Source of the DNA: an uncultured delta proteobacterium
GTDB taxonomy: Bacteria; Myxococcota_A; UBA9160; JAFDET01
Assembly: GCA_947259215.1 (NCBI GenBank)
Contig: CAMYLJ010000017.1
Location: 1 to 64,000 of the forward strand
Reading direction: 5' to 3'
Length of the DNA stretch: 64,000 nt
The notes under the pieces are model-generated. The model was not told the origin of the DNA. It did no database searches and saw only the letters and a program-made list of their open reading frames with translations. Position numbers and translations under genes: made by a program. Position 1 is the stretch's first letter, and every line of letters begins with the position of its first letter. Below, piece after piece: positions 1 through 64,000 of this stretch.

Positions 1-99
1 CTGATCACGCCGATCGCCATGGACAAGGAGCTGCGCTTCGCCATCCGTGAGGGTGGCCGGACCGTCGGCGCCGGCGTCGTGGCCGAGATCCTGGAGTAG
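1..99 (+). CDS. tuf: Elongation factor Tu, C-terminal 32 residues (partial)
   Basis: The first 33 codons of the window are open in frame 1 and end at TAG. They encode the end of EF-Tu domain 3, with the family's typical terminal motif [18 protein letters not shown]-Tu is the GTPase that delivers aminoacyl-tRNA to the ribosomal A site. The gene starts left of the window, so its GTPase domain cannot be inspected. It lies 15 nt upstream of rpsJ, the usual place for a tuf copy at the end of the str operon, so cotranscription with the S10 genes is likely. Confidence 0.95.
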
Positions 100-114
100 G
101 GACGGGACACAACC

Positions 115-432
115 ATGGCCGAGATGAACGCGCAGAAGATCCGGATCCGCATGAAGGCCTACGACTTCAAGCTGCTCGACCAGAGCGCCGGGGAGATCGT
201 GGACACGGCCATGCGCACCGGTGCCCGGGTGGCGGGTCCGATTCCGCTGCCCACCGTGATCAACAAGTACACGGTCCTCCGCGGGCCGAACATCGACAAG
301 AAGTCGCGGGAGCAGTTCGAGACGCGAACGCACAAGCGCTTGATCGACATCCTCGACCCCACGCCCCAGACGGTGGACGCGCTGATGAAGCTGGAGCTGG
401 CGGCGGGCGTGGACGTGGAGATCAAGCTTTAG
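115..432 (+). CDS. rpsJ: 30S ribosomal protein uS10
   Basis: uS10 sits in the head of the 30S subunit; in many bacteria it also acts as NusE in transcription antitermination. The 105-residue product matches the usual length. It carries the conserved core [13 protein letters not shown] near the N terminus, PLPT in the middle loop, and the conserved THKRLIDI region followed by [22 protein letters not shown] at the C-terminal end. ATG is preceded by a purine-rich GGGACGGGA. It is the first gene of the S10 series. The next gene is rplD rather than the expected rplC, with only six bases between them. Confidence 0.97.
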
Positions 433-438
433 GGAATC

Positions 439-1095
439 ATGGGAATGGCCTCGGTGGACGTCGTCACGCAGGAGAACAAGAAGGCGGGGAGCCTGGACCT
501 CGCGCCGGGGGTCTTCCAGGCCCCGGTGCGGACCCACCTGCTGCACGCCGAGGTGCGCCGCCAGCTGGCGGCCCGGCGCCGCGGGACCCACGCCACCAAG
601 AACCGCTCGGCGGTTTCGGGTGGCGGGCGCAAGCCCTGGCGCCAGAAGGGCACCGGGCGGGCGCGGCAAGGCACCATCCGCGCGCCCCAGTGGGCCGGCG
701 GAGGTGCGGTCTTCGGTCCCGTTCCGCGCGGCCACGCTCACGCCGTGCCCAAGAAGATGCGTCGGGCCGCACTGGTCTCGGCCCTGTCCCAGAAGCTGGC
801 GGACGGCGGGCTGGTGGTGCTGGATGCGCTGTCCTTCCCCGACGGCAAGACCCGCCAGGCGGCGGCGGCGCTGGCCGCCCTCGGCCTGGCGGAGGCCCGG
901 GTGCTGCTGGTGACCGCGGATCGCGATGCCTCGCTGGAGCGCGCGACCCGAAACCTGCCCGGCGTCCGGATGCTGCCGGCAGGGGGACTCAACGTGTACG
1001 ACGCACTGTGGGCGTCCCACGTGGTGCTCACGCGGGACGCGGTGGCCGCGGTCGAGTCGCGGCTGGCCGGTTCTTCGAAGGAGGCGCGGGCGTGA
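439..1095 (+). CDS. rplD: 50S ribosomal protein uL4
   Basis: uL4 lines the polypeptide exit tunnel, and in some proteobacteria it represses the S10 operon. The 218-residue product has the hallmark basic loop [18 protein letters not shown] around residues 55-72 and the globular C-terminal fold ending at VESRLAG. ATG at 439 is used here; an in-frame ATG two codons later (445) is an alternative. The gene follows rpsJ directly where rplC normally intervenes, and its TGA overlaps the GTG start of rplW by three bases. Confidence 0.95.
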
Positions 1096-1379
1096 ACGTC
1101 CACGAGGTGATCCGCCGCCCGCTGGTGACGGAGAAGAGCACGATCGCGCGGGAGGAAGCGAACGTCGTGACGTTCGCCGTGGAGCCGGCCGCCAACAAGG
1201 TCGAGATCCAGCGTGCGGTCGAGGAGCTCTTCCAGGTGAGCGTGGTCTCGGTCCGCACCATGCGCATGCCGCGGAAGAGCCGCCGGGTAGGCAAGTTCCT
1301 CGGGCGCCGGCCCGAGTGGAAGAAGGCGATCGTGCAGCTGGCCGAAGGCCAGTCGATCGAATTCTTCGAGGGAGTCTAG
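1092..1379 (+). CDS. rplW: 50S ribosomal protein uL23
   Basis: uL23 lies at the tunnel exit and docks trigger factor, SRP and SecYEG. The 95-residue product begins with a GTG codon that overlaps the rplD stop, a typical translational-coupling arrangement. Recognisable elements are RRPLVTEKS near the N terminus, [20 protein letters not shown] in the middle, and the basic hairpin [23 protein letters not shown]. Length and order (uL4-uL23-uL2) are standard. Confidence 0.95.
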
Positions 1380-1385
1380 GGCGCG

Positions 1386-2213
1386 ATGCCGAAGAACTAC
1401 AAGCCGACCTCCGCGGGCCGCCGCGGGATGAGCGCCGCGGATTTTGGCGCCGTCACGCGCGGCAGGCCCGAGCGTTCGTTGGTCGAGGGTGCGATCGCCA
1501 AGAGCGGCGGCCGCAACCACCACGGTCGCGTCACGGTCTGGAGCCGCGGGGGAGGCCACAAGCGCCGCTACCGCCGGATCGACTTCCGCCGCGAGAAGAC
1601 CGGGGTGCCCGCCAAGGTGGCCTCCATCGAGTACGACCCGAACCGCTCGGCCCACATCGCGCTGCTGCACTACCGGGACGGCGAGAAGCGCTACATCCTG
1701 GCGCCCGAGGGTGTGCGCGTCGGCGACGAGCTCATGAGCGGGCCCGCCGCGGAGCTCCGGCCGGGCAACACCCTGCCGCTGGCGAACCTGCCCCTCGGCT
1801 CGGTGGTTCACGCCGTGGAGATGAAGGCCGGAAAGGGTGCGCAGCTGGTGCGCTCCGCCGGCGCGTCGGCGCAGCTGATGGCGCGCGAGGGTCGCTACGC
1901 CACCCTGCGCATGCCGAGCGGCGAGATGCGCATGATCCACGTCTCCTGTCTGGCGACCCTGGGCCAGGTGGGGAACCTGGACCACGAGAACGTGAGCGTG
2001 GGCAAGGCCGGGCGGGCGCGTTGGGTCGGACGCCGGCCGATCGTGCGCGGCGTCGCCATGAACCCCGTCGACCACCCCATGGGTGGCGGCGAGGGCCGTT
2101 CCTCGGGCGGGCGGCATCCCTGCACGCCCTGGGGCAAGCCCACCAAAGGCCACAAGACGCGGAAGAAGAGCCGCTCCGACAAGTACATCGTGAAGCGCCG
2201 GGGGAAGAAGTAG
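1386..2213 (+). CDS. rplB: 50S ribosomal protein uL2
   Basis: uL2 is needed for subunit joining and supports the peptidyl-transferase centre. The 275-residue product shows the N-terminal [10 protein letters not shown] and [22 protein letters not shown] segments. Its C-terminal motif [13 protein letters not shown] retains the conserved Asp-His pair, with Met where many species have a second His. It ends in a Lys/Arg-rich tail. The stop TAG abuts the ATG of rpsS with no spacer. Confidence 0.97.
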
Positions 2214-2492
2214 ATGTCGCGCTCCCTTCGCAAGGGTCCCTTCGTCGACGTGAGCCTGCAGCGCAAGGTGGACCGTCTGATGCGCTCCGGCTCGAAGCAG
2301 GTCATCAAGACCTGGTCTCGCCGCTCGATGATCACTCCCGAGTTCGTCGGACTCACGTTCCACGTGCACAACGGCAAGCTCTTCATGCCCGTGTTCGTGA
2401 CCGAGAACATGGTCGGGCACCGGTTGGGCGAGTTCGCTCCGACGCGGAAGTTCACGGGCCACTCGACGGACAGGAAGGTCAAGACCAGGTAG
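2214..2492 (+). CDS. rpsS: 30S ribosomal protein uS19
   Basis: uS19 forms a head complex with uS13 and contacts the A-site finger. The 92-residue product has the diagnostic [12 protein letters not shown] start, the [23 protein letters not shown] core and the [12 protein letters not shown] end. Its ATG immediately follows the rplB stop, so its translation is probably coupled to rplB. Confidence 0.97.
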
Positions 2493-2496
2493 CGCG

Positions 2497-2850
2497 ATGG
2501 AGATGGAAGTCCGGGCTCAGCTCAACAACTACCGGGTCAGCGCACACAAGGCGCGGCTGGTAGCGGACCAGATCCGCGGCAAGGGCGTGGAGGACGCGCT
2601 CGTGACCCTGGATCTCTCGACCCGGCGCGTGGCGAAGCCCATCGCCAAGCTGGTGCGCTCGGCGGTGGCCAACGCCGAGCAGAAGAACGAGCGCAGCAAG
2701 GCCGGTATCGACCTCGACAACCTGGTCGTGCACACGATCCTGGTGGACGAGGGGACGAGCATGTGGCGGATCCGGGCCCGGGCCCATGGACGCGCCGCCT
2801 GGATCAACAAACGAACCAGCAACATCACCGTGGTGCTGGCGGAGCGCTGA
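2497..2850 (+). CDS. rplV: 50S ribosomal protein uL22
   Basis: uL22 contributes the extended loop at the exit-tunnel constriction where macrolides bind. The 117-residue product carries VSAHKARLVADQIRGK at the N terminus, KLVRSAVANAEQ in the middle, and the arginine-rich loop MWRIRARAHGRAAWINKRTSNITVVL at the C terminus. A second in-frame ATG two codons downstream is an equally possible start. Confidence 0.96.
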   Translation: MEMEVRAQLNNYRVSAHKARLVADQIRGKGVEDALVTLDLSTRRVAKPIAKLVRSAVANAEQKNERSKAGIDLDNLVVHTILVDEGTSMWRIRARAHGRAAWINKRTSNITVVLAER

Positions 2851-2865
2851 GGGCGGGAGACGAGC

Positions 2866-3546
2866 GTGGGACAGAAAGTTCATCCCTACGGATTCCGGCT
2901 GGGCACCCTCTACGGGTGGCAGTCCAACTGGTTCGCGGAGCGCAACTACGGGCCCGCGCTGCATGAGGACCTGCGGATCCGGGAGTTCATCAAGAAGAAG
3001 CTCTATCACGCGGGGATCTCGCGGGTGGTGATCGAGCGCACTGGCGAGAAGCTGGTGGTCAACATCCACACGGCGCGCCCGGGCATCCTGATCGGCAAGC
3101 GGGGCGCCGAGGTCGAGAGCCTGCGCAAGGAGCTCTCGGGGTACTCGGACAAGGAGATCTTCATCAACATCAAGGAGATCCGGAAGGCCGAGCTGGACGC
3201 GCAGCTGGTGGCCGAGAACGTCGCCTTGCAGCTGGAGCGCCGGGTGGCGTTCCGCCGCGCCATGAAGAAGGCGGTGATCTCGACCATGAAGTTCGGCGCC
3301 GGCGGGATCCGCATCCAGTGTGCCGGCCGTCTGGGCGGCGCCGAGATGGGCCGCCGCGAGTGGTACCGCGAGGGCCGTGTGCCCCTGCACACGCTCCGCG
3401 CCCACGTCGACTACGGGTTCGCCCAGGCCAAGACCACGTACGGCGTGATCGGCGTGAAGTGCTGGGTCTTCAAGGGCGACGTCACGGACAGGGAGATGCG
3501 CACCGGCGCCCTGGCCGAGCGCTTCTCCGACGATCAGCCGAGGTAG
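2866..3546 (+). CDS. rpsC: 30S ribosomal protein uS3
   Basis: uS3 forms part of the mRNA entry channel and its helicase centre. The 226-residue product starts at GTG after a GGGCGGGAGA ribosome-binding stretch and begins with the invariant [15 protein letters not shown]-type domain includes [20 protein letters not shown], and the C-terminal domain has [26 protein letters not shown]. Length is normal, with a short DDQPR end instead of a long acidic tail. Confidence 0.97.
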
Positions 3547-3558
3547 CAGAGGTCCACC

Positions 3559-3975
3559 ATGCTTCAGCCCAAGAAGGTCAAGCATCGCAAGGTCCACAAG
3601 GGCCGCATGCGCGGAAAGGCGCACCGAGGCAGCGTGCTGTCGTTCGGGGACTACGGCCTCCAGGCCACCTCGTGCGGCCGCCTCACGGCGCGCCAGATCG
3701 AGGCGGCCCGGATCGCCATGACCCGGCACGTCAAGCGCGGCGGCAAGGTCTGGATCCGGGTCTTCCCCGACAAGCCCGTGACCAAGAAGCCCGCGGAGAC
3801 CCGCATGGGCAAGGGCAAGGGGAACCCGGAGGAGTGGGTGGCCGTCGTGAGGCCGGGCCGGATCCTCTACGAGATGGAAGGCGTCAACGAGAAGATCGCT
3901 CGTGAGGCCCTGCGGCTGGCGGCCCACAAGCTCTCGATCCCCACCCGCATCGTGGTGCGCGAGGAGGCGGCATGA
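3559..3975 (+). CDS. rplP: 50S ribosomal protein uL16
   Basis: uL16 is placed late in 50S assembly and positions A-site tRNA. The 138-residue product starts [11 protein letters not shown] and carries [13 protein letters not shown], the conserved [34 protein letters not shown] and the [15 protein letters not shown] motif. Its stop overlaps the ATG of rpmC by four bases. Confidence 0.97.
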
Positions 3976-4169
3976 AGGCCGGGGAGCTGCGGGATCTGAG
4001 TCTCGAGGAGCTGGGGGCCAAGGCTCGGGAGCTGCAGAACGAGATCTTCAATGCGCGGGTGCGTCACGCCACCGGCCAGCTCGAGGACACCGCCCGGATC
4101 GGGCGGCTGCGTCGGGACCTGGCCCGGGCGGAGACGGTGCTGCGCGAGAAGCACGAGGCGCAGGCGTGA
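3972..4169 (+). CDS. rpmC: 50S ribosomal protein uL29
   Basis: uL29 sits at the tunnel exit next to uL23. The 65-residue helical hairpin protein begins [39 protein letters not shown], a clear family match in sequence and length. The ATG overlaps the rplP stop as ATGA, and the uL29 stop in turn overlaps the GTG of rpsQ. Confidence 0.95.
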
Positions 4170-4420
4170 AAAAGCGAGGCAATCGGCGAATGCTGGTCGG
4201 TACGGTCGTGAGCGACGGCATGGACAAGACCGTGGTCGTGCGGGTCGAGCGGCTGGTGCGCGACCCTCGGTACCACAAGTTCGTGCGGCGTCGCGCCAAG
4301 TTCATGGCGCACGACGAGAGCAATTCGTGCGCAATCGGGGATCAGGTGCAGATCGTGGAGCACCGTCCCGTGTCGAAACGGAAGCGCTGGAAGGTCCAGG
4401 CGACGCTGGCCAAGGCGTAG
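4166..4420 (+). CDS. rpsQ: 30S ribosomal protein uS17
   Basis: uS17 is a primary 16S rRNA-binding OB-fold protein of the 30S body. The 84-residue product is read from GTG at 4166, which overlaps the rpmC stop. It contains [35 protein letters not shown] and the conserved [21 protein letters not shown] longer in-frame extension upstream exists but lies inside rpmC, so it was not used. Confidence 0.95.
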
Positions 4421-4439
4421 GCCGCGAGGAGTCGAGTTC

Positions 4440-4808
4440 GTGATTCAGACGGAGTCCACGCTCCAGGTCGCCGACAACTCGGGCGCCCGCAAGGTTTCCT
4501 GCATCAAGGTGCTGGGAGGCTCGAAGCGCAAGTACGCCTCGATCGGCGACGTCATCGTGGTGTCGGTGAAGGAGGCGATCCCGAACGCCCGGGTGAAGAA
4601 GGGCGAGGTGCGGAAGGCCGTGGTCGTGCGGACGGCCAAGGGCATCGGCCGGCCGGACGGGACCTACATCAAGTTCGACGAGAACGCGGCGGTGCTGATC
4701 GACAACCAGAACGAACCGATCGGGACCCGCATCTTCGGACCGGTGGCGCGCGAGCTGCGAGCTCGGCGCTTCATGAAGATCATCTCGCTCGCGCCGGAGG
4801 TGTTGTGA
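4440..4808 (+). CDS. rplN: 50S ribosomal protein uL14
   Basis: uL14 forms inter-subunit bridge B8 and binds the silencing factor RsfS. The 122-residue product begins at GTG (preceded by GAGGAG) with [28 protein letters not shown]. It ends in the standard [24 protein letters not shown]. Its TGA overlaps the next ATG by one base. That next gene is rplE; the rplX gene that normally stands here is absent. Confidence 0.97.
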
Positions 4809-5350
4809 TGGAGGCGCGGCTCTTCCACCGCTACCGGGATGACGTGCGCGGCCGGCTCTCCCAGGAGTTCGGCTACCGCAACGTCCACCAGGTCCCGCAG
4901 CTGACGAAGATCGTCGTCAACATGGGTGTGGGCGAAGCGACGCAGAATCCGAAGCTGGTGGACAACGCGGTCGAGGAGCTGTCGCTGATCACGGGCCAGA
5001 AGCCGGTGGTGCGGCGCGCCCGCAAGTCCGTTGCCAACTTCAAGCTGCGCCAGGGCCAGCCCATCGGGGCCACCGTCACGTTGCGCGGCGTGCGCATGTG
5101 GGAGTTCTTCGACCGGCTCGTGAACGTGGCGCTCCCGCGCGTGCGCGACTTCAAGGGCGTTTCGGCCAAGGCCTTCGACGGCCGCGGCAACTTCACCCTG
5201 GGCGTTCGCGAGCAGATCATCTTTCCCGAGGTCGACTACGACAAGGTCGAGCGCATCACGGGAATGAACATCACGGTGTGCACCACGGCACAGACCGACG
5301 CCGAAGCCAAGGCGTTGCTCTCGCACCTGGGCATGCCGTTCCCCAGCTAG
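4808..5350 (+). CDS. rplE: 50S ribosomal protein uL5
   Basis: uL5 binds 5S rRNA in the central protuberance. The 180-residue product includes the conserved [11 protein letters not shown] near residue 35, [26 protein letters not shown] and the C-terminal [27 protein letters not shown] at 4808 is chosen; a GTG one codon upstream is possible. It directly follows rplN and directly precedes rpsH, so both rplX and rpsN are missing around it. Confidence 0.95.
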
Positions 5351-5363
5351 GAGTCCGTTCGAG

Positions 5364-5759
5364 ATGATGACCGACCCCGTCTCCGACATGCTCGCCCGAA
5401 TCCGCAACGCCCAGCAGGCGCGGCACGCCGAGATGGCCTGCCCGTCGTCGAAGCTGAAGCTGGCCGTGGCCAAGGTGATGTCCCAGTGCGGCTACCTGGG
5501 CGACGTGCGGGTCGAAGCCCGGGAGGGCAGGCCGATCCTGGTGGCGAGCCTGCGGTACGACGCCGACGGCGATCCCCTGATCGATGGGCTGCGCCGCGTG
5601 AGCCGTCCCGGGCGTCGGGTCTACGTCGGAGCCGACGAAATCGGGAGCGTCCGCAACGGCCTGGGTACGGCCGTGCTCTCCACGTCCAAGGGCGTCGTGT
5701 CGGACAAGGTGGCCCGCACCGAGTCCGTCGGCGGCGAGGTCCTCTGCGAGGTCTGGTAG
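5364..5759 (+). CDS. rpsH: 30S ribosomal protein uS8
   Basis: uS8 is a primary binder of the 16S central domain and, in enterics, the spc operon repressor. The 131-residue product starts MMTDPVSDMLARIRNAQQARH, with two adjacent ATG codons. It ends with the conserved STSKGVVSDKVARTESVGGEVLCEVW. An AGGAG ten bases upstream overlaps the region of the rplE stop codon. Confidence 0.96.
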   Translation: MMTDPVSDMLARIRNAQQARHAEMACPSSKLKLAVAKVMSQCGYLGDVRVEAREGRPILVASLRYDADGDPLIDGLRRVSRPGRRVYVGADEIGSVRNGLGTAVLSTSKGVVSDKVARTESVGGEVLCEVW

Positions 5760-5761
5760 GC

Positions 5762-6316
5762 ATGTCACGCATCGGAAAACAGCCGATCCCGATCCCCAGC
5801 GGCGTCAGCGTGGACGTGCGTGAGGGAGCGGTCCAGGTGAAGGGTCCGAAGGGCCAGCTCTCCCAGCTGATCCCGCAGCGGATCGCCATGGACGTGGCCG
5901 ACGGTCGCGTGAGCTTCCGGCGTCCCGACGACCGCAAGCCCACCCGCGCCCTCCACGGCCTGGCCCGCGCACTGGTGGCCAACATGGTGCAGGGCGTGAC
6001 CGAGGGGTTCGCCAAGCAGCTGGAGATCCACGGCGTCGGCTGGCGCGGCGAGGTGAGCGGCAAGACGCTCAAGCTGAGCGTCGGCTATTCGCATCCGGTC
6101 GAGATGGCCATCCCGAACGGGATCCAGATTTCGGTGGAAAAGAACACCGAGCTCAAGGTCGAGGGCATCGACAAGCAGGCGGTGGGGCAGTTCGCCGCGG
6201 AAGTGCGGCGCGTGCGGCCGCCGGAGCCCTACAAGGGCAAGGGCATCCGTTACGCCGACGAGTACGTCCGCCGCAAGGTGGGCAAGGCCGGCGCGACCGG
6301 TGGAGCGGGGGCATGA
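5762..6316 (+). CDS. rplF: 50S ribosomal protein uL6
   Basis: uL6 lies near the factor-binding site of the 50S subunit. The 184-residue product begins [19 protein letters not shown] and has the second-domain motif [26 protein letters not shown]. The signature [25 protein letters not shown] is near the end. The start codon at 5762 lies two bases after the rpsH stop; its own stop overlaps the rplR start. Confidence 0.96.
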
Positions 6317-6681
6317 AGCGCAAGATCCGCAGTCGCACACGAGCCCAGTGGGTCCAGCGCCGCACGCGCGTCGCGCGCGGCATGCAGCGATCCGAGCGCA
6401 CGCGACTCACGGTCTATCGCAGCGCGCGGCACATCTACGCGCAGCTGGTGGATCCGATCAGCGGCCGCACCCTGGTCAGCGTCTCCACCCGCAGCGGAGG
6501 CCTCGGCGAAGGTGGGGACGGCGGCAAGGTGGAAGCCGCGCGGCGCGTGGGCAAGGCCATCGCCGAGCGGGCCCGCGAGAAGCAGATCGAGGAAGTGGTC
6601 TTCAACCGCAACGGGTTCCTCTTCCACGGGCGCGTGAAGGCGTTGGCCGAAGCCGCCCGTGAAGCGGGCCTACGGTTCTGA
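6313..6681 (+). CDS. rplR: 50S ribosomal protein uL18
   Basis: uL18 delivers 5S rRNA to the 50S subunit. The 122-residue product has a basic N terminus, [31 protein letters not shown], an [46 protein letters not shown] core and the normal C terminus. The ATG overlaps the rplF stop as ATGA. Confidence 0.96.
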
Positions 6682-6688
6682 GGTCGCG

Positions 6689-7177
6689 ATGAAGCGAGAG
6701 CAGATCAATCCGAACGAATATGACCTGACCGACCGCGTCATCCACATCAATCGGGTGGCGAAGGTCGTGAAGGGCGGACGCCGGTTCAGCTTCAGCGCCC
6801 TGGTGGTGGTGGGCGACGGTGCCGGGATCGTGGGCGTGGGCCTCGGCAAGGCCCACGAGGTGCCCGAGGCGATCCGCAAGGGCGTGGACCGGGCGCGCAA
6901 GAGCCTGATCCGCGTGCCCCTGCAGGGCGGCACCCTGCCCCACGAGGTCACCGGTCGCTTCGGCGCGGGCCGCGTGCTGCTGAAGCCCGCTTCGGCCGGA
7001 ACCGGCGTGATCGCCGGCGGGCCGGTGCGAGCGGTGGTGGAGTCGGCGGGCGTGACGGACATCCTGACCAAGACGTTGGGAACCAACAACCCGCACAACG
7101 TGGTGAACGCCACCATCGCCGGGCTCGAAGACCTGCGCGACCCCGAAGAGCGTGCGGCCGAGCTGGGAGTCGGGTGA
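6689..7177 (+). CDS. rpsE: 30S ribosomal protein uS5
   Basis: uS5 is part of the mRNA entry channel and the accuracy centre. The 162-residue product starts at the ATG giving [23 protein letters not shown]; an upstream in-frame ATG at 6659 lies within rplR and is disfavoured. Conserved stretches are [31 protein letters not shown] and the C-terminal domain [22 protein letters not shown]. Its stop overlaps the rpmD start. Confidence 0.96.
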
Positions 7178-7362
7178 TGGCGGACGCCGGCCAGATCCGC
7201 GTGACCCTGGTACGCAGCCCGATCGGCTACGACCGCCGCCAGCGGAGCACCCTGGCGGGTCTCGGCCTGCGGCGGCTGCGACAGACGGTGCAGGTCCCGA
7301 ACCAGCCCGCGGTGCGCGGAATGATCGACAAGGTGCGGCACCTGGTCGAGGTGGAGGAGTAG
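7177..7362 (+). CDS. rpmD: 50S ribosomal protein uL30
   Basis: uL30 is a small 50S protein of the spc operon, absent from some bacterial lineages. The 61-residue product [34 protein letters not shown] continues into the conserved [19 protein letters not shown] at 7177 overlaps the rpsE stop; a GTG one codon earlier is the alternative. Confidence 0.95.
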
Positions 7363-7366
7363 CAGG

Positions 7367-7806
7367 ATGCTCGATCGGCTCAAGCCGAATCCGGGCTCGC
7401 GGCGGCGGCCCAAGCGCGTCGGGCGCGGTCCGGGCTCGGGTCGGGGCAAGACCTCCACCCGGGGCGTGAAGGGTCAGGGGAAGCGCTCCCCCGGGCGCGA
7501 GGTCCCGGTGTACTTCGAGGGCGGCCAGATGCCGCTCGCGCGTCGGATTCCCAAGCGCGGCTTCCACAACCGCAGCCGCGTGGTGTGTGAGGTGGTGAAC
7601 GTGGGGCGCCTGGCCCAGCTCGGCGACGGCGCCACGGTGGATCGCGAGGTCCTGGCCAAGGCCGGCCTGATCCACGGCTCCGGAGCGCCCGTCAAGCTGC
7701 TGGCCGAAGGCGACCCGCCCAAGAACCTCAGCGTGAACGTGCAGCGAATCAGCGCGGCGGCCCGCCAGAAGATCGAGGCCGCCGGTGGAAAGGTGGAGCT
7801 GGTCAA

Positions 7807-7810
<4 letters not shown>
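7367..7810 (+). CDS. rplO: 50S ribosomal protein uL15
   Basis: uL15 is a late-assembly 50S protein with a long basic extension. The 147-residue product has the glycine/arginine-rich N terminus RRRPKRVGRGPGSGRGKTSTRGVKGQGKRS, then PVYFEGGQMPLARRIPKRGFHN, and a C-terminal domain ending KIEAAGGKVELVK. Its stop overlaps the GTG start of secY. Confidence 0.96.
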
Positions 7811-9113
<1,303 letters not shown>

Positions 9114-9117
<4 letters not shown>

Positions 9118-9683
9118 CGGCGTCGCGACTCCTGCTGCTGGGACCGCCGGGCGCCGGCAAGGGCACCCAGGCCAAGCTGCTGGTGGAGCGCCTGCAGGTC
9201 CCGCAGATCTCCACCGGGGACATGTTGCGCGCCGCCGTCGCCAGCGGCAGCGAGGTGGGCAAGCGCGCCCAGGGCTACATGGATCGCGGCGATCTGGTTC
9301 CCGACGAGGTCGTGATCGGCGTGGCCGAGGAGCGCCTGGCCCGGGCGGACGCGGAGAAGGGCTTCATCCTGGACGGATTCCCGCGCACCGCGGCTCAGGC
9401 CGATGCGCTCGACCGCCTGCTGGAGCGCCGGGGCACGCCGCTCGAGCGCTGCCTCTGCATGGTGGTGGCCGACGACGAGCTGGTGAGCCGGCTGCTGAAG
9501 CGCGCGGAGCTCGAGGGGCGCTCGGACGACGACGAGGAGACCGTGCGCAATCGGATGCGGGTGTATCGGGAGCAGACTGCCCCGCTGATCGACCACTACC
9601 GCGGGCTCGGCGTGCTGCGTGAAGTGGACGGCCTCGGCAGCGTCGAGGACATCGCCTCGCGGATCGAAGAGGCATTGGCGTGA
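9114..9683 (+). CDS. adk: Adenylate kinase (short form)
   Basis: Adenylate kinase converts ATP and AMP to two ADP in the cytoplasm. The 189-residue product has the P-loop GPPGAGKGT at residues 10-18, the AMP-binding [19 protein letters not shown], and the late [21 protein letters not shown]. The lid is short and has no zinc-binding cysteines, so it is the short bacterial form. Its ATG overlaps the secY stop, and its own stop overlaps map. Confidence 0.95.
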
Positions 9684-10471
9684 TGGCGTACGGCGATCGC
9701 ATCACGGTGAAGACCCGTCGCGAGCTCGAGCGGATGCGCGAGGCAGCCCGCCACGTGGGCGAGATCCTGCTGGAGCTCCGCGAGCTGGCGAAGCCCGGAG
9801 TGACCACCGCGGAGCTGGATCGCGCCGCCGAGCGCTCGATCGAGCGCCGGGGCGTTGTGTCGTCCTTCAAGGGCTACGGGCCCCACGGCCTGCCCCAGTA
9901 CCCCGCCTCGGTCTGCATCTCCGTGAACGAAGAGATCGTGCACGGGATCCCGGGGCCGCGGGTGCTGGAGGATGGAGACATCCTGAGCATGGACTTCGGC
10001 GTCTCGGTGGACGGCTGGCACGGCGACTCGGCGGTGACGGTCCCGATCGGCGAGATCAAGGAAGAGGCGCGCCGCCTGCTCGAGACGACCCGGGCGTCGC
10101 TCTACTGCGGCATCGAGGAGATGCTGTCGGGCAATCGCATCTCCGACATCGGAGCGGCGGTCCAGAAGCGGGCCGAGGGCGCCGGCTACTCCGTGGTGCG
10201 CCAGTTCGTGGGCCACGGCATCGGCCGCAAGCTGCACGAGCCGCCCCAGATCCCGAACTACGGGCCGGCCGGGAAGGGCGCGCGCATGCGGCCCGGAATG
10301 ACGTTCGCCATCGAGCCCATGGTCTGCGTGGGCAGCGCGGAGGTCGAGATGCTGGACGACGAGTGGACGGCGGTGACGGCCGACCGTTCCCTCTCGGCGC
10401 ATTTCGAGCACACGATCCTGGTGACCGAGCAGGGTCCCGAGGTGCTCACCAAGCTCGAGGGCTCCCACTAG
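9683..10471 (+). CDS. map: Methionine aminopeptidase, type I
   Basis: The enzyme removes the initiator methionine from nascent proteins. The 262-residue product contains the metal-site residues of the family: the two Asp in [16 protein letters not shown], the His in [16 protein letters not shown], Glu in AIEPMVC, and the last Glu in [17 protein letters not shown]. It has no N-terminal zinc finger extension. ATG at 9683 overlaps the adk stop. Next comes rpmJ, with the usual infA gene missing from the 20-nt gap. Confidence 0.95.
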
Positions 10472-10491
10472 GGAGCGATGGAGAGGACGAC

Positions 10492-10605
10492 GTGAAGGTT
10501 CGAGCGAGCGTCCGGAAGATGTGTGACAAGTGCCGGATCATCAAGCGGCGTGGGGTGATTCGCGTGATCTGCGACAACCCCAAGCACAAGCAGCGCCAGG
10601 GCTGA
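10492..10605 (+). CDS. rpmJ: 50S ribosomal protein bL36 (zinc-ribbon form)
   Basis: This 37-codon gene starts at GTG. The product [20 protein letters not shown] continues through [13 protein letters not shown]. Three Cys (positions 10, 13, 26) and one His (31) form the zinc ribbon of the C+ form. bL36 organises 23S rRNA near the L7/L12 stalk base. Position and length are typical of the alpha-operon border. Confidence 0.96.
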
Positions 10606-10627
10606 TCCGGGAGCGGAAGGAGACAAA

Positions 10628-11011
10628 ATGGCGAGAATCGCGGGAATCGACCTGCCTCGTAGCAAGCGCATCGGCGTGGCGCTGACGTACATCTACGGCA
10701 TCGGCGGCACGTCGGCAGCGGCGATCTGCGACAAGGCCAACGTCGATGTCGACACGAAGACCGATCAGCTGGGGGAAGGCGAGGTGATCCGCCTGCGCGA
10801 GGTCATCGAGCGCGAGTACAAGGTGGAGGGCGATCTCCGCCGCGACGTGAACCAGCAGATCAAGATGCTGATGGACATGGGCTGCTATCGCGGGCTGCGC
10901 CACCGGCGCGGCCTGCCGGTGCGCGGCCAGCGAACGCACACCAACGCTCGGACGCGCAAGGGTCCCAAGCGCACCGTGGCCGGCAAGAAGCGCGCGCCCA
11001 CGAAGAAGTAG
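10628..11011 (+). CDS. rpsM: 30S ribosomal protein uS13
   Basis: uS13 lies in the 30S head, contacts P-site tRNA and forms inter-subunit bridges. The 127-residue product starts [26 protein letters not shown] after an AAGGAGA ribosome-binding site. It has [33 protein letters not shown] with a basic tail ending APTKK. It opens the alpha operon segment rpsM-rpsK-rpsD-rpoA-rplQ. Confidence 0.97.
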
Positions 11012-11024
11012 GTGAATCCATCCG

Positions 11025-11408
11025 ATGGTGAAAAAGGGCTCGAAGAAGAAGGTCAAGAAGAACGTCCAGAGCGGGGTGGCCCACATCCACTCGACGTTCA
11101 ACAACACGGTCATTACGATCACCGACGTGGGCGGCAACGCCGTCGCGTGGTCGAGCGCCGGGCAGCAGGGGTTCAAGGGCTCGCGCAAGTCGACGCCCTT
11201 CGCCGCCCAGGTGGCGGGCGAGGAGTGCGCGAAGAAGGCCATGGAGCACGGCGTGCGCTCGGTCACCTGCTACGTGAAGGGGCCGGGGGCGGGCCGCGAG
11301 TCGGCCATGCGCGCGCTCCAGGCCGCCGGGATCCGGATCTCGATGATCCGGGACGTGACTCCGATTCCGCACAACGGCTGTCGACCGCCGAAGCGCAGGA
11401 GGGTGTAG
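11025..11408 (+). CDS. rpsK: 30S ribosomal protein uS11
   Basis: uS11 sits on the platform near the E-site mRNA. The 127-residue product has a basic start [32 protein letters not shown]. It carries [16 protein letters not shown] and the signature [20 protein letters not shown], and ends with [15 protein letters not shown]. It is separated from rpsM by 13 nt. Confidence 0.97.
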
Positions 11409-11414
11409 GACGCC

Positions 11415-12041
11415 ATGGCGCGATATCGAGGACCCGTCTGTCGGCTCTGCCGCCGCGAGGGCAGCAAGCTCTTCCTGAAGGGAGACCGCTGCTTCAGCGA
11501 GAAGTGCTCGGTCGACAAGCGAAACTACCCGCCCGGCCAGCACGGCCAGGGCCGCACGCGCTTCTCCGACTACGGCGTGCAGCTGCGCGAGAAGCAGAAG
11601 GTGCGCCGGATGTACGGACTGCAGGAGAAGCAGTTCGCGCGCACGATGCAGCGCGCCACCCGCATGCGCGGCCGCGCCGGTGAGAACCTGCTCCAGCTGC
11701 TGGAGCGGCGGCTCGACAACGTGGTCTTCCGGCTGGGCTTCGCGACCTCGCGCTCCGAGGCCCGCCAGCTGGTGCGCCACGGGCACTTCCTGGTCAACGG
11801 CCGGCCGGCCTCGATCCCGTCGACCCTGCTCAAGCCGGGCCAGACCATCACCCTGGCCCAGGGCTCGCAGGAGGTGGCGCGGATCGCCGGCGCGCTGGAG
11901 GCGCTCGAGGGCCGCAGCGTGCCCGCGTGGCTGGAGATCGACAAGGAGAGCTACCAGGGCACCGTGAAGACGCTTCCGGTGCGCGAAGACATCACCCTGC
12001 CGATCCAGGAGCAGCTCATCGTCGAGCTGTATTCCCGGTAG
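11415..12041 (+). CDS. rpsD: 30S ribosomal protein uS4 (four-cysteine form)
   Basis: uS4 nucleates assembly of the 30S body. The 208-residue product carries an N-terminal zinc-binding set, CRLCRREG followed by CFSEKC, which marks the C+ form. It then has the S4 RNA-binding domain [34 protein letters not shown]. The C-terminal [10 protein letters not shown] is standard. Confidence 0.97.
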
Positions 12042-12079
12042 GGCCGAACTCCGAAACCCGTAACGGGGGGATCGAATCG

Positions 12080-13105
<1,026 letters not shown>

Positions 13106-13111
13106 AAGACG

Positions 13112-13657
13112 ATGAGGCACCGTGCACGGTCGTCCAAGCTGGGCCGCAGCCAGGCTCACCGGAAGGCGATGTACCGGAACCTGGTGACGTCGCTGCTGGA
13201 ACACGAGCGGGTCGAGACGACGGACGCCAAGGCGCGCCAGGTGCGCCGCCTGGCGGATCGCATGATCACGCTCGGCAAACGGGGCACCTTGCACGCCCGG
13301 CGCCGGGCCCTGCGCGTGATCCGCAGCCGCGACGTGGCGGCCAAGGTCTTCGACGACCTGGCCGAGCGCTACCGCCAGCGGCCTGGGGGCTACACCCGGG
13401 TGCTGAAGCTGCGCACCCGCGTGGGCGACGCGGCTCCGCTCTCGATCGTCGAGCTGGTGGAGGGGGAGGCGGCGAAGGCGGAGCCCAAGGCCGCCCGCAA
13501 GAAGACCCCCAAGAAGGCGCCGGCCGAGAAGGCCAAGAAGAAGACCGCCACGCGCAAGGCATCCGGCGAGAAGGCCAGCAAGAAGACCACCGCCAAGAAG
13601 GCCGGCAAGAAGACGGCGGCCAAGAAGACGTCTCGCAAGAAGAGCTCCGGGGACTAG
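13112..13657 (+). CDS. rplQ: 50S ribosomal protein bL17 with long Lys/Ala C-terminal tail
   Basis: bL17 lies near the tunnel exit. Residues 1 to about 118 are the canonical protein: MRHRARSSKLGRSQAHRKAMYRNLVTSLLEHERVETTDAKARQVRRLAD and later GGYTRVLKLRTRVGDAAPLSIVEL. A tail of roughly 58 residues then follows, made of Lys, Ala and Thr in motifs such as KKTPKKAPAEKAKKKT and KKTAAKKTSRKKSSGD. This resembles histone H1-like repeats; similar tails occur on bL17 of some high-GC bacteria. Total length is 181 against the usual 120-130. Confidence 0.94.
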   Translation: MRHRARSSKLGRSQAHRKAMYRNLVTSLLEHERVETTDAKARQVRRLADRMITLGKRGTLHARRRALRVIRSRDVAAKVFDDLAERYRQRPGGYTRVLKLRTRVGDAAPLSIVELVEGEAAKAEPKAARKKTPKKAPAEKAKKKTATRKASGEKASKKTTAKKAGKKTAAKKTSRKKSSGD

Positions 13658-13666
13658 GCGCGCGGC

Positions 13667-14197
13667 GTGGGGACCCGCGCCGGCATCGCCTTGATCGTGG
13701 TCCTGGTGGGCTTCGCAGCCGCGGTGATCCTGCTCGCCCAGCCCCAGACCGGGGCCTACGTGGAGACCGGCGTGGAGGCGCCGGCCTTCCTGCTGCCGAA
13801 GCTCGGGAGCGACACGCCCGTGTCGCTGGAGGACTTCCGGGGCCAGGTGGTGCTCCTCAACTTCTGGGCCACCTGGTGCAAGCCCTGCGAGGAGGAGCTT
13901 CCCTCCATGCAGCGCCTCCACCGCAACCTGGAGGGAGAGCCTTTCGAGCTGGTGGCGATTTCGGTGGACGAGGAGGGGGCTCCCGTCGAGGAGTTCCGCC
14001 AGCGCTACGGGCTGTCGTTCCCGATCCTGCTGGACCCGAGCCAGGAGGCCGCGCGGGCCTACCAGACCTTCCGTTTTCCGGAGACGTTCCTGATCGACGG
14101 CGAGGGGCGCGTGGTGCAGCGCTACATCGGGCCGCGCAGCTGGGACGCCGAGGAGTACGCCGCCCGCATCCGCTCTCTGGCGTCCGTGCTACGCTGA
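13667..14197 (+). CDS. TlpA/ResA-type thiol-disulfide thioredoxin, membrane-anchored
   Basis: The 176-residue product has an N-terminal hydrophobic anchor (residues 7-24), a redoxin-like domain and the active site WCKPC with Cys71 and Cys74. Later SFPILLDPSQEAARAYQTFRFPETFLID includes the cis-Pro loop typical of TlpA/ResA proteins. Such proteins face the periplasm and reduce or isomerise disulfides, for example in cytochrome c maturation; the substrate here is unknown. It starts at GTG nine bases after rplQ and precedes an ftsB-like gene and argS. Confidence 0.85.
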   Translation: MGTRAGIALIVVLVGFAAAVILLAQPQTGAYVETGVEAPAFLLPKLGSDTPVSLEDFRGQVVLLNFWATWCKPCEEELPSMQRLHRNLEGEPFELVAISVDEEGAPVEEFRQRYGLSFPILLDPSQEAARAYQTFRFPETFLIDGEGRVVQRYIGPRSWDAEEYAARIRSLASVLR

Positions 14198-14215
14198 TCC
14201 GCTCGGGGGGGTTCC

Positions 14216-14512
14216 ATGCGCGTGTGGTGGATTCCGGCGCTCCTCGCCGTGGCGCTGGCGGCGGCGGTACTGGACCAGGACGCCGGCATCCGCGCCTGGC
14301 TCGGCCTGCGCCGGGACGTGGCCGCCAGCGAGGAGCGCCTTCGGGCGCTGCGGGCGGAGATCGAGGCGCGGCGCGTCGAGGCGCGCGCGCTCGAGTCCGA
14401 CCCCGTGGCCCAGGAGCGGGCCATCCGGGAGGAGCTCGGCTGGGCCCGCCCGGGCGAGCTGGTGCTGAAGCTGCCGCCGGCGCAGAACTCCTCGATTTCC
14501 TTGACGAAATGA
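14216..14512 (+). CDS. FtsB/DivIC-like septum formation protein
   Basis: The 98-residue product has one N-terminal membrane segment (about residues 3-19) followed by a charged coiled coil, SEERLRALRAEIEARRVEARALESDPVAQERAIREELGWARPGELVL. The ending ERAIREELGWARPGE is the conserved FtsB/DivIC motif for binding FtsQ/DivIB. Such proteins belong to the FtsQLB divisome complex. Its stop overlaps the argS start. The family is weakly conserved in sequence, so the call rests on architecture and this motif. Confidence 0.75.
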   Translation: MRVWWIPALLAVALAAAVLDQDAGIRAWLGLRRDVAASEERLRALRAEIEARRVEARALESDPVAQERAIREELGWARPGELVLKLPPAQNSSISLTK

Positions 14513-16203
14513 ACCTGGGGGGCGATCTTCCCGCCGTTGTGAAGGATCGCCTCCGGCAGGAACTCGAGGCGGCGCTGCGACGCCTGCTCCAGGGCTTCGG
14601 CGACGAGGGCCCGGTGCCGGAGTTCGCCCTCGAGGTGCCGCGCAACCCGGACCACGGTGACTTCGCCTGCAACGCCGCCATGCTCCTGAGCAAGCGCCTC
14701 GGCAAGCCGCCCCGGGACCTCGCCGAAGCGCTGGCCGCGGAGCTGGGCGACGCCGGGGGCCTGGTGGTCGCTGCCGAAGTGGCGGGCCCTGGCTTCCTCA
14801 ACCTGCGGCTGGCGAGCGACCGCTGGCAGGACCTCCTGGGCCAGATCCTGAGGGCCGGGGACGCCTTCGGCAGCGGCGACACGCTCGCGGGTCGCCGGGT
14901 CCAGGTGGAGTTCGTGTCCGCGAACCCGACCGGCCCGCTGACGCTCGGCCACGGTCGCCAGGCGGTGATCGGCGACTGCCTGGCGCGGCTTCTGGCCGCG
15001 CAGGGCGCGGAGGTGGTGCGCGAGTACTACTTCAACAACGGCGGGCGCCAGATGCGCATCCTGGGCGAGTCGGTGAAGGCCCGCTACCTCGAGCAGCTCG
15101 GGCGGCCCGCGGAGTTTCCGGAGGACGGTTACCAGGGCGAGTACATCGCCCAGATCGCGGCCGCGCTGCGCGAGCGGGAGGGCGACGCCTGGCTGGACGA
15201 GCCGGGCGACGGGCGCTTCCGCGAGGAGGCGGAGCGCGAGATCTTCGGCTGGATCCGGCGCTCGCTGGACGAGCTGGGAATCCACTTCGACGTCTACTTC
15301 AACGAGCACAGTCTCTACGCGGAGGGCAAGAACGACGAGGTGCTGGCGCTCCTGCGCGAGCGCGACCTGGTCTACGATGCCGAGGGCGCGGTCTGGCTGC
15401 GCGCCACCGCGCTGGGTCTCGACCGCGACCGGGTGCTCGTGCGCGGCACCGGAGAGCCGACCTACCTGCTGCCCGACATCGCCTACCACCGCGAGAAGTT
15501 CGGCCGGGGCTTCGACGCGATCATCGACGTGCAGGGCGCGGACCACTTCGCCCAGTTTCCCTTCGTCCAGAAGGCGGTGGGCGCGTTGGGCTTCGACGCC
15601 GACGCCGTGGAGCTGGTGATGCACCAGTTCGTGACCCTCACCTCGGGCGGCGAGCAGGTGAAGCAGTCCACCCGCAAGGCCACCTACGTCACCGTCGACG
15701 AGCTGCTGGGGGACGTCGGGCCGGACGTCTTCCGCTTCTTCATGATCCAGCGCAAGTCCGACGGGCACCTGGACTTCGACCTCGACCTGGCGAAGGAGAC
15801 GGACTGGAAGAAGAACCCGGCCTACTACGTCCAGTACGCCCACGTGCGCACCCACGGCATCGAGCGCAAGGCGCAGGAGAAGGGCCTCGCCATGCCCGGG
15901 GCCGACGACGTGGAGGCGTCGCGCCTCGAGCTGCCCGAGGAGGTGGAGCTGCTGAAGAAGCTGGGCGAGTTCCCCGAGCTGGTGGAGCGCGCCGCCGAGG
16001 CGCGCGAGCCCCACCACGTGGCCTTCTACCTGCGGGAGCTGGCCGGTCTCTGGAATCCCTACGTCCAGGACGGGACCCGACACCGGGTGCTGTCCGACGA
16101 TCCGGGGCTCACCGCCGCCCGCCTGGGACTGGCGCTGGCGGTGCGGATCGTCCTGCGCCGGGGCCTGGCGCTGCTCGGGCTGTCGGCGCCCGAGCGGATG
16201 TGA
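14509..16203 (+). CDS. argS: Arginyl-tRNA synthetase
   Basis: ArgS charges tRNA-Arg. The 564-residue class I synthetase shows the N-terminal Add-1 domain (PEFALEVPRNPDHGDFACNAAMLLSKRLGKPPRDLAE), a HIGH-type motif within ANPTGPLTLGHGR, and PDIAYHREKFGRGFDAIIDVQGADH. A degenerate KMSKS region lies in GGEQVKQSTRKA, and a C-terminal DALR anticodon-binding domain ends at [13 protein letters not shown] at 14509 overlaps the upstream stop as ATGA. A longer frame upstream runs through tlpA and ftsB and is a shadow. Confidence 0.96.
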   Translation: MNLGGDLPAVVKDRLRQELEAALRRLLQGFGDEGPVPEFALEVPRNPDHGDFACNAAMLLSKRLGKPPRDLAEALAAELGDAGGLVVAAEVAGPGFLNLRLASDRWQDLLGQILRAGDAFGSGDTLAGRRVQVEFVSANPTGPLTLGHGRQAVIGDCLARLLAAQGAEVVREYYFNNGGRQMRILGESVKARYLEQLGRPAEFPEDGYQGEYIAQIAAALREREGDAWLDEPGDGRFREEAEREIFGWIRRSLDELGIHFDVYFNEHSLYAEGKNDEVLALLRERDLVYDAEGAVWLRATALGLDRDRVLVRGTGEPTYLLPDIAYHREKFGRGFDAIIDVQGADHFAQFPFVQKAVGALGFDADAVELVMHQFVTLTSGGEQVKQSTRKATYVTVDELLGDVGPDVFRFFMIQRKSDGHLDFDLDLAKETDWKKNPAYYVQYAHVRTHGIERKAQEKGLAMPGADDVEASRLELPEEVELLKKLGEFPELVERAAEAREPHHVAFYLRELAGLWNPYVQDGTRHRVLSDDPGLTAARLGLALAVRIVLRRGLALLGLSAPERM

Positions 16204-16796
16204 GCGCCGTGACCGGACGGGGAGACACGCGATCGCGGCGCCGCCCGGGCGGAGCGGGGCTGCTCGTCAGCCTGGTCGGGGCCGGCGCGCTGCTGGTCGT
16301 CGGATTCGTGTTGGGCCTGGCGGTGGGCGCCTCCTGGGAGGACCCGGACCTGCTGGTGCAGGCCATGGCCGGACGGGGCGAGGAGGTGCCGCTGCCCGAC
16401 GAGGAGGCCGTCATCCTGGCCTCGCCGCCGCCCCTGGGCGCGCCGGCGGCGGAGGAGGTCCCGGTGCTCGCGCCAAAGACCGTCCCGTCTCCGCCCCCGC
16501 CCGTCGCGGCGGCGCCGCCGCCCCCCGCTTCCGCGCCCGCCGCTCCCGCCCCGCGGGTGGGCGACTTCTCGGTGCAGGTCGGCGCCTTCCGCGAGCAGGG
16601 CCAGGCCCGCGACCTGGAGCGCCGGGTGGAAGGCGCCGGATTCCCGGCCTTCGTGGTTCCCGCCGCAGGCGGCGGCGCCCAGCGCTGGCGCGTGCGGGTG
16701 GGCCCCGTCGCGTCCCGCGCCGAGGCCGAGGTCCTGGCCGGCCGCCTCAAGCGCGAGCAGGGATTGCCGACGTGGGTGGTCAGCGATGGCGGCTAG
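16200..16796 (+). CDS. SPOR-domain membrane protein
   Basis: The 198-residue protein has a short basic cytoplasmic N terminus, one membrane segment (about residues 19-42), and a Pro/Ala-rich linker. A C-terminal SPOR domain starts near residue 120: [33 protein letters not shown], then [37 protein letters not shown] domains bind denuded septal peptidoglycan, so the protein probably localises to division sites. The ATG overlaps the argS stop, and its end overlaps the next gene by 11 bases. Confidence 0.88.
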
Positions 16797-17753
16797 AAGC
16801 CTGCGGCGCGTGCTGGTCACCGGGGGGGCCGGCTTCATCGGCTCCCACCTGTGCGATCGGCTGCTGGCCGAGGGCTGTCAGGTGCTGGCGTTCGACAACC
16901 TGCTCACCGGCCGGATGGAGAACCTCGCGCATCTGCTCGGGCACCCGCAGTTCGAGTTCGAGCACTACGACGTCACCAACTACCTGTACGTGGCCGGCGA
17001 GCTGGACGCGATCCTGCACTTCGCCTCCCCGGCCAGCCCGGCGGACTTCGAGCGCCTGCCGATCCAGATCCTGAAGGTCGGCTCCCTGGGCACCCACAAG
17101 GCCCTCGGGCTGGCGAAGGCCAAGGGCGCCCGCTTCCTGCTGGCCAGCACCTCGGAGTGCTACGGCGATCCCGAGGTCAGTCCCCAGCCCGAGAGCTACT
17201 GGGGCAACGTCAATCCGGTCGGCATTCGCGGCGTGTACGACGAGGCCAAGCGCTTCGCCGAGGCCATGACCATGGCCTATCACCGCCACCACGGCGTCGA
17301 CGCCCGGATCGTGCGCATCTTCAACACGTTCGGGCCGCGCATGCGGGTGCGCGACGGCCGCGCGATTCCCAGCTTCATGACCCAGGCCTTGCGGGGCGAG
17401 GACGTCACCGTCTTCGGGGACGGCCAGCAGACGCGGTCGATCCAATACGTGGACGATCTCGTCGAGGGGATCTGGCGGCTGCTGAATTCCGACCACATCG
17501 GTCCCATGAACATCGGCAGCCAGCACGAGGTCACCATGCTCGAGCTGGCCCGCAGCATCCTCGACATCACCGGCAGTGCGAGCCGGATCGTGAACCGGCC
17601 GCTGCCGCCCGACGATCCGAAGGTGCGCCGCGCCGACAACCGCCTCGCCCTTGAGATCCTCGGCTGGGAGCCGCGGGTGCCCGTGGCCGAGGGGCTGCGC
17701 CGGACCGTCGACTACTTTGCCCGGGAGCTCGAGAAGGAAGACGGGGCCGGCGC

Positions 17754-17757
<4 letters not shown>
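16786..17757 (+). CDS. UDP-glucuronate decarboxylase-like (UDP-xylose synthase) SDR enzyme
   Basis: The 323-residue extended short-chain dehydrogenase has the NAD-binding GGAGFIGS at residues 13-20. It also has [52 protein letters not shown] with the catalytic Tyr-x3-Lys, and [18 protein letters not shown]. This combination is characteristic of UDP-glucuronate decarboxylases, which make UDP-xylose for surface polysaccharides. dTDP-glucose dehydratase is less likely, given the SPASP and YWGNVNPVG segments. It overlaps the SPOR gene and its own stop overlaps lepA. Confidence 0.88.
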
Positions 17758-19552
<1,795 letters not shown>

Positions 19553-19556
<4 letters not shown>

Positions 19557-20362
19557 CGGCGGACGACAGCGAGCGCAGCGTCCAGTACGAGGAGGCCGAG
19601 GAGGTCCCGAAGTCGTGGCTGAGCCGTCAGATGGAGGGGGTGAACACCCTCCTGGTGGCGGTGCTGATCGCGCTGGCGATCCGCGCCTTCGTGATCGAGC
19701 CGTTCCGGATTCCCTCGGGATCGATGCTTCCCACCCTGCTGGTGGGCGATCACCTGTTCGTGAACAAGTTCGTCTACGGCGTGAAGATCCCCTTCACCGG
19801 CGTGCGGCTGCCGAAGCTGCGGGACCCCGAGCGCGGAGACGTGGTCGTCTTTACCGTGGCCCGCGACGAGTCGGCCATCTATCCCGCCGACCGGCGGCCC
19901 GACCTGCGGCGCGAGGAGTTCGTGAAGCGCATCGTCGGCGTGCCGGGCGACGAGATCCAGGTGCGGATGGGCGAGCTGCGGGTGAACGGGCAGCCCGTCG
20001 ACGTGCGCGACACGGGAGAGACCACGACCGACGAGGCGGGTCGCCAGCTCCGGATCCAGCAGGAGACCCACGACGGACGCAGCTTCCACGTGCTCGACGA
20101 TCCGAGCCTCGCGGGGCTGCCGCAGACGCGCTTCAGCGTGGAGCCGGGACGCTACTTCGTGATGGGAGACAACCGGGACCACTCCAACGACAGCCGCAAC
20201 TGGGGCACGGTGCGGCTGGCGGAGATCAAGGGGCCGGCCTTCGTGCTGTACTGGTCCTGGGATTTCAACGGGGGCTGGCTGGAGCTGCTGAACCCCCTGA
20301 CCTGGCTGGACCTTCTGGTGAACCGCACCCGCTGGGACCGCATGGGCGACCGCGTGGATTGA
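19553..20362 (+). CDS. lepB: Signal peptidase I
   Basis: This membrane serine protease removes signal peptides from exported proteins. The 269-residue product has a membrane segment near residues 32-50, then the box-B motif [11 protein letters not shown] with nucleophile Ser57. [13 protein letters not shown] carries the general-base Lys125, and [14 protein letters not shown] is near the end. It overlaps the lepA stop. Its own stop codon lies inside the -35 element of the pyr promoter. Confidence 0.96.
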
Positions 20363-20387
20363 CGCCCGGCCACGCGACCCGTATCCT
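20359..20387 (+). promoter_or_regulatory. Sigma70-type promoter of the pyr operon
   Basis: TTGACG (20359-20364) and TATCCT (20382-20387) are separated by exactly 17 bases. The -35 overlaps the lepB stop codon. The predicted start, about seven bases downstream of the -10, falls right at the first stem of the PyrR-binding hairpin. This layout suggests an mRNA that begins with the regulatory hairpin. It is inferred from consensus match and position only. Confidence 0.6.
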
Positions 20388-20396
20388 CCGCCCGAC

Positions 20397-20429
20397 CCTT
20401 TTAAGTCCGTCCCGCGAGGCGGACAAAGG
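20397..20429 (+). promoter_or_regulatory. PyrR-binding RNA hairpin over the pyrR ribosome-binding site
   Basis: The mRNA folds as CCTTT (20397-20401) with AAAGG (20425-20429), then an internal TAA bulge (20402-20404). Above it GTCCG (20405-20409) pairs with CGGAC (20420-20424), closing the loop TCCCGCGAGG (20410-20419). A purine-internal-bulge stem capped by a TCCnGnGAGG-like loop is the known PyrR recognition structure of Bacillus and mycobacteria. The 3' strand AAAGG is also the only Shine-Dalgarno-like sequence before the GTG at 20436. PyrR-UMP binding would therefore block translation initiation. No transcription terminator follows, which favours translational control. Confidence 0.82.
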
Positions 20430-20435
20430 TGTTGC

Positions 20436-21076
20436 GTGCCGAACCGGACCCAGCCCCCCTCAGCCACCGCCCGGAGCGCCCCGGCGCCCGCGGAGCATCC
20501 GACGGGCGAGGCGGCTCCCGAGGCCCCCGATTCCTCCACCGTCCTCGACGATCTGGGCATCCGGCGCGCGCTCATGCGGATCGCCCACGAGCTGGTCGAG
20601 CGCAACGACGATCTCTCGCGGCTCTACCTCGTGGCCGTTCCCAACGGCGGCGTCCCGCTGGCCCGCCAGCTGGCCGCCAACCTGCGCGAGGTCGCGGACG
20701 CCGAGGTCACCGTCGGCATCCTCGACACCACCCTCTACCGGGACGACCTGCTGGCCCGGGGCGCCCGCCCGCGCCTGCGCCGCACCGAGATGCCGTCGGT
20801 CGTGGACGAGCGGGTCGTGGTGCTGGTGGACGACGTGGCCAACACCGGGCGCACGATCCGCGCGGCGATGGACGCGCTGATGGACTTCGGCCGCCCGCGC
20901 GGCGTGCAGGTGGTGGCGCTCGTCGACCGCGGCCACCGCGAGCTGCCCATCAAGATCGACTACGTCGGCAAGAACATCCCCACCCAGGCCGGCGATCGGG
21001 TCGAGCTGCTCGGGGACGCGGGCGACCTCGAGGGTCCGCTGCGGGTGGTCCTGCGCCCGGAGGGGGAGGGGGAGCG

Positions 21077-21080
<4 letters not shown>
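20436..21080 (+). CDS. pyrR: PyrR regulator / uracil phosphoribosyltransferase
   Basis: PyrR binds pyr mRNA in response to UMP/UTP and often has uracil phosphoribosyltransferase activity. The 214-residue product contains the type I PRTase fold, with [30 protein letters not shown] and the PRPP-binding loop [22 protein letters not shown]. It ends with [16 protein letters not shown]. An N-terminal extension of about 35 low-complexity Pro/Ala residues precedes the PRTase domain. The start is GTG at 20436, seven bases after the hairpin-buried AAAGG. It heads the pyrBC-carAB operon. Confidence 0.93.
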
Positions 21081-22008
<928 letters not shown>

Positions 22009-22012
<4 letters not shown>

Positions 22013-23304
22013 GTCGCTTGCTGATCCGCGGAGGCCGGGTGCTGGACCCCGCCTCGGACCGCGATGCGGCGGGGGACGTCCTGATCGAGGACGGCGTGAT
22101 CGTCGCCGTGGACGCGGACATCGACACCCGGGGTGCGGAGGTGCTCGACGCCGAGGGCGTCTGGATCGCGCCGGGCTTCGTGGACCTGCACACGCACCTG
22201 CGCGAGCCGGGGCAGGAGTACAAGGAGGACATCGCCAGCGGGGGGCGCGCGGCGGTGGCGGGCGGCTTCACCAGCGTGGCCTGCATGGCCAACACCCAGC
22301 CGGTGAACGACGACCCCTCGGTGACGGACTTCATCCTCGACCGGGCCCGCACCGACTCGCCCGCCCGGGTCCACCCGGTGGCCGCCGCCACCAAGGGCCT
22401 GGCCGGCGAGGTGATGACCGAGATGGTCGCCCTGGTCGAGGCCGGTGCAGTGGCCTTCAGCGACGACGGCAAGACCATCATGGACAGCGGCGTGATGCGG
22501 CGCGTGCTCCAGTACTCGCGCCTCGTCGAGCGGCCCGTGATCACCCACGCCGAGGACCGCACGCTGGTGGGAGACGGGGTGATGAACGAAGGGCCCGTGT
22601 CCACACGGCTCGGGCTGCCGGGGAACCCGGCCGTGGCCGAGACGGTGCACGTGGCCCGGGACATCATGCTGGCGGAGATCACCGGGGCCCACCTGCACGT
22701 GGCCCACGTCTCGACCGCCGGCGCGGTCGAGCTGGTGCGCGCCGCGCGCGAGCGGGGGGTCCACGTGACGGCGGAGGTGACTCCGCACCACCTGGTCCTC
22801 ACCGACGAAGCCACCTCCGGCTACGACACCAACACCAAGATGGCGCCGCCCCTGCGCTCGGCGGACGACGTGCGCGCCTGCCGCCAGGGCGTGGCCGACG
22901 GCACCCTCGACGCCATCGCCACGGATCACGCGCCCCACGCGCTGCACGAGAAGGAGGTCGAGTTCACCGAGGCGCCGCCGGGGGTGATCGGCTTCGAGAC
23001 CGCCCTGGCCGTGGTGCTCGACCTCGTGCGGGAAGGCGAGCTGGCTCCGCTCGAGCTGATCCGGCGCCTGACCACGGATCCCGCGCGAATCCTGAGCCTG
23101 ACCGCAGGAACCCTGAGCGTGGGCGCGCCGGCCGACGTGGTGGTGGTGGACCCGGAGCGCCGCTGGACCTACGACCCCAGCAAGGGCTACTCGAAGAGCC
23201 GCAACTCGCCCTGGAACGGCCAGGAGCTGGTGGGCCGCGTGGTCGCCAGCGTGGTGGGAGGACGCATGGTCTACCACGTGGATCGCGGGGTGCTGGTCCA
23301 ATGA
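22009..23304 (+). CDS. pyrC: Dihydroorotase (class I)
   Basis: PyrC cyclises carbamoyl aspartate to dihydroorotate. The 431-residue amidohydrolase has the metal-binding [48 protein letters not shown] and the catalytic-Asp region [16 protein letters not shown]. Length and the HxH motif place it with the long class I (PyrC/AllB-like) dihydroorotases, and the operon context supports the pyrimidine role. It overlaps pyrB and carA by four bases each. Confidence 0.95.
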
Positions 23305-24506
23305 GCGCGTTCGTCGCCCCCCGTCCGGCGGCCCTCGCGCTGGCCGACGGTCAGGTCTACCGTGGCGCCGCCTTCGGCGCCGAGACCGTCGGGAGCGGCG
23401 AGATCTGCTTCAACACGAGCCTCACGGGCTACCAGGAGATCCTGACCGATCCCTCCTACGCCGGGCAGCTGGTGGTGATGACGTACACGCAGATCGGGAA
23501 CGTCGGCACCAACGCGGAGGACATGGAGTCCGAACGGCCCTTCCTGAACGGCTTCATCGTGCGCGAGCACCGGGCCGGGCCGAGCAGCTGGCGCTCGCGC
23601 CAGGACCTGGACGGATTCCTGCGCGAGCACGGGGTGCCGGCCATCGCCGAGATCGACACCCGGGCGCTGGTGCGGCGCATCCGCGACGGCGGCTTCCAGA
23701 ACGCCGTGCTCTCCACGGATCCGGCCCAGCAGGACGGCGCTGCCCTGGTGGCCCTGGCGCGCGAGGCCCCCGGGCTGGACGGCCGCGACCTGGTGGCGGA
23801 GGTCACCTGCCGCGAGCCCTACCGCTGGAGCGAGGGCTCCTGGTCCGGGGTGGGCGGCGAGCTGCCGCGGGAGTCCCGGCCGGACGAACGCTTCGGGCTG
23901 GTGGCCTACGACTTCGGCGTGAAGCGCAACATCCTGCGCCTGCTGGTGGAGCAGGGCTTCGACGTCACCGTCGTGCCCGCGACTCATTCGCTGGAGGCGA
24001 CCCTGGCCCTCGAGCCCGACGCCATCTTCCTCTCCAACGGGCCCGGGGATCCGGCCGGCGTCGAGGGCGTGCGGCCGATCGTGCGGGCGCTGGCCGAGCG
24101 CCTGCCGCTCTTTGGGATCTGCCTGGGCCATCAGATCCTGGGCCTCGCGCTGGGCGGCGAGACCCGCAAGCTGCGCTTCGGCCATCACGGCGGCAACCAG
24201 CCGGGCCAGGACCTGGCCACGGGCAAGGTGGCGATCTGCGCCGAGAACCACGGCTACGCTGTCGACGCGGAGTCGTTGCGCCGCGCCGGCGAGGCCGTGG
24301 AGGTCACCCACCGCAACCTGAACGACGACACGGTGGAGGGGCTCGCCCACACCGAGCGGCCGCTCTTCTCCGTGCAGTACCACCCCGAGGCGTCGCCGGG
24401 CCCTCACGACGCTGCCTACTTCTTCGGCCGCTTCCGCGAGCTGGTCGCCCGGCACCGGGCCGGCGAGCGGGTGAGCGGCTACGACGTGGCGCGGGGAGCC
24501 GGCTGA
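23301..24506 (+). CDS. carA: Carbamoyl-phosphate synthase small subunit
   Basis: CarA is the glutaminase subunit that feeds ammonia to CarB. The 401-residue product has the N-terminal CPSase small-chain domain ([25 protein letters not shown]). It also has the class I glutamine amidotransferase domain with nucleophile Cys in [15 protein letters not shown] and the His/Glu pair in [12 protein letters not shown]. It is translationally coupled to pyrC and lies four bases before carB. Confidence 0.97.
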
Positions 24507-24510
24507 GCCG

Positions 24511-27723
<3,213 letters not shown>

Positions 27724-27731
27724 CTGGCACG

Positions 27732-27901
27732 CGCGCCGGGAGGCGAGCCGGGTTGCCGGCGATGTCCTCGCTCGCCGGACGCCAAGCTGTGCGTCGGGAG
27801 GCCGTTCTCCCGCCTCAGGGTTCGCCGGGTCGGCTTTCGCTTCGCGGATGCGGTGCTCTCCCTGCGGATTACGCCTGCAACCCGGCTCGCCTCCCGGCGC
27901 G
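27732..27901. repeat. Intergenic element bounded by a perfect 25-bp inverted repeat
   Basis: Left arm 27732-27756 (starting CGCGCCGGGAGGCGAGCC) is perfectly inverse-complementary to right arm 27877-27901. The arms bracket 120 bases that hold no plausible gene. The pair fills most of the carB-recG gap. Such an element could be a miniature inverted-repeat element, a REP-like repeat or a large structured RNA. No target-site duplication is obvious at the edges, and copies elsewhere cannot be judged from one window. Confidence 0.7.
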
Positions 27902-27936
27902 GGTCCAGTCTCCCCGTTCTGGCTAGGGTTGGGGGC

Positions 27937-30345
27937 ATGGCGGAGAGTCCGTTTGCCAGTGCGCTCGAGGCGGTGTTGGCGCCGTTGCGGTTTGCCGCGA
28001 AAGACGATTTTCGGGGGCTGGGCCGGCTTCGGGATCTCGAGGCCAGCGTGCGGGGGGCGGCGGAGCGGGCCGCGGCCCTGGCGATTCCCAGGGATGCGCG
28101 GCAGCGGTTCGAGCGGGTGGCGAAGGCGTTCGCCGGAGAGCTCGAGGACGACCGGCGGCGCGAGGCGGTGACGAAGGCGCTGGAGCAGCTGGCGCCGTTG
28201 GCGCAGCCGGGGTGGGCGGATGCCGCGCTGGCGCGGCCGTTGTCGGCGTTGCCCGGCGTCGGGCCGAAGCGGGCGGGGCAGTTGGAGCGGCGGGGGCTGT
28301 GGCGGGTGGCGGACGTGCTGTTCCGGCTGCCGGCGCGCTACGACGACCGGCGTGCGCTGGTGGCCGTGGACGCGCTCGAGGTCGGGCGCCGCGCCACCTT
28401 CGTGGCGAAGGTGCTGCTGGTGGACTTCGCGCCTGTGCGAGGTCGGGGCGGGCGGTTCCGGCGCATGCTTCAGGCCGTGGTGGGCGACGAGACCGGTACC
28501 GTGAACCTGAAGTGGTTCCGCGGCGGTGAGGCGCTGTCTTCGGTGGTGCAGAAGGGCGCGAGCCTGCTCGTGACGGGTGACGTGCGCCGCTACCGCTTCC
28601 AGAAGGAGCTGCTTCACCCCGAGGTGGAGCGGCTGGCGGACGACGCGGGCGACGAGCCGACGGCCGACCTGGAGGAGATCGTCGCCGACTACGCCACGCC
28701 CGAGGGGCTGCATCCGCGCGCGTTGCGGCGGCTGGTGGCGGCGGCGGTGGACGAGTACGCGGACCTGGTGGCGGGCTACCTGCCCGAGGCGCTGGCGCGC
28801 GAGCGCGCGCTCCCGCCGGCGGCGGCCGCGTTGCGCTCGCTGCACGCGCCGGGACCCGACGCGGACGTGGAGGCGTTGCGTCAGCGGCGTTCGCCCGCCC
28901 ACGAGCGCCTGGTGCTGGAGGAGCTCTACCTGCTCGAGCTGGGTCTCGCCCTGCGCCACGCCAGCGTGGCGGCCCAGCCCGGAATCGCGGTGACGGTGGA
29001 CGGGCCGCGTTCGCGCGCCGCTCCCGACGCCTTGCCGTTCCGCCTGACCGCCGCCCAGGGTCGCGCCTGGGGCGAGATCCGCGCCGACCTGGCGCGCCCG
29101 CACCCGATGAACCGGCTGCTCCAGGGCGACGTCGGGAGCGGCAAGACGGCGGTGGCCTTCCTGGCGGCCGTCGCCGTGGCCGAGAGCGGCCAGCAGGCCG
29201 CGCTGATGGCGCCCACCGAGCTGCTGGCGGAGCAGCACGCGCGCACCCTCGCGCGGCTCGTGGAGCAGGGCGGCGAGATCACCGCACTGCGCATGGCGCT
29301 CCTCACCTCCTCGATTCCGCGCGCGGAGGCCGACGCGCTGCGCGAGCGGCTCGCCGCCGGCGAGGTGGATCTCGTGGTCGGAACCCACGCGCTGGTGCAG
29401 CGCGACGTGCGCTTCGCGCGGCTGGCGCTGGCCATCGTCGACGAGCAGCACCGCTTCGGCGTGCTCCAGCGCCGCGCCCTGACCGACAAGACCGAGGGCG
29501 GGAGGGCGCCGGACGTGCTCGTCATGACCGCGACTCCGATCCCCCGCACCCTGGCGCTCACCGTCTACGGCGATCTCGATCTCTCGGTCCTGGACGAGCT
29601 GCCGCCCGGACGCACGCCGGTCACGACCGAGATCATGCGCGAAGGGGAGGGCCGCCGGGTGCGCGACCTGGTGCGCGCCACCACCGCCCGCGGCGAGCAG
29701 GTCTACGTGGTCTACCCGCTGGTGGAGGAGTCCGAGAAGCTCGACCTGCGCGCCGCCGTCGAGTCCGCCGAGCGGATCGCGGCGGCCTTTCCCGAGCGCA
29801 GGGTGGACCTGGTGCACGGCCGCCTCGACGCCGCGGCCCGCGCCGAGGCCATGGCCCGCTTCGAGCGCGGCGAGACCCACATCCTGGTCTCGACCAGCGT
29901 GATCGAGGTCGGCGTGGACGTCGCGAACGCCACCCTGATGGTGGTCGAGCACGCCGAGCGCTTCGGCCTGGCGCAGCTGCACCAGCTCCGCGGCCGCGTG
30001 GGACGCGGCACGCGCCCCGGAACCTGCGTGCTGGTGGCGCGGGGCGGCGGCGAGGACAGCGAGGCGCGCCTGGCCGCCATGCTCGAGACCAGCGACGGCT
30101 TCCGCATCGCCGACGCCGACCTCCAGATCCGCGGCCCGGGCGAGTTCCTCGGCACTCGCCAGCACGGCCGGCTGCCAGAGTTGCGCCTGGCGGACCTGGT
30201 GCGCGACGCGCGCCTCGTCTCCGTGGCGCGGGAGGCGGCCCTGGCCCGCGTCCGCAAGGACCCCGGGCTCAGCCGGGAGCCTGCCGTGCGGCGGGCCGTC
30301 GAGGTACGCTGGGGCGACCGCCTGGCCCTGGCCGACGTGGGCTGA
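27937..30345 (+). CDS. recG: ATP-dependent DNA helicase RecG
   Basis: RecG remodels stalled forks and branched DNA. The 802-residue product has an N-terminal helical region, then the wedge/OB domain (LSALPGVGPKRAGQLERRGLWRVADVLFRLPARYDDR). SF2 motifs follow: Walker A LLQGDVGSGKTAVAF, motif II DEQHRFGVLQRRAL, motif III MTATPIPRTLALTVYGDLDLSVLDELPPGRTPV, and motifs V-VI with STSVIEVGVDVANATLMVVEHAERFGLAQLHQLRGRVGRG. ATG at 27937 is chosen over an in-frame ATG at 27853, which falls inside the inverted-repeat element. Confidence 0.95.
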   Translation: MAESPFASALEAVLAPLRFAAKDDFRGLGRLRDLEASVRGAAERAAALAIPRDARQRFERVAKAFAGELEDDRRREAVTKALEQLAPLAQPGWADAALARPLSALPGVGPKRAGQLERRGLWRVADVLFRLPARYDDRRALVAVDALEVGRRATFVAKVLLVDFAPVRGRGGRFRRMLQAVVGDETGTVNLKWFRGGEALSSVVQKGASLLVTGDVRRYRFQKELLHPEVERLADDAGDEPTADLEEIVADYATPEGLHPRALRRLVAAAVDEYADLVAGYLPEALARERALPPAAAALRSLHAPGPDADVEALRQRRSPAHERLVLEELYLLELGLALRHASVAAQPGIAVTVDGPRSRAAPDALPFRLTAAQGRAWGEIRADLARPHPMNRLLQGDVGSGKTAVAFLAAVAVAESGQQAALMAPTELLAEQHARTLARLVEQGGEITALRMALLTSSIPRAEADALRERLAAGEVDLVVGTHALVQRDVRFARLALAIVDEQHRFGVLQRRALTDKTEGGRAPDVLVMTATPIPRTLALTVYGDLDLSVLDELPPGRTPVTTEIMREGEGRRVRDLVRATTARGEQVYVVYPLVEESEKLDLRAAVESAERIAAAFPERRVDLVHGRLDAAARAEAMARFERGETHILVSTSVIEVGVDVANATLMVVEHAERFGLAQLHQLRGRVGRGTRPGTCVLVARGGGEDSEARLAAMLETSDGFRIADADLQIRGPGEFLGTRQHGRLPELRLADLVRDARLVSVAREAALARVRKDPGLSREPAVRRAVEVRWGDRLALADVG

Positions 30346-30380
30346 AGCCGCCCCGCCGGGGCGCCGAGGGGAGGAACGCC

Positions 30381-30611
30381 GTGACGGTCACCATCCACTA
30401 CTGCGGGCGCTGAAACTACCTGCCCCGGGCCTCGAGTCTCGAGGCCGCGATCAAGAGCGAGCTCGACCTCGACGTCGAGCTCATCCGCGGCGACGACGGC
30501 ATCTTCGACGTCGCCCTCGACGGGCGGGGCGTCTTCTCCAAGCACGAGGCCGGGCGCTTCCCCGAGGAGTCCGAGGCGCTGGCGCTGCTGCGGGAGGCGG
30601 CGGGCGGCTAG
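30381..30611 (+). CDS. SelW-like CxxU selenoprotein (in-frame TGA at 30411-30413)
   Basis: Read from GTG at 30381, behind a GAGGGGAGG site, the frame encodes MTVTIHYCGR, then TGA, then NYLPRASSLEAAIKSELDLDVELI, IFDVALDGRGVFSKHEAGRFPEESEALALL and TAG. With Sec at codon 11, this is the CxxU redox motif of the SelW/SelT/SelH (Rdx) family: a YCGxU loop, then a helix, and later the GxxVFSK segment. Length is 76 residues. A SECIS-like hairpin lies just after the TGA. Rdx proteins are thioredoxin-fold redox proteins of uncertain substrate. The gene follows recG by 35 nt and ends 13 nt before the convergent TPP-enzyme gene. Standard gene finders would miss it. Confidence 0.88.
30428..30446 (+). promoter_or_regulatory. 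Bacterial SECIS hairpin of the SelW-like gene
   Basis: GGCCTCGA (30428-30435) pairs perfectly with TCGAGGCC (30439-30446) around the loop GTC (or the 7-bp stem with loop AGTCT). The apical G at 30436 lies about 22 bases after the TGA. This fits the bacterial SECIS rule of a short stem-loop with a loop guanine some 16-37 bases downstream of UGA, recognised by SelB. The stem is coding sequence (PRASSLEAA). Confidence 0.75.
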
Positions 30612-30624
30612 CAGGCGCCGTCAG

Positions 30625-32175
30625 CTAGATCACCGCCTCCACCAGGTGCGGCCCCGGCTCTGCGAAGGCGCGCTCCAGCGCCGTCACCAGCGCCTCGCCG
30701 GTCTCGGCGCGCTCGCCAGGCACGCCGAAGCCGCGCGCGAGCGCCACCCAGTCGAGCTCCGGCCGTGACAGGTCCGTCAGCGACGCCGCCTGCGGTCCCG
30801 GCTCCGCGACGCCCGCACGCGCCAGCTCGAACTGCAGGATGCGGTAGGCGCGGTTGGAGCAGATCAGATTCGTGACGTTCAGGCCCTCGCGCGCCTGGGT
30901 CCACAGCGCCTGCACGGTGTAGAGCCCGCCGCCGTCGGCCTGGAAGGCGACGACGGGGCGGTCGGGGCACGCGACGGCGGCGCCGGTGGCGACCGGCAGC
31001 CCCTGGCCGATGGCGCCACCGGTGAGGGTCAGCAGGGTGTGGGGCGGGAGGCCGGCGGCCAGGTTGAAGTAGGGGCCCCCACTGGTCGCGGCCTCCTCCA
31101 TCACGATCGCGCCTTCGGGCTGGGTTGCCGCCAGCGCGGCGCCGAGCGTCGGGGGATCGAGGGCGCCCGTCGGCCGTGCAGGGATGCTCGCTTCGGCCGC
31201 GGCTCCGCGCGCGGGCGCAGCGAGCGCATCCGCCAGCGCTGCGAGGGCGGCGGCCGCGTCCTCGCGCGGATCCGCCAGGGTCTCGGCGCGGCACCCGTCC
31301 GGCACGAGTCGGCTCGGGAGATCGGGGTAGGCGAAGAAGGCCACCGGCTCCGGCGCGCCCGCCATGACCAGTACCTCGACGTTCTCCAGCGCCTGGAGCG
31401 CGTGCTCCGGAAAGTACGGCAGGCGTTCGACGGCGGGCAGACCGGCGCCGCGCTCGACGCGTGCGGGGAAGGTCTCGCAGAAGAGCCGGCAGCCCGTCGC
31501 GGCGGCGACCCGTCCGGCCGCCGCCAGCCCCTCAGCGCGCGACGCACCCGCACCGAGCAGGAGCGCCGACGTGCGACTTCCGCGCAGCGCGGTTGCCACG
31601 CGCTCCACGATCTCGTTCGCCACCGGCGCCGCCGGCGTGACCGCGCGCGGCGGCGCCGTTGCGTCGGTCGTAGCCGCGGAGAGATCGCTCGGCACCACCA
31701 GGGTGGCGACCCGACCCGGCGGCTCCAGCGCCACCGCGATGGCCTCGGCCACGTCGGCGGGGAGCTCCTTGGCCTGGCTGCTGCGACGGAACCAGTCGGA
31801 GACCGGCCGCGCCAGGGACTCGATGTCCGAGGTGAGCGGCGCGTCGTAGGGCAGGTGGCGGTCCGGATGGTCGCCGACGAGGTTCACCACCGGCGCCCGC
31901 GCGCGGCGCGCGTTGTGCAGGTTGGCGATGCCGTTGGCGAAGCCCGGGCCGTGGTGGAGCAGGGTGAGGGCCGGGGCGCCGGCCAGCCGGCCGAAGCCGT
32001 CGGCGGCGCCCGTCGCCACGCCCTCGAAGGTGCACAGGATGGCGCGGACCGCGTCCACCCGATCGAGCGCGGCCACCAGCGCCATCTCCGAGGTGCCGGG
32101 ATTCGCGAAGCAGACCCGGGCCCCGGCCGCGGCGGCGGTGCGCAGCAGGGCTTCGGCGCCGGTCGAGGGGGGCAT
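30625..32175 (-). CDS. Thiamine-diphosphate enzyme, acetolactate synthase / benzoylformate decarboxylase-like
   Basis: The 516-residue product has three TPP-enzyme domains. The N-terminal pyrimidine-binding domain has the activating Glu in [19 protein letters not shown], and a central domain follows. The C-terminal PP-binding domain has [42 protein letters not shown] and the Asn of CSNRAYRIL completing the metal motif. It resembles the stand-alone IlvB-like subgroup (MdlC-related), not biosynthetic ilvB, since no ilvN or ilvC is nearby. The substrate is unknown. It is transcribed opposite to recG and divergently from hppA. Confidence 0.82.
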
Positions 32176-32368
32176 GCCGCAAAGGGTACCCGGGGCAGTC
32201 GCAGCTTGCCCCCGAGGGGCCCAAAAGGACTGGAAAATCGGGCCCCGCGGCAGTAGTCTCCGCCCGCCTCAAGGGTGCCCCGGAGGGGCCACGCGCGCGC
32301 TCCTCGGGGCGCCCCGGTCCCTCCCAAGCCCTCGAACTGTCAGAGGAATTCTCTTCCCGGAGCGGACC

Positions 32369-34402
32369 ATGGAAACGACCTTCATCGCCTTCATCGCCTC
32401 CCTCCTCGCCCTCGGCGCGGGGGTCTTCCTGTACCGCGTGGTGATCGCCGCGCCGACCTCGAGCCAGCGCGCCAACGAGATCGCGGCGGCCATCGCGACC
32501 GGCGCCACCGCCTTCCTGCGCCGCCAGTACACGACCGTCGCGATCGTGGGGGTGCCCATCCTGATCCTGCTCGGCGTGGCGCTCGGCGGCTGGTACGCGG
32601 GCGGCTTCCTGCTCGGCGCCCTGGCCAGCGCGGCGGCCGGCTTCATCGGGATGAACGTGTCGGTGCGCGCCAATGTGCGCGTCGCGGAGGCCGCCAAGCA
32701 GGGTTACGGCCCCGCCTTCGGCCTGGCCTTCCAGGGCGGTGCGGTCACGGGCCTGATGGTCGTCGGGGCGGGCCTGATCTGCTTGGCCCTGGTCGTGTTC
32801 GTGATGCAGCGCGCGGGCTACGACAAGCCCGACGCCCTGATCGGCCTGGCGTTCGGAGGCTCGCTGATCTCGGTCTTCGCGCGCCTCGGCGGCGGCATCT
32901 TCACCAAGGGTGCCGACGTCGGCGCCGACCTGGTCGGAAAGGTGGAGGCAAACATCCCCGAGGACGATCCTCGCAACCCGGCGGTGATCGCCGACAACGT
33001 GGGCGACAACGTGGGCGACTGCGCCGGGATGGCCGCCGACCTCTTCGAGACCTACTGCGTCACCGCCGCCGCGGCCATGCTGCTGGCCCACATCTTCTTC
33101 CCCGGCAACGAGGCCATGTTCCTGTACCCGCTGGCGATCGGCGCCGCCGGCATCGTCGGCACCCTGGTGGCGCTGCCCTTCGTGCGCATCGGGGAGCCCG
33201 CCGAGGGCCACCAGCCCGCGGTGATGCGCGCCATGTACAGCGGACTCGGGGTCGCCACGGCCCTGATGCTGGGCCTGATCTTCGTGATCAACGGCATGAC
33301 CGAGATCCCGGCCCAGGATTCGGCCGGGAACGCGATCACCGGCCTGGGCCTCTGGGTCTGCGCCGCCGCCGGCGCCGTGCTGACCGCGGCCATGATGTGG
33401 GTGACCGACGTCTACACGGGCGACGGCTCGCGCTTCGTGGACAAGATCGCCCGCGCCAGCGAGGGCGGGCACGCGACCAACATCATCGCGGGTCTCGCCG
33501 TCGGCATGCAGTCCACCGTGGTTCCGGTGGTGGTGATCGTGTCGTCGATCGTGGTCTGCGAGCAGGTGGCCGGCATCTTCGGGGTGGGCATAGCCGCCAT
33601 GAGCATGCTCTCCCTGGCCGGAATCGTGGTGTCCATCGACGCCTACGGGCCCATCACGGACAACGCCGGCGGCATCGCCGAGATGGCGGAGCTGGGCGAC
33701 GAGGTTCGCGACGTGACCGACCCGCTCGACGCCTTCGGCAACACCACCAAGGCGGTCACCAAGGGCTACGCCATCGCCTCGGCCGGTCTGGCCGCGGTGG
33801 CGCTCTTCGCCACCTACATCCAGGACCTGAAGCACAGCGGCGTGGTCGCGGACTTCGACCTCACCAACACCGCCGTCGTGGCCGGGCTCTTCATCGGTGC
33901 CATGGTGCCGTTCATCTTCGCCTCGCTCGCCATGAACGCGGTGGGCGTGGCCGGCGGCCGCGTGGTCGACGAGGTGCGGCGCCAGTTCAAGGAGATCCCG
34001 GGCATCATGGAGGGGACCGGGAAGCCGGACTACGCCACCTGCGTGGACATCGTGACCCAGACCGCGTTGCGGCAGATGGTGGCGCCGGCCCTGATCCCCG
34101 CGCTGATCCCGATCATCGTGGGCCTGACGCTCGGCGCCGCCGCCCTGGGCGGCCTCCTGATCGGCTCCATCGTCGCCGGCGTCTGCGTGGCCATCTCGAT
34201 GACGACCGGCGGCGCGGCCTGGGACAACGCCAAGAAGTACATCGAGAGCGGCTCCTACGGGGGCAAGGGCTCCGAGGCCCACAAGGCGGCGGTCACGGGC
34301 GACACGGTCGGCGACCCCTACAAGGACACCGCGGGCCCCGCGATCAACCCGATGCTCAAGCTCGTGAACATCGTGGCGCTCCTGATCATCCCGTTCCTCT
34401 GA
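32369..34402 (+). CDS. hppA: Membrane-bound proton-pumping pyrophosphatase (K+-independent type)
   Basis: H+-PPase couples pyrophosphate hydrolysis to proton export. The 677-residue product is almost entirely membrane helices. It carries the substrate motif [11 protein letters not shown], the acidic cluster [31 protein letters not shown] and a C-terminal [22 protein letters not shown]. The diagnostic [10 protein letters not shown] has Lys where K+-dependent enzymes have Ala, so K+-independence is expected. ATG at 32369 is used; longer upstream frames lack coding character. Confidence 0.95.
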
Positions 34403-34403
34403 T

Positions 34404-35771
34404 GTGAGCGAAGCCGGCGACCGCCACCCGCGCGATCGTCTGCGCCGCCTCCTGACCCTGCCGGATGCGGTCCTGCTGATCGTCTCGTCGGTGGTGGGCT
34501 CGGGCATCTTCCTGACGCCCGGGCGGATCGCCGATCTGTTGCCGCACCCGGGTCTCGTGTTCGCCGCCTGGCTCGCCGGCGGCGGGCTCTCGCTGGCGGG
34601 CGCGCTGGCCAACGCGGAGCTCGGCGCCATGTTCCCCCGCGCCGGCGGCGACTACGTCTACCTGCGCGAGGCCTTCCATCCGCTGGCCGGCTTCCTGGTG
34701 GGCTGGCTGTCGTTCTTCGCGATCTTCGTCGGCACCATCGCCACCCTGGCGGCCGGCTTCGCGGCCGGCCTGCGCCCGTACCTGGGCTACGGGGACGGCG
34801 GGGCCCTGGCCGTGGCGATCGGGGTGACCCTGGCGGCCTCGGCGCTGAACTGGGTGGGCGTGCGCTGGGGGGCGCTGGCGAACAACCTGACGGCCGGGCT
34901 CAAGATCCTGGCGTTGCTGGCCTTCGGGTTCGCGGGGCCGCTGCTGGGGGAGGGCAGCTGGCAGCACCTGACGGTCTCCGCCGCGGCCGCCGGCGCCGGG
35001 CCCGTGACCTGGGCCGCCTTCGGATTGGCCCTCTCCCCGGTCCTCTTCAGCTACCTCGGTTGGAACTCCACGGTCTACGTGGCCAGCGAGATCCAGGACG
35101 CCGGGCGAAACGTCCCGCGCTCGCTCTTCGCCGGGCTGGCCATCTGCATCGCCATCTACCTGGTGATGAACGCGGTGTACTTCTACGCCATCCCGGTGGG
35201 CGAGCTGGCCGGCGTGGACAACGCCGGCGAGGCGGTGGCCCGGGCGCTCTTCGGCCCGGTGAGCGGCACCCTGGTGGCCGGCTTCGTGCTGGCCTCGATC
35301 CTGGGGACCCTGAACGCCACCGTGCTGGTGGGTCCGCGGATCGCCTACGCGATGGCCCTGGACGGCCTCTTCTTCCGGGGCGTGGACCGGGCGCACACGG
35401 TCTACGGCACGCCCCACGTGGCGATCGCGCTCCAGGCCGGTGTCACGGTGGCCGTGCTGGTCGTCCTCGATCGCTTCCCGAGCTCGCTCTTCGTGAGCGC
35501 CCTCGACTACACGACCTTCGCCATCCTGCTGGCCATGATGGCCGACGTGATGGCCCTCTACCGGCTGCGCCGCACCCGGCCCGACGTCCCGCGCCCGTAC
35601 CGGGCTTGGGGCTATCCGCTGATCCCGGCCCTCTACCTGCTGGTCACGGCCGCCATCGCTGGCACGCTCCTGGCCGGCCAACCGCGGGAGGCGCTGGTGG
35701 CGCTGGTCATGACCGCCAGCGGGCTGCCCTTCTACCCGGTCTTCCGGCGCCGCTTGCTCGCGACCGAATAG
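34404..35771 (+). CDS. APC-superfamily amino acid permease
   Basis: The 455-residue protein has about twelve membrane segments. The APC signature is at the N terminus (LPDAVLLIVSSVVGSGIFLTPGRIA), followed by GGLSLAGALANAELGAMFPRAGGDYVYLREAFHP and an FSYLGWNSTVYVASEIQDAGRNVPRSL loop. These match the LAT-like/YfnA group of amino-acid antiporters or uniporters. GTG at 34404 lies two bases after the hppA stop, so it is probably cotranscribed. The substrate cannot be told from sequence. Confidence 0.85.
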   Translation: MSEAGDRHPRDRLRRLLTLPDAVLLIVSSVVGSGIFLTPGRIADLLPHPGLVFAAWLAGGGLSLAGALANAELGAMFPRAGGDYVYLREAFHPLAGFLVGWLSFFAIFVGTIATLAAGFAAGLRPYLGYGDGGALAVAIGVTLAASALNWVGVRWGALANNLTAGLKILALLAFGFAGPLLGEGSWQHLTVSAAAAGAGPVTWAAFGLALSPVLFSYLGWNSTVYVASEIQDAGRNVPRSLFAGLAICIAIYLVMNAVYFYAIPVGELAGVDNAGEAVARALFGPVSGTLVAGFVLASILGTLNATVLVGPRIAYAMALDGLFFRGVDRAHTVYGTPHVAIALQAGVTVAVLVVLDRFPSSLFVSALDYTTFAILLAMMADVMALYRLRRTRPDVPRPYRAWGYPLIPALYLLVTAAIAGTLLAGQPREALVALVMTASGLPFYPVFRRRLLATE

Positions 35772-35828
35772 TCCAATACGATTGGGGAGTTAGCCTGCCC
35801 CGGGCGCCATGCACCAGGACCCAAGACC

Positions 35829-37034
35829 ATGGCCGGACCCGTCCGTCACGATTTCAACAAGCTGACCCGCCTGCCCCCGTACGTGTTCGCGGAGGTGAAC
35901 GCGCTGAAGGACGCGGCGCGCCGCGCCGGCGAGGACGTGATCGACCTCGGGATGGGCAACCCCGATCTCCCGACGCCGCCCCACGTGGTGGAGAAGATCT
36001 GCGAGGCCGCCCAAAACCCGCGCAACCACCGCTACTCGGCGTCGCGCGGCGTTCCCAACCTGCGCGCCGCCATCTGCGAGTGGTACGAGCGCAACCACGC
36101 CGTGAGCCTGGACCCGGAGCGCGAGGCGATCTCCGTGATCGGCGCCAAGGAGGGCCTTGCCCACTTCGTGCTGATGACGGTGGGACCGGGTGACGTGGTG
36201 CTGTGTCCCGACCCGACCTATCCGATCCACCAGTACTCCGTGGTGATCTCCGGCGGCGACCTGCGCCACGTTCCCCTGACGGCGGACTCGGACTTCTTCG
36301 ATAACCTCGAGCAGGCCATGTCGCGCACCTGGCCCAAGCCGAAGATGTTGATCCTGTCGTTCCCCCACAATCCGACGACGACCGTGGTCGACCGGAGCTT
36401 CTTCGAGCGCATCGTGGACTTCGCGCGCGAGCACGACCTGATGGTGTTGCACGACTTCGCCTACGCCGAGGTCTGCTTCGACGGCTACCGCCCGCCGAGC
36501 ATCCTCGAGGTGCCCGGGGCGCGGGAGGTGGCGATCGAGTTCATCTCGCTCTCCAAGAGCCACTCCATGTCGGGCTGGCGCGTCGGCTTCGCGGCAGGCA
36601 ACCCGGACATGATCCACGCCCTGGCGCGCATCAAGAGCTACCTCGACTACGGTATCCCGACTCCGATCCAGGTGGGCGCGATCGTGGCCCTGCGCGGGCC
36701 CCAGGACTGCGTGGCCCACAACGTGGGGATCTACAAGGAGCGCCGCGACGCCCTGATCGACTCCCTCGCTGCGCCCGGTGACGGAGCCTGGAAGATCGAG
36801 AAGCCGCTCGGGACGATGTTCGTGTGGGCGCCGATCCCGGAGCCGTTGCGCGGGCTCGGCTCGCTCGAGTTCTCGAAGCGCTTGTGCGCGGAGGCCCACG
36901 TGGCCGTGTCGCCGGGAATCGGGTTCGGCGAGCACGGCGAGGGCTACGTGCGCTTCGCGCTGGTCGAGAACACCCACCGCACCCGCCAGGCGGTGCGCGG
37001 CATCCGGCGCTTCCTGCGCGGGTCCTCCCTCTGA
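35829..37034 (+). CDS. PLP-dependent aminotransferase, alanine/LL-DAP type
   Basis: The 401-residue class I/II aminotransferase has [19 protein letters not shown] at the N terminus, [24 protein letters not shown] and [11 protein letters not shown]. The PLP lysine is in [15 protein letters not shown], and a late conserved Arg is in [10 protein letters not shown]. The set resembles AlaC-type alanine transaminases, often named LL-diaminopimelate aminotransferase-like. It immediately precedes hom, with a one-base overlap. A place in aspartate-family or alanine metabolism is inferred from context. Confidence 0.85.
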
Positions 37035-38353
37035 TGCCGGGCGAGGGCGTCGGCGTCGGCCTCGTCGGCCTGGGCACCATCGGGGTCGGTGTGGCCAAGG
37101 TGCTGGAGCGCAACGCGGGCGTGATCCGCGAGCGGCTGGGCTTTCCGTTACGCCTGGTGCGGGTGGCGGACCTGGACCTCGAGCGTGACCGCGGCATCGA
37201 CCTCTCCGGCGTGCGCTTCGACAGGGACACCGAGGGCCTGCTCGACGATCCGGACGTGCAGATCGTGGTGGAGCTGATCGGCGGCTACGACGCGGCCCGG
37301 CGCGTGACCCTCGGCGCCATCGAGCGGGGCAAGCACGTGGTGACGGCCAACAAGGCGCTGCTGGCCCTCCACGGTGGGGAGATCTTCGAGGCGGCGGCCC
37401 GGGCCGGCGTGGACGTGGCCTTCGAGGCCAGCGTCGGGGGCGGGATCCCGATCCTGCGCAGCCTGCGCGAGGGCCTCTCGGCCAACCAGATCGAGACGAT
37501 CCACGGCATCATGAACGGCACCACCAACTACGTCCTCACCGAGATGGAACGGACGGGCGAGCCGTTCGAGGTCGTGCTCAAGCGGGCCCAGGAGCTCGGC
37601 TACGCCGAGGCCGACCCCAGCTTCGACGTGGACGGGATCGACGCCGCCCACAAGCTGACCCTGCTGGTCGCCATGGCCTTCGGGGCCGAGCTCACCTTCA
37701 AGGACATCCCCACCGAGGGCATCCGGGCGCTCGAGCCCCTGGACTTCGAAGCGGCGGAGCGGCTGGGCCTGGTGTGCAAGCTCCTGGGCATCGCGAAGGC
37801 CCACGACGACGGGCGCATCGAGGTCCGGGTCCATCCCACCCTGATCCCGGCCACGAGCCTGTTGGCTCACGTGGAGGGCGCCATGAACGCGATCGCGGTC
37901 CACGGCAACGCGGTCGGGCCGACCCTCTTCTACGGTGCGGGTGCGGGCGAGCTGCCCACGGCCAGCGCGGTGGTGGCGGACCTGATGGAGATCGCGCGCG
38001 AGCTCCAGCGCGGCACCGCGGGCCCGGTGCCGCCGCTGGCCTACGTGCCCCAGTCGCTGCGCCCGAAGCCCCTGGTGCCGCTGGGCGAACTCGTGGGCCG
38101 CGCGTACCTGCGCTTCACGGCGCTCGACCGTCCGGGCGTGCTGTCCCACATCGCGGGAGCCCTGGGCGATTGCGGCGTCGGCATCGAGTCCGTGCTGCAG
38201 CAGGGCCGCGGCGGCGCCGTGGAATCGGTTCCCGTCGTGATCCTGACCCACCCGGCCCCGGAGTCGGCCATCCGCGGCGCGCTCGCGGAGATCGACTCCC
38301 TGGCCGACGTCACCGCGCCGACCCTGTTCGTGCGCATCGAGGACGAGCTGTGA
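37034..38353 (+). CDS. hom: Homoserine dehydrogenase
   Basis: It reduces aspartate semialdehyde to homoserine. The 439-residue product has the NAD(P)-binding [19 protein letters not shown], and [16 protein letters not shown]. The conserved [14 protein letters not shown]-type loop (here [12 protein letters not shown]) is followed by the catalytic-Lys region [20 protein letters not shown]-terminal ACT domain, [32 protein letters not shown], suggests threonine feedback control. ATG at 37034 overlaps the aminotransferase stop; its stop overlaps thrC. Confidence 0.96.
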
Positions 38354-39699
38354 GTGCCAAGCCCCGTTACCGCGCCTGGTTCCAGAGCCTCTCCCACGAC
38401 GATGAGCGCTACGCGCTGGAGGACGTGGTCTACACCGACCGGGAAGGCGGCCTGCTCCAGGTCGCCCACGACATGGACGAGCTGGCCAAGACGTCGGCCG
38501 CCGAGTGGAAGCGGATCTTCGAGGGCCGCGCCCACAAGACCGACTGGCCCTACGGCTCGGGCGTCTGGGGCAAGAAGGAGTGGGTGCTTCCCGAGATCGA
38601 GAACCAGCACGTGGTGTCGATGTACGAGGGCCACACGAACCTCTTCTGGGCCGACCGCTACGGGCGGCAGCTCGGGCTGGAGGACCTCTGGCTCAAGCTC
38701 TGCGGCAACGCCCATACCGGCTCCTTCAAGGACCTCGGGATGACGGTGCTGGTGTCCCAGGTGAAGTCCATGCGCGCCAAGGGCGTGGAGATCCCGGCCG
38801 TGGCCTGCGCCTCCACCGGCGACACCTCGGCGGCGCTGGCGGCCTACTGCGCGGCGGCGGAGATCCCTGCCATCGTGTTCCTGCCCCGGGGCAAGATCTC
38901 GATGGCGCAGCTGATCCAGCCCGTCTGCAACGGGGCCATCGTCTTCGCGCTCGACACCGACTTCGACGGCTGCATGGAGATCGTGAAGCAGGTCTCCGCC
39001 CGCGACGGCGTCTACCTGGCCAACTCCATGAACAGCTTGCGGATCGAGGGCCAGAAGACCGTGGGGATCGAGATCGTGCAGCAGTTCGACTGGGAGATGC
39101 CCGACTGGATCGTGGTTCCGGGGGGCAACCTGGGCAACGTGTCGGCGCTGGCCAAGGGGCTGGACATGCTGGTCGAGCTGGGGCTCTCGACGAAGCGCCC
39201 GCGCCTGGTGGTGGCCCAGGCCCAGGCGGCCAATCCGCTCTACCGGGCCTTCCAACGCGGCTGGGCCAGCTACGAGCCGATCCACGCGGAGCCGACCCTG
39301 GCCTCCGCGATCCAGATCGGGAACCCGGTTTCGGTGCACAAGGCCATCGACGCCATCCAGCGTTACGACGGAATCGTCGAGGAGGCCAGCGAGGCCGAGC
39401 TGGTGGAGGCCGCGGTGCACGCCGACCGCACGGGCCTGTTCAACTGCCCCCACACCGGGGTGGCCCTGGCCGCGCTCACCAAGCTCGTGCGCCGTGGCGA
39501 GATCCGCTCGAGCGACCGGGTGGTGGTGCTCTCCACCGCGCACGGCCTGAAGTTCGTCGACTACAAGGTGCAGTACCACGGGATGCAGCTCGACGGCATC
39601 ATCCCCGAGCTGCCGAACCCGCCCATCGAGCTGGCGGCGGACTACGACACGGTGCGAGATCGCATGCTGCGCGAGATCGAGACGCGCTTCGGAGGCTAG
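38350..39699 (+). CDS. thrC: Threonine synthase
   Basis: ThrC converts phosphohomoserine to threonine. The 449-residue PLP enzyme has the PLP lysine in [15 protein letters not shown], and [33 protein letters not shown]. The phosphate loop [18 protein letters not shown] is followed by [15 protein letters not shown] near the C terminus. The GTG start at 38350 overlaps the hom stop. The usual homoserine kinase (thrB) is not in this cluster. Confidence 0.94.
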
Positions 39700-39703
39700 G
39701 CCG

Positions 39704-40309
39704 GTGTTCACCGGGATCGTGGAGTGCGTGGGCAAGCTGGTCGCAGTGGAAGAGCGCGGGGAGCTGCTGCGCCTCACCTTCGCGGCGCCCGAGATCGCCG
39801 ACGGCGCGGCCCTGGGCGACAGCGTGTCGGTGAACGGCGCCTGCCTCACGGTGGTGTCGGCCGACGGCGGCTCGGTCGCCTTCGAAGCCGTGCGCGAGAC
39901 CCTGGTGCGCACGTCGATCGGCGGCCTGGGCGAGGGCGACCGCGTGAACCTGGAGCGCGCCATGCGGGCCGACGCGCGCCTCGACGGCCACATCGTGCAG
40001 GGACACGTGGACGCTACCGGCCGGGTGGAGCGCCTGGAGCGCGAGAGCGACGACGTGCGGCTCTACGTCGCGTGCGACGCGGAGTTCGCCGACCTGCTGG
40101 TGGAGAAGGGCTCGGTGGCGATCGACGGCGTCTCGCTCACGGTCGTCGGCGTGCGCCCCGACGGCTTCGACGTCGCCCTGATCCCGCACACCCTCGCCGT
40201 CACGACCCTGGGCGAGCGGCGGCCCGGGGACCGCGTGAACCTCGAGGCGGACGTGCTCGGCAAGTACGTGAAGCGCTACGTCCAGCAGGTGCTCGGCGAG
40301 CGCGGCTAG
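39704..40309 (+). CDS. ribE: Riboflavin synthase alpha chain
   Basis: The enzyme dismutates two lumazines into riboflavin. The 201-residue product begins MFTGIVECVGKLVAVEE. It shows the tandem lumazine-binding repeats, GDSVSVNGACLTVV with HIVQGHVDATGRV in the first and VDGVSLTVVG-type sequence (here AIDGVSLTVVGV) in the second. It ends NLEADVLGKYVKRYVQQVL. It starts at GTG, four bases after thrC. Other rib genes are not in the window. Confidence 0.95.
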   Translation: MFTGIVECVGKLVAVEERGELLRLTFAAPEIADGAALGDSVSVNGACLTVVSADGGSVAFEAVRETLVRTSIGGLGEGDRVNLERAMRADARLDGHIVQGHVDATGRVERLERESDDVRLYVACDAEFADLLVEKGSVAIDGVSLTVVGVRPDGFDVALIPHTLAVTTLGERRPGDRVNLEADVLGKYVKRYVQQVLGERG

Positions 40310-40360
40310 GCCTGCGGCGGGCGTCGGACACGCAGCGAGGCTCCGGAGGGAAGAACCCGC

Positions 40361-40666
40361 ATGAGCACCGGCGCCCCGGAGGTCCCGCGCGAGCTCGTGG
40401 GTCGCGAGGTCTCCTGCCGCACGCTGACCGTCTGCTTCGAGGAGCTGGAAGCCCGCGGCCTGTCCGAGACGTGCCTGACCGACGGGGTCGGGGTCCCGGC
40501 GGCGATCCTCCGCGACCCGCGCCAGCGGATCTCGTGGGACGTGTTTCGCGCGGTCCTGGCCCGCGCCCGGGAGCTCTGGAGCGACGACGAGCTGGTGGCG
40601 CTCGGACGACGCATCCCCCGGACGCGCTGGCTGCGGCCGCTCGCCGCGCTGGCCCGGCTCCGCTAG
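40361..40666 (+). CDS. N-terminal fragment of sensor kinase, ending at in-frame TAG
   Basis: The 101-residue product has an ATG behind a strong GGAGG. It starts MSTGAPEVPRELVGREVSCRTL and ends PLAALARLR at TAG 40664-40666. After the TAG the same frame continues without interruption ([30 protein letters not shown]) into the hybrid histidine kinase at 40724. The simplest reading is that both parts are one sensor-kinase gene interrupted by an amber codon. The middle, RDPRQRISWDVFRAVLARAREL, looks like the start of a small-molecule or protein-binding domain, which I cannot name. Confidence 0.6.
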   Translation: MSTGAPEVPRELVGREVSCRTLTVCFEELEARGLSETCLTDGVGVPAAILRDPRQRISWDVFRAVLARARELWSDDELVALGRRIPRTRWLRPLAALARLR

Positions 40667-40723
40667 GGCCCGACCGACCTCTATCGGCCCCTCGAAGACA
40701 GCGGCCGCTCGCACAGGCGGCAG

Positions 40724-42532
40724 GTGGCCTGCACGAGCTACCGGGTCGAGGAGTGGGAACCCGAGCATCTGGTGGTCCGCCTGCGCCTGGCGCCCGGCTA
40801 CGCCCCGGACGAGGTCTTCCTGCTCCTGGTGCAAGGCACCCTGGAGGGCCTGCCCGACGTGCTCGGCCACCCGCCGCGGGTCGTGCCGGCCCCGGACGCG
40901 TCCGGCCTCTGTTACCACGTCCACCTGGCGCGCCCGCCGCGCAGCGGTTCGGGCCGCCGGGCCTTGTCGTGGCTGTTCGCCGCGCGGCACGCGGCGGCCT
41001 CGCTGGAACGGGCCTACGACGAGCTCGGCCAGAGCGCCAGCCGCTACTGGTCCATCTTCAACGCCACCAGCGACGGCATGGTGATCGGGGACCTCGACGG
41101 GACGATCCTGGAGGCGAACCCGGCGGCCTGCCGGATATTCGGGTACTCCGCCGAGGAGTTCGTCGCGCTGGATCTCCAGCGGCTGGTGCCCTTCGAGGCG
41201 CGCGGCCCGTACCGGCGCTACCTGGAGGGCATCGGTGCCGGGCGCAGCGTGGAAGTGGAGCAGGGCGCCCTGCACCGGGACGGCAGCGTCCTGCGGATCG
41301 AGCTCCACGGCTCGCCCATCGAGTACGAAGGTCGCCGTTGCGCCCTCAGCGTGGTGCGCGACGTGAGCGAGCGCGCCCGCGCCGAGGCCGAACGCCTCGC
41401 CCTGGAGGAGCAGCTGCGCCAGGCGCAGAAGATGGAGGCGATCGGCCGGGTCGCAGGCGGGCTGGCCCACGACTTCAACAACCTCCTGACCGTGATCACC
41501 GGCTACACGGAGCTGCTCTCCGAGGGAAGGGCCAAGGGAGACGAAGCCGCGGAGGCGGTGGAGCAGATCCGGATGGCGTCGGACCGCGGCGCCGGCCTGA
41601 CCCGGCAGCTCCTGGCCTTCAGCCGCGGTGGCGGGGCGGGCACGGAGGCGGGGGCCGTCGAGCCCAACGCGATCATCAGCCGGACGCGCAAGATGCTGGC
41701 GCGGCTGATCGGCGAGGACATCGAGCTCGTGACGGAGCTCGACCCGGACGCCGGCTGGGTCGAGGTGGACGGTGCGCAGCTCGAGCAGGCCCTGGTCAAC
41801 CTGGCCCTGAATGCGCGCGACGCCATGCCCCGCGGCGGCCGCCTCACGCTGGCGACGCGCACCCGCAAGGGGGACGACGGCGGGCCGTCCTGGCTGTCCA
41901 TCCGGGTGGCCGACACCGGCCGCGGGATGACCCCGGAGGTGCGCGCCCGCGTCTTCGAGCCGTTCTTCACCACCAAGGAGATGGGTCGCGGCACCGGCCT
42001 GGGGCTGGCGACGGTGTTCGGCTTCGCCCGGCAGAGCGGCGGGCGGATCCGGGTGGAGAGCGAACCCGACCGGGGTTCGCGCTTCGAGCTGCTGCTGCCG
42101 CGGCGGGAGCAGGCAGGGGACGCCGGCGCCGAGGAAGAGGCTGCGGGTGAGCCGGGCGCTCGCCCGGGGGAGACGGTGCTGCTCGTGGAAGACGAGCGCA
42201 TGCTGCGGGACCTGGTGCGCGCGGCGCTGGCGACCGCGGGCTACGAGGTGCTGGACGCGAGCGATGGCGAGGCCGCCCTGACCTTGCTGCGGACCCGCCG
42301 CGAGCCCGTGAGCCTGGTGCTGGCCGACGTGGTGATGCCCCGCATGTCCGGCGTCGAGCTGGCGATCTGGCTGCGTCGGGAGGCGCCGGACACGGGCGTG
42401 CTGCTGATGTCCGGCTATGCCGACGAGCCGCGGGTCGGGCCGCTCCCGCCCGACGCCCACTTCCTGGCCAAGCCCTTCCGACGAGACGGGCTGCTGCGCG
42501 CGGTGCGGCGCGTGCTGGACGACGCGTGCTAG
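40724..42532 (+). CDS. PAS-domain hybrid sensor histidine kinase with receiver
   Basis: From the first start after the amber codon (GTG, weak ribosome site) the frame gives 602 residues. The first 90 or so continue an unknown N-terminal sensing domain. A PAS domain follows ([39 protein letters not shown]), then HisKA with the intact phospho-acceptor His in [21 protein letters not shown]. HATPase_c has [14 protein letters not shown] and [13 protein letters not shown]-terminal receiver has [15 protein letters not shown] and the phospho-Asp in [12 protein letters not shown]. The output is probably phosphorelay to an unlinked partner. The native protein likely began at 40361. Confidence 0.85.
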
Positions 42533-42547
42533 CGACCGATCGGCTCC

Positions 42548-43366
42548 TCAGGCCTGCGCTACGAAGCAGCCCGCGTTCTTCGGCACGCGAAAGACCCCCT
42601 CGCTGTCGAGGATCTTCTGGATCTCCGGGGCCAGCAGCTGGAGCAGGCTCTCCCGGTGGCTCCCGTCCTCGGGGAGCGGATCGACGTGGTCCACCAGCGA
42701 GCTGGCGTAGTAGCGCAGTGCCGAGGCGACGTCGGGGAAGACGAAGGCGTCGTTGCGGACACGGAGGCGGGCATCGGGGAAGACCTCCTGCACGATCTCC
42801 AGGTGCCCCAGGTTGAAGCGATCGTAGAGCGACGGGGTGGGGTCGTAGCCGAGGAGCTGTGCGGCCTGGTCGTGCAGCTCCAGCAAGCGGCGGCCGCTGT
42901 CCGCGGCGTTGGTGCCGATCACGAGCCGTCCGCCGGGTCGCAGCACCCGCCGCAGCTCGTGCAGCGCCTCGATCGGGTCCGGCACGTGGTAGAGCATGTG
43001 GTTGGCCATCGCCCGGTCCACGCTCTCGTCAGCCAGCGGCAGGGCGCCCGCGTTCCCGTGCAGGAAGCAGGCGCCGATCCCGGCGCCGCGCGCCTGGTCG
43101 TAGGCCTCGCGCAGCATTCCCGGTGAGAGGTCCACGCCGATGATCCGCATGCGCTGCTGCCGCAGGCGCAGGTGCTGCGCGCCGTGGCCGCAGCCCACGT
43201 CGAGCAGCAGCAGGTCGGGCAGCGGCTCGAGCAGACCCAGCAGCCAGTCGAAGTAGTGCCCGCGGTTCTCGCTGTGGCGCGCGTGGGTCTCGTGGCGGAT
43301 GCGCAGCTTCTCGGCGTCGCCGTACTGGTAGGCGAGATAGCTGCGTCGGGTGAAGAACTCGGACAT
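42548..43366 (-). CDS. Class I SAM-dependent methyltransferase
   Basis: The 272-residue product carries motif I LLLDVGCGHGAQHLRL (residues about 53-68), the acidic motif II end IIGVDLSPGM, and MANHMLYHVPDPIEALHELRRVLRPGGRLVIGTN typical of the methyltransferase 11/UbiE-like fold. The C-terminal half (SLYDRFNLGHLEIVQEVFPDARL...) is not family-specific, so the substrate is unknown. It is transcribed divergently from the tetR operon. The palindrome between them could control both directions. Confidence 0.85.
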   Translation of the reverse strand: MSEFFTRRSYLAYQYGDAEKLRIRHETHARHSENRGHYFDWLLGLLEPLPDLLLLDVGCGHGAQHLRLRQQRMRIIGVDLSPGMLREAYDQARGAGIGACFLHGNAGALPLADESVDRAMANHMLYHVPDPIEALHELRRVLRPGGRLVIGTNAADSGRRLLELHDQAAQLLGYDPTPSLYDRFNLGHLEIVQEVFPDARLRVRNDAFVFPDVASALRYYASSLVDHVDPLPEDGSHRESLLQLLAPEIQKILDSEGVFRVPKNAGCFVAQA

Positions 43367-43407
43367 GCCCGGCCTCCGGGGGACAGGGTACGCGAATCCG
43401 CCGGGCC

Positions 43408-43436
43408 TTGACCGGGTCTCGGACGCAGACTAGACT
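43408..43436 (+). promoter_or_regulatory. Sigma70-type promoter of the tetR operon
   Basis: TTGACC (43408-43413) and TAGACT (43431-43436) are separated by 17 bases. The inverted repeat that looks like the TetR operator starts within the -10, so repressor binding would occlude RNA polymerase. The tetR start codon (TTG, 43465) is about 22 bases downstream of the predicted transcript start. Confidence 0.6.
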
Positions 43437-43447
43437 GACCAGTCAGT
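43434..43447. promoter_or_regulatory. Likely TetR operator, ACTGAC-CA-GTCAGT
   Basis: A perfect 6-2-6 inverted repeat, ACTGACCAGTCAGT, lies over the -10 and start region upstream of tetR. It resembles the short TGACnnGTCA palindromes used by many TetR-family repressors. Position next to the tetR gene suggests autoregulation. It might also influence the divergent methyltransferase, whose start is 68 bases away. Confidence 0.65.
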
Positions 43448-43464
43448 TTGTAGGGAAAGCCTAA

Positions 43465-44070
43465 TTGTCTCAACCGCTTCGAGCCCGACCCCGCCGCCAG
43501 CTTCCCGCTCGGGAACGGCGCGCCCAGATTCTCGACGCGGCCCTGCGCTGCTTCTCCGACAAGGGCTTCCACGAGGCCACCATGGACGACGTGGCGCGCA
43601 CGGCGGGCGTCTCGAAGGGCAGTCTCTACTGGCACTTCCGCAGCAAGGCGGAGCTCTTCGGGGGCCTGTGCGAGGCGTGGGCGCTGGAGCTCTTCCAGGC
43701 CTGGCAGCGGGAGGCCGAGGCCCACGAGGGCGACGTGGTGGCTCTCGTGGGTCGCGTGGGCGAGCTCAGCCTGGAGCGCATCGCCGACCAGGGCGACCTG
43801 CTGCGGGCCTGGGCCGAGTTCATCGTGCACCGCGAGCTGCAGGAGCAGTTCGCCGGGATCTACCGCGAGTCGCGTCGGGTGCTGGGCGAGTGGATCCGGC
43901 GCGGGATCGCCGCCGGCGAGATCCGCGAGCTCGAGCCCGAGAGCGTGGCCGCGGCGGCCACCGCCGGGATCGAAGGGCTGCTGATCCAGGCGCTCGTGGA
44001 CGACCAGTTCGACGCGCGCGCCCACTGGAGGACGTGGTGGGACATCTTCTCCCGCGGCATTGCCGCTTGA
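43465..44070 (+). CDS. TetR-family transcriptional regulator
   Basis: The 201-residue protein has the classical N-terminal TetR helix-turn-helix at about residues 15-60: RRAQILDAALRCFSDKGFHEATMDDVARTAGVSKGSLYWHFRSKAELF. A helical ligand-binding and dimerisation region ends at WWDIFSRG. The start is TTG at 43465; no better start lies upstream. It is the first gene of an operon for a LolA-like protein, ABC permeases, ATPase and an outer-membrane protein, and probably represses it in response to an envelope or lipid ligand (inference). Confidence 0.92.
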   Translation: MSQPLRARPRRQLPARERRAQILDAALRCFSDKGFHEATMDDVARTAGVSKGSLYWHFRSKAELFGGLCEAWALELFQAWQREAEAHEGDVVALVGRVGELSLERIADQGDLLRAWAEFIVHRELQEQFAGIYRESRRVLGEWIRRGIAAGEIRELEPESVAAAATAGIEGLLIQALVDDQFDARAHWRTWWDIFSRGIAA

Positions 44071-44858
44071 GCCGCGCGGTTCCGCTGCTCGTCGGGCTGC
44101 TCGTCGCCGCCGTCGGCGCCGCGGCGGAGCTCGAGCCGGCGCCCGAGGGACTCGACGCCCGCACGATCGCGGAGCGCCAGGAGCAGGTGCTGCGCGGCGA
44201 CCGCGCCTACATGGAGGCGGCGATGACCGTCGCGTCGCCGCGGCTGCTCGTGCCGCGCACGGTCGAGTTCCGCTCCTGGGACGACCGCCTGAACAAGCGC
44301 ACGTTCATCCGCATCCTGGCGCCGCCCAAGGACGCGGACTCCGCCTTCCTGATGAAGCGGCCCAACATGTGGATGTACGTGCCGAGGGTCGAGCGCACCA
44401 TGCGCATCCCGCCGTCGATGATGCTCCAGTCGTGGATGGGGAGCGACTTCACCAACGACGACCTGGTGCGGGAGTCGAGCCAGCTCGACGACTACGACCA
44501 CCAGCTCCTGGGCGTCGACCCGAGTCCAGCGGGCCACCCGGACCGCCGCGCCTACGTGGTGGCGTTCATACCGCGCGAGGACGCGCCCGTCGTCTGGGGC
44601 CGGATCGTTTCGTGGATCGACGCCGAGCACTACACGCCCCTGCTGCAGGAATTCTACGACGAGGACGGGACGAAGCTGCGCCGCTTCGAGCTGGGCGACG
44701 TACGCGAGGTGCAGGGGCGTCACTTCCCGCACCGCTGGAGCATGCAGCCGCTGGAGAAGCCGGATCACCGCACGACGATCGAGATCCGCGAGATCCGCTT
44801 CGACGAGGCCTTCGACGACCGCATCTTCACCACCCGCAACCTGAAGGAGCGGGGCTAG
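44067..44858 (+). CDS. LolA-like outer-membrane lipoprotein-sorting family protein
   Basis: The 263-residue protein has an N-terminal signal peptide (cleavage near AAA-EL, residue 20). Its body matches the 'outer membrane lipoprotein-sorting protein' family, with a LolA-like half-barrel: KRTFIRILAPPKDADSAFLMKRPNMWMYVPRVERTMRIPPSMMLQSWMGSDFTNDDLV. Such proteins occur beside RND or ABC exporters and are thought to carry lipids or lipoproteins across the periplasm. The start is TTG, overlapping the tetR stop. Its own stop overlaps the first permease. Confidence 0.85.
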   Translation: MSRAVPLLVGLLVAAVGAAAELEPAPEGLDARTIAERQEQVLRGDRAYMEAAMTVASPRLLVPRTVEFRSWDDRLNKRTFIRILAPPKDADSAFLMKRPNMWMYVPRVERTMRIPPSMMLQSWMGSDFTNDDLVRESSQLDDYDHQLLGVDPSPAGHPDRRAYVVAFIPREDAPVVWGRIVSWIDAEHYTPLLQEFYDEDGTKLRRFELGDVREVQGRHFPHRWSMQPLEKPDHRTTIEIREIRFDEAFDDRIFTTRNLKERG

Positions 44859-46090
44859 TGGGCCTCGAGCTGCGGCTCGCCTGGCGCAACGTCTGGCGCA
44901 ATGCCCGCCGTACCTGGCTCACCGTGGCGGCCACGGTCTTCGCGGTGGTGCTGGTGGTGTTCTTCGTCGCCATGGCGGCGGGCATCCACGAGAAGATGAT
45001 CGAGGACAGCGTGCGGGTGGCCTCGGGCCACGTGACCCTGGCGGGCGAGGGCTACTTCGCGAACCGCACCCTCGAGCAGTTCGTGACTCTCGACGCCGGA
45101 CTCCAGCACACCCTGGACGCTGCGCCCGGCGTGCGGGGCTGGGCCCCGCGGCTGGTGGGCTTCGGGCTGGTGTCGAAGGAGACGGACGCCCAGGGGGTGG
45201 CGGTGCTCGGGGTCGATCCCGCGCGCGAAGCTTCCGTGACGACTCTCGCGCGGCGCGTGGAGCGGGGCGTCTTCGTGTCGGAGGACGCGCCGAAGGGCAT
45301 CGTGCTGGGCGAGCGCCTGGCCCGGAACCTCGGGGCCGAGCTGGGCGACGAGCTGCTGCTCTACTCCGAGGCCTACTCCCTGGAGACGGCCTACGACCTC
45401 TTCACCGTGGTCGGGGTGATGAAGCTGCCCGAGCCCTCCCTCGACCGCAGCCTGGCCCTGGTGACCCTGGCCGACGCCCAGGCGTTCTTCGTCTACGGCG
45501 AGCGCGTAAGCGAGGTGGCGCTCCTGGCCGACGACGCCGACGCCGCCGACCAGGTCGCCGCCGGCCTGCGCGGCGCCTTGCCCGGCGCGGAGGCCGTGGA
45601 GGTGCAGACCTGGGCCGAGCTGATGCCCGAGCTGGTGCAGTTCATCATCCTCGACGACGCGGGCATGTACGTGCTGCTGGTGATCCTCGTGATCGTGGTG
45701 GCCTTCGGGATCCTGAACACGATCCTGATGTCGGTGCTGGAGCGCACGCGCGAGCTCGGCGTGCTGCTGGCCCTGGGGTTGCGGCCCGGCGCCGTCTTTC
45801 GGCTCGTCTACCTGGAGTCCCTGTTGCTGGCGGGGCTCGGTCTCGCGATCGGCCTGGCCACGAGCATTCCGCTCGTGCTCTGGTTCCAGGCCCATCCGGT
45901 GGAGCTCTCCAACGAGTTGGCGGGCGCCATGGAGCTGATCGGCGCCGAGCCCGTGATCACCTGGAAGCTCAAGCCGTGGAACCCGCTGGGCTCGGTGCTG
46001 ACCATCCTGGGCGTCGCCGCGCTGGCGGCCCTCTACCCGGCCGTCAAGGCGAGCCGCGGCCGGCCCGTGGACGCCCTGCGGAGCTTGTGA
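44858..46090 (+). CDS. FtsX/LolC-type ABC transporter permease (first)
   Basis: The 410-residue protein begins at GTG with LELRLAWRNVWRNARRTWLTVAATVFAVVLVVFFVAMAAGIHEKM, the usual opening of MacB/LolC/FtsX permeases. A large periplasmic domain (about residues 45-270) is followed by three membrane helices: LLVILVIVVAFGILNTILMSVLERTRELGVLLALG, the segment LLLAGLGLAIGLATSIPLVLWF, and a last helix before AVKASRGRPVDALRSL. It probably pairs with the next permease and the ATPase encoded two genes on. Confidence 0.9.
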   Translation: MGLELRLAWRNVWRNARRTWLTVAATVFAVVLVVFFVAMAAGIHEKMIEDSVRVASGHVTLAGEGYFANRTLEQFVTLDAGLQHTLDAAPGVRGWAPRLVGFGLVSKETDAQGVAVLGVDPAREASVTTLARRVERGVFVSEDAPKGIVLGERLARNLGAELGDELLLYSEAYSLETAYDLFTVVGVMKLPEPSLDRSLALVTLADAQAFFVYGERVSEVALLADDADAADQVAAGLRGALPGAEAVEVQTWAELMPELVQFIILDDAGMYVLLVILVIVVAFGILNTILMSVLERTRELGVLLALGLRPGAVFRLVYLESLLLAGLGLAIGLATSIPLVLWFQAHPVELSNELAGAMELIGAEPVITWKLKPWNPLGSVLTILGVAALAALYPAVKASRGRPVDALRSL

Positions 46091-47391
46091 TGGAACGGGC
46101 CCGCGTCGCGCTCGCACAGGTCCGAGACGCCCTGCGCTTCGCCCGGGCGACCCTGGCCGCCGCGGCGTTCGACCGCTTCCTGTGGCGCCTCGCCTGGCGC
46201 AACGTCTGGCGCAATCCTCGGCGCACGGGGATCGTCGTCACGGCCGTGGCCGTCGGGATCGCCGGCGTGATCCTGTCCATGGCCATCAACTTCGGCATGG
46301 TGCTGCAGATGGTGGAGACGGCGATCTCCACCGAGCTGGGTCACGTGCAGGTCCGCGCCCGCGGCTTCCGGGACGATCCCGGGTTGGGCCTGCGCTTGGA
46401 CGACGGCGGTCGGGCGGGCGCCGCGATCCTGGAGAGTCTGCCCCAGGTGGAGGCCTGGGCGCCCCGGATCCACAGCCAGGGTCTGCTGTCTTCGACGCGG
46501 GCCAGTGCAGGGGTGCGCGTGCTGGCGATCGATCCGCCGCGCGAGTCCGGCATCACGAGCCTCGCCGGCTCGATCACCGAGGGCGCCTACCTCGACGGAG
46601 ACGCACGCCGCATCCTCGTGGGCGAGGCCCTGGCCGAGCGACTCCACGTGGGCGTGGGCGGCAAGCTGGTGCTCTCCGCCAGCGACGCCAACGGCGACCT
46701 GGCGGCGGAGGCCTTCCGCGTGGCGGGCCTCTTCCGCACCGCATCCCTCGAGCTGGATCGCACCACGGTCTACCTGCGGCTGCCGGAGGCGCAGGAGCTG
46801 CTGGCCCTGGGCGACGCGGTCTCGGAGCTGGTGGCGGTGACGGAGCGCCGCGAAGCGATCCCCGCCGTGCGGGAGGCGCTGGCAACCCGGCTCGTCGGCG
46901 ACGTGGAGGTCAGCACCTGGAGGGAGCTGGCGCCGCTGCTGGTCTACATGGTGGATTCCTTCGAGCAGATGGCGTGGATCGTGTACGCGGCGGTCTTCAT
47001 CGCCATGGCGTTCGGCATCGCGAACGTGCTGTTGATGGCCGTGTTCGAGCGCACGCGCGAGATCGGTGTCGTGCGCTCGATCGGCATGTCGGCGCCCCGG
47101 GTGGTGGCGGCAGTGGTGCTGGAATCGCTCTGCCTGACGCTCTTCGGGCTGCTCGTGGGCTTCGCGCTGGCGGTGGGTCTCGTCTTCTCGCTCCGCGATG
47201 GGATCGATCTCACGGCGTTCGCGCGCGGACTGAACGCCCTGGGGGTCGGCACCACGGTGGTCCCGATCGTGCGGGCCCAGGACTTCACCACGCCGACGGT
47301 GGTGGCGACGGTTACGGCGATCCTTTCCAGTCTGTGGCCGGCGCTGCGGGCTGCCCGGGCGCTCCCGGCTCGCGCCCTGCGGCACGTGTAG
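46090..47391 (+). CDS. FtsX/LolE-type ABC transporter permease (second)
   Basis: The 433-residue protein is a paralogue of the previous one. It has LWRLAWRNVWRNPRRTGIVVTAVAVGIAGVILSMAINFGM near its N terminus after a 30-residue extension, and a periplasmic MacB-like core domain. The C-terminal helices start IVYAAVFIAMAFGIANVLLMAVFERTREIGVVRSIGMS and end with a basic tail. Its start overlaps the first permease's stop. Two different FtsX subunits plus one ATPase is the LolCDE arrangement. Confidence 0.9.
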   Translation: MERARVALAQVRDALRFARATLAAAAFDRFLWRLAWRNVWRNPRRTGIVVTAVAVGIAGVILSMAINFGMVLQMVETAISTELGHVQVRARGFRDDPGLGLRLDDGGRAGAAILESLPQVEAWAPRIHSQGLLSSTRASAGVRVLAIDPPRESGITSLAGSITEGAYLDGDARRILVGEALAERLHVGVGGKLVLSASDANGDLAAEAFRVAGLFRTASLELDRTTVYLRLPEAQELLALGDAVSELVAVTERREAIPAVREALATRLVGDVEVSTWRELAPLLVYMVDSFEQMAWIVYAAVFIAMAFGIANVLLMAVFERTREIGVVRSIGMSAPRVVAAVVLESLCLTLFGLLVGFALAVGLVFSLRDGIDLTAFARGLNALGVGTTVVPIVRAQDFTTPTVVATVTAILSSLWPALRAARALPARALRHV

Positions 47392-47399
47392 GAGGAGCG

Positions 47400-48086
47400 A
47401 TGGCCATCCTGGAAGCGCACGCCGTCAGCAAGGTCTACGAGACCCGGGGCGTGGCGACCCGCGCCCTCGATCGCGTGGACCTCACCCTCGAGGAGGGCGA
47501 GTTCACGGTGCTGCACGGGCCGAGCGGCTGCGGCAAGACCACCCTCCTGAACCTGCTGGGTGCCCTGGACGATCCGAGCGAGGGCCGCGTGACCCTCGAC
47601 GGGCGCGACCTGGCCGAGTGCTCGGCCGCGGAGCGCTCCGAGCTGCGCCTCCACAAGCTCGGCTTCGTCTTCCAGGCCTACAACCTGATCCCGGTCTTCA
47701 CCGCGCGCGAGAACGTGGAGTTCGTGATGGAGCTCCAGGGCGTGCCGTCTGCCGAGCGCAAGGCGCGCACCGACGCGATCCTGGCGGAGGTGGGCCTGGC
47801 CGAGCTGGCGGAAAAGCGCCCGCTGGAGATGAGCGGCGGGCAGCAGCAACGGGTGGCCGTGGCGCGGGCGATCGTCGGGCGGCCCGAGCTGGTGCTGGCG
47901 GACGAGCCCACGGCCAACCTGGACTCGGCGACCGCGGGGCAGCTCCTCGACCTGATGGAGGAGCTGAACCGCGAGCACGGCGTGACCTTCCTGTTCTCCA
48001 CCCACGATCCGCTGGTGATCGGGAAGGCGCGCCGCCGCGTGCGGCTGCGGGACGGGCGGGTGGAGTCCGACGGGCCGGGAGCGTGA
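47400..48086 (+). CDS. ABC transporter ATPase, LolD/MacB-type
   Basis: The 228-residue ATPase carries Walker A GPSGCGKTT at residues 40-48, Q-loop FVFQAYNLIPVFTARENVEFV, signature MSGGQQQRVAVARAIVG and Walker B LVLADEPTANLD with switch His in STHDP. The QAYNLIPVFTARENVE stretch is typical of the LolD/MacB subfamily that powers FtsX-type permeases by mechanotransmission. An AGGAGGAG ribosome site precedes the ATG. Confidence 0.93.
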   Translation: MAILEAHAVSKVYETRGVATRALDRVDLTLEEGEFTVLHGPSGCGKTTLLNLLGALDDPSEGRVTLDGRDLAECSAAERSELRLHKLGFVFQAYNLIPVFTARENVEFVMELQGVPSAERKARTDAILAEVGLAELAEKRPLEMSGGQQQRVAVARAIVGRPELVLADEPTANLDSATAGQLLDLMEELNREHGVTFLFSTHDPLVIGKARRRVRLRDGRVESDGPGA

Positions 48087-49480
48087 GGGCGGCGCGCCTG
48101 GCCGCGGGGCTCCTGGCCGTGGGGCTTCCCCTCGCGGCCGCGGGGCGCGCCGGGGCGAAGGAGGTCTGGAGCCGGGGCGAGGCGTCGCTCGAGGTCTCCG
48201 GCTTGATCCGGAGCATCGCCAGGGTCAGCGAGGGCACCGACGCCGGGCGCTTCGAGCGGCGCGCCGCCAGCGATCCGCGCTGCGTCTTCGCCGCGACCTT
48301 TCCCGAGTGCTCGGCCTTCGACCTCGTGGACGACAAGACGCTCTACCAGAGCCTCACGCGCTTCCGGCTGCGCCTCGACGGGCGCGTGAACCGGCACCTC
48401 TCGGCCGTCGTCGCCTACGACCACGAGCTCCTCTTCGGCACCCTCGACACCCTGGGCGTGACCCTCGCGGAGGAGTTCCGCGTCGACTCGCTCTTCGACC
48501 TGGACTGGCAGGTGCGGGCCTTCGGGATGCCCACGGAGCACCGGAGCTGGCGGCATGGGCTCTACCGGGCCTACGCACAGCTGGAGCTCGGCGGATTCGA
48601 GGCGCGCGCGGGTCGCCAGCGGATTCCCTGGGGCGTCGGGCGCCTGTGGAACCCGACCGATCGCTTCAACGCCCTTCCTCCCCTGGACATCGAGCAGGCC
48701 CAGATTCCCGGGGTGGACGCCCTGGACGTGCGCTGGAACTTCGACGGCTTCACCTTCCTCGAGGCGGTCTACCAGCCCAACGGGAACAGCGCCGACGCGG
48801 CCTACGGCGCGCGCTTCCACGGCAGCCTGGGCGAGGCGGACTACTCGCTCCTCGGCGGGCGCTGGGAGGAGGCCTGGGCCGTGGGCGGCGACCTGGCCGC
48901 CAACGTCCGCGACGCCGCCTTCCGCATGGAGGTGATCTGGACCCGCCCCAGCCGCGACGTCTTCCCGATCGGGGCCGTGCGCCCGGAGCGGCTCGACAAC
49001 TTCTGGCAGGTGGTGGCGTCGCTCGACTACAGCGTGCCGGTGGGGAGGGGGATCTACCTGCTGCTGGAGCACCTGTACAACGAGAACGACCTCGGCTTCG
49101 GCGAGGGCAAGGCCGGCAGCCTGCTGCCCTTCTTCGAGTCGACCTTCGTGCCCCTGGTCGGCTCCGGCCTGCGACCGGAGCAGGGGCCCTTCGCCACGGC
49201 CGGGAGCGTGAACCGCTTCGGCGGCAGTCGCGTCATCACCAGCGCCCGCAACCAGACCGGCTTCCAGGCGGGCTACGAGCTGACGCCGAGCCTGCGTGCC
49301 GACCTGCTCGTGATCTACGACTGGGACGGCCACAGCGCCGTCTTCGCCCCGATCCTGGTGTACTCGCCCCTGGGCTCGCTTGAGATCACCCTCGGCGCCC
49401 AGCTCTTCGCCGGCAAGCGCCGCTCCCAGTACGGGTCCCAGCCGGACCTCGGCTACGCGATCGTGGAGTGGTTCTTCTAG
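48083..49480 (+). CDS. Predicted outer-membrane beta-barrel protein
   Basis: The 465-residue product starts at GTG with a signal peptide (cleavage near AGA-KE, residue 25). It is rich in alternating aromatic/hydrophobic strands, such as LTRFRLRLDGRVNRHLSAVVAYDHELL and GIYLLLEHLYNENDLGFG. It ends DLGYAIVEWFF with terminal Phe, a classic barrel-assembly signal. RIPWGVGRLWNPTDRFNALPP resembles DUF1302-like porins found with lipid exporters. As the last gene of the LolA/ABC operon, it is the plausible outer-membrane partner. No confident family name can be given. Confidence 0.78.
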   Translation: MRAARLAAGLLAVGLPLAAAGRAGAKEVWSRGEASLEVSGLIRSIARVSEGTDAGRFERRAASDPRCVFAATFPECSAFDLVDDKTLYQSLTRFRLRLDGRVNRHLSAVVAYDHELLFGTLDTLGVTLAEEFRVDSLFDLDWQVRAFGMPTEHRSWRHGLYRAYAQLELGGFEARAGRQRIPWGVGRLWNPTDRFNALPPLDIEQAQIPGVDALDVRWNFDGFTFLEAVYQPNGNSADAAYGARFHGSLGEADYSLLGGRWEEAWAVGGDLAANVRDAAFRMEVIWTRPSRDVFPIGAVRPERLDNFWQVVASLDYSVPVGRGIYLLLEHLYNENDLGFGEGKAGSLLPFFESTFVPLVGSGLRPEQGPFATAGSVNRFGGSRVITSARNQTGFQAGYELTPSLRADLLVIYDWDGHSAVFAPILVYSPLGSLEITLGAQLFAGKRRSQYGSQPDLGYAIVEWFF

Positions 49481-49533
49481 GCCGCGCGCCGGGAGTGCTA
49501 GCTTCGCGAAACCCACCGATCCGGAGGTTCCCC

Positions 49534-50241
49534 ATGTACCGCCCCCTCGACGTCGCCAGCTCGGTCGCCGCCACCCTGGTCCGCGCGCTCTCCGGGATCC
49601 AGGTGCAATCGGGCTCGCTCGGCGCCCGCCCGGAGCAGCCCCTGGAGCTGTACGAGTTCGAGGGCTGCCCCTTCTGCCGCAAGGTGCGCGAGGCCCTCAC
49701 CAACCTGGACCTGGACGCGGTGATCTACCCGTGTCCGAAGAACGGCCCGCGCTATCGCGAGGAGCTGATCCGGCGCGGTGGCAAGCCGCAGTTTCCGTAC
49801 CTCGTCGATCCGAACACCGGCACCGAGATGTACGAATCCGACGACATCGTGCAGTACCTCTATGACCACTACGGAGACGGGCGTGTGCCCCTCGCCCTGC
49901 GAGCGGGCCCGCTGACCCTGCTGACAGTGGCGCTGCCCGGCGTGCTGCGCCCGGGACTGGGAACCCACTACCGGCCGGCCCGCGCTCCGGAGAAGCCCCT
50001 GGAGCTCTGGAGCTTCGAGGGCTCGCCCTTCTGCCGCATCGTGCGCGAGACACTGTGCTCGCTCGAGCTCCCCTACCGGCTGCACAACGTCGGCAAGGGG
50101 AGCCCGGGCCGCGACGCCTTCGTCAAGCGCTCGGGCAAGATGATGGTCCCGTTCCTCTCGGATCCGAACACGGGGACGGAGCTCTTCGAGTCCGCGGACA
50201 TCAAGGCCTACCTCGAGCAGACCTACGCCCTGCCGGAGTGA
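49534..50241 (+). CDS. Tandem glutathione S-transferase N-terminal (thioredoxin-fold) protein
   Basis: The 235-residue product has two GST_N/glutaredoxin-like domains in tandem. The first (about residues 35-115) has the redox motif CPFC in YEFEGCPFCRKVREALTNL and ends NTGTEMYESDDIVQYLYDHYG. The second (about 150-233) has FEGSPFCRIVRETLCSLELPY, where the first Cys is Ser, and ends NTGTELFESADIKAYLEQTY. No GST_C domain is present. ATG at 49534 follows CCGGAGG; a longer upstream frame overlaps the barrel gene. The function is unknown; a glutathione-linked redox role is inferred. Confidence 0.82.
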   Translation: MYRPLDVASSVAATLVRALSGIQVQSGSLGARPEQPLELYEFEGCPFCRKVREALTNLDLDAVIYPCPKNGPRYREELIRRGGKPQFPYLVDPNTGTEMYESDDIVQYLYDHYGDGRVPLALRAGPLTLLTVALPGVLRPGLGTHYRPARAPEKPLELWSFEGSPFCRIVRETLCSLELPYRLHNVGKGSPGRDAFVKRSGKMMVPFLSDPNTGTELFESADIKAYLEQTYALPE

Positions 50242-50621
50242 GGCCCGAGGGAACGGGCGTTCCGCGGTAGTGGAACGGGACTCGAGCCCGGACGAGGAGG
50301 ACGAAACCCGCCGTCCGCGAGTTCTGGACCACGGACCGCGACTTCGGCCGCTTTCCGAGCCCCGCCATCTCGAATCCGCCACCCGGTAGCGCTTTGGCCG
50401 CGAAGGCGGCGGGGCGCCGCAACTCCGGTGCCCGCGATCGAGTCGCCCTGCTCGCCGGGCTCCCGACCGTTCCGGACCGGGGCGCGGGACGGAACGACCT
50501 TGCCTCGAAAGAGGAAATCCCTTTCCCACCCGCGTCGAGAGCGAGCTGTTCCCTGGGGGCCATCTCAGAAAAAGCTCATTAAATTCAGCCGGTTGCGAAA
50601 TCTCAACGCAAACGCCCGGAT
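50242..50621. other. Gene-free interval between GST_N and PEP-CTERM genes
   Basis: No frame here has a ribosome site and recognisable protein. From about 50565 the DNA becomes unusually A/T-rich for this genome (CAGAAAAAGCTCATTAAATTC), just upstream of the sigma54-type site. This is consistent with an upstream activator or bending-protein region. I see no repeat or terminator in it. Confidence 0.4.
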
Positions 50622-50637
50622 GGGCATGTGGCTTGCT
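50622..50637 (+). promoter_or_regulatory. Sigma54 (RpoN) -24/-12 promoter of the PEP-CTERM gene
   Basis: GGGCATG-TGGC-TTGCT matches the RpoN consensus TGGCAyG-N4-TTGCw at every position except the first. The GG at 50623-50624 and GC at 50635-50636 are correctly spaced by ten bases. Transcription would begin near 50648, 56 bases before the ATG at 50704. In bacteria with PEP-CTERM/exosortase systems, PEP-CTERM genes are frequently RpoN-dependent through the PrsK/PrsR two-component pair. Confidence 0.7.
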
Positions 50638-50703
50638 AAGAGAGTGTGCGTCAGGTGGAGCTTTTGCTGTTAGCTGGCGCCGATGCCGGCGGAGGAGCGT
50701 GCG

Positions 50704-51363
50704 ATGCAGAGTCGAGTGTTTTCCGGTTTGTTGACCGCTGCCGTTGGGGTGGCCGCACTGATGTTGGTGTCCAGCGCCCAGGCCGTGAGCATTCCGCTCG
50801 TGGTCGAGTTCGACGACGGCACCCTGGACGACTACGGAACCGTCGACGTGGTCGAGGATGGCCTGGGCGATCTCGATTTCACCATCACGCTGAACACGGC
50901 CGCCGGGTTGCTCGGGGCGAACGCGGATCTGCGCGAGTTCTACTTCAACCTGGTCGGAGCCTTCACGGGTCTCAGCATCTTCGACGACAATGCCCCCGAC
51001 ACGCCGTACACTCTGCTGGGTCCCAATCCCCCGATCGCCGGCGGCGCGGGATCCGCCTTCGATTGGGGCGTGTCCTTCGACAACGGCTCCAGCTCAAACG
51101 GAAACGGCATCCTCCAGTTTGCCACGTTCACGCTGAGCGCCGATCAGGCCCTCGTGCTGACGGACCTGAACGAGTTCTCGAATTGCAGCACCACATGCCA
51201 GGACGTCCTGGTCGCGGCCCACATCCAGGGCACGCAGCCCTTCGGATCCGAGACCGTGGGCGGAGGTCCGCCCGGCTTCGTGCTCCCCGAGCCGGGCACG
51301 GCCCTGCTCCTGGGGCTGGGGATCGCGGGCCTCGTGGCGAGCAGTCGCCGCCGCAGGGAATGA
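50704..51363 (+). CDS. PEP-CTERM sorting-domain protein
   Basis: The 219-residue product has a signal peptide (cleavage after AQA, residue 27) and an acidic Asp/Gly/Asn-rich body with one Cys pair (CSTTC). The C-terminal sorting tag is LPEP followed by a hydrophobic helix GTALLLGLGIAGLVA and SSRRRRE. The tag is recognised by exosortase, so the protein is exported and processed at the envelope, probably as a surface or matrix protein. No exosortase is in the window. ATG at 50704 follows GGAGGAG; an upstream ATG at 50683 is less well placed. A terminator follows. Confidence 0.92.
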   Translation: MQSRVFSGLLTAAVGVAALMLVSSAQAVSIPLVVEFDDGTLDDYGTVDVVEDGLGDLDFTITLNTAAGLLGANADLREFYFNLVGAFTGLSIFDDNAPDTPYTLLGPNPPIAGGAGSAFDWGVSFDNGSSSNGNGILQFATFTLSADQALVLTDLNEFSNCSTTCQDVLVAAHIQGTQPFGSETVGGGPPGFVLPEPGTALLLGLGIAGLVASSRRRRE

Positions 51364-51400
51364 GTTCGAGCGGCTGAATCCGCGCGCCAGCGCATCGGAA

Positions 51401-51432
51401 CGCCCCGGCCCCAGGCCGGGGCGTTTTCTTTT
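51401..51432 (+). terminator. Rho-independent terminator after the PEP-CTERM gene
   Basis: A perfect 10-bp stem, CGCCCCGGCC (51401-51410) with GGCCGGGGCG (51414-51423), has loop CCA and is followed by TTTTCTTTT. It ends the monocistronic PEP-CTERM transcript. Confidence 0.92.
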
Positions 51433-51610
51433 CTGGCTTCGACCGGCCACCCCTCCTCGCTGCTCCCCCGCTGCCGTCCGGCCCCTTGGTGGTCCCGGTC
51501 ACGGAATCCCACGCGGCTGCGGTCGATAAAGCCCTCGAGACATCGCGGTGTTCCGAGACACCGGAGCCCTCCCGGGGGGGATGGGAAGGGCCTTGCGTCG
51601 AGGCGAGAGC

Positions 51611-52612
51611 ATGAATCGGGCTGACCATCGATCACAGACGCCGGGCGCGCCTTGCGGGCGCCTCGCGAGGATTCTCGGGCCGTCGCTCGCGATCGCGCTG
51701 CTGGGGGCGGCGCTTCTCGCTGCACCCGCCCAGGGCCGAACCACGTGTCCGCTGCCCAGCAACGAGGAGCTGCAGGTCCTCGCTCTGATCAATCAGCAGC
51801 GCGTCGCGAACAACCTCGCCGCGGTGGCGCTCGATGGGCGCCTCATGGAGTCCGCGGTACGTCACAGCGAGGACATGCGGGACGGCTGCTTCCTGAGTCA
51901 CACGGGATCGGACGGCTCCAGCAAGAACCAGCGGATGCTCGACGCCGGCTACCCCGATCCGGGCCAGGAGGCCGTGGGAGCCGGCCAGATCAGCCCGAGC
52001 CAGATCGTGAGCGCGTGGATGGCCTCTACGGCCCATCGGGGCATCCTGCTCAACGCCAATGCCCGACACGTCGGCATCGGCCATGCGATCGGCCCCGATC
52101 TCTGCGTCCTCCACCCCTATGGGGTCGCCGTGATGCCTCAATTCTGGACGGCGGACTTCGGCAAGGACGCCGGGGCCGCCGCGGCCCCCGGGGCCTGCGG
52201 TGGCGGCTCCCCCGAGTGCGATGACGGCATCGACAACGACGGCGACGGCTACTTCGACTTCGGCGACGACGTGGGCTGCGACGATGTCTCGGATGCCTCG
52301 GAGACCGCCGCGGACCTCGCCTGCGACGACGGGATCGACAACGACGGCGACGGCCTCATGGATGCGCAGGACCCCGCCTGCCTGCATCCCCTCCTCTTCA
52401 TGGAGGATCCGCCCTGTAGTGACGGCATCGACAACGACGGCGACGGCCTGATCGACCATCCGGCAGATCCGGAATGCCTCGACCCGAGCCAGTACGCCGA
52501 GGAGAAGGCAGTCTGCGGCTTGGGATTCGAGCTCGCCTTCCTGCTCCCGCCCCTGATGGCGCTGCGCGCACGACGGCGTCGGATGCGCGGCGCAGGGCGG
52601 ACCACGCTCTAG
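51611..52612 (+). CDS. CAP-domain protein with DGIDNDGDG repeats and Cys/Arg C-terminal anchor
   Basis: The 333-residue product has a signal peptide (to about residue 42) and a CAP/SCP domain (about 50-185; LALINQQRVANNLAAVALDGRLMESAVRHSEDM, SAWMASTAHRGILLNANARHVGIG). Three Asp-rich repeats with the core CDDGIDNDGDG are probably calcium-binding. The C-terminal tail has Cys302 in AVCGLGFELAFLLPPLMAL, then Arg-rich RARRRRMRG. The tail looks like a Cys-containing membrane-anchor/sorting signal of the MYXO-CTERM kind. ATG at 51611 is chosen because the signal peptide follows; an in-frame ATG at 51548 is the alternative. Confidence 0.88.
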   Translation: MNRADHRSQTPGAPCGRLARILGPSLAIALLGAALLAAPAQGRTTCPLPSNEELQVLALINQQRVANNLAAVALDGRLMESAVRHSEDMRDGCFLSHTGSDGSSKNQRMLDAGYPDPGQEAVGAGQISPSQIVSAWMASTAHRGILLNANARHVGIGHAIGPDLCVLHPYGVAVMPQFWTADFGKDAGAAAAPGACGGGSPECDDGIDNDGDGYFDFGDDVGCDDVSDASETAADLACDDGIDNDGDGLMDAQDPACLHPLLFMEDPPCSDGIDNDGDGLIDHPADPECLDPSQYAEEKAVCGLGFELAFLLPPLMALRARRRRMRGAGRTTL

Positions 52613-52851
52613 CCGGGCGGGCATCGACCCCGGTCCCGCGCACCCGAGGATGGGGTCGATCAGGGCCGGAAGCGGCTCACGCTCTGGCGCGACGCCTCGG
52701 CGTCTGACCTCCGGAGACACCGCTGGGCGCAGCGCTTCTCGCCACGACCACCCTTCCGGCTCTCCCGGTGGTATGGGGGATGGGACGTGGCCGAGGGACT
52801 CGGGGTGGCGTGCTCCTGGCGCTCGCGCGCTGCCGGCGCGCGACCTGGCCC

Positions 52852-54204
52852 TCAGGCCAGCCGGTCCAGCAGGAGCGTTCCGAGCCCGAGGAAGCAGAAC
52901 AGCCCGAAGGCGTCGGTGATCGTCACGACGATGGCGCCCGAGCCGAGCGCCGGATCCTGGCGCAGCGCCTTCAGCAGCACGGGCACCGCGGCGCCCAGCA
53001 GGCCCGCCACCGTCAGGGTCACTACCATGGCTGCCGTCAGGGTGAACCCGAGGTAGGGGTTCCCCTGCCACATCCATGCGATCCCTCCCGCGGCCGCGCC
53101 GACCACCAATCCGATCACGAGGCCCACCAGCAGCTCCTTCCCGACGGCGCGCAGGCCGCTCGAGAACTCGATCTCGCCCAGCGCCATGGCGCGCGTCACC
53201 ACGGTGAGGGACTGGACGCCGCCGTTTCCGCCCATGCCGTTGATCACGGGCATGAAGACGGCGAGGGTGACGATCTTGTCGAGGGTCTGCTCGAAGAGGC
53301 CGACGACCCAGGCCGAGATGAACACGGCGCCCAGGTTCAGGAACTGCCACGGCAGGCGCTTGCGGATCGACTGGCTCGGCGGCGTGAAGACGCGGTCCTC
53401 TTCGTCGAGGCCCGCCAGGTGGTAGATGTCCTCGGTGGCCTCCTCGGTGATCACCTCGATCACGTCGTCGACGGTGATCACGCCGAGCAGGCGGCGCTCC
53501 AGATCCGTGACGGGGATGGCCAGCAGGTTGTAGCGGGCCACCAGCTGAGCCACCTCCTCCTGGTCGGTGTCCACGCTGGCGGAGACCGGCTCGCGGATCA
53601 TGATCTCGCCCACCGGGCGATCGGGGCGCGACGCCACCAGGCGTCGGATCGGCACCACGCCCTCGAGCCGGCCCTCGGTGTCCACCACGTAGAGGTAGAG
53701 GACGGCGTCGGTGTCCTCGCCGAAGGCGCGGATCTTCTCGATGGCCTCCTGGGCGGTGAGCTTCTCGTCCACCGCCAGGATGTTCGTGGTCATCACCCGG
53801 CCGGCGGAGCCCTCGGCGTAGAGCTCGTGCTTGCGCAGCTCCGCCTGCTTCTCGGCGGGGAGCAGGGCCAGGATCGGATCGTGGCGCTCCTCGGGAACCC
53901 GCTCGAAGAGCTCGAGCATGTCGTCGATCTCGAGGCGCCCGCAGACCGCGGCCAGGCGCGCGTCGTCCACGGCCTCGAAGATCGTCGGCAGCATCTCCGG
54001 CGGCAGCTCGCGCAGGGTCTGCGCGGCCCGGCGCTGCCGGAAGAGCAGGTCGACGACGGTGCGGATCTCCTCGGGCGTGAGATCGGCGAAGAGCGGGGCG
54101 AGGTCGGCCGGGTGCACCCGGGCCAGCAGCCGCTCGGCGCGGGAGTGCACGCCGCTGGCCAGCAGCCGACGCAGAATCCGGGTAGTGACTTCGGTGGGTG
54201 CCAC
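52852..54204 (-). CDS. mgtE: Magnesium transporter MgtE
   Basis: MgtE is a gated Mg2+ channel. The 450-residue protein has the N-terminal superhelical domain (PADLAPLFADLTPEEIRTVVDLL and LPPEMLPTIFEAVDD) and two CBS domains (around VMTTNILAVDEKLTAQEAIEKIR and GEIMIREPVSASVDTDQEEVAQLV). Five membrane helices include VFMPVINGMGGNGGVQSLTVVTRAMALGEI, the ion-pore region. It starts at GTG (54204) on the minus strand and is divergent from the GH38 gene. Confidence 0.95.
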   Translation of the reverse strand: MAPTEVTTRILRRLLASGVHSRAERLLARVHPADLAPLFADLTPEEIRTVVDLLFRQRRAAQTLRELPPEMLPTIFEAVDDARLAAVCGRLEIDDMLELFERVPEERHDPILALLPAEKQAELRKHELYAEGSAGRVMTTNILAVDEKLTAQEAIEKIRAFGEDTDAVLYLYVVDTEGRLEGVVPIRRLVASRPDRPVGEIMIREPVSASVDTDQEEVAQLVARYNLLAIPVTDLERRLLGVITVDDVIEVITEEATEDIYHLAGLDEEDRVFTPPSQSIRKRLPWQFLNLGAVFISAWVVGLFEQTLDKIVTLAVFMPVINGMGGNGGVQSLTVVTRAMALGEIEFSSGLRAVGKELLVGLVIGLVVGAAAGGIAWMWQGNPYLGFTLTAAMVVTLTVAGLLGAAVPVLLKALRQDPALGSGAIVVTITDAFGLFCFLGLGTLLLDRLA

Positions 54205-54451
54205 TCCGAAAGCCCCGCGCGCATCCGCAGGACCTCCGGCGAGGCAGGTCTAGACGGACACGCCAGTCGGACCGGACCGGGCCCCCAGTGCGGCTCGGGG
54301 CGCAGATCCGGTGGTTGTAGGTTGCGGCTCCGGCCGCTGGTCGCTCTCGTTCTGCTCCATCTCGACTCGGTACACGGGATACCGCAGTTTCGGCCGATCC
54401 GCGAGCGGGCCTGAGTGCCTCCGGGCACCGGTCTGGGTAGCATTCCGCCCC

Positions 54452-57313
54452 ATGAGCGATCGCTCCCGGCATCTGGTCGTGGTGCCCCACACCCACTGGG
54501 ATCGCGAGTGGTACCGCACCCACGAGCAGTTCCGAGTTCGGCTGGTTCGTCTCGTCGATCGCCTGCTCGACCTGCTCGAAGGAGACCCGGCGTATCGCCA
54601 CTTCACCCTCGACGGCCAGTCGAGCGCGGTGGCCGACTATCTGGAGGTGCGGCCCGGCGCCCGGGAGCGGATCGCGAAGCTGGTCCGGGACGGGCGCCTG
54701 CTGGTGGGGCCGTGGTTCGTGCTTCCCGACGAGTGGCTCGTGTCCGGCGAAGCCCTGATCCGGAACCTGCGCCTCGGGCTGCGGCAGTCCGAGGCCCTGG
54801 GGTCCGCCATGCGCCTCGGCTACGTGCCGGACCAGTTCGGGCACGTGGGCCAGCTGCCGCAGATCTTCGCGGGCTTCGGCTTCGACGCCGCCGTGCTGTG
54901 GCGGGGCGTCGGAGACGAGGTGGAGACCACGCCGTTCTGGTGGGAGGGGAGGGACGGCACCCGTCTGCTCACGGTCTACCTGCCCCAGGGCTACGGCAAC
55001 GCCGCCCAGCTGCCGCTCGAGCCCGACGCTCTGCGCAGCCGGCTGGAGACGGCGCTGGCCGCGCAGGAGGCGTTTGCCGCGATGCCGTCCGTGCTGCTCA
55101 TGAACGGGTCGGACCACCAGGAGCCGCAGGCCGGGCTGCCGGCGGCGCTGGAGGCGGCGGCGGGCGGCATGCCGGGGGTGACGGCGGAGATCGGGACCCT
55201 GCCGGGCTTCGTCGCGCGCGCGCGCCGGGAGGCGGGCGGCGAACTCTCGCTGCACCGCGGTGAGCTTCGCTCCGGGCTGCGCTCGCCGCTCCTGCCCGGC
55301 TGTGCGTCCGCCCGGACGCCGCAGAAACGACAGGAGTTCGCGAACGACCGTCTGCTCACCCGCGTGCTCGAGCCGCTGGCGGCCTGGCTCGGCGCCCTGG
55401 GCGGCGACCCCGACCCGGAGATCCTCGAGCTGGCCTGGCGCGTCGCGCTCGAGAACCATCCCCACGATTCGGTCTGCGGCTGCTCCATCGACGCGGTGCA
55501 CGACCAGATGGAGACGCGCTTCGCCCGCGTGCGCGAGCTCGCCAGCGCGCATCTCGAGCGCGTCGCCGGCGAGCTCGCCGCGCGCGTGGCGGTGCCCGCG
55601 CGCGGCTTCGGTCGCGGCGCGGGCGCGCCCCTCTTCGTCTGGAATCCGAACGGCGGCGGTCCCGCACTGGTGGAGGGCGAGATCTCCCTGGAGGCGCCCC
55701 TCCGTGGCGGCTCGTTGGGCGCCTTCCACCTGCGTGACGCCGGCGGACGCCGGATCCCCGTGGCGGCCGAGCTGCTGGCGCCCGAGCAGGAGCTCTTCGC
55801 ATTGACCGTGCCCAAGGGCGCCGCGTCCCTGCTGCTCGGCGCGTTCGGCGAGGAGGTCGCCGCGCATCCGGTTCGGGGTGCGCGGCTCGAGGTGCGCGAG
55901 CGGACCCTGCACCTGGACCTGACGGTGGCGGATACGCCCTCCGGCTACGACGCCGCAGAGGTGCGTCGCGAAGTATCCGAGGCGCTGGCACGGGACGACG
56001 AGGTGGAGCAGTTCTCCGTCGTGGTCCGCAAGCTCCCGCGTCTGCGCCTGCGCTTCGCCGACGAGCTTCCGGGGCACGGGCTCCGCAGCTATCGCGTCGC
56101 GCGTGGGCGCGCGCGTCCCCGCGACGAGGCCGGTGTCCGCGCCGGGTCGGCAGAGCACGGGGGAGCCTGGATCGAGAACGCGCACTGGCGCATCGAGGCG
56201 GATGCCGCTGGTCACGTGCGCATGCTGCGCCGCGCAGACGGGCTGGCGCTGGACGACGCCCTGCGCCTGGTCTCGGAGGGCGACCGGGGTGACGAGTACA
56301 ACTTCGATCCGGTGCCCGGCGCGCCTCTGGCGGATCATCCCGAGCGGGTGCGCGTGCGGGCGACGGGCGTCGGCGAGGCAGCGGCGCGCCTGGAGATCGA
56401 AGCGCGCTACCGCGTGCCCGAGTCGCTGACGCCCGACCGCGCCGGACGCGCGGAGCGAACGCTGCCGCTGTCGGCGCGGCTGCGGCTGGAGCTCTTCGAG
56501 GACAGCGACCGGGTCGACCTGGACCTCGAGCTGGACAACCGCGCGCGCGACCACCGGCTGCGCCTGCACGTGCGGGCGCCCTTCAGCGCCCGTCGCTTCC
56601 AGGTGGAGTCCGCCTTCGAGGTGGTGGATCGGCCCATCGCGCCGGAGCGCGGGGGCTTCGGCAGCCTGCATCCGGCGGAGTTCCCGATCGGCGCGGTGCC
56701 GCAGCGGGCCTTCGCCAGTCTGCTGGGGGACGAGACCGGCCTCACGCTGGCGAACCGCGGCGTGACCGAGGTGGAGGCCGTGCCGGAGGTCGACGGCCGC
56801 ACGAGCCTGGCGCTGACCGTGCTCCGCGCCGTGGGCTGGCTCTCGCGGGACGACCTCGCGCTGCGGCCCGGCCACGCGGGACCGCCCCTCGAGACCCCCG
56901 GCGCCCAGGTGCCGGGAACGCATCGGGTAGAGCTCTCCCTGCGCTGGCATGCGCCCGACGCGCCGGAACGGGTCCTGCGGGCGCACGCGCACGCCTACCC
57001 GCCCGTGCCGTTCGCGGGCGGCGCCCCGGGACCGGGTCCGCTGCGCGACGGCCAGCGCCTGGTCGAGGTGGACGACCCCGCGGTCGTGGTCTCGGCGATC
57101 GAGCCGCGCGCCGACGGTCGCGCGCTGGTGCGCCTGTGGAACGCCTCCCCCGAGCCGCGGGGGGTGGACGTGCGCTGGGGCGGCGGGGCCGGTCGCCTCG
57201 AGCCGGTGGACCTGGCCGAGCGCCCGCTGGCGGAGCCGGCCGCGGACGGCGCTGGGGCGGAAGCCCGGGTGGAGCTGCCGGGCTGGCGAATCGCGAACCT
57301 CCTGGTTCGCTAG
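54452..57313 (+). CDS. Glycoside hydrolase family 38 alpha-mannosidase
   Basis: The 953-residue enzyme opens MSDRSRHLVVVPHTHWDREWY, the family's zinc site with His15 and Asp17. It has the nucleophile Asp127 in GYVPDQFGHVGQLPQIF and the late zinc His in ALENHPHDSVCGCSIDAVHDQM, so all catalytic elements are intact. The N-terminal (beta/alpha) domain is followed by the middle helical and two or three C-terminal beta domains, ending at ANLLVR. It resembles MngB-type bacterial enzymes acting on mannosyl-glycerate or alpha-mannosides. No signal peptide is seen, so it is cytoplasmic. ATG at 54452 is selected over 54311, since family similarity begins there. Confidence 0.93.
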   Translation: MSDRSRHLVVVPHTHWDREWYRTHEQFRVRLVRLVDRLLDLLEGDPAYRHFTLDGQSSAVADYLEVRPGARERIAKLVRDGRLLVGPWFVLPDEWLVSGEALIRNLRLGLRQSEALGSAMRLGYVPDQFGHVGQLPQIFAGFGFDAAVLWRGVGDEVETTPFWWEGRDGTRLLTVYLPQGYGNAAQLPLEPDALRSRLETALAAQEAFAAMPSVLLMNGSDHQEPQAGLPAALEAAAGGMPGVTAEIGTLPGFVARARREAGGELSLHRGELRSGLRSPLLPGCASARTPQKRQEFANDRLLTRVLEPLAAWLGALGGDPDPEILELAWRVALENHPHDSVCGCSIDAVHDQMETRFARVRELASAHLERVAGELAARVAVPARGFGRGAGAPLFVWNPNGGGPALVEGEISLEAPLRGGSLGAFHLRDAGGRRIPVAAELLAPEQELFALTVPKGAASLLLGAFGEEVAAHPVRGARLEVRERTLHLDLTVADTPSGYDAAEVRREVSEALARDDEVEQFSVVVRKLPRLRLRFADELPGHGLRSYRVARGRARPRDEAGVRAGSAEHGGAWIENAHWRIEADAAGHVRMLRRADGLALDDALRLVSEGDRGDEYNFDPVPGAPLADHPERVRVRATGVGEAAARLEIEARYRVPESLTPDRAGRAERTLPLSARLRLELFEDSDRVDLDLELDNRARDHRLRLHVRAPFSARRFQVESAFEVVDRPIAPERGGFGSLHPAEFPIGAVPQRAFASLLGDETGLTLANRGVTEVEAVPEVDGRTSLALTVLRAVGWLSRDDLALRPGHAGPPLETPGAQVPGTHRVELSLRWHAPDAPERVLRAHAHAYPPVPFAGGAPGPGPLRDGQRLVEVDDPAVVVSAIEPRADGRALVRLWNASPEPRGVDVRWGGGAGRLEPVDLAERPLAEPAADGAGAEARVELPGWRIANLLVR

Positions 57314-57316
57314 GGG

Positions 57317-57371
57317 ACGTTGGTTAAGAAGTTCAGAAACTGCAGCAGTTTCTGAACTTCTTAACCAACGT
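57317..57371. repeat. 55-bp perfect palindrome (27-bp arms, 1-nt centre)
   Basis: Arm 57317-57343 (ACGTTGGTTAAGAAGTTC...) is the exact inverse complement of 57345-57371, with a single A between. The sequence is far richer in A/T than its surroundings and lies four bases after the GH38 stop. It could act as a bidirectional transcription stop, but neither side has a clear T-run. Perfect symmetry and foreign base composition suggest a mobile or repeated palindromic element. Confidence 0.85.
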
Positions 57372-57394
57372 GAAGCGGGCGGGGGGGACGTCGC

Positions 57395-58306
57395 ATGGGT
57401 CGCACGCGCTTGAGGGGCATCTGCATCGGGGGCCTTCAGATCGGGATCGAGGTGCCGCCGGGGTTGCCCTGGGACTTCGGCTCGGCGGAGGAGGGCGCCT
57501 TCGGCGCCGTGTCCCGCGAGCCGGACGTGAGCGTGGGCGTGCGCCTGGCGCCGGTCGCTCCCGCGCGGCGACCGGATCTCTCGCGTGCGGCGCGGCGCGA
57601 TCGCGTCGAGGTGGACCGCACGCCGCGGGGGTGGCGGGTGCTCCACCGGTACCGCGGCGTGGTGGAGCGCGAGGCGCGCTTCGATCACGATCTGTCCATG
57701 GGCGAGATCCGGGTGCAGCCGGGCTCGCCGTCGGCGCGCCGCTGCAGCAACCCGCTCGGATTCCCGCTCGACGAGTGGCTCGTGCGCCACCGGCTTGCCC
57801 TGGAGGGTGGCCTGATGCTGAGAGGCTGCGGCGCCGTGCGGGATGGGCGGGCCACCGTGTTGGCGGGTGCCGGTGGGAGCGAGCGCCGCACCGCTGCGCG
57901 CTGGCTGGCCGCGCATCCCGGCGTGACGCTCCTGTCCGACTGCCGGGTCGCCCTGCGCGCCGAGGCGACGGGTTTTCGCGCTCATCCGACACCCTGGGGC
58001 GCACCGAGTCCGGCCGTTCCGGGCGCGGCGGCGCGGCTCGAGGCCGTCTACGCCCTCGCGCCCGCGTCGACCCTGACCGCGCGCCCCCTCACGGGCGCCG
58101 AGGCCGTGGCGGCCCTGGTCGCCGCGCTGGCGCCGCTCGAGCACCCGGCCGCCGGCGAGCGCGCCCTCGCCACCCTGGAGCGGCTGGCGGAGCGGGTGCC
58201 GGTGGTGCGGCTGGGGATCCCCGCCCAGGCCGACCGGCGGCTTCCCGAGCTCGTCTGGGGCGAGGGCTCCGCGCTGGCCGGGCGCCTCTGGCCCCGGGCC
58301 GCCTGA
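57395..58306 (+). CDS. HprK-like protein with degenerate P-loop
   Basis: The 303-residue product has an N-terminal variable half, DHDLSMGEIRV, and PLDEWLVRHRLALEGGLMLRGCGAV. Then comes a P-loop-like VLAGAGGSERRT (residues 155-166), where the Lys-Ser/Thr of GxxGxGKS/T is replaced by Arg-Arg. LLSDCRVALRAEATGFRAHPTPWG corresponds to the SDDRV...F.AYGTPWHG segment of HPr kinase-like proteins. The family resemblance is clear, but nucleotide binding is doubtful. No PqqD, HPr or ABC partner is adjacent. It lies downstream of the palindrome. Confidence 0.65.
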   Translation: MGRTRLRGICIGGLQIGIEVPPGLPWDFGSAEEGAFGAVSREPDVSVGVRLAPVAPARRPDLSRAARRDRVEVDRTPRGWRVLHRYRGVVEREARFDHDLSMGEIRVQPGSPSARRCSNPLGFPLDEWLVRHRLALEGGLMLRGCGAVRDGRATVLAGAGGSERRTAARWLAAHPGVTLLSDCRVALRAEATGFRAHPTPWGAPSPAVPGAAARLEAVYALAPASTLTARPLTGAEAVAALVAALAPLEHPAAGERALATLERLAERVPVVRLGIPAQADRRLPELVWGEGSALAGRLWPRAA

Positions 58307-58344
58307 GCCTCCGCCCGTCTCGGGCGAACCCCTCAGACGGCGCT

Positions 58345-58371
58345 CCCGATCCGCTCCGGTGTCGGGTTTTT
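58345..58371 (+). terminator. Possible weak terminator after the HprK-like gene
   Basis: CCCGA (58345-58349) can pair with TCGGG (58362-58366) across a 12-base loop, followed by TTTTT. The stem is short, so the call is tentative. Confidence 0.35.
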
Positions 58372-58490
58372 GGGGTCCCCGCCGGGCTCCCGCGGGCGTA
58401 CACTGTGCGTGCGCGAGCCGATGAACCAGTGAACGCGGCGGATCGACCCCTGGGGTGGGGTCCGGTCCGAAAGCTCTGTGGAGGTGGCTC

Positions 58491-58724
58491 ATGAAGCCGC
58501 TGATCGAGGACATCGTGAAGGCGTTGGTGGACAAGCCGGATGAAGTGCACATCAACGAGGTACACGGGGAGCACGCGCACGTGCTCGAGCTGACCGTGGC
58601 CAAGGACGACCTGGGGAAGGTGATCGGCAAGGGGGGGGCTCACGCATCCGCCATCCGCACGCTGATGGCGGCCGCCAGCGGCAAGGAAAAGAAGCGTTAC
58701 ATCCTCGAGATCATCGAGCACTAG
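58491..58724 (+). CDS. khpA: KH-domain RNA-binding protein KhpA
   Basis: The 77-residue protein is a single KH domain, starting MKPLIEDIVKALVDKPDEVHINEVHGEHAHVLELTVAKDDLGKVIGKGGAHASAI. Its RNA-gripping GxxG loop is GKGG at residues 46-49. KhpA (YlqC) homologues bind RNA with KhpB/Jag and affect cell division and translation. It is normally beside rpsP-rimM-trmD; here it stands alone between the HprK-like and acyl-CoA synthetase genes. ATG at 58491 follows GGAGGTGG. Confidence 0.92.
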   Translation: MKPLIEDIVKALVDKPDEVHINEVHGEHAHVLELTVAKDDLGKVIGKGGAHASAIRTLMAAASGKEKKRYILEIIEH

Positions 58725-58784
58725 CCGCGGGCCCGACGCGGCGGGTTCGTCTACGCTCTCGGGTTCTCTCGACCCGGAGGAAGC

Positions 58785-60602
58785 GTGAGCGAAACCCCCA
58801 CGTTCGACGCACCGCTGACCGTGCGCGCCCAGATCGAGGCGCGTGCGAACCATGCCGCCACCGCCGACAAGGTCTTCCTGTACCAGGATGACCGCGCCTG
58901 GAGCTATCGCCGCTTCCGTGACGAGAGCGTGCGTGCGGCCCACGTGCTGGGCCGGCGCCTCGGCCGCTGCGACGAGAGTCGCCCCGGCCACGTGGCCATG
59001 CTGCTCGAGAACCACCTGGAGCTGCTGGGGCTCTACGGCGGCTGCGCCTACGGGGGGCACACCCTCTTCGGAGTGAACACGGGCCTGCGGGGCGACGTGC
59101 TGGCCGGCGTGCTGAACCAGGCGCTGGCGCGGGTGATCGTGGTGGACGAGCGCTTCGCCGGCGAGTTGGAGCGAGTTGCCGGCGCCCTCAAGCACGTAGC
59201 AGAGGAGAACATCCTGGTGCTTCCGACCCAGGGCGGGACGCCGCCGGCCGGGCGCGACTGGCTGGCCGCCCTGCGCGACGAGGCTCCCGACGGCGCCTCC
59301 CTCGAGGCACCGGACGTGGACGTGACGCCGCAGACCAACCTGATGGTGATCTACACCTCGGGGACGACCGGGCTGCCCAAGGGCATCAACAACAACCACT
59401 TCAAGCTCCTGGCCACCGGGATCGGGGTCTCGACCACCTGCGAGATGGGGCCGGACGACGTCGGCTACACCTGCATGCCGCTCTTCCACTCGAACTCCAT
59501 GTTCGTCGGGATGTCGCCCAACTTCTGGGTGGGCGGAAGCGTGGTAGTGCGCGAGCGCTTCAGCGCCAGCAACTTTGCGCCCGACGTCCTGCGCTACGGC
59601 GTCACCGGCTGGAACTACGTGGGCGAGCCGGTCCACTACGTGCTCGACGCCGTCGAGAAGCAGTTCGGGGGCGACCCCGAGCGGATCCGCGCGGAGCTGA
59701 CCGAGAACCCGGCGAACCGCATGCGCTTCGCCGTGGGCAACGGCGCCTCGCCCCCGGACATCGACCGCTTCTGCAGCTGGTTCGGGCTCGAGGAGATGTA
59801 CGAGCTCTACGGCTCCACCGAAGCCGCCATCAGCACCTTCCGCAGGCGGGGCGATCCCCGGGGTAGCGTCGGCGAGGTCCAGGACGAGGCCGTGAAGATC
59901 CTGAACGAGGCCGGGAGCGAGTGCCCGCCCGCCGAGCTCGACGCCGACGGCAAGATCCGCAACTACGCCGAGGCGGTGGGCGAGATCTGCCGCGCGGCCG
60001 ACGAGACCGGGCTATTCCAGGGCTACTTCGACAACGCCGACGCCAACGCCTCCAAGTACCGGGAGGGGGTCTACCACTCGGGCGACCTGGGGCACATCCT
60101 CGAGCACGACGGCAAGCGCTACCTCTTCTTCGACGGCCGCACCGACGACTGGATCCGCAAGGACGGGGAGAACTTCTCCGCCGCCCAGGTGGGGCGGCTG
60201 GCGGCCGAGCACCCGGACGTCGCCCTGGCCGCCGCCTACGGCGTCCCGTGCGCGGTGTCCGACGAGCTCGTGATGGTGGCGCTGAAGCTGCGCCCCGGGG
60301 CCACCTTCGATCCCCAGGGCTTCTTCGACTACTGCGAGCGGCAGTGCCGCGAGGGCGCCATGGACCGCAAGTGGTTCCCGGACTTCGTGCGGCTGGTGGA
60401 CGACTTCACCTTCACCCAGACCCAGAAGATCCTGGTGCGCGAGCTGAAGCGGGACCACTTCCACCGCGAGCGCCTGCCGGAGGCTCCGATCTGGTGGCGG
60501 GTGCGCGGCGAACGGGGCTACCGGCCCTTCAGCGCCGAGGACTTCGCCGGCCTCCGCGGCCAGTTCGCCGAGGCCGAGCGGGAAGCGCTGCTGGACGCCT
60601 GA
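58785..60602 (+). CDS. AMP-binding acyl-CoA synthetase (FadD/FATP-like)
   Basis: The 605-residue adenylate-forming enzyme has the P-loop YTSGTTGLPKG at residues 190-200, YELYGSTEAAIS, VYHSGDLGHILEHDGKRYLFFDGRTDDWIRKDGENFSAAQV and a C-terminal FTQTQKILVRELKRD with the catalytic Lys. The MYELYGSTEA and RTDDWIRKDGENFS stretches resemble long-chain or very-long-chain fatty acyl-CoA ligases (FATP and FadD17 group). It starts at GTG behind GGAGGAA. Its chain-length preference is not deducible. Confidence 0.87.
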   Translation: MSETPTFDAPLTVRAQIEARANHAATADKVFLYQDDRAWSYRRFRDESVRAAHVLGRRLGRCDESRPGHVAMLLENHLELLGLYGGCAYGGHTLFGVNTGLRGDVLAGVLNQALARVIVVDERFAGELERVAGALKHVAEENILVLPTQGGTPPAGRDWLAALRDEAPDGASLEAPDVDVTPQTNLMVIYTSGTTGLPKGINNNHFKLLATGIGVSTTCEMGPDDVGYTCMPLFHSNSMFVGMSPNFWVGGSVVVRERFSASNFAPDVLRYGVTGWNYVGEPVHYVLDAVEKQFGGDPERIRAELTENPANRMRFAVGNGASPPDIDRFCSWFGLEEMYELYGSTEAAISTFRRRGDPRGSVGEVQDEAVKILNEAGSECPPAELDADGKIRNYAEAVGEICRAADETGLFQGYFDNADANASKYREGVYHSGDLGHILEHDGKRYLFFDGRTDDWIRKDGENFSAAQVGRLAAEHPDVALAAAYGVPCAVSDELVMVALKLRPGATFDPQGFFDYCERQCREGAMDRKWFPDFVRLVDDFTFTQTQKILVRELKRDHFHRERLPEAPIWWRVRGERGYRPFSAEDFAGLRGQFAEAEREALLDA

Positions 60603-60798
60603 GCCCCCGGCGCACCGATCCGAACGCCGGGTTACGAGTTCGTGCTTCCCCGCGCGGGGCGCCGTCCCCGCCCCCGCAGGGCCGGATGGGGGTCCGGGGG
60701 GTTGTCCCGGCTTCTGCCGCCCGGTGCGCTCGGCACGGGGCTTGCTCCCTACAAATTGCGACGTGAGCCCCGTCACGATTCCGACGGGCGGAGGAGAG

Positions 60799-61299
60799 AT
60801 GGACGCGACCTTCACCGCTGAGGAGCACTACCGGCAGGGCTGCGAGCGCCTTGCGGAGGGCCAGCACGCTCCGGCCCTCGAGCATTTCCGCGCGGCCCAC
60901 GAGCTGGACGCCGCGAGTCCGCGCTACGCCTCCTACTACGGACTCGGCCTGGCCCTGGTGGAGCGGCGCTTCAACCGGGCGGTGGAGCTCTGCCGCAGCG
61001 CCGTGAAGGAGGAGTTCTTCAGCCCCGACCTCTATCACAACCTGGCGCGGGTCCACCTGGCGTTCGGCTTCAAGGCCGAGGGCATCCGCTACCTGCGGCG
61101 CGGCTTGATGATCGACCCCGCCGATCCCGCCATCCGGGAGGAGCTCGAGGACCTCGGGTGTCGCAGCCGGCCGGTGCTGGAGTTCCTGCCGCGCAACCAC
61201 TTCCTCAATCGCTGGCTGGGCCGCGTGAAGCGCCAGCTCGGTCTGCTCGACGTGCCCGGCGAGGAAGACGAGCCCGAATCCATCCGCGCCGCCGCGTAG
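60799..61299 (+). CDS. TPR-repeat protein
   Basis: The 166-residue product has about three tetratricopeptide repeats: AEEHYRQGCERLAEGQHAPALEHFRAAHELDAAS, then YGLGLALVERRFNRAVELCRSAVKEEFFSPDLYHNLARVHLAFGFKAEGIRYLRRGLMIDPADPAI. A basic tail includes FLPRNHFLNRWLGRVKRQLG. TPRs mediate protein contacts; no partner can be named. ATG at 60799 follows GGAGGAGAG; a longer upstream frame lacks repeat character. Confidence 0.8.
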   Translation: MDATFTAEEHYRQGCERLAEGQHAPALEHFRAAHELDAASPRYASYYGLGLALVERRFNRAVELCRSAVKEEFFSPDLYHNLARVHLAFGFKAEGIRYLRRGLMIDPADPAIREELEDLGCRSRPVLEFLPRNHFLNRWLGRVKRQLGLLDVPGEEDEPESIRAAA

Positions 61300-61367
61300 C
61301 CCCTCCTTGACGGCTCGCGCGCGAGCGACTATCCGTCCGGACCCGAGTGCGAAGGAGTGCGGTCACC

Positions 61368-61460
61368 GTGGGCAGCGTGATCAAGAAGCGCCGCAAGAAG
61401 ATGCGGAAGCACAAGAAGAAGAAGCTCCTGAAGCGCGCGCGCCACAAGCGCAAGCGCTAG
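61368..61460 (+). CDS. bS22 / AURKAIP1-COX24-type micro-protein (30 residues)
   Basis: GTG at 61368, with AAGGAG about 12 bases upstream, begins a 30-codon frame: MGSVIKKRRKKMRKHKKKKL, then LKRARHKRKR and TAG. This matches the AURKAIP1/COX24 domain proteins, including the actinobacterial 30S protein bS22 (start MGSVIKKRRKRM). Those sit on the 30S subunit near the decoding region. The gene lies 68 nt after the TPR gene. It is short enough to be skipped by most annotation pipelines. Confidence 0.85.
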   Translation: MGSVIKKRRKKMRKHKKKKLLKRARHKRKR

Positions 61461-61896
61461 CCGGCGCACAACTCCCAACTATCCGAAAACCTTGGAGTTA
61501 ATCGCGCATTGCGGCGCTGCCGCGAGGCTGCCGCAGTGCGTCGACGCCCGGGTGCGCGCTGCGTCGTGACGCCGCGGTTCGAGCCCATATCGTCGAGTTG
61601 CCGGCAGCTTTGTCTTGCAGGGCCTCGGATTTTTTACGCTTTGCTATTGACGGCCCGAAAAAGGTGCTGTTAGCCTCGCCCGCAAGAGTGGCTCTAGGCC
61701 CGCGGACTACGTCGCTTCGTCGTAGTCGGGGAGGCAAGATTGCCTTCAAGTCGTGGGTTCTGGCCACCGATGAGGGTCCGAAAGCAACTGACCTCGCAAC
61801 CACGCGAGGTTGGGAGGCTCTCGGTCACCGCAGGCGGTGTCCGGGGGGTCGCACGGTGCGATCCAGCAGAGCCCGAACAGGGGGGTGAACCCAGAG
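61461..61896 (+). promoter_or_regulatory. Long leader region upstream of the histone H1-like gene
   Basis: This 436-base interval has no convincing gene. It holds a run ATTTTTTACGC near 61629 and the promoter at 61647. Several short hairpins lie in the expected leader: GACTACG/CGTAGTC (61705-61727), ACCTCGC/GCGAGGT (61791-61810) and CACCGC/GCGGTG near 61825. A structured 5' UTR of about 220 nt is inferred. Confidence 0.45.
61647..61676 (+). promoter_or_regulatory. Likely promoter of the histone H1-like gene
   Basis: TTGACG (61647-61652), an 18-base spacer with CGAAAAAGG, and TAGCCT (61671-61676). The -35 is strong, the -10 moderate. It would give a leader of about 215 bases. Confidence 0.45.
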
Positions 61897-62238
61897 ATGG
61901 CAGTTCGTCGAAGAAGGAAGAAGGCAGCGACCAAGAAGGCCACGCGCCGCAAGGCGACGCGCAAGAAGGCCACGCGGAAGAAGGCCCGTCGCAAGAAGGC
62001 CACCCGCAAGAAGGCCACGCGCAAGAAGGCCACACGCAAGAAGGCCACGCGCAAGAAGGCCACGCGCCGCAAGAAGGCGACGCGGAAGAAGGCCACTCGC
62101 CGCAAGAAGGCGACGCGCAAGAAGGCCACACGCAAGAAGGCCACGCGCCGCAAGAAGGCGACGCGGAAGAAGGCCACGCGCAAGAAGGCGCGGCGCAAGA
62201 AGGCCACGCGCAAGAAGGCGCGGCGCAAGAAGGCCTAG
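61897..62238 (+). CDS. Histone H1-like Ala/Thr/Lys/Arg-repeat protein
   Basis: The 113-residue product starts MAVRRRRKKAATKKATRRKA and consists almost entirely of short repeats of the types KKATR, RKKAT and RRKKA. Nearly all residues are Lys, Arg, Ala or Thr, with no hydrophobic core. Such proteins resemble the histone H1-like DNA-binding proteins of Chlamydia and several high-GC Gram-negatives and probably compact the nucleoid, though an RNA-binding role cannot be excluded. Codon repetition (AAGAAGGCCACGCGC units) makes the gene prone to length change. ATG at 61897 is used; upstream in-frame codons at 61810-61896 are compositionally unlike the gene. Confidence 0.85.
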   Translation: MAVRRRRKKAATKKATRRKATRKKATRKKARRKKATRKKATRKKATRKKATRKKATRRKKATRKKATRRKKATRKKATRKKATRRKKATRKKATRKKARRKKATRKKARRKKA

Positions 62239-62288
62239 AGCGCTCCGGCGTTCGAAGCCGCGGCCTTCATCGATCGAAGGCCATGGGA

Positions 62289-62320
62289 CCCCGGCCGGCA
62301 CTCGCCGGCCGGGGTTTCCT
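62289..62320 (+). terminator. Rho-independent terminator after the histone-like gene
   Basis: An 11-bp perfect stem, CCCCGGCCGGC (62289-62299) with GCCGGCCGGGG (62304-62314), has loop ACTC and then TTTCCTT. It separates the histone-like gene from rpoZ. Confidence 0.85.
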
Positions 62321-62388
62321 TCGTCTGGGGATTCCCCTAGTCTCCGCCTTTCGGCGATCCCCCGCAGGGAGCCGCCTCAGGAGCCCGC

Positions 62389-62604
62389 ATGGCACGCATC
62401 ACGGTCGAGGACTGCACCGAGAAGGTCCGCAACCGCTTCCACCTGGTCCAGATGGCCGCCATCCGGACCAAGCAGCTGAAGAAGGGGGCGCGGGCGCTGG
62501 TGCAGACCGAGGAGAACAAGGAGGTGGTGACCTCCTTGCGCGAGATCGCTGCGGGGTACATTCAGGCGGACTATCCCGAGGCGGAGGCGCCCGAGTCCGA
62601 GTAG
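62389..62604 (+). CDS. rpoZ: RNA polymerase omega subunit
   Basis: Omega aids beta-prime folding and, in many bacteria, ppGpp binding. The 71-residue product [34 protein letters not shown], with [16 protein letters not shown], is a clear match. It lacks the longer C-terminal tail of enteric omega. CAGGAG precedes the ATG. The usual gmk and spoT neighbours are not seen; a kinase-like gene follows in the opposite direction. Confidence 0.93.
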
Positions 62605-62821
62605 GCCCGCGCCCGGCGGGCGTATCTGCTGCGCGGCTTCGGTTCGCGCGCACCCATGTTCGAGCCCAGCACCGGTTCCGTCAGCGCGCTCACAGGCGCC
62701 GCTCCGCAGACACGCCCGCCCGGCGCCGGCGGCGGGTAGCTCGCGGGCGCTTCCGTCTCCGGATCGGGCGCGTAGCTTGGTTCGCGCCGCGATCTCACCC
62801 AAGGAGCGGGGTGGGGTGGGG

Positions 62822-64000
62822 CTAGCCGATGATCTGGACGGGGATGCTGAAGCGGAAGGTGCTGCCGCGGCCGACGTCGCTGTTGAGGGAGATGGTCCCG
62901 TCCATCAGCACCAGCAGGTCGCGCACCAGGGCCAGGCCGAGACCGGAGCCCCGGTAGCGGCCCGAGTTCAGCTCGTCCACCTGGTAGAACTCGTCGAAGA
63001 CGAACTGCTGGTCGTCGGGGCAGATCCCGATGCCGGTGTCCTCGAGTTCGCACACCAGGTTCCCGTCCTGCACGGACGAGCGGATCTGGATGGAGCCTCG
63101 CTCGGTGAACTTGGCAGCGTTGTCGAGCGCCAGGAACAGGATCTGGTGGATCTTCGCCAGGTCCGTCCGGAGCTTGGGGAAGGGCTCGATGAACTCCTTC
63201 TGGATCGCCACGGGCTTGTCGCCGAGGGTGTCCTGGACGCTGAAGATCGCCTCGTCCACCACCTCGCGGAAGTTCACCTCCTGGATCTCCACCGGCAGCT
63301 CGCCCTGCTTGATGCGCCAGAGGTCCAGGATGTTCTGGAGCGTGCGCAGGAAGGCGGTGCCCTCGTCCAGGGCCAGGCGCATGCTCTGCTTGGCACCCTC
63401 CGACAGGGCGTCGTTCTCCCCCGCCAGCACGGAGATGATGGCCTCGATGATGCTGTTGAGCGGCGTGCGCAGCTCGCGGGACATCTTCTCGATGAAGTCG
63501 TTCTTGAGCTTCTCGATCTTGCCCAGCTTCTCGTTGTTCTGGAGCAGCTGGATGTCCTGGGCGAAGAGCTGCTCCGAGAGCTTCAGGATCTCGTCGCTCT
63601 TCTCGTCGGCGGTGCGGGCGTGCTCGTGGGCGGTGCCCCGCAGCCCGTCGAGCTCGCTGCGCAGCGTGGTGAGCTCCGCCTCCATCCGAACGTGATCCAG
63701 GCGGTAGGCGGCCTGGCTGGCCGCTTCGCCGACACCCTGCAGCGCGTCGTCCCCCGGTTCCGTCGGGCATCCCACGACCAGGGCGCCCAGGCAGCGCCCT
63801 CCGGCGCACAGCGCCGCGACGACGACGCCGCCGGTGCCGCGCGGCCCCAGGGCGTCCACCGCAGATCCCGCGACCGGCCCGGCCCGCTCCATGGCGGCGT
63901 TCCGGGCCTGCTCGGCCAGCGCCTCCCCGGCACTTCGGGCCGCCTCGGGCGATGCGAAGCCGGTGGCCGTGCGCAGGCGCAGGTCGCCCGGATCGCCCGC
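62822..64000 (-). CDS. GAF-linked histidine-kinase-like protein lacking the phospho-acceptor His (partial)
   Basis: The minus-strand frame is open to the right edge, so the N terminus is missing. The visible part has the end of a GAF-like domain (GTGGVVVAALCAGGRCLGALVVGCPTEPG) and a long coiled coil (MEAELTTLRSELDG...LSEQLFAQDIQLLQNNEKLGKIEKLKNDFIEKM). A HisKA-like helix follows, where SRELRTPLNSI has Arg in place of the usual His (codon 63476-63478). HATPase_c is intact, with LDNAAKF, DTGIGI and GSGLGLALV. ATP binding should be possible but His phosphorylation is not. It may be a pseudokinase scaffold or a regulator acting through another partner. Confidence 0.85.
   Translation of the reverse strand, partial: AGDPGDLRLRTATGFASPEAARSAGEALAEQARNAAMERAGPVAGSAVDALGPRGTGGVVVAALCAGGRCLGALVVGCPTEPGDDALQGVGEAASQAAYRLDHVRMEAELTTLRSELDGLRGTAHEHARTADEKSDEILKLSEQLFAQDIQLLQNNEKLGKIEKLKNDFIEKMSRELRTPLNSIIEAIISVLAGENDALSEGAKQSMRLALDEGTAFLRTLQNILDLWRIKQGELPVEIQEVNFREVVDEAIFSVQDTLGDKPVAIQKEFIEPFPKLRTDLAKIHQILFLALDNAAKFTERGSIQIRSSVQDGNLVCELEDTGIGICPDDQQFVFDEFYQVDELNSGRYRGSGLGLALVRDLLVLMDGTISLNSDVGRGSTFRFSIPVQIIG

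Follow-up and report, generated by a model that had tools for sequence, protein, structure and literature searches.

A SelW-like selenoprotein gene split by an in-frame TGA codon in an uncultured delta proteobacterium

The reading frame at positions 30381 to 30611 of the DNA analysed here (64,000 nucleotides, in the following called the window) is, with a probability of about 97%, a SelW-like selenoprotein gene of the Rdx family, in which the UGA codon at 30411 is read as selenocysteine by means of a SECIS element and SelB. This supports the initial annotation, which had proposed a SelW-like selenoprotein from the letters of the window. Computation established the reading frame and its family, the conserved TGA and hairpin, the presence of the Sec machinery in the genome, and the predicted fold. 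The features of the locus, which we call selW, are compiled in Table 1.

Table 1. Positions of selW, its sequence elements and the adjacent genes in the window.
Feature	Position	Strand	Remarks
SelW-like (Rdx, CxxU) selenoprotein gene	30381..30611	+	76 codons and TAG stop
Probable ribosome-binding site, purine-rich GAGGGGAGGAA	30366..30376	+	inferred from reading the sequence
Redox motif C8-G-R-U11 (CxxU), TGC GGG CGC TGA	30402..30413	+	translation
TGA codon predicted to be read as selenocysteine	30411..30413	+	TGA in 87/97 homologous genes
SECIS hairpin	30428..30446	+	stem 30428-30434 / 30440-30446, loop AGTCT 30435-30439
recG helicase gene, upstream, 35 nt before selW start	27853..30345	+	Pfam RecG domains
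Thiamine pyrophosphate enzyme gene, convergent	30625..32175	-	Pfam TPP_enzyme_N and TPP_enzyme_C

The stop-split frame between recG and the gene for a thiamine pyrophosphate enzyme was found exactly as annotated, with a GTG start at 30381, a single in-frame TGA at 30411-30413 and a TAG stop at 30609-30611. Translation with the TGA as selenocysteine yields the YCGRU sequence that had been proposed as the CxxU motif. Under the standard bacterial code translation ends at codon 11, and ordinary gene calling therefore overlooks or shortens the gene. The examined flanks of the SelW genes of relatives did not contain recG, and a thiamine pyrophosphate enzyme was located beside SelW in only one relative (L024 and L053, apparently one contig); we therefore claim no functional link of selW to its neighbours.

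For scoring against family models the TGA codon was translated as cysteine. An alignment of the frame with the Rdx families, which the initial annotation had suggested as a check, gave scores above both curated cut-offs: 63.2 bits for Pfam Rdx (PF10262; cut-off 22.6) and 53.6 bits for TIGR02174 CXXU_selWTH (cut-off 34.2). The Rdx match spans the TGA and is far above chance. The top-scoring family model was NF041051 SelTWH_Campy with 79.9 bits, but this is below its curated cut-off of 88 and the product was therefore not assigned to this equivalog. When all six frames of the entire genome were searched with the Rdx model, the selW locus was the sole match above the cut-off, with one TGA inside, and no cysteine copy of the gene was seen in the assembly. 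Among 44 aligned sequences the columns 8 and 11 are always occupied by Cys or Sec, and residues behind the TGA are strongly conserved, with A17, L34, G37, G40 and P61 invariant. The ratio dN/dS for the part 3' of the TGA, calculated for eight pairs with the window sequence, stays under 1 without being very low (about 0.4-0.7); possibly the constraint of the hairpin on synonymous changes contributes to these moderate values.

An AlphaFold model calculated with the 44 window and locus sequences as input (pLDDT 93.7, pTM 0.80) displays the thioredoxin-like SelW/Rdx fold with the element order E-H-E-E-E-H-H. The best fold matches in the PDB are the bacterial SelW-related structures 2FA8, 2OJL, 2OBK, 3DEX, 2OKA and 2P0G, with TM scores of 0.83-0.94 by query length. 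MIEN1/C17orf37 (2LJK, TM 0.79) and mammalian SELENOW (2NPB, the mouse protein, TM 0.66) come next; both share the Rdx fold, although the match is weaker. By sequence, MIEN1 is the top PDB match (E 6.8e-8).

Of 379 genomes sampled from the phylum, 194 (about half) contain a relative of selW, and most of the better-scoring relatives, nearly all of the best ones, have one or two TGA codons inside. In a further collection the near relatives are labelled as Myxococcota or Deltaproteobacteria, and the farther ones as Planctomycetota, Thermoanaerobaculia, Zixibacteria, Bacillota and other groups; a phage collection contained no relative of selW. Reading of 97 homologous genes revealed TGA at codon 11 in 87, a cysteine codon in 9 and CGA in one, and all 87 TGA forms run in full length to a later stop. 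The in-frame UGA is thus conserved at the redox position in 87 relatives. Close relatives with a different frame and neither Cys nor Sec, which according to the initial annotation would speak against a selenoprotein, were not encountered: frame and TGA are kept, with the CGA form in a distant relative as the one exception. This form (L065, positions 2995-3198, from a Bacillota MAG) carries an arginine codon at the Sec position in front of an intact SECIS-like hairpin. Recoding of CGA by an altered tRNA-Sec is not supported, because the tRNA-Sec of this genome has the normal anticodon TCA; a point change to arginine or an assembly error is the likeliest explanation. Many relatives (L026, L029, L043, L044, L081 and others) terminate their SelW gene with TGA, so that the same codon appears as Sec codon and as stop within one gene.

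The stem with an apical G described in the initial annotation is present as 8 bp around GTC or, read alternatively, as 7 bp (GGCCTCG/CGAGGCC) around AGTCT. The loop, with a G inside, lies 21-22 nt past the TGA. In the bSECIS model, bacterial SECIS elements have a small loop with a G at a distance of 16-37 nt after the UGA, and the selW hairpin has this layout, with a loop distance of 21 nt, a loop G in 87 of 87 Sec forms and covariation of the stem. A search of the locus against Rfam at a loose threshold retrieved no SECIS family; the four matches that came up score far below the gathering thresholds of their models and are regarded as random. Within the window, 51 of the 1,071 TGA triplets (5%) are followed by a hairpin of 8 bp or longer in the same distance range with a G in the loop, and the folding energy of the selW hairpin stretch is ordinary (z = -0.76). 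The hairpin of the window alone is therefore weak evidence, and the case for a selenoprotein is carried by the comparison across relatives.

The 87 Sec sequences used for this comparison align over 54 nt, counted from the TGA, with no gap, and base pairing was evaluated on the 86 distinct sequences. Offsets are counted from the T of the TGA (window position = 30411 + offset). Each of the pairs 18-34, 19-33, 20-32, 22-30 and 23-29 exists in 94-100% of the sequences. Pair 17-35 is present in 86%, and in the middle of the stem 21-31 is mismatched in many relatives but paired in the window. Position 20-32 occurs as CG, TA, GC, TG or GT, and position 23-29 as CG in 80 sequences and GC in 6, including the window, and both are paired in every case. 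Overall 96.7% of the core pairs are formed versus 90.4% after shuffling of columns (maximum of 1,000 shuffles: 91.9%), a difference that is inflated by the kinship of the sequences, and only 19-58% when the partners are slid. Less exposed to kinship are the repeated compensatory changes on both sides of the stem, which fall on third codon positions and are synonymous; one of these is found in the window. Where the loop encodes serine, the codon is always AGT (70 of 70); elsewhere AGT is rare and accounts for 7 of 269 serine codons in the same genes and for 6 of 149 in five genes of the window. All six core pairs are present in 75 of the 87 Sec forms versus one to four of six in the cysteine homologues. 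The family match across the TGA and its conservation together with the hairpin in 87 relatives are far above chance.

All four genes of the Sec pathway, which the initial annotation had implied and proposed to search for, are present in the draft genome (5.7 Mb, 128 contigs, 96% complete). We identified selA (505.5 bits), selB (269.5 bits, cut-off 242; 649 amino acids with SelB winged-helix domains), selD (323.6 bits) and selC in the form of a tRNA-Sec (73.7 bits, gathering score 47) with the anticodon TCA according to ARAGORN. A lack of selB or selC, named beforehand as a possible refutation, can thus be dismissed. The selD gene itself (L007, 1501-2427, G000:C5) contains a TGA at 1531 within GGUARK, and a frame of the AhpC/TSA family located just before it (L007, 809-1369) reads FGUPYCR with a TGA at 941. 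Together with selW at least three genes of this genome consequently look like selenoprotein genes. In 80 genomes of the same order, 60 have the TGA form of SelW, 7 only a cysteine form and 13 neither. Among the 60 genomes with the TGA form all but one (59) have selA, compared with 16 of the remaining 20 (Fisher p = 0.013); the genomes are draft assemblies and, owing to shared ancestry, not independent. The genome with the TGA form but no selA match (G187) is 85% complete.

A single base exchange converts TGC or TGT into TGA, and in a draft genome of 128 contigs one might suspect a nonsense mutation or a sequencing error in a cysteine-type Rdx gene whose 3' part is a relic. This is very improbable, as 87 relatives share the TGA at this codon and continue beyond it into a full-length conserved protein, the hairpin covaries, and the entire Sec machinery is available; the conserved TGA and hairpin in practice refute a decayed gene. 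A comparably small chance is left for a selenium-dependent switch, in which translation would mostly stop at the UGA and the frame would sense the supply of selenocysteine without any need for the protein. Partial read-through of UGA, which is the general rule for the bacterial SECIS route, would suit such a switch, but the conserved residues past the TGA argue that the full protein is under selection. Least probable of all is decoding of the TGA as tryptophan, cysteine or some other residue through a changed code or ordinary suppression, since TGA ends recG (30343-30345) and the SelW genes of many relatives and is thus a stop elsewhere, and tRNA-Sec, SelB and hairpin are all present.

For the selenoprotein reading we infer, from established bacterial Sec biology, that selenocysteine is inserted at UGA 30411 in the following way. 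The ribosome would start at GTG 30381. SelD would supply selenophosphate and SelA would synthesize Sec-tRNA-Sec, which SelB bound to the hairpin at 30428-30446 would deliver to the UGA. With the UGA read as selenocysteine, translation would continue to the UAG at 30609 and release a thioredoxin-like protein of 76 residues with the CxxU pair at the end of the first strand. This pair most likely cycles between a selenolate-thiol and a selenenylsulfide bond, with the product acting as a small thioredoxin-like CxxU thiol/selenol oxidoreductase.

Bacterial SelW-like proteins have been known for about twenty years and are among the commonest selenoprotein families of bacteria in the literature. The described members (PF10262, TIGR02174; PMC1088965, PMC1794560, PMC2398784) belong to the same family as selW, with a CxxU motif in which Sec is the second residue, and likewise have a SECIS element just past the UGA with a G in a small apical loop, whereas the eukaryotic SECIS is located in the 3'-UTR (PMC1088965). 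We found no difference in kind between these proteins and selW, which represents another lineage. The Global Ocean Sampling (GOS) set contained 427 SelW-like genes (PMC2398784), members from Deltaproteobacteria such as Geobacter sulfurreducens and Desulfotalea psychrophila have been reported (PMC1794560), and recent reviews also cover the family (PMC9312934, PMC13188914). According to PMC1088965 it is unclear what SelW-like proteins do, with CXXU suggesting a redox role, and our functional inference goes no further than this. The gene is in this sense ordinary but easily missed, and its finding leaves the knowledge of Sec insertion unchanged. In the open-access literature searched we found no paper that joins selenoprotein, selenocysteine and Myxococcota; since, in addition, about half of the sampled genomes of the phylum contain a relative, with TGA in most of the better-scoring ones, this widespread redox gene is likely to be under-annotated in Myxococcota. 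The relatives also provide a clean collection of naturally covarying SECIS variants.

The cysteine forms sampled in the phylum differ from selW. Eight of the nine (L109-L116) belong to a separate type of paralogue with the sequence CRWLLRA and a longer C-terminus, mostly without the hairpin; they can be likened to 3DEX, which has CRWLPRA. In some genomes, for example G159, G293 and G338, a paralogue of this type occurs together with the Sec form. Close orthologues of SelW in the phylum have nearly all Sec, the loop RGUYU is near-invariant, and cysteine is found mainly in these separate paralogues. Sec may therefore be fixed in the SelW of this phylum, perhaps as the original and required residue and not as a late replacement, a suggestion that we regard as tentative and somewhat less probable than its opposite. 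The ninth cysteine form (L108, positions 289-761, genome G129) is part of a tandem of SelW-like genes, one with the cysteine motif YCKPC and a mostly lost hairpin and the other with YCREU and the hairpin kept, and this tandem offers a natural Sec/Cys pair for comparison.
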